32,534 nt of DNA from Acidobacteriota bacterium. GTDB lineage: Bacteria > Acidobacteriota > Terriglobia > 2-12-FULL-54-10. Made by a program: the position numbers and the translations under genes. Where the stretch lies: NCBI GenBank assembly GCA_022567475.1, contig JADFGZ010000006.1, positions 1-32,534 on the forward strand, read 5' to 3'. Positions within the stretch are counted from its first letter, which is position 1. Each line of letters starts with the position of its first letter. The notes under the pieces were generated by a model. It was not told where the DNA came from. It did not search any database and saw only the letters and a list, made by a program, of their open reading frames with translations. Shown piece by piece: positions 1-32,534 of the stretch.

Positions 1-1
1 T

Positions 2-1888
2 TCCGACCAGGTCGCCAACTGGATTCAGTTCGCGCTCTCGACACCTGTAGTGCTCTGGGGCGGTTGGCCTTTCTTCCAGCGTTGCTGGGCTTCGTTCGTC
101 TACCGCAGCCTGAACATGTTCACGCTCATCGCCATCGGCACCGGGACGGCCTACACATACAGCGTGGTCGCCACGCTCTCGCCGGGGATTTTCCCGCAGG
201 CGTTCCGGGGCGAGGGCGGGGAAGTAGCGGTGTACTTTGAAGCGGCCGCGGTGATTACCACGCTGGTCCTTCTGGGGCAGGTGCTCGAAAACCGCGCCCG
301 CAGCCGGACATCGAGCGCCATCAAGGCTCTCCTGGGTCTCGCGCCGAAGACGGCCCGCCTGCTGGGTGACGACGGGACCGAGCAGGACATCCCGCTGGAC
401 CGTGTCCAGGTCGGGAATCGCCTCCGGGTCCGCCCCGGAGAGAAGGTGCCCGTGGATGGCGTGGTTGTTGAGGGAAAAAGCGCTGTCGATGAATCCATGG
501 TCACCGGCGAGCCGATTCCTGCGGAGAAGGCTGAGGGAAGCCGCGTGGTCGGCGGCACCATCAATGGCACGGGCGGCCTGGTGATGCGGGCCGAGCGCGT
601 CGGCAGTGACACATTGCTCGCCCAAATCGTCCGCATGGTGAGCGAGGCCCAGCGCACGCGCGCGCCGATCCAGCGGCTGGCGGATGTTGTGGCCTCCTAC
701 TTTGTGCCCGCCGTGGTGGCGGTCGCCGTAATCACCTTCATCGTCTGGAGCTTGGTGGGGCCGGAGCCGCGCATGGCCTACGCGCTGCTCAGCGCCGTGG
801 CCGTGCTCATCATTGCGTGCCCTTGCGCGCTGGGACTGGCTACGCCGATGTCCATCATGGTGGGGACCGGGCGAGGCGCGGGGGCGGGCGTGCTGATCCG
901 GAACGCGGAAGCTCTGGAAATCCTGGAAAAAGTGGACACGCTGGTGGTGGACAAGACGGGTACGCTGACCGAGGGCAAGCCTCGTCTCGCCTCCGTAGCG
1001 GCTTTGGAGGGATGGAGTGAAGAAGAGGTCCTGCGCCTGGCAGCCAGCCTGGAGCGGGGAAGCGAGCATCCCCTGGCGGCGGCTATCCTGGCGGGCGCGC
1101 GGGAAAAGGGAGTGAAACTCTCCGCTGCCGGTGACTTCCAGTCGGTGACGGGGAAGGGCGTTACGGGAACGGTTGACGGACGGAAGCTAGTCCTGGGCAA
1201 CCGCAAGCTGCTCGAAGAAATGGGCGCCGATGTCGGGGTATTGGGTGACCGCGCCGAGGCGCTGCGCCGTGACGGTCAGACGGTGATGTTTCTCGCTGTC
1301 GATGGCCGCGCGGCGGGACTTGTGAGCGTGGCCGACCCGATCAAGGAAACGACGCTGGAAGCGATCCGGATGCTGCACGCAGAAGGGATCCGCATCGAGA
1401 TGCTCAGCGGGGACAACCAGACCACGGCGGAGGCCGTGGCGCGAAAGCTGGGAATCGATGAGGTGAGAGCGGAGGTTTTGCCGGAACAAAAAAGCCAGGA
1501 GGTCAAGCGGCTACAGGCTGAGGGGCGCATCGTGGCTATGGCCGGGGACGGCATCAACGACGCACCGGCCCTCGCCCAGGCGCACGTCGGAATCGCAATG
1601 GGCACCGGGACCGATATTGCGATGGAGAGCGCCGGGGTGACGCTGGTGAAGGGCGACCTGCGAGGCATTGTGCGCGCGAGGCGTCTGAGCCGGGGCACGA
1701 TGCGCAACATCCGCCAGAATCTTTTCTTCGCGTTTATTTATAACTCGGTGGGGATTCCCATAGCGGCGGGCGTGCTCTATCCTGTTTTTGGATTGCTGCT
1801 CAGCCCCATTTTCGCCAGCGTCGCCATGACGTTCAGTTCCGTTTCCGTCATCACCAACGCCCTGCGCCTGCGCAAGCTGGACCTGTAA
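2..1888 (+). CDS. copA: Copper-type heavy-metal-translocating P-type ATPase (P1B), 5' truncated by window edge
   Basis: Frame is open from base 2 ([25 protein letters not shown]...). Contains [31 protein letters not shown] and [10 protein letters not shown] motifs of P1B ATPases. Confidence 0.93.
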
Positions 1889-1941
1889 TCGCCATGTGAT
1901 TGTGGAAGGCGGCGTGCCGGGATTGGGCTCGACGGAAAATG

Positions 1942-2679
1942 CTACTGCTGGATAGCCTCGGCGTAGGCAAGAACGGCGCGCGGATAATCCCGGCTGGAGC
2001 CGTAGTATCTTCCCAGCGCTTTCGCGTGGCCTTCATGCCAGCCGTGTTTCACCAGGAAATTGGCGGCGCTGAAAATGGCGTCGTGGATGTCGAAAGGGTT
2101 CACGAGGCTGTCCCCGTTCCCGTCATAACCGAAATTCTCAACCGACTGAGGAAGAAACTGCGCCGGGCCCAGCGCCCCGCCATAAGAGCCCTGGATTTCG
2201 AAGCAGTCGCTGTTGATGTTCCGGCAATAAGCGGCCAGCGACGCCAAATTATCGCCCGCCCATTTCCACCGTTTTTCCTCTTCGCGCCGCATCAGGGAAG
2301 TGTAGAAGATGTTAAAGGTGGTATAGCTTCCGGTGTTCTTGCCGAAGTTGCTCTCCAGGCCCAGTAATGCGGCGATCACTTCTTTGGGAACGCCGAATTT
2401 CTCCTCCGCTGCCAGCAGCGGGTCGTGATGCTGGAGGAGAAAGTCCTTTCCTCGTTTCACCGACGCCGGCGAGACCAGACGGGCGATGATTTTGTCCCAG
2501 TCGATTTTCCGGGGCTGCACGATTCGCGTCGGGTAGAGTTTCAGGCGGGGGTCCTGGAAGAACGCCTCGGCCTCCTGGCGCGAAAAGCCGTTACTGACGA
2601 GCTGCGACAGCACGTAGTCCATGCGTTCACTGGACTGGGGAGCCAGCGCAAGAAATACGGCAAAGACCGCGGGAAGCAT
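1942..2679 (-). CDS. MltB-like lytic murein transglycosylase (SLT_2 type)
   Basis: ORF 1942..2793; start more likely ATG at 2679 (MLPAVFAVFLALAPQ signal-like, AGGAA upstream). Motifs GVPKEVIAALLGLESNFGKNTGSY, GALGPAQFLPQSVENFGYDGNGDSLVNPFDIHDAIFSAANFL. Confidence 0.85.
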   Translation of the reverse strand: MLPAVFAVFLALAPQSSERMDYVLSQLVSNGFSRQEAEAFFQDPRLKLYPTRIVQPRKIDWDKIIARLVSPASVKRGKDFLLQHHDPLLAAEEKFGVPKEVIAALLGLESNFGKNTGSYTTFNIFYTSLMRREEEKRWKWAGDNLASLAAYCRNINSDCFEIQGSYGGALGPAQFLPQSVENFGYDGNGDSLVNPFDIHDAIFSAANFLVKHGWHEGHAKALGRYYGSSRDYPRAVLAYAEAIQQ

Positions 2680-2843
2680 CAGGTGAGTTCCTTTTTGGGA
2701 TATCCGCTCGGTTTGTATTGTAACGGCAATGATAAAAAAGGGAAGGGCTTTCCGTCTGAAAATATCAGATCGGCGGGTTACTACTTTGCTCACGTTGCTC
2801 GAATGGCAGCGGGCGTTTCGGCGCTTTCTACCCGGACTCGGCG

Positions 2844-4289
2844 TTAGCTTCCGGACGTCGGTTTGGTAACGCCTTGTTTCGGCTCAGACTGCCCCTGAAA
2901 GCCGACGCGCTCGAGTTGCTTCCAGCTCACGTCTCCCCGCAGGTACTGCCACGTGCCCTGGAGGCGCCAGAGCATGTGCAGTTGCCGGTACGGGAAATGT
3001 TCGAAGAAGCAGAAAAGAATCATGCGAGCCACGTCGCGCCAGTCGTTGTATCGCCGGAAGGTGATTTCCTCCTGCAGGACAGAGCCGATCGAGATCAGAG
3101 TGGCGAATGCGTAGCCGAAAATCAGGAATTGGATGAAAAATTCCCAGCGCAGAACTCCCAGCAGGGCGGCAAGAAAAATCGTCGTGTACCCGACCACTTC
3201 AATGACCGGAGCCAGCAGCTCGAACAGCCAGTGATACGGGATCGCCAGCAAGCCCAGTCGCCCGTAGCGCGGGTTGAAAATCATGTCGCGATTTTTCCAG
3301 AGCACGTCGAACATCCCGACCTGCCACCGGGCCCGCTGATGGGCGAGAGACTTCAGGGTAGACGGCACTTCGGTCCAGCACACCGGGTCCGGGATAAAGC
3401 CGATATGGTAGTGCTGTTTTTTCTCGCGCAAATAACGGTGCAGCCGGACGATCAGGTCCAAGTCCTCTCCGATAGCGGAAGACCTGTATCCGCCGATTGC
3501 CTTCACCAGATCGCGGCGGAATATCCCGAAGGCTCCAGAGATGAGCAGCAGCATGTTGAAGTGCGCCCATCCCTCCCGGCCGATCAGAAACGCCCGGAGG
3601 TACTCAATCACCTGAATGATTTCCAGCCACCGCTTCGGCAGCCGCACCTCCCGCAAGATTCCACCCTCGACGCGCGAGCCATTGACTGCGCGCACGATTC
3701 CCCCGACGGCGACTACGTTCTTGGGGTCGCGCAAAATGGGCACCATCATGCGCAGCAGCGCGTCTTGCTCCAAAACGGCGTCCGCGTCCAGAATGCAGAG
3801 ATAGGGACTCGATGCGGCGTTGATTCCCGCATTGACCGCATCGGCTTTGTTGCCGCCCGCTTCCTTGTCCAGCACCAGTAACTGCGGGTAATTCTGGCTC
3901 ATGTAGACCGCGCGAACCGGCTTCGTCTGAATCTCCGGGACGTAGAGTGCCTCGGTGCGAAGCAGTTGGAAGTGGTCCATGAGTTTCTCAAGCGTCCGGT
4001 CCGTTGAGCCGTCGTTGATCACGATGACTTCCAGCTCCGAATAATCCAGGCGCAGCAGCGAGCCTACCGAGTCCACAATCATCATTTCTTCATTGTGCGC
4101 CGGCACAAGCAGAGAAATCGGCGGGGCGAACGGAGAAGCCTTCAGGTGTTCCAAGCGGGTGGTGGCCAGCAGGCGCTGGTGCCGTATGTTGACGAAAATT
4201 GCAACGACCAGCAGAAGTAAATACACCATGTTCGAGAGGAGGTAGTAGAAGAACAAGGTGTAGTTGGAGATATTCAGAAACTCGTACAT
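2844..4289 (-). CDS. Membrane-bound processive family 2 glycosyltransferase (poly-GlcNAc/cellulose synthase-like)
   Basis: N-terminal TM, LLVPAHNEE, VINDGSTD, ILDADAVLE, GEDLDLIVRLHRY and QRARWQVG (QxxRW), plus C-terminal TM segments. Confidence 0.88.
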   Translation of the reverse strand: MYEFLNISNYTLFFYYLLSNMVYLLLLVVAIFVNIRHQRLLATTRLEHLKASPFAPPISLLVPAHNEEMMIVDSVGSLLRLDYSELEVIVINDGSTDRTLEKLMDHFQLLRTEALYVPEIQTKPVRAVYMSQNYPQLLVLDKEAGGNKADAVNAGINAASSPYLCILDADAVLEQDALLRMMVPILRDPKNVVAVGGIVRAVNGSRVEGGILREVRLPKRWLEIIQVIEYLRAFLIGREGWAHFNMLLLISGAFGIFRRDLVKAIGGYRSSAIGEDLDLIVRLHRYLREKKQHYHIGFIPDPVCWTEVPSTLKSLAHQRARWQVGMFDVLWKNRDMIFNPRYGRLGLLAIPYHWLFELLAPVIEVVGYTTIFLAALLGVLRWEFFIQFLIFGYAFATLISIGSVLQEEITFRRYNDWRDVARMILFCFFEHFPYRQLHMLWRLQGTWQYLRGDVSWKQLERVGFQGQSEPKQGVTKPTSGS

Positions 4290-5662
4290 CAGGCGTGTAC
4301 CGTGTCGTACTCCGGTAAAGGCGACTCACTGCGCAGTTGGTGAACCAGCCATCTGATGACGCGTTGTTGGCGCGGGGCCTTTGCCGCCGTGTTGAGGGTT
4401 TCCAGTTGTGGCAGCAGTCGCGTTTCGCCCGAGCGTGCCAACAGCCGTGCCATCGCCACGCGCACATGTCCGTTGGCGTGGTGCGCCAGGGCATCCAGCA
4501 ACAGGCGGTGCGTGCCGGCTTGCAGCGCTGTCAGGAGCACCGATTCTGCCGTGCTGCGCTGCTTGGGGTCCGCCAGCGCATCCAGCAGCCGCAGGATGCA
4601 GCCGGATCGCTCCAGTTCTGAAACCAGCGCTTGCATCGCGTAGCGGTCGCCTCGCTGCTGTACCAGCCCGAGGATCTCTTGTACGTATGACTCCAACCGG
4701 GCGAGCGCGGCCGCCGAACGCAGCCGGACATACCGGTTGGAGTCGCACAGAGTTTCGATCAAAACCGGGATGGTGCGCACATCGCGCAACTCGCCCAAAG
4801 CCACCACTGCCCGCAGCCGCACGAACCATTCCTGATCCGTAGCCAGGTTGGCCAAAACCATCAGCGCTTGCTGGGGCCTGGCCTGGCCCAGCGCCCTCGC
4901 CGCCGAAGCCCGCACCTCTGCCAACGGGTCGGAGGCCAGCATCTGGAGGTCGTCTCCCAGTTCAGGCGTAGCCACCTCTGCCAGCACGCGCGCCAGCATC
5001 GGACGGAATGCATCCTCTGCCTTAGGCACATAAGACAGTAACACCGAAGGGCGGCGACGGCAGCAAGAAAACAGCGCGTTCTGCAGGACCGCAGTGGGTG
5101 CATGCAGCGAACCTCGGGTGATGCGGTCGAGAATGGGAACAGCCGCTTGGGACACGCCGGTTTGTCCCAGCGCTTGGATTGCGGCCACGCGCGTTTCCGC
5201 GCCAGGGTCGTCGAGCGCTTCCGTCAATGCGGGGATCACTTCCGGAGTCCTCATGCGGCCGAGCGCCACCATGGCCTGTCGGCGCTTCCAGCCGCGCAAA
5301 TGGCGGGATTCGTAGATCCGCCGGTCCAGCAGGCCGCTGGTCCGCAGAAACCGCCGCAGCCGTTTGGCCCGCGCACGGGGAGCGACTTCCAACTGGTCGA
5401 GCAGGATCGTCTCGACGATGTCGCAATCCAGTTCATTAAACCGCCAGTGCTCAATGGGGACTCGGCCATCGAGCAGGGCATCCCATTGTTTGCGAATGGC
5501 GATGGTATGTTCTTCTCGCGTTCGGATTTGGCGGCGGCGATAAGCGCGCCGCACCAGGATGTAAGCGAACAGAACACCGATGCTCGCCAGCGATGCGAAG
5601 ATGGCGTTCACCAGAAATCCCGAAGGTCCGAGTTGTTCTATCCAACTAAAAGCGGAACCCAT
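4289..5662 (-). CDS. HEAT-repeat protein with N-terminal TM segment
   Basis: Repeated HEAT units (ALGRMRTPEVIPALTEALDDPGAETRVAAIQALGQTG; ASDPLAEVRASAARALGQARPQQALMVL; VVALGELRDVRTIPVLIETLCDSNRYVRLRSAAALARL). Stop/start overlap with the downstream GT. Confidence 0.85.
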   Translation of the reverse strand: MGSAFSWIEQLGPSGFLVNAIFASLASIGVLFAYILVRRAYRRRQIRTREEHTIAIRKQWDALLDGRVPIEHWRFNELDCDIVETILLDQLEVAPRARAKRLRRFLRTSGLLDRRIYESRHLRGWKRRQAMVALGRMRTPEVIPALTEALDDPGAETRVAAIQALGQTGVSQAAVPILDRITRGSLHAPTAVLQNALFSCCRRRPSVLLSYVPKAEDAFRPMLARVLAEVATPELGDDLQMLASDPLAEVRASAARALGQARPQQALMVLANLATDQEWFVRLRAVVALGELRDVRTIPVLIETLCDSNRYVRLRSAAALARLESYVQEILGLVQQRGDRYAMQALVSELERSGCILRLLDALADPKQRSTAESVLLTALQAGTHRLLLDALAHHANGHVRVAMARLLARSGETRLLPQLETLNTAAKAPRQQRVIRWLVHQLRSESPLPEYDTVHA

Positions 5663-6890
5663 AACTGAACCCTATGCTGGTTTGACTGCGGTCTTGCGAG
5701 CGGTCCTGATACAGCGTGTAGAAGGTGACGTCCTGCAAAGGCGTAATCTGGTAGCGAGCGCCTCCACCGAAAGTACGCGCCGAGAAGCGGCCAATCTGGT
5801 CCGCGAGCGCGAAGTTTTCCGTGCCCGCTCCGTAAAAGGCGTGAGCGGTGAGCCGCTGATGTACGGGGAAGCTCAGGCGCATTGAGCCGGAAGGTCGCCA
5901 TTCGGCTGCGGTGGCGGAGAAGCGGCTGCGTGCGGCCGTAACCTGCAATGACACGATCCAGTCGCTCGGCAAGTAGAAGGACACGCGGGGCGTAAGCGCC
6001 AGCACGCGGGCGTCACTGAACCACAACCACTGCTGCCGGTAGGACGTCTCAACCCCGCGCAGCAGCCCCCGGCTGGCTACTTGGAATCCATGGCCGTACT
6101 CGAAAAAGCTTTCGCCCTTGGGAGTGATTCCATTGTGGCGGCCGGCGCCGCCGCCGACGGTTAAGGTGTCGTTCGGACTCAGCCGGTAACTGCCGCTGGC
6201 GAGGAACCGCAAGGCGTCCTGCCCGAAGCGGTGCTGAAAATTCCCTGTAAAACTGGTCGTCCACCGAGAACTGAACTGTGAGCGCAGGCTGAGTGTGGCG
6301 GCCTGGGCGTCTTCGGCAAAATTGAACCGGTCAAAGTCAGTTCCAAAACGAAATTCGTGGCGGGGTTCTTCTTCCAGCGAAACCAGCCCGGCCCGCGCCT
6401 GGGCGTTCCCAGGATCGTGCCGCAGAGCCTCGCGGAATGATGCGCTCGCTTCTTTCCTGCGTCCCAGAGACCGGAGATTACGGCCTCGGCGGATATGAAC
6501 GTCCGGACGCTGTGGCTCGTACTGACGGGCGCGATCCAGCAGGATCAAGGCTTCGTCAAAGCGTTGCTGCCAGGACAGCAGGTCGGCCAACCCCAGCAGC
6601 ATGTCTACATCGTTGGGAACGGCGGCCAGTACTAGACGGTACTCGTCTTCCGCCTCTGACCAGCGGTTTGACCAAGCCAGCAACCTCGCGCGCCACCCGC
6701 GTGCCTCCAGGTCCTGATGAACCTCTGCAAGCCGGCTTTCGGCGATGGCGAGGGCGGCATTATTATCTTTGTTATCAATTAGTTCGCGAATTTGTGCCTG
6801 CCAGTCCCGTTGCAACTGCTGTGCGGCAACCGGCAACACGCAAAGCAACCCCAGGGTGGCCAGCATCGTTAGCGAGGGGAGATTTTTCAT
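5646..6890 (-). CDS. TPR-containing YaiO-like outer-membrane beta-barrel protein
   Basis: Signal peptide MKNLPSLTMLATLGLLCVLPVAAQQ, TPR-like helical repeats, then alternating aromatic/polar beta-strands ending YTLYQDRSQDRSQTSIGFSYGFRF (C-terminal F). Overlaps HEAT ORF by 17 nt. Confidence 0.78.
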   Translation of the reverse strand: MKNLPSLTMLATLGLLCVLPVAAQQLQRDWQAQIRELIDNKDNNAALAIAESRLAEVHQDLEARGWRARLLAWSNRWSEAEDEYRLVLAAVPNDVDMLLGLADLLSWQQRFDEALILLDRARQYEPQRPDVHIRRGRNLRSLGRRKEASASFREALRHDPGNAQARAGLVSLEEEPRHEFRFGTDFDRFNFAEDAQAATLSLRSQFSSRWTTSFTGNFQHRFGQDALRFLASGSYRLSPNDTLTVGGGAGRHNGITPKGESFFEYGHGFQVASRGLLRGVETSYRQQWLWFSDARVLALTPRVSFYLPSDWIVSLQVTAARSRFSATAAEWRPSGSMRLSFPVHQRLTAHAFYGAGTENFALADQIGRFSARTFGGGARYQITPLQDVTFYTLYQDRSQDRSQTSIGFSYGFRF

Positions 6891-6991
6891 TTGATTTGCC
6901 TTCTGTCTTTAAAGCCCGCAGGCTATTAAGAACAATTCACCTTACATTTAGTACTATGAGTTCCAGGCTAAATAGAGTCAATAAAGGGGAA

Positions 6992-7010
6992 GTCCCGATT
7001 TTATCGGGAC
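6992..7010. other. Perfect 8-bp hairpin (GTCCCGAT-TTT-ATCGGGAC)
   Basis: Inverted repeat 6992-6999 / 7003-7010, in the leader of the leftward operon. Confidence 0.7.
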
Positions 7011-7059
7011 CTTTATGCTATAGGCACTTTCGTTGCAACTTACTCGTGTAACAAAGCAA

Positions 7060-7170
7060 GCCGCGACCGCTCTGCGGCCCATAGCCTTTCGGTGATGCAC
7101 CCTCCCGTGACTAAAGCACAGGAGGGTAGGCCGACAGGGAGAGGTGAAGCCGTGGAGACTAAAGGCAGCC
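7060..7170. ncRNA. Candidate structured RNA or mobile-element terminus; strand and class unknown
   Basis: Nested complementarity: GCCGC 7060-7064/GCGGC 7074-7078; GCCTTT 7084-7089/AAAGGC 7161-7166; TCGG 7089-7092/CCGA 7131-7134; ACCCTCC 7099-7105/GGAGGGT 7121-7127 with inner GTG/CAC. GACTAAAG occurs twice. Confidence 0.4.
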
Positions 7171-7235
7171 TTTTCTCAATTGTCGCCGATGATCGAATTT
7201 TTATGCGGTTCGGTAGTAAACTAATAGCCGCACAT

Positions 7236-7261
7236 GTTTTTGAAGACTGTTTTTGAAGACT
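7236..7261. repeat. 13-bp perfect tandem duplication (GTTTTTGAAGACT x2)
   Basis: 7236-7248 and 7249-7261 are identical. Confidence 0.9.
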
Positions 7262-7608
7262 ATGGAGAAGTGGCGGGAGGAGTGAACGGTATCGGAGGCG
7301 AAGGTTCCCGCCGCGTGGTGCATGGGAATCAGTCCAAGGTGGCGCGGAACGGGCGTGCATACTGTTTGCAACAGCTTTTTTCCCAGGCAGGCGTTCTGGA
7401 CTCAAGTAGCCGCTGGGTAAAGGGGTTGGCTGGCGAGATTGCTGCAAGCTGCAACAATGGATGCGAATGAAAGATTGCCCGAATTGGTCCGCAGGCTTGA
7501 CCCGCCCGGATAGAGCGATTAGAATCTGTCGCTTCGCTTCATAATGTCGGTGTAATGTATATGCATTAGGTCTCAAGGATGAAATTTGCTCCGGAAGGAA
7601 CGTGCGGT

Positions 7609-7635
7609 TGGCGCCAGCAATTGAGGCTGGCGCCA
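7609..7635 (+). promoter_or_regulatory. Perfect 10-bp hairpin in the acpP 5' leader
   Basis: TGGCGCCAGC (7609-7618), 7-nt loop, GCTGGCGCCA (7626-7635), 60 nt before acpP ATG. Confidence 0.65.
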
Positions 7636-7694
7636 TCGGCTTGGCTCCTGCCGGTTGCCGGGACTTCGAGAATTAGAAAAAAGAGGGAGGGGGC

Positions 7695-7934
7695 ATGGCC
7701 TCTGTTGAAGAGAAAGTAAAGCAGATTATCGTGGAGCAACTTGGGGTTGACGAGGCGGAGGTGACACCCACCGCTTCCTTCGTTGACGATTTGGGAGCCG
7801 ATTCGCTGGATACTGTGGAGTTGGTGATGGCCTTGGAAGAAGCTTTTGAAATCGATATCCCCGATGATGCTGCCGAGAAGATATTGACGGTCAAGCAGGC
7901 TACAGAATACATCCAGACGCATGCAAAGGCTTGA
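7695..7934 (+). CDS. acpP: Acyl carrier protein
   Basis: 79 aa; [30 protein letters not shown] with the phosphopantetheine serine motif DSLD; purine-rich RBS. Confidence 0.97.
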
Positions 7935-8187
7935 ACCGATCTGCGCTCCGCCAGTGATGGATCTACAGTCCGGAGATCGGTGGGTCGCCAGATTGCGGAA
8001 TCGCTGCTTCGATAGTTCGCTGGTTCGATAGTTCAATGCTTCAAGGGACCGGCTGATCCTGCAGAGCAGCCGTCCAGGCGCGCGTAATCGAGGAGCAAGG
8101 ACGCCGGTGGCAGGAACTCGCCGGGGCTGGCCGGTTGCAACCACCGTCCGGCAAGTTGCAGTTTCCCGGAGAGAAGGAGCAAGCAAG

Positions 8188-9429
8188 TTGGCCAAACGAG
8201 TTGTCGTTACAGGAGTGGGCTTGGTCTCGGCTTTAGGGGTCGGGACGGAACAGACTTGGCAAGCTGTTCTACAAGGCCAGCCGGGCATCGCGCCCATCAC
8301 GCACTTTGATACAACGCAATTTTCCTGCAAAATAGCCGGTGAAGTCAAAGGGTTCGACCCGCTCCAGTTTATTGCAAAAAAAGAAGTGAAAAAGATGGGG
8401 CTGTTTATTCAGTATGCCCTGCCAGCCTCCGATTTTGCCCTGCAACAAGCAGGCCTGAAAATTACCCCCTCGATTGCCGAGCGCACGGGAGTTTTTATTG
8501 GCTCAGGGATCGGAGGGTTTGATGTGATTGAGCGCGAGCACAGCGCTCTGCTGGCTGGGGGGCCGCGAAAGATTTCGCCTTTTTTCATTCCGGCCACCAT
8601 CGTGAATCTGGCGGCGGGGCAGGTTTCTATCCGGCACGGCGCCAAGGGTCCGAACTCCGCTCCCTGTACCGCCTGCTCCTCCGGCGCTCACGCCGTCGGG
8701 GATGCCTTCAAGCTGATTTCCCGTTGTGAGGCGGACGTCATGATCTGCGGCGGCACAGAGGCCGCCATTACTCCGCTGTCGGTTGGCGGTTTCGCTTCCA
8801 TGCGTGCTCTCTCCACCCGCAACGACGAGCCGGCCCGGGCCAGCCGCCCCTTCGACAAAACCCGGGATGGATTCATCATCGGCGAGGGCGCCGGCATTCT
8901 GGTGCTGGAGGACCTGGAGTTTGCCCGCAAGCGCGGAGCCCGCATTCTGGCCGAGGTGGTCGGCTACGGCATGTCCGGAGATGCTTTTCATATCACTCAG
9001 CCCTCCGAAAACGGTGACGGCGCCTACCGGGTGATGAGCAACACGCTGGCCGACGCCCAGGTGAGCCCGGAGCAAGTGAAGTGCATCAATGCCCACGGCA
9101 CCTCGACGCCGTTTAACGACAAGCTGGAAACGATGGCGATCCGGCGCTTGTTCGGAGAGCACGCTGATCAAGTGGCTGTCAGCTCCACCAAGTCCATGAC
9201 AGGACACTTGCTCGGCGGGGCCGGAGGATTGGAAGCCGGCTTTGCCGTGCTGACCCTCCGGGATCAAATCATCCCCCCGACCATCAATTACGAAACGCCG
9301 GACCCGGAATGCGACCTCGATTATGTTCCCAACCAAGCCCGCCCGAGCCAACTGGAATATGTCCTCAGCAACTCCTTCGGATTTGGAGGGACCAACGCCT
9401 CCTTGCTGTTTAAGCGCTACGCGGAGTAA
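8188..9429 (+). CDS. fabF: 3-oxoacyl-ACP synthase II
   Basis: KRVVVTGVGLVSALG, PCTACSSGAHAVGDA, NAHGTSTPFND, SSTKSMTGHLLGGAGG, NSFGFGGTNASL. TTG start at 8188 after GAGAAGGAG preferred over ORF start 8107. Confidence 0.95.
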   Translation: MAKRVVVTGVGLVSALGVGTEQTWQAVLQGQPGIAPITHFDTTQFSCKIAGEVKGFDPLQFIAKKEVKKMGLFIQYALPASDFALQQAGLKITPSIAERTGVFIGSGIGGFDVIEREHSALLAGGPRKISPFFIPATIVNLAAGQVSIRHGAKGPNSAPCTACSSGAHAVGDAFKLISRCEADVMICGGTEAAITPLSVGGFASMRALSTRNDEPARASRPFDKTRDGFIIGEGAGILVLEDLEFARKRGARILAEVVGYGMSGDAFHITQPSENGDGAYRVMSNTLADAQVSPEQVKCINAHGTSTPFNDKLETMAIRRLFGEHADQVAVSSTKSMTGHLLGGAGGLEAGFAVLTLRDQIIPPTINYETPDPECDLDYVPNQARPSQLEYVLSNSFGFGGTNASLLFKRYAE

Positions 9430-9443
9430 AGGCACAAGCCTTT
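9428..9443 (+). terminator. Weak terminator-like hairpin overlapping the fabF stop
   Basis: AAAGGC-ACAA-GCCTTT followed by a short T run. Confidence 0.3.
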
Positions 9444-9473
9444 TGCTCGTCTAAATCAATTGGGAAAACCCCT

Positions 9474-10253
9474 ATGAAAATCATGGTTTGTATCAAACAA
9501 GTTCCCGCCAAGGACTCGACCTTGCGTCTGACGGAGGATTCCACCTGGATTCGGGAACAAGACTTGAGTTACGAAATCAATGAGCCGGACGCCTACGCTC
9601 TGGAAGAGGCCTTGCGGTTGAAGGAGAAACACGGCGGCGAGGTGGTCGTCTGCAGCGTGGGGCCGGACCGTGTCCAGCAGGTGATCCGGGAGGCTTTGGC
9701 TAAAGGCGCCGACCGCGCCATCCATCTTGTGGCGGATGGCGGCTCGCGGCTGGACAGCTACCCCGCGGCCCGGCTGATGGCCGAGGCGGTGCGCCGGGAA
9801 GGATTTGATCTGATCTGCACGGGGCTGCAATCCGATGACCTCGGTTTTGCCCAAACCGGCGTCGTGCTTGCCGAGTTGTTAGGATTGCCTCATGCCACCA
9901 TTATTATGGAAGTGCAGGCCGAAGACGGGCGGTTGAAGGTGAAGCGGGAACTGGAAGGTGGATGGTTCCAGTGGGTCCAGATGCCGCTGCCCGCTCTGCT
10001 GACGATCCAGTCCGGCATCAACAAGCTGCGGTATGCCACGCTGAAGGGCATCAAGCAGGCTAAATCGAAGGAAATCCGCCGCGTCATAGCCACCGAGTTG
10101 GGTTTGAAGGCGGAAGAGCTGGCTGGCAGACAGAAGCTCCACCGCGTTTATGTGCCGGTCAAAACCAAGCAGACCGAGTTCATCGACGGCTCACCCAAAG
10201 AGGCCGCCGCCAAACTGGTGGAGAAGCTGCAACGCGACGCCCGGGTGCTGTGA
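9474..10253 (+). CDS. etfB: Electron transfer flavoprotein beta subunit
   Basis: MKIMVCIKQVPAKDS, NEPDAYALEEALRLKE, DLICTGLQSDD, RELEGGW. Confidence 0.95.
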   Translation: MKIMVCIKQVPAKDSTLRLTEDSTWIREQDLSYEINEPDAYALEEALRLKEKHGGEVVVCSVGPDRVQQVIREALAKGADRAIHLVADGGSRLDSYPAARLMAEAVRREGFDLICTGLQSDDLGFAQTGVVLAELLGLPHATIIMEVQAEDGRLKVKRELEGGWFQWVQMPLPALLTIQSGINKLRYATLKGIKQAKSKEIRRVIATELGLKAEELAGRQKLHRVYVPVKTKQTEFIDGSPKEAAAKLVEKLQRDARVL

Positions 10254-10317
10254 GGAGTTGCCGCTGGTGAATCCCCCGTTTTGGACTCAACCGGTGCAGC
10301 AATAAAAAAGAGGAACC

Positions 10318-11310
10318 ATGAGTGACGCCATTTTAGCAGTAATGGAACAGCAGGAAGGGAAGCTGAACCGCATGAGCTGGGAGGCCCTGGCGGCTGCCCA
10401 GCGGATTGGGGATGAGCTGTCCAAACCCGTAGAGGCCTTGGTGCTGGGGGAGGGAGTTCGCGCGATTGCCGACGAGGTAGCCGCCAGCAAGCTGGCTTGC
10501 GTCCGGCTCCTGGAAGACCCTTTGCTGAAGGAGTACACTCCGGATGCGTATTGCCTTGCCCTCCGCGAGATCATTGCGGCCGAAAAGCCTTATCTGGTTC
10601 TGTTGCCGCACACATATCAAGTCCGCGATTTCGCCCCGAAGCTCGCGTCCGGGATCGAGCGGTCATTTCTGAGCGACTGTATCGGGTACCGCGTAGAAGA
10701 CGGCAGTCTGGTTTTTACTCGGCAGCTCTTTCAAGGAAAGATGAATGCAGACATATCGTTCACGGGCGATCCGCCTTATTTTGTCTCCGTGCAAGCCGGA
10801 AGTTTTCGGGCAGACCAAGTGGCTACGGGCGGGCAGCCGGCTGCCGTCGAGAGTTTTTCCTCCAAGATCGAATCCGGCAAGGTGCGCACCCAGCCGCTGG
10901 AAAAGTTCCAAGAGGCCAAGCGCACGGTTGATCTAACTCAGGCGGAGATCATTGTCGCGGCAGGCCGGGGGATCAAGGAGCAGGAGAATCTTGCGCTGAT
11001 TCAGAAACTGGCCGACGCACTCGGCGCGGAGGTCGGCGGGTCGCGGCCCATCTGCGACAACGGCTGGCTCCCGATGGAGCGCCAGATCGGCAGCTCCGGG
11101 CAAACCGTTGCTCCCAAGCTGTACTTGGCGCTGGGAATCTCCGGGGCCATCCAGCACCTGGTGGGGATGAAAGGCGCCCGCACCATCGTCGCCGTCAATA
11201 AAGACCAGAACGCGCCGATCTTTGAGGTGGCCGATTATGGAATCGTCGGTAACCTGTTTGACGTGGTTCCGGCCTTGATTGAGGAAATCAACAAAGCCAA
11301 AGGGCAGTAA
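10318..11310 (+). CDS. etfA: Electron transfer flavoprotein alpha subunit
   Basis: C-terminal FAD-binding region VAAGRGIKEQENLALIQKLADALGAEVGGSRPICDNGWLPMERQIGSSGQTVAPKLYLALGISGAIQHLVGM. Confidence 0.95.
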   Translation: MSDAILAVMEQQEGKLNRMSWEALAAAQRIGDELSKPVEALVLGEGVRAIADEVAASKLACVRLLEDPLLKEYTPDAYCLALREIIAAEKPYLVLLPHTYQVRDFAPKLASGIERSFLSDCIGYRVEDGSLVFTRQLFQGKMNADISFTGDPPYFVSVQAGSFRADQVATGGQPAAVESFSSKIESGKVRTQPLEKFQEAKRTVDLTQAEIIVAAGRGIKEQENLALIQKLADALGAEVGGSRPICDNGWLPMERQIGSSGQTVAPKLYLALGISGAIQHLVGMKGARTIVAVNKDQNAPIFEVADYGIVGNLFDVVPALIEEINKAKGQ

Positions 11311-11378
11311 AAGCTCCTGAGCCGGGGGCGCAGTCGCCGGGCAACCGTGCTAAAGTATATGACTTAGGGAGAAGCGCT

Positions 11379-11591
11379 GTGGAATTCCAGGATTACAAGA
11401 TTGTTTTGTATCGCCAGGAAGATGGAGCATGGGTAGCAGAAGTCCCGGCCATTTCGGGCTGTTATGCGCTGATGCCAACTCGGGAAAAAGCGCTTGCAGA
11501 GTTGTCCAAAGTTTTCCAGATGATCTCAGAAGAATACCGCGAAAAAGACTTGCCCCTTCCAGCAGATACCACTGAAATCGTGCATGCCTAG
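11379..11591 (+). CDS. hicB: HicB-family antitoxin (short form)
   Basis: GTG start; YKIVLYRQEDGAWVAEVPAISGCYALMPTREKALAELSKVFQMISEEY resembles the HicB fold; overlaps hicA by 8 nt. Confidence 0.8.
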   Translation: MEFQDYKIVLYRQEDGAWVAEVPAISGCYALMPTREKALAELSKVFQMISEEYREKDLPLPADTTEIVHA

Positions 11592-11799
11592 TGCTACAGC
11601 GCGCGAATTCCAAAAGGTGGCTCACAAGCTCGGGTTTTTCCATACGCGGCAAGTTGGCAGTCACGAACGTTGGAACCATGCGGATGGTCGTGCCGTAACC
11701 ATTCCCCTTCACGGCGGTCGCGAGATCGGTTCGCTACTCTTCTTCAAAATCCTGCGCCAAATGAGAATTAGCCTAGAGGAATTCCAGAAACATCGCTAA
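11584..11799 (+). CDS. hicA: HicA-family mRNA interferase toxin
   Basis: SATAREFQKVAHKLGFFHTRQVGSHERWNHADGRAVTIPLHGGREIGSLLFFKILRQMRISLEEF; GSH motif. Confidence 0.85.
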   Translation: MPSATAREFQKVAHKLGFFHTRQVGSHERWNHADGRAVTIPLHGGREIGSLLFFKILRQMRISLEEFQKHR

Positions 11800-11851
11800 A
11801 AAGCTGGATGAAAGGCACGCAAGTTTCTATTGCTAGAATGGAGCCGCGACC

Positions 11852-13606
11852 GTGGAGCACGAGCAACTAGAAGCAGATGTAGTGATTGTGGGCGCCGGTC
11901 CCGCCGGGCTGGCAACGGCCTTGCGCCTGGCTCAGCTCATCGAGCAGCACAACGCTGAGATCGATTCCGGAGCCCGCAAGGGCGAGAAACTTTCCGCCGA
12001 GGAAGTTTACTTGTTCGAAAAGGGCCGGGAGATCGGCTCGCATCTGCTCTCCGGCGCCGTGATCGATCCGCGAGGCTTGCGGGAGCTGCTGCCTGACTTT
12101 GACCCGCAGAGTTCCTCTGAGCCGAAATCGTGGCTGACACCCGTGCTGCAGGATTCGGTTTACTTTCTCACGGAGCGGAGCCAATGGAAGCTCCCCGTCA
12201 CTCCTCCGTTTCTTCATAACCACGGCAACTTCGTTACCTCGCTCAACCGTCTGGGACGGTGGCTGGGAGAGAAGGTCGAGGCGGCTGGGGTCAGCGTCTT
12301 TGCCGGGTTTGCCGGCAAGCAGATGCTCTACGAAGAGGGGCGCGTCGTGGGAGTGCGCACCGATGACAAGGGCCTGGATCGCGAAGGGAAGCCGAAGAGC
12401 AACTTCGAGCCCGGCTACGACCTGCGTGCCAAGGTAACGGTGTTGGCCGAAGGCCCGCGCGGATCGCTCGCCAAGCAACTGATCGGTCAGAGGAAGCTCG
12501 ATCAGGGGAGCAATCCGCAGACCTATGCGGTCGGTATCAAGGAGTTGTGGGAAATTCCCGAAGGACGCATCGAGCCGGGCACTGTGATCCATACGGCGGG
12601 CTGGCCGCTGACCTCGGCGCAGTATGGCGGCGGCTGGCTGTACGCCCTTCCGGAGGGAAGAGTCTCGCTGGGGTTGGTCTCCGGGCTCGACTATACGGAC
12701 CCGATGTTTGATTCGCATGAAGCCTTCCAACGCTACAAGACGCACCCGCTCTTTCGCCGTATTTTGGAAGACGGCAAGATGCTCAAGTACGGCGCCAAAG
12801 CCATCCCAGAGGGCGGCTGGTTCGCTTTGCCCCAGCTCGCCACCGACGGCGCGCTGCTGGTGGGCGACAGCGCCGGGTTCCTGAACTCCCAGCGGCTGAA
12901 GGGGATTCACCTGGCCATCAAGAGCGGCATGCTGGCGGCGGAGACGGTCCTTGAAGCGCTGCGACGGAACGACTTTTCAGAGAACAGTCTTTCTGATTAT
13001 GTTCGCCGCGTGGAGAGCAGTTGGGTGAAGGAAGAGTTGTGGAAGACGCGGAACTATCATCAGGGATTTGAGGGGGGAATGCTCCGCGGAGCTTTCCATG
13101 CGGGGCTCCAGATGTTTACCGGCGGACGGGGGCTGCGCGACCGCTACAGCAACCGTGCGGGACATGAGCGGCTTCGCAAGTTACAGAACGGCAAGTTACA
13201 GAATGGCGAGTTACAGAATGGAAAGCTACAGAATGACAAGCCGCACAACGGCGCGGCCAGCCCCGAGCGGCCCAGCTTTTCGCCCGATGGCAAGCTGACG
13301 TTTGACAAACTCACCGACGTCTACCACTCCTCCACCAAGCACGAGGAGGACCAGCCTTGCCACCTGCTGATCGCCGATACCAATATCTGCAACAACCGCT
13401 GCACGGTGGAGTACGGCAACCCCTGCCGGTTTTTCTGCCCCGCCGACGTCTACGAAATGGTGGAGGGGAAGGACGGCCATCCGCAAATCCATCTGAACCC
13501 ATCCAACTGCGTGCACTGCAAAACTTGCGATATTATGGACCCGTACCAGATCATTACCTGGGTGCCCCCCGAAGGCGGGGGCGGCCCGAACTACGAGAAT
13601 TTGTAG
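11852..13606 (+). CDS. Electron transfer flavoprotein-ubiquinone oxidoreductase
   Basis: ADVVIVGAGPAGLATALRLAQ, GSHLLSGAVIDPRGL, GDSAGFLNSQRLKGIHLAIKSGMLAAE, C-terminal NCVHCKTCDIMDP 4Fe-4S region. Confidence 0.95.
   Translation: MEHEQLEADVVIVGAGPAGLATALRLAQLIEQHNAEIDSGARKGEKLSAEEVYLFEKGREIGSHLLSGAVIDPRGLRELLPDFDPQSSSEPKSWLTPVLQDSVYFLTERSQWKLPVTPPFLHNHGNFVTSLNRLGRWLGEKVEAAGVSVFAGFAGKQMLYEEGRVVGVRTDDKGLDREGKPKSNFEPGYDLRAKVTVLAEGPRGSLAKQLIGQRKLDQGSNPQTYAVGIKELWEIPEGRIEPGTVIHTAGWPLTSAQYGGGWLYALPEGRVSLGLVSGLDYTDPMFDSHEAFQRYKTHPLFRRILEDGKMLKYGAKAIPEGGWFALPQLATDGALLVGDSAGFLNSQRLKGIHLAIKSGMLAAETVLEALRRNDFSENSLSDYVRRVESSWVKEELWKTRNYHQGFEGGMLRGAFHAGLQMFTGGRGLRDRYSNRAGHERLRKLQNGKLQNGELQNGKLQNDKPHNGAASPERPSFSPDGKLTFDKLTDVYHSSTKHEEDQPCHLLIADTNICNNRCTVEYGNPCRFFCPADVYEMVEGKDGHPQIHLNPSNCVHCKTCDIMDPYQIITWVPPEGGGGPNYENL
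13178..13252 (+). repeat. In-frame 15-bp minisatellite (KLQNG repeats) inside ETF-QO
   Basis: aagttacagaacggc / aagttacagaatggc / gagttacagaatgga / aagctacagaatgac / degenerate aagccgcacaacggc. Confidence 0.95.
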
Positions 13607-13667
13607 TTTTGTGGGAAGATACATCGATTCAAACTCTCCCAAGGAATAAAATTGCCGGCGGCCCTCC

Positions 13668-14114
13668 GTGAAAAAAAACTTTCGCCAGGGACAGATTTTT
13701 AACCTGATTCGCAGCCAGCCCATCCATACGCAGGAAGAGCTTTCGCTCGCCCTCAAGAAACTCGGCATTGACGTGACGCAGGTGACGCTCTCGCGCGACA
13801 TGCGGGAGATCGGTCTGGTTAAGACTCCGCAAGGGTATCGGGAAGCGCAGGAAGCCGCCGTAGCGGGTGAGGGTAATACAGGAGCTCTGAAACATGCGGT
13901 CGAGGAGTTTGTGCGGGACGTGCAGACCGCCCAAAACATCGTCATTATCCGGACGGACTCTGGCAGCGCGAGCCCGCTAGCCGAAGCGCTGGATAATGGG
14001 GACTGGCCGGAAATTGTGGGCACTCTCGCCGGCGACAATACAGTGTTTGCCGTCGCGCCCAACTCCAAGCAGGCACTGAAGGCCAAAGAGAGGCTGCTGG
14101 CTCTGTTGCGGTAG
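13668..14114 (+). CDS. argR: Arginine repressor
   Basis: RQGQIFNLIRSQPIHTQEELSLALKKLGIDVTQVTLSRDMREIGLVK; C-terminal GTLAGDNTVFAVAP. Confidence 0.92.
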   Translation: MKKNFRQGQIFNLIRSQPIHTQEELSLALKKLGIDVTQVTLSRDMREIGLVKTPQGYREAQEAAVAGEGNTGALKHAVEEFVRDVQTAQNIVIIRTDSGSASPLAEALDNGDWPEIVGTLAGDNTVFAVAPNSKQALKAKERLLALLR

Positions 14115-14189
14115 GTCTTCAGCGCCTATTTTGACGCGCTGAGAGCCGGATGCTATAGTGTTTTGACTGTTTATTGAAAGGGCGGGATT

Positions 14190-15620
14190 ATGCAACGCGA
14201 ACGGAAGTTTTTCGAAGAAAAATACGGCATCACCGAAGCGGATTTGGAAAAGTACCTCGGGGCGGCGCTCTCTGCGGGCGGGGAATACGCTGATCTGTAC
14301 TTCGAGTATCAGGAGAGCACCTCCATCTCCCTGGATGAGTCCCTGGTCAAAGGGGCGACCCAGGGTGTATCCGCCGGATGCGGCGTTCGCGTCCTTTCCG
14401 GCGAGCGGACCGGCTATGCCTACACCGACGACCTGTCGAGCGACAAGATTCTGAAGGCGGCCCAGGTCGCTGCCCATATTTCGAACGGCCCGGCCCGTGT
14501 CTCAACCGTTGGACTTTCCGAATTGCAACTCTCCCGCAGCCTCTATCCCGTGGTCACCGCTCCGACCGATATTGAGATCGCCGCCAAGCTGGACCTGGTT
14601 TTGCGGGCCGACAAAGCAGCTCGCGCCCATGACAATCGAATCACGCAGGTGCGGGTCGGCTATGCCGATGAGGTGCGCCACGTCCTCACCGTTGCTTCCG
14701 ACGGCGGCGTCACCAGCGATTACCAGCCCCTGGCGCGCATCAGCGTCTTCTGCCTGGCGCAGGAAGGCAAGATGACGCAGCGCGGATTCAGCGGCGGAGG
14801 CGGCCGCGTGGAGTTGAAGTTTTTCCTGGAGGATAAAACCCCGGAGTACTTCGCGGAGGAGGCAGCCCGGCAGGCGATTGTCCAGTTGTCCGCCGTCGAT
14901 GCGCCCGCCGGTGAGATGGAAGTAGTGCTGGGGCCGGGATGGCCTGGAATTCTGCTGCATGAGGCCATAGGGCACGGCCTGGAAGCGGACTTCAACCGCA
15001 AGAAGACCTCGGCCTTTAGCGGGCTCATCGGACAGAAGGTCGCCAGCGAGCTTTGCACGGTGGTGGACGACGGCACCCTCCCTTCGCGGCGCGGCTCGCT
15101 CAACGTAGACGATGAGGGGACGCCCACATCGCAGACCGTTCTGATTGAAAAAGGCGTTTTGCGCGGATATCTCCAGGACAAGCTCAGCGGGCGGCTGACC
15201 GGCGCATCGCTGACAGGAAACGGGCGGCGGGAAAGCTACGCCGACATCCCCATGCCCCGCATGACCAACACCTTTATGCTGGCGGGCGAGTCCGAACCGG
15301 AGGATATTATCCGCTCCGTGCGGCGGGGCCTCTATGCGGTGCAGTTCGGCGGAGGGCAGGTGGACATCACCAACGGAAAGTTTGTCTTTTCGGCATCGGA
15401 GGCATACTTGATTGAGGACGGCAAAGTGACACGCCCGGTTCGCAACGCCACCTTGATTGGAAGCGGTCCTGAAGTGCTGAAGCACGTTTCCATGGTCGGC
15501 CACGACCTTGCCTTGGACGAAGGCATCGGCACTTGCGGCAAGAACGGCCAGACCATTCCGGTAGGCGTCGGCATTCCCACCATCAAGATAGACCGGCTGA
15601 CGGTCGGCGGAACCGGATGA
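14190..15620 (+). CDS. tldD: TldD-family metalloprotease
   Basis: GPGWPGILLHEAIGHGLEADFNRKKTSAFSGLIGQKVAS (HExxxH-type) and conserved TldD C-terminus. Confidence 0.95.
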   Translation: MQRERKFFEEKYGITEADLEKYLGAALSAGGEYADLYFEYQESTSISLDESLVKGATQGVSAGCGVRVLSGERTGYAYTDDLSSDKILKAAQVAAHISNGPARVSTVGLSELQLSRSLYPVVTAPTDIEIAAKLDLVLRADKAARAHDNRITQVRVGYADEVRHVLTVASDGGVTSDYQPLARISVFCLAQEGKMTQRGFSGGGGRVELKFFLEDKTPEYFAEEAARQAIVQLSAVDAPAGEMEVVLGPGWPGILLHEAIGHGLEADFNRKKTSAFSGLIGQKVASELCTVVDDGTLPSRRGSLNVDDEGTPTSQTVLIEKGVLRGYLQDKLSGRLTGASLTGNGRRESYADIPMPRMTNTFMLAGESEPEDIIRSVRRGLYAVQFGGGQVDITNGKFVFSASEAYLIEDGKVTRPVRNATLIGSGPEVLKHVSMVGHDLALDEGIGTCGKNGQTIPVGVGIPTIKIDRLTVGGTG

Positions 15621-15640
15621 CCGTGTAATTGTGTGAGTAT

Positions 15641-17008
15641 ATGAATGACCTGCAACAACTCGCCTCGGACGTAGTGAAGACCGCCACCAAAAGCGGCGCC
15701 ACGGCGGCCGACTGCGTGGTGCGCGAGGGCAGCGAGTTTTCTACTACGGTGCGCTGCAACGAAATTGAGCAGCTCAAAGAATCCGGTGCCAAGGGGATAG
15801 GCCTGCGCGTTTTCCTGGGGCATCGCACGGCCAGTTCCTACACTTCCGACTTTTCTCCAAAGGGGATCGAGCGGTTGGTCTCCAGCGCGCTGGCTGCGGC
15901 CCGGGTAACCTCGGAAGACCCTTGTGCGGGCCTCCCGGAGGCGGAGCATGTGGGGAGTCATCCGGACGAGTTGGGCCTGTACCACGATGACGTGAGCCGG
16001 CTTGAACCCTCCTTTATGATCGATCTGGCCCGCAAAACGGAGCAGATTGCGTTTGACTGTGACCCGCGCATCCGGAACTCCGAAGGGGGCACGTTCGATT
16101 CTTATCGGGGCCGGAAAATCCTGGCGACTTCACAGGGTTTTTTTGGCGAGTACCGTCATTCCACCTGCTCGCTCTCTGTGGCTCCCATTGCAGTGCCGGA
16201 AACGGACGGGAAGGCGGGCACGCTGGGGATGCAGCGCGACTACTGGTATAGCCTCTCTCGCAGCTTTGCCGGTCTGGAGACTCCCGAGCAAGTTGCCCGG
16301 AAGGCGGCTGAGCGGACATTGCGGAAGCTCGGCGCCCGAAAAATTTCCACCTGCCGGATTCCGATTATTCTCGATCAGTTGACTGCCGGGAGTTTGCTTC
16401 AAAATCTTTTTGAAGCGATCAACGGCGACGCCATTTACCGGGGCGCATCTTTTCTGGTTGGCAAACTGGGTGAAAAAGTAGCTTCCGAGCATGTCACGAT
16501 CGTCGATGACGGCACCATGCCGGGAGGTTTCGGCTCTTCCCCGTTTGACGGGGAGGGCGTCCGCAGTGGCCGCACCGTGGTGATGGATCGAGGCGTGCTC
16601 ACGAGCTACATGCTGAACTGTTACGCGGCGCGAAAACTGGGAATGAAGACCACGGGGAATGCCTCCCGGGGCATGGCTGGGAACCCTGGTATCGGCCCCA
16701 CAAATTTCTTTCTCCAGCCGGGTCCGCACAGCCCGGACGAGATCATCCGCTCCGTGAAGAATGGGTTTTATGTGACTGACTTTATAGGTTTTGGCGTGAA
16801 CGCTGTGACTGGGGATTTTTCCCGGGGGGCATCCGGCATGTGGATTGAAAACGGAGAGCTTGCCTACCCCGTGGAGGAGGTCACCGTCGCCGGCAACTTG
16901 CTCGAAATGTTTCACGGAATTGCAATGGTGGGCACGGACCTGGAGTTCCGCGGGTCGGTTGCCTCCCCAACGTTGAAGATCAGCGAAATGACGGTAGCTG
17001 GTAACTGA
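15641..17008 (+). CDS. pmbA: TldE/PmbA-family protein
   Basis: VVREGSEFSTTVRCNEIEQLKESGAKGIGLRVFLGHRTASSYTSDFS; GNASRGMAGNPGIGPTNFFLQPG. ATG at 15641 preferred over TTG 15629. Confidence 0.93.
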   Translation: MNDLQQLASDVVKTATKSGATAADCVVREGSEFSTTVRCNEIEQLKESGAKGIGLRVFLGHRTASSYTSDFSPKGIERLVSSALAAARVTSEDPCAGLPEAEHVGSHPDELGLYHDDVSRLEPSFMIDLARKTEQIAFDCDPRIRNSEGGTFDSYRGRKILATSQGFFGEYRHSTCSLSVAPIAVPETDGKAGTLGMQRDYWYSLSRSFAGLETPEQVARKAAERTLRKLGARKISTCRIPIILDQLTAGSLLQNLFEAINGDAIYRGASFLVGKLGEKVASEHVTIVDDGTMPGGFGSSPFDGEGVRSGRTVVMDRGVLTSYMLNCYAARKLGMKTTGNASRGMAGNPGIGPTNFFLQPGPHSPDEIIRSVKNGFYVTDFIGFGVNAVTGDFSRGASGMWIENGELAYPVEEVTVAGNLLEMFHGIAMVGTDLEFRGSVASPTLKISEMTVAGN

Positions 17009-17022
17009 GGCTCTTTCGATTT

Positions 17023-17175
17023 ATGGACACACGGAAAATCAAGGATCGCGCAGAACGCAAAAAACTGAAAAGGGAAGCACGCAAGAAACAGGCCCCCAAG
17101 GCTAAAAGGGAGGGCGACCGCGGCTCCCACAAAAGAAAAGTGAAGAAGATGGTCAGGGGCCAGTCGCGGCGCTAA
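17023..17175 (+). CDS. 50-aa strongly basic (Lys/Arg-rich) small ORF, not in the supplied ORF track
   Basis: MDTRKIKDRAERKKLKREARKKQAPKAKREGDRGSHKRKVKKMVRGQSRR*, 15 nt after pmbA stop. Confidence 0.5.
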   Translation: MDTRKIKDRAERKKLKREARKKQAPKAKREGDRGSHKRKVKKMVRGQSRR

Positions 17176-17201
17176 CGGTTGCCGCAGGCGAGACGCTGCA
17201 A

Positions 17202-17477
17202 GTGAAATCCCTTCTCTACGCCCCGCTCCTGAGCGTGATCCTGCACGGGAGCGAGGCGGGTGGAATGTCCGGGCGGCCCGGCGCGGGTCCTGCCATTGGC
17301 ATTTCTTTTCTTCTCACCGCCATCGCTTGTGGTCTGGCAGCTCTTTGCTATGCGGAGCTGGCCTCCCGGATTCTCGTTGCTGGCAGCGCCTGCACGTGCG
17401 CCTATGCCACGTGCCCTGGGACCCGTGCTGCCATGCACTTGCCTCACCACCTTGATGGTCAGCTATGCCAGTGCTGA
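17202..17477 (+). pseudogene. Truncated, degraded APC-type amino-acid permease fragment
   Basis: GAGPAIGISFLLTAIACGLAALCYAELASRILVAGSACTCAYAT resembles the permease segment AGPAI..SF...ACxxAALCYAELAS..P.AGSAYTYAYAT; no matching N- or C-terminal domains follow. Confidence 0.75.
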
Positions 17478-17603
17478 CTTGGCTGCGTTTCTTTGTATAG
17501 CTCGGCGTGAGGCTGGCCATATATTGGGTATACAGCCGCCGGCATAGCGAGTTGGCCGCCCCGTAGTCTCTCCGACTATTTCCGCAGGAGAAAAATCCGC
17601 GTC

Positions 17604-18617
17604 GTGTCCTCCATAGAAGAATTTATTGCCGGGCTTCCCAAGGCAGAGCTGCATGTGCATCTGGAGGGGTCTGTGGAGCCGGAGACGCTGCTCGAGTTGG
17701 CGCGAAGGCATCGCTCCCCTCTGGCTGACGGGGGCGGGGAACGGGTGCGGGAGCTGTACGCCACCCGCGATTTCGGCGCCTTCTTGCAGGCTTTCCGGGC
17801 GGTTTGCGAACTGCTGCAGACGCCCGAGGACTACGAGTTCATCACCTACAAAGCCCTCAGCCGGCTTGCGCAACAGAACGTGCGGTATGCGGAGGTCACG
17901 CTTGCGGCCGGGGTGGTCCTGTGGAAGGGGGAGAACCTTCTCAACAGCTTCAGCGGGATGGAGGCGGGCGCACGGCGTGCTCAGGAGGATTTCGGAATCC
18001 GGGTGAAATGGATTTTCGATACGGTGCGGCAATTCGGTCTGGAATCGGCGGAGGGCGTCTTGCGGGAAGCGGTTCGGTTGCAGGACCGTGGCGTCGTCGG
18101 GCTCGGCATTGGGGGCGATGAGCAAAGGGGCGCTCCGGAACTTTTTCGCGCCGTCTTCGACGACGCCCGGAAGCAGGGCCTGCGCCTGACGGCCCATGCA
18201 GGCGAGACAGCGGGGCCGGTATCGGTGTGGGGCGCACTCGATGCTCTCGGCGCGGAGCGCATCAGCCACGGCTTCACGGCAGCGCGCGATCCTCGCCTGG
18301 TTGCGCATCTCGCTGCACGCCAAATTCCGGTCGATATCTGCCTGACCAGCAATGTTCGCACAGGGTGTCTCCCAGAGCTTGCCACGCATCCGGTGCGGCG
18401 CTATTTTAACCAGGGCCTTCTGCTCTCGCTCAATACGGACGACCCGGCTTTGTTTGAAACCTATCTGAACCGGGAGTACCGGCTGGCGCATGAAGTCTTC
18501 GGTTTCAGCAGGGAAGAACTCACCCGTCTGGCGGAGGCTTCTTTCCGGGCGGCATTTCTGACGCCGGAAGAAAAGGAATCCTACCTGGCTGCATTTCGTT
18601 CCCCGGAAGGCAGTTGA
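17604..18617 (+). CDS. Adenosine deaminase family protein (adenosine or aminofutalosine deaminase)
   Basis: LPKAELHVHLEGSVEPETL, GIGGDE, LTAHAGE, ERISHG, SLNTDDPALF. Confidence 0.9.
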   Translation: MSSIEEFIAGLPKAELHVHLEGSVEPETLLELARRHRSPLADGGGERVRELYATRDFGAFLQAFRAVCELLQTPEDYEFITYKALSRLAQQNVRYAEVTLAAGVVLWKGENLLNSFSGMEAGARRAQEDFGIRVKWIFDTVRQFGLESAEGVLREAVRLQDRGVVGLGIGGDEQRGAPELFRAVFDDARKQGLRLTAHAGETAGPVSVWGALDALGAERISHGFTAARDPRLVAHLAARQIPVDICLTSNVRTGCLPELATHPVRRYFNQGLLLSLNTDDPALFETYLNREYRLAHEVFGFSREELTRLAEASFRAAFLTPEEKESYLAAFRSPEGS

Positions 18618-18857
18618 ACGATTTGCGGGAAGGCCTTGTTTTAACCGCCTGGGCAGAATCCCCCAACGCTCGACTCTCCCAAGTCTCCTTCCACCAAAGG
18701 CATATTCCCGCTATACTGTGAGCCTTAGCAAATTAGAGAGGTCAGTGTATCGGGGGGCTTTGCTGCTCTCGGCCGTTGTGAGTTTACTTTAACGCTTTCG
18801 AGTTGCGTGTTTACGGGTTTCCGTCGGCAAGGAGCGGCAACTGTTAGCGATAGCCTC

Positions 18858-19727
18858 ATGCGCGTCTTGATCACAGGAGCGGGAGGAATGCTGGGGAAGG
18901 ACTTGGTGCCCGCCTTAAAGCCGGACCACGAGGTTCTGCCGCTGGACCGTTCGGCCTGCGATGTCACCGTCGGGGCTGAGGTCAGCCGCGTCTTTCGAGA
19001 TTGGCAGCCGGAACTAGTGGTTCATTGCGCCGCCTATACGGATGTGGACGGCTGTGAGCGGGATTCAGAGCGGGCCTTTGCGGTGAACGCGCAGGGTGCA
19101 GCGAATGTCGTTCGCGCCGCCGCGCAGGTGGGCGCTCGCGTCTTTTACATCAGCACGGATTACGTGTTTGACGGTACGAAAAAAAGTCCCTATAACGAAC
19201 AGGACCCGACGAACCCGGTCAACATATATGGCCGCAGCAAGTTGGAGGGAGAGCAGAAAACTCTGGAGCAGGACAGGGAAAACCAGAGGCACCTTTCCAT
19301 TCGCACCTCGTGGCTTTACGGGATCCACGGCGCTAACTTCATAGAGAAGATCGTAGCCGCCGCAGGGTCCCGCCCGAAGCTTGCAGTGGTGGCCGATCAG
19401 GTTGGCTGCCCCACCTGGACTGTGCATCTGGCGCGGAAGATTGCCGAGCTGGCCGGGACCTCCGCAACCGGCATCCTGAACGTCGCCGGAAGCGGGCAAT
19501 GCAGTTGGCATGAGTTGGCGCGCTCGATTGTGGAAAAGCTCAGCTTTCCAGTTGAGGTCGCGCCCATTGATTCGGTGACGGCAGGACGGGCCGCGAAACG
19601 TCCGTCCAATTCTGTTCTTGGCAGCCAGCGGTTGGAGCAAATGGGACTTGCTCCGCTGCCGCATTGGAAACAGGCGCTCGAAGAATATTTTCAACTTCGC
19701 CAGACGATGCCGGTGGCGGCTAAGTAA
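18858..19727 (+). CDS. rfbD: dTDP-4-dehydrorhamnose reductase
   Basis: MRVLITGAGGMLGKDLVPAL, HCAAYTDVDGCE, YISTDYVFDGTKKSPYNEQDPTNPVNIYGRSKLEGE. ATG 18858 preferred over 18807. Confidence 0.93.
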   Translation: MRVLITGAGGMLGKDLVPALKPDHEVLPLDRSACDVTVGAEVSRVFRDWQPELVVHCAAYTDVDGCERDSERAFAVNAQGAANVVRAAAQVGARVFYISTDYVFDGTKKSPYNEQDPTNPVNIYGRSKLEGEQKTLEQDRENQRHLSIRTSWLYGIHGANFIEKIVAAAGSRPKLAVVADQVGCPTWTVHLARKIAELAGTSATGILNVAGSGQCSWHELARSIVEKLSFPVEVAPIDSVTAGRAAKRPSNSVLGSQRLEQMGLAPLPHWKQALEEYFQLRQTMPVAAK

Positions 19728-19864
19728 CGGTGACGCGAGGATCAGAACCTGCACACTGTTCTGGAACGAATATGAAAATAGCTGAAGAAAAGGGAAGAGT
19801 ATGACGAAAAGGGACTCGTCCCAGGGAAAAAAAGAAGTCAATAAAGGGGTCTCTGATCAAGGGC

Positions 19865-20253
19865 ATGTCAAAAAGGCTTCCCAGTGGGATTCTGGATAAT
19901 CCGGTGTTCAAGAAGCAGCTTAAGGAAATTATGAAAGGATATTCTGGGTATATGCTCTTTATCGTAAAGAGCGTCTGTACTATGTAGGACTGACCACTAA
20001 CCTATTTGGGCGTATTAACTGGCATTTGAAAGATCGTCATGCGGGAAAGTGGGACAGTTTTGTAATTTTTAGAATTAAAAGAGTGGATTACCTGAGAGAT
20101 ATTGAGACGTTAATCACCCGTCTAATAAAAGTACCTGGTAACCGTGTGGAAGGAAAGGTGCCACGAGACGCGGATATTAATCGTGTCCTTAAAGTTATAC
20201 TGCGACAACATAAAAGCGAAATGAAAGGAATTGAGAGAGCATTGAGAAGGTAA
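19865..20253 (+). pseudogene. Frameshifted GIY-YIG-like nuclease ORF
   Basis: Frame 2 gives MSKRLPSGILDNPVFKKQLKEIMKGYSG; the reading continues in frame 1 as YALYRKERLYYVGLTTNLFGRINWHLKDRHAGKWDSF...; the break is at GGG around 19946-19950. Confidence 0.78.
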
Positions 20254-20309
20254 AGGTGTGTGGTGCAAAACTGCACTCTTGTTCCCAAGAAGGGCTTGAG
20301 GGAAACGCG

Positions 20310-20534
20310 ATGAAAAGCTATCGATTCTCTGTGGTTGTTGAAAAGGACAGTGAAGGTTACTTTGCTTCTTGCCCCGAGCTTCATGGATGTTACACGCAAG
20401 GGGAGACCTACGAGAAGGTTTTAGAAAACATTAAAGACGCTATCCGTCTCCATGTGGAGGATAGATTGGAAGCCGGGGAGGAAATTTCCCAGCCGGAGTC
20501 GGTTACCCTCACCTCTCTTGAAGTAGCAGTGTGA
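20310..20534 (+). CDS. hicB: HicB-family antitoxin (second module)
   Basis: MKSYRFSVVVEKDSEGYFASCPELHGCYTQGETYEKVLENIKDAIRLHVEDRLEAGEEI. Confidence 0.9.
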   Translation: MKSYRFSVVVEKDSEGYFASCPELHGCYTQGETYEKVLENIKDAIRLHVEDRLEAGEEISQPESVTLTSLEVAV

Positions 20535-20782
20535 CTACAAAACTTCCACGGATAACTGCCGCTGACGCAATCAGGGCATTGGAGAAAGCAGGATTTGTGC
20601 TTGCCCGACAGAGTGGCAGTCACAAGATTTACAAAAACCTTAAAGGGAGGAAGACAACCGTTCCCTATCACGCGGGGAAAATACTCCACCCTAAAGTCTT
20701 GAAAAGCATCATAAAAGATGTAGGGTTGGCAGTGGAACAATTTCAGGAATTACTGAAACAACTTCAAGCCCGCTTCGATTGA
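20531..20782 (+). CDS. hicA: HicA-family toxin (second module)
   Basis: PRITAADAIRALEKAGFVLARQSGSHKIYKNLKGRKTTVPYHAGKILHPKVLKSIIKDVGL; GTGA overlap with hicB stop. Confidence 0.92.
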   Translation: MTTKLPRITAADAIRALEKAGFVLARQSGSHKIYKNLKGRKTTVPYHAGKILHPKVLKSIIKDVGLAVEQFQELLKQLQARFD

Positions 20783-20787
20783 CAGTA

Positions 20788-21981
20788 ATGAAACCTCGCA
20801 TCCTCATCATCTCGCCCGTAACGCCATACCCCGTGCATCACGGGGCGGGGAGCACGATCTACGGTTATATCCTGGCTCTGCGCGAGGTCTTTGACATATT
20901 CTATGTCGGTTTTTGCCCCGAGCAGTTCCTGCGCCAGGCGCAAACCGGCCTCAACGCGTTGTGCCGGAAAGCCGTGCTCTTCCAGACTCCTCCCGCGCGC
21001 CGCTTGGATGCATTTTCCCGAACCCCGTTTTTATTTTCGAATCTTCAAAGTGATGACATGCACCGGGAGGTGGACCGTATCCTGGAGGAGGAGCGCCCGG
21101 ACTTGGTGCAGGCGGAGTATCTGGGAATGGCGGACTATGCCGCCAAGGCCCGGTGTCCCCGGATCGTTCGCGCCCACGTCCAGGAGTGGTGGCACTACTA
21201 TCTGAACTGGCGGCGCACGCAAGGATGGCGCACGCGGCTGGGGCACCTGTTCTGGTCTCTGGACTCGGTGCGGCACAATCGGCGGACGCTCGAAAGCTTC
21301 GACTGGGTCCTGGTTACTTCCGAGGAGGAGCGCCGCCGCGCGCTGGAGTTGGCGCCGGGAGCGCGGGCCGAAGCGCTGCCTTTTATGTTGATGGATTGCG
21401 AGCAGTTCCGTCCGGCTGCCACTCCTCCGCAGCAGCCGCAGATACTCTTTGTAGGGTTTTTGCCGCATACACCCAACGAGGAAGCGCTTGCTTATTTCGT
21501 GCGCGAGGAATTGCCCCTGATCCGCAACCAGGAGCCGGATGCCAGGTTGGTGGTTGTTGGAGGAGGAGCTTCCAATTTCATCAAGGGCCTGTTGCATGAC
21601 CACGACGTGGATTATCGCGGTTACGTGGAGGACCTGCGGGATGTCTATCAGCAAAGCCGTGTCTATGTCGCTCCCATAAACAGCGGAGGAGGGATTCGCA
21701 CCAAAATCATTGAAGCGATGGCGGCCGGCGTGCCGGTGGTTTGCAATTCGTTTGCTCCGCTGGGGCTTGGGCTGCTCCCGGACCACCACGTGATAGTTCG
21801 CGACACTCCTGCCGAATCGGCGGCGGCCGTTGTCCGGCTGCTTCGCGACGATGGATATTGGGGCCGCATACGGGAGTCGGCGCGGATTGTGGTGGAAAAC
21901 GCCTTTAGCTTGCAAAGGATCGGGCCGCGAATCCAGTCGCGGTATCTCCAATTTTTAGAGGGCTGCCGCCAGCCCTCCTAG
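20788..21981 (+). CDS. GT4-type glycosyltransferase
   Basis: ILFVGFLPHTPNEEALAYFVREELPLI, RLVVVGGG, VYVAPINSGGGIRTKIIEAMAAGVPVVCN. ATG 20788 (ORF from TTG 20779). Confidence 0.88.
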   Translation: MKPRILIISPVTPYPVHHGAGSTIYGYILALREVFDIFYVGFCPEQFLRQAQTGLNALCRKAVLFQTPPARRLDAFSRTPFLFSNLQSDDMHREVDRILEEERPDLVQAEYLGMADYAAKARCPRIVRAHVQEWWHYYLNWRRTQGWRTRLGHLFWSLDSVRHNRRTLESFDWVLVTSEEERRRALELAPGARAEALPFMLMDCEQFRPAATPPQQPQILFVGFLPHTPNEEALAYFVREELPLIRNQEPDARLVVVGGGASNFIKGLLHDHDVDYRGYVEDLRDVYQQSRVYVAPINSGGGIRTKIIEAMAAGVPVVCNSFAPLGLGLLPDHHVIVRDTPAESAAAVVRLLRDDGYWGRIRESARIVVENAFSLQRIGPRIQSRYLQFLEGCRQPS

Positions 21982-22023
21982 AATGTTATAAAGTAGAGGT
22001 TCTCAATCTCCGGGGCGAGCAAT

Positions 22024-24030
22024 ATGAAAGTTGTCTACTTTGCCACAGGCACGCCGGCTGAGGTCTCCGCTGACCTGAAGCGATTAAGCTTCAACAGAAA
22101 CGGCGCTTCGCTGCGGGTGGTTTTGGGTGCAAGCCTCGCCGGGCAACTAGGTGAGTTTGCTTCGCTGCGGCCCGAACAGACGCTGTTCTATCAGGCACAT
22201 TCTGCGCCGGTTTTATGGCTCCGTCTGTGGAAGTTCCTGGGTCTTTCCCCCAATGCAGAAGTCATTTGCTTGTCCTCCCGGCAGCGATTTCGATTTTTGA
22301 AATTTATGGCGCTGACCTTGCGGGGCAAGGTGACTTTTTCAGCCAATAACGGAACCCTCGTCTCTTTCAGTTTGGGGGAATTGCTAAGGATTTGGGGAGG
22401 ATTGCTGTGGGCCTGGATACAGCAGATCCCTATTCCGCAAGGGCCTGTCTGCATTATCGGATCGGCATCGCCATCGCGCTTGAGCGCTATTGTTGCCAGT
22501 GCGCGTCAGCGTTTTCCGGAAGCCCGCATCCACGGAGTGCTTCCATCGGCGTCCGGCGTCTCTCCGACTGAACTGTTTGATTCATTCGTTTTGCTGAGGT
22601 GTCACGCGCTATTGGCTTACTTCCGGCTGTTGCCGCGATGTATCGGCAAAAGACGCTTTCAGAGGGTCATCCTGGCCTGCACGAATGAACAAGCTTCCGG
22701 TTTGAAGTGGCTGGCATGGTGGCTCCCGCTCTGGAACCTGGAAATCTATAACGAAAATATCGATGCCTTTCATGCGCGCAATCTGCGGTTGCTGGTTCGC
22801 CACTGGCTCTGGAGAAAGCGCAACAACCGCGAACTGCACCGGCAAACGCTCCCGGTAGGTGTGATGGGTTCTGCTTCGGCTTTCTACTTGAAGAAAATTA
22901 TTCCCCGGCTCCGCACCCGCTATCCGGCGGCAAAGCTGCACGGTTTTCTGCCCTCCTCTCTGGCGGGACCGGCGGCCGGCCTGTTTGATTCGGTCACGAT
23001 CCTCAGGCCGGGCATCCTCGGCGTGTTTCTGCAAACTTGGAGACTCGGCAAAACGCGCGGAGATTTCCAGTGCTGGATTATTCCCTGTACGAATGAGCCG
23101 TATCTCCGGATGAAGCTGCTGGCCTGTCTGCTGCCGCTTTCGCGGCGGCAGATTTACAATGAGCAAGCGGATGGGTTTCCTGCTCGCGACGTGCGGACGC
23201 TTTACCGGCACTTCCTGTGGCGTCTGCGAGATCGTCTTTCGTTCCAAATTGTCGCCGGGACGGCGGGAAGGAGCATGCCTCTTCGGCTTCTGCATCTCGG
23301 TTTTTTTTCGCTTCGCCTGCTGTCAGGGGCTGAGCTTTTGTTGCGCACGCGATTGCGGGCTTATCTTTCGAAACAGATCGGGCGCGCCGCTGTCTTCCCG
23401 AAGGCGAAGCAGCGCGTGGACCTCTTGTATCTCGGTTCGGAGGGGGCCGCTCACAGCTTTTTCAAGCAATCGAATTTCAATGGGCGGACCGGCCGGATAC
23501 GCCTGGTTCCGATTTCGAAAGGTCCCGGTCAACTGGAGCGGATCAATACGGCTATCGGAAGCAGCCAGGCGGACTTTATTTGTCTGATGGACAGCGAATG
23601 CAGGATGCTCCTCCCCGACTGGCTCGACCGGCTGCTGGAGACCTTTGATGAGGGTACGGCCCAGGTGGGGCCGCAGGTTGTCAGCCCCGATGGGGGCGGG
23701 TTGATCCGGGGTCTGCTGATTGGGAAAGAAGGCACGGCGCAATGGAACTCCGACAACGGTGTCTGCTGCCACTCCCAGCCGGAATGGCTGGAAGTCGATG
23801 CGCTTCCTTGGATCTGCGTGCTCCTCCGGCGCAGTGTCTTTCAACAGGTGGGTTTTTTCAGGGAATATACGGATGCAGCGGGGCAGTGGGTGGATTGGGA
23901 TTTCTGCCGGCGGCTGGCGGCGCAAGGTTTGCACTCGGTTTGCAATCAAAACGTCACGGCTGCGCACCCGGCAGCAAATGCTGTTTGTGAACCCGAGCGC
24001 CAGCTTGTGAATTCGGAGAATCGGCGTTGA
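22024..24030 (+). CDS. Multi-repeat protein with C-terminal GT2-like domain
   Basis: 668 aa. Two obvious ~130-aa repeats (aa ~141-270 and ~276-405), a diverged N-terminal copy, and a C-terminal GT2-like region (INTAIGSSQADFICLMDSECRMLLPDWLDRLLE...WVDWDFCRRLAAQG). Confidence 0.75.
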   Translation: MKVVYFATGTPAEVSADLKRLSFNRNGASLRVVLGASLAGQLGEFASLRPEQTLFYQAHSAPVLWLRLWKFLGLSPNAEVICLSSRQRFRFLKFMALTLRGKVTFSANNGTLVSFSLGELLRIWGGLLWAWIQQIPIPQGPVCIIGSASPSRLSAIVASARQRFPEARIHGVLPSASGVSPTELFDSFVLLRCHALLAYFRLLPRCIGKRRFQRVILACTNEQASGLKWLAWWLPLWNLEIYNENIDAFHARNLRLLVRHWLWRKRNNRELHRQTLPVGVMGSASAFYLKKIIPRLRTRYPAAKLHGFLPSSLAGPAAGLFDSVTILRPGILGVFLQTWRLGKTRGDFQCWIIPCTNEPYLRMKLLACLLPLSRRQIYNEQADGFPARDVRTLYRHFLWRLRDRLSFQIVAGTAGRSMPLRLLHLGFFSLRLLSGAELLLRTRLRAYLSKQIGRAAVFPKAKQRVDLLYLGSEGAAHSFFKQSNFNGRTGRIRLVPISKGPGQLERINTAIGSSQADFICLMDSECRMLLPDWLDRLLETFDEGTAQVGPQVVSPDGGGLIRGLLIGKEGTAQWNSDNGVCCHSQPEWLEVDALPWICVLLRRSVFQQVGFFREYTDAAGQWVDWDFCRRLAAQGLHSVCNQNVTAAHPAANAVCEPERQLVNSENRR

Positions 24031-24749
24031 CCCGGCTTAGCAAATATTTCTGTGTTGTTTTCTTGTTGAGTTGCGCGGTCGCAGAGATGCCTAGCGCTGC
24101 CGCAGCGGAAGAGGGCGAAGCGCCTTTTTCTCTGTTTGACGAGGAAGAGAGCTTAACGTACAGGCTTCTTTGGCCGAGCGGGGTGATGCTGGGAGAAGCT
24201 GTCTTGCGGGGCTCTTTCTCGGGAGATAATCTGCATTTTCAGCTTACGGTAGAAGCTGGCTTGCCTCAGTACAACATCAGCCACTCTTCCTCCTCCGTGG
24301 CGACGAAGGATGGCCTCTGCTCCCTCCAATTTCAGGGAAATACCCGCAGGGGATCGAAAGCTTTAGACGAGTCGATAGAATTTGACCAGACGGCACACCT
24401 GGCGCGGCGAACGAGGGGAAATCAAACAACCTCAGCGTCCATCCCGGAGTGCGCCCGCGACCCGCTGACTTTTCTTTATTATTTTCGCAACCAGCTCGCT
24501 TTGGGCAAGACCTTGGACTCGGGAACATTCCATTTGGGGGCAAACTTCAGCTTGCAGATTGAAGCGGCGGGGCCCGAAACAGTGGACGCAGGCGGGCGGC
24601 AGTGGCCTGCGGAAAAGTATCGGGTGACATACAGGGGGCCCAATTCGGAGCGAACCGTTGAACTGTGGATTTCGACCGATGCGACTCCCAAACCTGTGCG
24701 GGTCCGGGTCGCGTTTCCTCTGGCAGTATTTTCCGCCGAGTTGGAGTGA
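24027..24749 (+). CDS. Secreted DUF3108-like protein
   Basis: Signal peptide then EEESLTYRLLWPSGVMLGEAVLRG...DPLTFLYYFRNQLALGKTLDSG, resembling DUF3108; 4-nt overlap with previous gene. Confidence 0.6.
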   Translation: MTRLSKYFCVVFLLSCAVAEMPSAAAAEEGEAPFSLFDEEESLTYRLLWPSGVMLGEAVLRGSFSGDNLHFQLTVEAGLPQYNISHSSSSVATKDGLCSLQFQGNTRRGSKALDESIEFDQTAHLARRTRGNQTTSASIPECARDPLTFLYYFRNQLALGKTLDSGTFHLGANFSLQIEAAGPETVDAGGRQWPAEKYRVTYRGPNSERTVELWISTDATPKPVRVRVAFPLAVFSAELE

Positions 24750-24848
24750 GCAACGCAAATCCCTGCTTCCTGAGACCTGTGTGCTCCAAACAAAAAACGG
24801 AAACCGAATAACCGCCCGGAATCCTCCATCCGAACCTTCTCTTCGACC

Positions 24849-26918
24849 ATGCGCATTGCGTTTTTTTCGTCCCTGAATCCGAAACCGTCCGGCATCTCAG
24901 ATTACAGCGAAGCCCTTTTGCCGCACTTGGCAACACAAGTGGACCAAGTGGACGTTTTCATCGAGGATTACGAGCCTTCTATTCCGTTGTTCTGCGACCG
25001 GCTGCGGGTTCGTCATTACCGGGAATTTGAGCCGGAGTATCGCGCCGGGCGCTATGACGCGGTGCTCTATCACATCGGTAATAATCCCTACCACGTCTAT
25101 ATCTACGATTTAGCGTTGCGGATACCGGGCGTGCTGGTGCTCCATGAATTCAACCTGCACCACCTGCTGGCTAACGTCACGATCGCCCGTCAGGATTGGG
25201 AGGGATACTTCCAGGAGGTCGAATACAATGCCGGCCCTGCCGCCCTGGAACGGGCGCAAAAAGTCCGGGAGGGCCTGCAAGAACCCGACTATGACAATAT
25301 TGCCATGAACCGCCGGTTGCTGGAACAAAGCCGGGGAGCGATTGTCCACAGCGATTATGTGGTGCGCCAAGTGCAGGAAAATGGTTTTCTTCTCCCTCTT
25401 CGCAAAATTCAGCACGGTGTCGAAATACCCGCTGTGGATGCGGGAAAGGCGCGCCGCCGGCTTGCGCGGCTCGCCGGGTTTTCCTTGGACAACGGCACGC
25501 CGGTCCTGGGCGTCTTCGGTTTCTTGAAGTCCTACAAGAGAATCCATGAGGTACTGCGGGCCTTTGCGCGCCTCTGCAAGTTGTACCCCAAAGCCAAGCT
25601 GGTGTTGGTGGGTGAGGAGCACCCGCAATATCCTCTGCGGCCCTTGATCTCAGAATTGGCCATTGACGATGCCGTCCGTATTCTGGGCTATGTGGATTTG
25701 GAAACTTTCGTGGACTGCATGGCGGCCTGCGATATCTGCGTCAACCTGCGCGGGCCCACTGCCGGAGAGACTTCCGGCAGTTTCTTGCGGGCGCTGGCGC
25801 TCGGCAAACCTACATTAGTCTCCGAGATTGGGACGTTCCTGGAGCTTCCCGACGATGTCGCCGTGAAGATTCCAGTGACTGGAAGGGAGATCGACTGGCT
25901 CTTTGAGTACATGCGGATTCTTTTGGAGGAGCCCGTGCTGGCCCGCGCAATTGGAGAACGCGGCTTGGCGTACGCGGCGCAAGAATGTTCCTGGCCGAAA
26001 GTAGCGGCAGAGTACGTTGAATTTCTCAAGCAGTGTGCCGACAGGGAGCCCGTCCGGAGCAACTCGGAGCCGAAGCCAGCCTCTGGTGTTGCTGAAGAGA
26101 ATAGTTCCCGCACGGATGTTTCCCAGGAAGAACTGGAAGAATACATCGTCGGTTTTTCTCATGCATCCCCGATGATGGAGGAGTATGTGCTGCTCCACCG
26201 CAAGCGATTAGCGCGCACGGTCGAGATCACTCCTGCCGGCCGTTCCGAAGACCGGGTATTGGAATTGGGCTGTTATCTGCATTTGACTCCGGCGCTCCGG
26301 AAGTATTTGAGGTACGGAGAAGTGCGAGGCGCATATTATGGTCCGGCGGGAAGGACCGATTACCGGGCTGCAACGGCCCCGGACGGAGAGGTGTTTGCTT
26401 GTCCCATTGACCTGTTTGATGTGGAGCGGGATCCGTTTCCGTATGCGGACGGCTATTTCCAAACCGTCTTGTGCTGCGAGTTGCTCGAACACCTGGCGGC
26501 CGACCCCATGCACATGATGGCGGAAATCAACCGCATCCTTGCGCCCGGAGGGCATCTGGTGCTCAGTACGCCGAACGTAACCAGTTTGCGCAGTGTGCAC
26601 GCCGTCCTGCTCGGTTACCACCCGGGGCTGTTCCACGCCTACATCAAGCCGGACGAAGAAGGCAGGGCGGACCCCCGGCACAGCCGCGAATACGCGCCCC
26701 GCGAAGTTGCGTTGCTTTTGGAAGCCGCCGGATTGCAAGTCATCTTGCTGGAAACAGGAGACTATCGCAGCGAGGGCTCTGTTTCCGAATCCACCGAAAA
26801 ATTGCTGGAGGCAAATCAATTCCCGCCGGAGCTGCGGGGAGAGATCATTTACTGTGTGGGACGGAAGGTCGGTCCGGTCCGGGAACGGTGGCCCAAAGAG
26901 CTATACTATTTCCCGTAG
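24849..26918 (+). CDS. Fusion: N-terminal GT4 glycosyltransferase plus C-terminal class I SAM methyltransferase
   Basis: GT4: VLGVFGFLKSYKRIHEVLRAFARL, LVLVGEEHPQY, GETSGSFLRALALGKPTLVSEIGTF. Methyltransferase: RVLELGCYLHLTPAL, FQTVLCCELLEHLAADPMHMMAEINRILAPGGHLVLSTPN. Confidence 0.85.
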   Translation: MRIAFFSSLNPKPSGISDYSEALLPHLATQVDQVDVFIEDYEPSIPLFCDRLRVRHYREFEPEYRAGRYDAVLYHIGNNPYHVYIYDLALRIPGVLVLHEFNLHHLLANVTIARQDWEGYFQEVEYNAGPAALERAQKVREGLQEPDYDNIAMNRRLLEQSRGAIVHSDYVVRQVQENGFLLPLRKIQHGVEIPAVDAGKARRRLARLAGFSLDNGTPVLGVFGFLKSYKRIHEVLRAFARLCKLYPKAKLVLVGEEHPQYPLRPLISELAIDDAVRILGYVDLETFVDCMAACDICVNLRGPTAGETSGSFLRALALGKPTLVSEIGTFLELPDDVAVKIPVTGREIDWLFEYMRILLEEPVLARAIGERGLAYAAQECSWPKVAAEYVEFLKQCADREPVRSNSEPKPASGVAEENSSRTDVSQEELEEYIVGFSHASPMMEEYVLLHRKRLARTVEITPAGRSEDRVLELGCYLHLTPALRKYLRYGEVRGAYYGPAGRTDYRAATAPDGEVFACPIDLFDVERDPFPYADGYFQTVLCCELLEHLAADPMHMMAEINRILAPGGHLVLSTPNVTSLRSVHAVLLGYHPGLFHAYIKPDEEGRADPRHSREYAPREVALLLEAAGLQVILLETGDYRSEGSVSESTEKLLEANQFPPELRGEIIYCVGRKVGPVRERWPKELYYFP

Positions 26919-27098
26919 CTGCTCAGCTTTTACAGGGGTTTCACAGCCGCTCGGGGGTGGAAAGCCCGGTTCCATTGTCGCCGAAAGACAGGGATGTTCG
27001 GCTTCCGCTTATGGAATAATTCGTAACGTGCGTGGAGACAGGCAAGAACCGGAGCGAAGCATGTGCGCTTTGCGGAATACGGCAAGCGTCCCGATTGA

Positions 27099-28424
27099 GT
27101 GCCGGAGAGAGTAATCGACACAGTGCAATCAGCGAAAACTATCCGTCCACACCGCGCTCGTTTTCTCCGAACTCAGGTCCAGACCGATGGGCCATGCCGG
27201 ATCAATGTACATTGCACGATTGAGAACTCCGGTCGAATGACCTGGACAGAGCGGGCGGTGTCACGGGAAAGCGGCCCGGAGGGTGGGAGGGCAGTCGAGG
27301 TGGGACCGGTTTATCTTGGCTATCACGTCTTCGATGCCCTGACCGGACTGCTGCTGATAGACGGTGCCCGATCCAGCATGGGCGGCGACTGTAAGCCGGG
27401 AGAACAATGCGAGGCAACAGCGGAGATTCAGTTGCCTCCGGAAGAAGGCCGGTACCATGTTGTGATCTCTCCAGTAGAGGAGCAGGTTGGCTGGTTTTAC
27501 GAGTGCGGTTCCGAATATTTATTGTTGGAAGTTGCTTCCAGCCAGGAGAGTGTCACTGTGCAGCGTGTCCGGCGCACCACGCGCACGCGCATGCGCGTGC
27601 GCCGCATCCTGCGGTCGCTGTTTCGGGCGTTTTGGTATCCCTTGCGCACCCTGACGCATCGCTACTCTCTCATCTTTTCGATGGTGCGGCGAGACGTTCT
27701 GGGACGCTACCGGGGTTCGTTCGGCGGGGCTGCCTGGACCATTCTCCATCCGCTGCTGTTGATGCTAGCCTACTACTTTGTGTTTTCTGTCGTTTTGCGG
27801 GTTCGTTTCCGGGCCGAGCAGGGCTCAGCCGGATTTGTTCTCTATTTTCTTTGTGGCATGCTGCCGTGGATGGCTTTCAGCGAGGCGGTGGGGCGATCCG
27901 CCACCACCGTGATGGATCACGGTAATTTTGTCAAGCGGGTGCTCTTTCCTCTGGAGATTCTTCCTCTGAACTTGACGCTCGCGGGTCTGGTAACGGAATT
28001 ATTTGGGCTGTTGATTTTCTTTGTGGCTTTGGTGGCGCTGGGAGCGGGAATTCCTGCGACCGCGGCCTACTTCCCGCTGGTTCTCGTTCCGCAGTTTTTG
28101 CTGACCGTGGGACTCTGCTGGTTTCTGGCGGCGCTGGGAGTTTTTTTACGGGACACGGGTCATATCCTGGGATTCTTGCTTACGGTTTGGTTTTTTATAA
28201 CGCCGATCTGTTATCCGGCGACGGCGCTGCCGGAATCCTATCTCTGGCTGTTTGAGAAAAACCCGATGTACACCATCGTGGAAGCCTATCGCGCAATCCT
28301 GCTTGAAAACTCACCGCCGGATTGGGGTCCGCTCGCCACGCTGTGGGTTGTGTCTGTGGCGGCGTTTTTTGGCGGACATGCCTGGTTCTACAAAGTGAAG
28401 AAGTCTTTTGCGGATTTGATCTGA
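27099..28424 (+). CDS. ABC-2 type polysaccharide export permease (Wzm-like) with extra N-terminal Ig-like domain
   Basis: aa ~190-441: RRDVLGRYRGSFGGAAWTILHPLLLMLAYYFVFSVVLRVRF... TPICYPATALPESYLWLFEKNPMYTIVEAYRAILL. N-terminal IENSGRMTWT...VYLGYHVFDALTGLLLIDGARS...PPEEGRYHVVISPVEEQVGWFYECGSEYLLLEV. Confidence 0.85.
   Translation: MPERVIDTVQSAKTIRPHRARFLRTQVQTDGPCRINVHCTIENSGRMTWTERAVSRESGPEGGRAVEVGPVYLGYHVFDALTGLLLIDGARSSMGGDCKPGEQCEATAEIQLPPEEGRYHVVISPVEEQVGWFYECGSEYLLLEVASSQESVTVQRVRRTTRTRMRVRRILRSLFRAFWYPLRTLTHRYSLIFSMVRRDVLGRYRGSFGGAAWTILHPLLLMLAYYFVFSVVLRVRFRAEQGSAGFVLYFLCGMLPWMAFSEAVGRSATTVMDHGNFVKRVLFPLEILPLNLTLAGLVTELFGLLIFFVALVALGAGIPATAAYFPLVLVPQFLLTVGLCWFLAALGVFLRDTGHILGFLLTVWFFITPICYPATALPESYLWLFEKNPMYTIVEAYRAILLENSPPDWGPLATLWVVSVAAFFGGHAWFYKVKKSFADLI
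27581..27602. repeat. 22-bp perfect palindrome of alternating purine/pyrimidine
   Basis: GCGCACGCGCATGCGCGTGCGC equals its own reverse complement. Confidence 0.95.
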
Positions 28425-29689
28425 TGTTTGCCATTCAAGTGCGTAACGTTGCCAAGATGTACCGGCTCTATCCCGCTCCGGCTGCGCGTCTGAAGGAAAT
28501 GCTTGCCTTTGGACGGCGCTCCTATCACGAGGAGTTCTGGGCGCTGGAAGGGATCAGCTTCAATGTGGAACGGGGCGGGGTTCTGGGCATCATCGGACCG
28601 AACGGCTCCGGCAAGAGCACGCTGCTGGAGATTGTCACCGGCATGCTCGAGCCGACGCGGGGACGTGTGCTGACACGGGGCCGGATTGCCGCCCTGCTTT
28701 CGCTCGGAGCTGGCTTCAATCCGGAGTTCACGGGACGGGAGAACGTCTTTCTCAACGGCGAAATTATGGGGCTCTCCCGGCAGGAGATCGAAAGCAATTT
28801 TTCCCGGATGGAGCGCTTCGCTGAAATCGGCGATTTCATGGACCGGCCAGTAAAAACGTACTCTACAGGGATGTACGTGCGTCTGGCCTTTGCCGCCGCC
28901 ATTCATGTGAATCCGGAGATCCTGGTGGTGGATGAAGTGCTGGCGGTGGGGGATGCCATCTTCGTCAACCGTTGCATTCAGACATTCCAAGAGTTGCGCC
29001 AGCGGGGTGTCACCGTGCTGTTGGTTACCCACGACGTGGGGCTGGTGAAACTGCTTTGTGACCGGGCGCTCCTTCTGATGGACGGACACATCCTGGCCGA
29101 AGGCGACCCGGACAATGTCGTGAACCGCTACAATGGTCTTGTGCTGGAGAGGCAGCGGGCTTTCGATCAGGCGACTCCGTCGCCGATGCTTTCTGGTCCT
29201 GCAGCGGAGCCCCTGGAAAACTTGCAGTATACCTATCGGCATGGGGACCGCCAGGTAGTCGTTGTGAAGGTGGAGCTTTTGAACGAATCCAACCGTCCGG
29301 CCCAGGTGTTTCATTCCGGGGAAAGTATGAGAGTGCGCGTGGCGGTTTATTTTCGAGAGCATCATCCTTGCCCCGTGGTGGGAATGATGATTCGCACCCG
29401 GATTGGAATGGACGTTTTCGGCACCAACACGGAGTTGGAAGATGCCTCTCCGGGACCGGGGCGGCCGGGCGAATTTTGCGAGGTAACTTTCACGTTTCCC
29501 TGCTGGCTGACGCCGCAGGAATACACCTTGACGGTTGCCACCCAATCGCCCGATGGAACCAGCCATGACTGGCTGGACGGAGTACTTTCGTTTCACGTGA
29601 TCGACTCGCGCCGCATAGCCGGGGTTGCCAACCTGCACGCGCGCGTGACAACCCGCAAGTTGCCTTCGCGGTCTCCGATGCCCGCTTGA
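28424..29689 (+). CDS. ABC transporter ATPase for polysaccharide export (Wzt-like) with C-terminal carbohydrate-binding domain
   Basis: GIIGPNGSGKSTLLEIVTG, KTYSTGMYVRLAFAAAIHVNPEILVVDEVLAVGD; C-terminal Wzt_C-like region GMMIRTRIGMDVFGTNTELED...DWLDGVLSFHV. ATG overlaps permease stop (TGATG). Confidence 0.93.
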   Translation: MFAIQVRNVAKMYRLYPAPAARLKEMLAFGRRSYHEEFWALEGISFNVERGGVLGIIGPNGSGKSTLLEIVTGMLEPTRGRVLTRGRIAALLSLGAGFNPEFTGRENVFLNGEIMGLSRQEIESNFSRMERFAEIGDFMDRPVKTYSTGMYVRLAFAAAIHVNPEILVVDEVLAVGDAIFVNRCIQTFQELRQRGVTVLLVTHDVGLVKLLCDRALLLMDGHILAEGDPDNVVNRYNGLVLERQRAFDQATPSPMLSGPAAEPLENLQYTYRHGDRQVVVVKVELLNESNRPAQVFHSGESMRVRVAVYFREHHPCPVVGMMIRTRIGMDVFGTNTELEDASPGPGRPGEFCEVTFTFPCWLTPQEYTLTVATQSPDGTSHDWLDGVLSFHVIDSRRIAGVANLHARVTTRKLPSRSPMPA

Positions 29690-29722
29690 GGATGCGCTCA
29701 TCCCGAAAGGGAGATTTTCTCC

Positions 29723-31162
29723 ATGTCTGCCAACAATCAGAAAAACACGGAACTGGCCGGGCTGCTCCACGAAATCCGGGAGCGGCTCACAAGCAAATTT
29801 GCGAGAGTGGTCCCGGAGGACCCCGAATTGAACCTGCCGTCCACCGAGCCTCTCCAGAAGTCGCAGGCGGAGGCTGGCCGGCTTGTGTCTGCGATTGGAA
29901 CTGTCAACCCACGGCCATCGAGCCTCGCCAATGATCTGATCCAGATGTGTAAAAATGCTTTTGCAAGGCTCCTGGATTGGCAGGTCCGGCCCCAGAGGGA
30001 ATTCAATCGCGCAGTGGTAGAGTCTCTGGCGGGAGTTACGGAGGTTCTCCAGGACCAGAACAGAAACTTTACGATTCTTGCCGAATCGGTTAAACATTCC
30101 AACCGCGTTTCTGAGGGATTAGGACAAGAAATCGACAACTTTGAAAAACGACTGGCCGATCTAGGTGTGCAATTTGAGGAGCAGATGAAGCTGCATCGAT
30201 GGGCTTATGACGGCGTCATGGCGCGGCAATCCTCTGCATTGCAGGATCGCACCTTTGAGCTTCTGGAAGCCCTCCAGGAACAAATTCACGAGGAGCTTCG
30301 TATCTTGCGCCAGCGTGTAACCGCCCAGGCGAGAGCGGCTCAAGCAAAACCGGATGACGCTCGCATGGTGGTTGCCGATTCGTGCGCCGGAAGCAGCGGA
30401 AAGACGACACTCCCGCCGGGAATCGACTACTTTCAATTGGAGCGGCATTTTCGCGGGACAGAGGAGGAAGTGCGTGCCCGCCAGCGCTTCTACCTTCCAT
30501 TGTTTCAGGGCCGGAAGAAGGTGCTGGATATCGCTTGCGGCCGGGGCGAATTTCTGGAACTGATGCGCGAGGCAGGGGCAGGATGCCGGGGAATTGACTT
30601 GAGCCCTGATATGGTGGGCTGTTGTTTGGAAAAAGGTCTCGACGTGGTTGAAGCAGATGCGTTCCGCTATCTGGAGACCGTGCCAGACGGCTCGTTGGAC
30701 GGCATTTTTTGCGCGCAATTTGTGGAGCATCTGGAGCCGCAGGCATACATCCGCTTGATATCCCGGTGCGTGGCAAAACTGGCTCCTGCGGGAATTCTTG
30801 CGGTGGAGACGCAAAATCCTGAGTGCCTGGCAATTTTCAGCAAGACGTTTTTTCTGGATCCTACCCATGTCCGGCCTATTCCGCCCGCCCAAATGCGGTT
30901 CCTGTTTGCCGAGGCTGGCCTGAGGAAGATCACGACACATTTTCTTTCCCCTGCGGCAGGCGGACTGGCAGTGATTCCCCAGCTCGAATCCCAGGTGATC
31001 GAAGCAGACGCGTTGCAGGCCTGGAACGCCGCTGTGATCGAATTCAACGAAACCTACTTCGGCGGCATGGACTACGCCGTCATCGGCTATCGGGCAGCCG
31101 CCGCTTCCAGCGCCGAATCTCCGGATCGGAAGAAATCGCAGAAAACACCACTTCAGGAATAA
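29723..31162 (+). CDS. Class I SAM methyltransferase with long N-terminal helical region
   Basis: KKVLDIACGRGEFLELMREAGAGCRGIDLSPDMV, SLDGIFCAQFVEHLEPQAYIRLISRCVAKLAPAGILAVETQNPE, HVRPIPPAQMRFLFAEAGL; ~230 aa helical N-terminus. Confidence 0.85.
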   Translation: MSANNQKNTELAGLLHEIRERLTSKFARVVPEDPELNLPSTEPLQKSQAEAGRLVSAIGTVNPRPSSLANDLIQMCKNAFARLLDWQVRPQREFNRAVVESLAGVTEVLQDQNRNFTILAESVKHSNRVSEGLGQEIDNFEKRLADLGVQFEEQMKLHRWAYDGVMARQSSALQDRTFELLEALQEQIHEELRILRQRVTAQARAAQAKPDDARMVVADSCAGSSGKTTLPPGIDYFQLERHFRGTEEEVRARQRFYLPLFQGRKKVLDIACGRGEFLELMREAGAGCRGIDLSPDMVGCCLEKGLDVVEADAFRYLETVPDGSLDGIFCAQFVEHLEPQAYIRLISRCVAKLAPAGILAVETQNPECLAIFSKTFFLDPTHVRPIPPAQMRFLFAEAGLRKITTHFLSPAAGGLAVIPQLESQVIEADALQAWNAAVIEFNETYFGGMDYAVIGYRAAAASSAESPDRKKSQKTPLQE

Positions 31163-31290
31163 AAACTGGGCGACCCGTTGCCTTCACCGAAGGAGCAACT
31201 TGCTTCGGAATATTCTTTCTGTGCTGCTGTGTGACAAGGCTTCATGATTCGAGAGCCTTGGCGCAAACAATCTTTTCTGGAGTTGGCTGA

Positions 31291-31770
31291 ATGCTGCTGA
31301 TTCACCGCCTGTTCATCAAGACTGCATTGATCTGGTTGCTATTGGGGGCGGCGGCAGGAGGGTGGATGTTGTTGGGACAAGCGGGGGTCGTGCCGCCGCC
31401 CCGCTGGAATCTCTATACGATCCACATCCATTGGCTGGGAATCGGGTTCTTCCTGAACATGGTTTTCGGGGTGGCCCTGTGGATGTTCCCCCGCAGGAGC
31501 GGGGAGAGCCGCCAGACGGCTGCTCGCGACCCGCTGGCCTGGGCGGCTTACCTGCTGTTGAGCGTGGGCTTGGCGGTGAGAAGCGCCGCCCTACTGTTTC
31601 CGTCCTTGTTGGGAAGCCTTGTGTTAGCCGCCTCGGCGTTCTTACAAGTGGGAGGGATACTGGCCTTCACCCTCGCGATCTGGCCCCGTATCTATTTGCC
31701 GGGCGCCGGGTTGCCGGGTGCTGGGATGCCGCGAGCCGGGATTTCGAAGATCACTCCTGCGGAAAAGTGA
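31291..31770 (+). CDS. Small integral membrane protein, unknown function
   Basis: Several hydrophobic segments; HIHWLGIGFFLNMVFGVALWMFPR; ends in LPGAGLPGAGMPRAG repeats. Confidence 0.7.
   Translation: MLLIHRLFIKTALIWLLLGAAAGGWMLLGQAGVVPPPRWNLYTIHIHWLGIGFFLNMVFGVALWMFPRRSGESRQTAARDPLAWAAYLLLSVGLAVRSAALLFPSLLGSLVLAASAFLQVGGILAFTLAIWPRIYLPGAGLPGAGMPRAGISKITPAEK
31696..31740 (+). repeat. 15-bp x3 in-frame tandem repeat
   Basis: ttgccgggcgccggg / ttgccgggtgctggg / atgccgcgagccggg. Confidence 0.9.
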
Positions 31771-31818
31771 ACTGCGGCGCATCAACAGGTTTTTCTGGGC
31801 TAGCTTTCTGGAAAGAAA

Positions 31819-32532
31819 TTACAGTTTCGATTCCACCTCGGCGGATTCGAGAACCGTCTCGGAGGAGAGCGGCTGGCGGCGAATCGGGAGGTAGTATCGG
31901 GCCAGGAGGTGTGCCGGCACGCCCAGCAAGAAAAAAGTTTGCAGGAAGAACCAGGCAGCCATCGTGCGGAACACTCCGTGCTCCTCCCAGCGACGGGCGG
32001 AGACGAGCAGAGAATCCTTCAGGCAAACCGTCTTGCCGGACTTCACGAGCCGCCGCGCGAAATCGAAATCTTCCATGAGCGGCAGGGTCCGGAATCCGCC
32101 CATAGCCTGGAACACTTCGCGCCGCACGAAGATTCCCGAGTCGCCATAAAAGATGCCGAAGGGCCGCCGCCACCGGTTGATGGCCGTAAAGAGGCTGCTG
32201 GCCATGCCGGGACCTTCGTACAGAATGTCGAAGTTGCCCCCGACGATCTGCGGATCGGCCAGCGCCGCTTCCAGGGAAAGAATTCCGGTTGCGGGGAAGA
32301 GCACGTCGGCGTGCAGAAACAAAAGAACCTCACCCTGCGCCTCTTCTGCCCCGTAATTCATTTGCCTCGCCCGGTGGGGTGAGCAGGTGAGGGTCCGGCA
32401 ATAACGGGCGGCGATGTCGCGCGTCGAATCGGTGCTCTGTCCGTCGACGACAATCATCTCAAACCGGCCCCTGGCCGCACTCAGCGATTCCAGCGTTTGA
32501 GCCAGGGAGTCTTCTTCGTTCAGAGTGGGAAT
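31819..32532 (-). CDS. Family 2 glycosyltransferase (TIGR04283-like), 5' truncated by window edge
   Basis: Frame open to the edge (IPTLNEEDSLAQTLESLSAARGRFEMIVVDGQSTDSTRDIA); GEVLLFLHADVLFP, FGIFYGDSGIFVRREVFQAMGGF, LMEDFDFARRL. Confidence 0.88.
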   Translation of the reverse strand: MPTLNEEDSLAQTLESLSAARGRFEMIVVDGQSTDSTRDIAARYCRTLTCSPHRARQMNYGAEEAQGEVLLFLHADVLFPATGILSLEAALADPQIVGGNFDILYEGPGMASSLFTAINRWRRPFGIFYGDSGIFVRREVFQAMGGFRTLPLMEDFDFARRLVKSGKTVCLKDSLLVSARRWEEHGVFRTMAAWFFLQTFFLLGVPAHLLARYYLPIRRQPLSSETVLESAEVESKL

Positions 32533-32534
32533 GA

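Follow-up and report, generated by a model that had tools for sequence, protein, structure and literature searches.

Tandem relatives of the GT9 N-terminal half encoded beside glycosyltransferases in Acidobacteriota: a probable non-catalytic scaffold for glycan assembly

The DNA analysed here (the window; 32,534 nucleotides of contig JADFGZ010000006.1 from an Acidobacteriota bacterium) contains a polysaccharide cluster in which one open reading frame, starting with ATG at 22024, encodes a 668-aa protein. This protein is composed of three tandem copies of a domain of approx. 135 aa, here named REP, followed by a helical tail and the remains of a GT2 domain; homologs that are 54% and 47% identical to it keep the frame. 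The features of the locus, with the evidence for each where applicable, are as follows:

18807..19727, + strand: RmlD, dTDP-4-dehydrorhamnose reductase (family matches)
20779..21981, + strand: TIGR03087 (stp1)-like GT4, the conserved partner gene (E 2.9e-36)
22024..24030, + strand: 668-aa protein with three REP domains and a degenerate GT2 domain (open reading frame; homologs with the same frame)
22024..22428, + strand: REP copy A, aa 1-135, diverged (hhalign to copies B and C, AF2 model, iterated HMM)
22438..22836, + strand: REP copy B, aa 139-271 (Smith-Waterman score to copy C)
22849..23244, + strand: REP copy C, aa 276-407 (Smith-Waterman score, AF2, Foldseek)
23245..23373, + strand: hydrophobic/amphipathic helical tail, aa 408-450 (models, hydropathy, position in homologs)
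23389..23988, + strand: degenerate GT2 domain, aa 456-655 (partial PF00535 match; comparison with eight intact GT2 domains)
24027..24749, + strand: DUF3108 protein, 4-nt overlap with the REP gene (same place in L033-L036)
24849..26918, + strand: GT4-methyltransferase fusion
27099..28424, + strand: Wzm-like ABC-2 permease with a ~165-aa N-terminal extension
28322..29689, + strand: Wzt ATPase with a Wzt_C domain, true start probably near 28424
29723..31162, + strand: methyltransferase

The order of genes after REP (DUF3108, GT4-methyltransferase, Wzm, Wzt, methyltransferase) is the same in the window and in the relatives L033-L036. The DUF3108 gene lies inside a polysaccharide cluster, and its place is kept in these four relatives. 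In sequence (RINVHCTIENSGRMTW...GRYHVVISPVEEQVGWFYECGSEYLLLEV), the ~165-aa extension of the Wzm-like permease is suggestive of a beta-sandwich and reminiscent of the carbohydrate-binding domains of the Wzt_C type; judging by length, it is present in L033 and L036 and absent from the shorter open reading frames of L034/L035, and no Pfam match to it was found at E<=1.

The original prediction described two clear tandem repeats sharing a set of motifs and a weaker N-terminal copy, all of which are indeed present. Copies B and C are about 42% identical and align with a Smith-Waterman score of 232, compared with a maximum of 56 among 1000 shuffles. Copy A is at noise level in plain pairwise alignment (scores of 28-29 against B and C, equal to the shuffle mean and not significant), yet it proves to be a true diverged copy by profile: when profiles of seven A domains and of 16 B/C domains are compared, hhalign gives a P of 3.9e-6, whereas the minimum P among 40 column-reversed or shuffled nulls was 0.05. 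The iterated HMM also picks up copy A, and the order of strands and helices is common to A, B, and C in the full-length AF2 model, a weak model overall (pLDDT 61, pTM 0.34). Given the B/C score, the profile match of A and this shared order, A, B, and C are three copies of one domain. Across 18 B/C repeats, R22, N104, E105, D108, H121, and R125 (segment numbering of copy C) are invariant, so that window-type repeats are marked by N-E-x-x-D and H-x-x-x-R; the NExxD motif is missing from window copy A. The tail after the last repeat is helical in the models, coincides with the hydropathy peak of the protein and keeps its position in homologs, and it is a possible membrane-association segment. It is less hydrophobic in the window protein than in several relatives.

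No significant match naming REP was obtained in sequence searches of Pfam, NCBIfam, and PDB, and no paper describing it turned up in literature searches, so that in this sense it is as unrecognised as originally stated. Nonetheless, it does have a distant known relative. The AF2 model of copy C with the tail, built from 14 aligned repeats (pLDDT 82), has as its best Foldseek match in PDB the GT9 enzyme heptosyltransferase II of E. coli (1psw; E 1.7e-3, TM 0.42), closely followed by other folds, including GT-B enzymes of GT41 (HMW1C/NGT). Since no PDB match fell below E 1e-3 and the TM-score is modest, the fold evidence alone is suggestive; no coherent match came from searching by fold with the full-length model. 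At the level of profiles, a broad REP set (42 copies from across the phylum) matches a profile built from the GT9s of related genomes with an hhalign P of 7.5e-9, and the alignment is confined to GT9 columns 13-131, i.e., the N-terminal half. Seven control families, including GT4, SDR, methyltransferase, Wzt, GT2, and DUF3108, gave P values of 0.016-0.89 against the same REP profile, which argues against a generic Rossmann effect, and 40 shuffled or reversed GT9 nulls gave a minimum P of 0.21. The window repeats match the phylum-wide REP set (P 2.5e-13), but directly against GT9 they do no better (P 0.0055) than against the methyltransferase control (0.0075), and their link to GT9 is thus transitive, running by way of the wider REP family and the fold. 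Genome searches point the same way: the weakest matches of the REP profile in genomes of the phylum fall mostly in the N-terminal halves of GT9s (eight of nine open reading frames read, all eight with PF01075). As profile-profile comparison, fold model, and genome searches agree, we consider REP distantly related to the N-terminal Rossmann domain, the acceptor-side half, of a GT-B enzyme resembling the GT9 heptosyltransferases. PF01075 itself matches neither the window protein (E<=1) nor the REP members, and no Pfam GT28 match was found in REP.

The relationship does not extend to catalysis. In HepI, D13 is the proposed catalytic base of GT9 (PMC5713226). All 26 of 26 GT9s carry the corresponding Gly-Asp after strand 1, whereas it is missing at that site from every one of 88 REP domains, the single REP with GD having it in the linker ahead of strand 1. 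The donor-binding C-terminal half was found in none of the REP sequences scanned, i.e., REP lacks the half that binds the ADP-sugar. The C-terminal region of the protein was originally said to resemble a GT2 domain with an unusual LMDSE in place of the DxD; the likeness to GT2 stands, albeit weakly, but the idea of a merely altered DxD does not. PF00535 matches aa 456-655 with E 7e-4 and 20 bits, compared with a curated cut-off of 23.3, and the match begins only at profile position 51. Compared with eight intact GT2 domains, the region lacks the first strand, the DNGSxDGT nucleotide-binding motif, and N-N-D-M; at the DxD position, the window protein has DSE (LMDSE), relatives have LLDPE, LMDSC, or ILDSQ, and intact GT2 domains have NNDM. 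In L036, L037, and L038, the GT2 domain is not matched at all. Judged from these losses, aa 456-655 is a decayed GT2 domain, and since the GT9 Gly-Asp and the donor half are missing as well, the 668-aa protein is probably non-catalytic. One further protein, L059 (G074), joins two REP copies that have diverged to a GT2-like stretch, itself degenerate, and to the beginning of a GT4-like region; GT2 decay may therefore have occurred on more than one occasion.

The family is not restricted to the window. Seven homologous proteins (L032-L038), all from Acidobacteriota, share the plan of an A copy followed by a variable number of REPs; an alignment-based search named five relatives in Acidobacteria metagenome-assembled genomes, and a single-sequence scan of genome contigs with the whole protein gave no match. 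Repeat-profile searches across Acidobacteriota genomes uncovered many further copies, and 88 REP domains were collected in all. The broad-family search covered Acidobacteriota genomes and plasmid records, the latter yielding only partial matches with E of at least 0.05. The number of copies per protein ranges from one (L184, L185, and L193) to about seven (L143), and adjacent copies in L143 are 84% identical, which points to recent duplication. NExxDCF is kept in terminal repeats across the phylum, and the E is lost in internal copies of long arrays (NAxLDC). Many REP proteins end in a hydrophobic segment, e.g., LLFPFRFLYLLLW. A different subtype of single-copy REP (MKYFFRRKVP...) occurs in L136, from the same genome as the window (G000:C181:23798-24283), and in L152, where it adjoins a class V aminotransferase resembling cysteine desulfurase; this aminotransferase shares 72% identity across the two genomes. 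In L186, L187, and L189, the REP gene follows a different class V aminotransferase.

A frequent neighbour of REP is a TIGR03087-like GT4, often a GT2-GT4 fusion, which lies immediately upstream with a short gap or overlap at 20 loci from several families (the window, L032-L038, L139, L140, L142-L145, L147, L184, L185, and L193, together with L146 and L148 at contig edges). This GT4 is complete, with both halves present. Moreover, L039 and L149 combine REP, GT2, and GT4 in one polypeptide, L192 is a REP-GT4 protein, and the arrangements are permuted between lineages (REP-GT2-GT4, GT2-GT4 with REPn, and GT4 with REPn-GT2). In L192, positions 7165-9516 form one open reading frame, a REP-GT4-GNAT acetyltransferase fusion. 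The coupling is not universal, since some REP genes sit elsewhere: L136, L137, L138, L141, L150, L151, L152, L153, L186, L187, and L191 lie outside the pattern, as do L188-L190 at or near contig edges, and some of these exceptions (L136, L152, L186, L187, and L189) adjoin a class V aminotransferase. At L140 (6915-8027) and L141 (7761-9125), a GT9 gene adjoins the REP gene, its Pfam match covering mainly the C-terminal part. As for the proposal that the protein works with the downstream ABC exporter, a link of REP to Wzm/Wzt does exist in the window, L033-L036, and L139/L140, but the tighter and wider link is to the GT4.

Several known systems resemble this arrangement in part. GT9 heptosyltransferases (PF01075; WaaC/WaaF, 1psw) have an N-terminal Rossmann half homologous to REP by profile and fold; REP differs in lacking the catalytic Gly-Asp and the C-terminal donor half, in occurring in tandem, and in sharing a polypeptide or a locus with GT2/GT4. 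Functionally, the closest analogy is Alg14/EpsE, in which a separate GT-B N-half serves as the membrane anchor of its catalytic partner (PMC4973528); REP, likewise, is a free GT-B N-half encoded near a glycosyltransferase, and its predicted hydrophobic tail may associate with the membrane. However, Alg14/EpsE descend from MurG and depend on a catalytic C-half made separately (Alg13/EpsF), whereas the GT4 partner of REP has both halves, the ancestry of REP points towards GT9, and the copies are in tandem; REP is therefore not a member of the Alg14/EpsE family. The partner itself is a sub-threshold relative of the TIGR03087 (stp1) GT4s of PEP-CTERM/XrtA systems, from which it differs in falling below the curated cut-off, in its linkage to REP, and in the Wzm/Wzt exporter of the window cluster. 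To our knowledge, the modules of multi-module O-antigen and capsule glycosyltransferases are catalytic, whereas tandem non-catalytic halves of the GT9 type were not among the families matched here. A Wzm/Wzt cluster with modular glycosyltransferase proteins is nonetheless shared with ABC transporter-dependent O-antigen/capsule assembly, e.g., of Klebsiella O4/O7 (PMC11231755).

Within this context, we hold with moderate confidence that the REP array is a membrane-associated, non-catalytic, acceptor-binding scaffold that acts with GT4/GT2 in lipid-linked glycan assembly. This reading rests on a REP chain without known catalytic residues, a possibly membrane-seeking tail, and an intact GT4 that is usually adjacent, and acceptor binding is the role of the N-terminal domain in GT-B enzymes (PMC5713226). 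A GT9-type acceptor half would have become free-standing, been copied in tandem, and been stripped of catalysis, giving in the window a scaffold of 668 aa with three acceptor-type domains, a tail probably in contact with the membrane, and the remains of a GT2. Such an array probably takes hold, at the inner membrane, of a growing glycan linked to undecaprenyl, or of a glycolipid, and would present it to the neighbouring GT4 (in other lineages, to an intact GT2) before export by Wzm/Wzt. Of the 'multi-domain glycan assembly or scaffold enzyme' originally suggested, the scaffold fits best; 'enzyme' does not, because neither the catalytic base nor the donor half of GT9 is present and the nucleotide-binding motif of the GT2 region is gone.

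The conserved N-E-x-x-D and R-H-x-x-W-R could nevertheless mean chemistry. Two neighbouring REPs, or a REP and the GT2 remnant, might pack into a joint site of GT-B-like form whose catalytic set (N-E-x-x-D/R-H) would be new. In favour of this, N, E, D, H, and R are invariant over the 18 B/C repeats and NExxDCF persists in terminal repeats throughout the phylum. We consider this rather improbable, as a nucleotide-binding motif was not seen, single-copy proteins (L184, L185, and L193) indicate that pairing is not required, the E is lost in inner copies of long arrays, window copy A lacks the motif, and the full-length model has no coherent fold match. It is also unlikely, on present evidence, that REP binds no sugar and is solely a protein-protein adaptor that brings together the GT4, GT2, methyltransferase, and exporter. 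Recurring fusion and adjacency with GT2/GT4 fit such a role, as does the variable copy number, adaptors being typically tandem arrays; however, the conserved polar residues gather near the end of the domain instead of being spread over it, and GT9 ancestry suggests ligand binding. A reading of the gene as a remnant in decay, left over from a glycosyltransferase cluster, has the decay of the GT2 domain in its favour but is very improbable: seven relatives keep the open frame and the invariant repeat residues across large protein divergence, and copies have been repeatedly amplified in other lineages, e.g., in L143. Whole-gene decay was rejected on the basis of this conservation.

Under the preferred scaffold reading, the arrays might further act as a multi-site holder or ruler, in which the copy number, from one to about seven, sets the number of acceptor sites per GT4/GT2 and hence chain length or throughput, although this extension is speculative and we give it little weight. 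Overexpression of the EpsF N-domain alters chain length in Streptococcus thermophilus, but the effect is not counted as support here because the authors of that study favour an indirect effect (PMC7023835).

These results provide a first reading for an unannotated domain of many Acidobacteriota, bacteria that are abundant in soil and whose surface glycans are poorly known. They suggest that half of a glycosyltransferase has been reused as a tandem, apparently non-catalytic module, and the permuted REP/GT2/GT4 fusions predict a physical complex with these enzymes. If the ruler reading is true, REP copy number would govern the chain length or throughput of the surface glycans of Acidobacteria.
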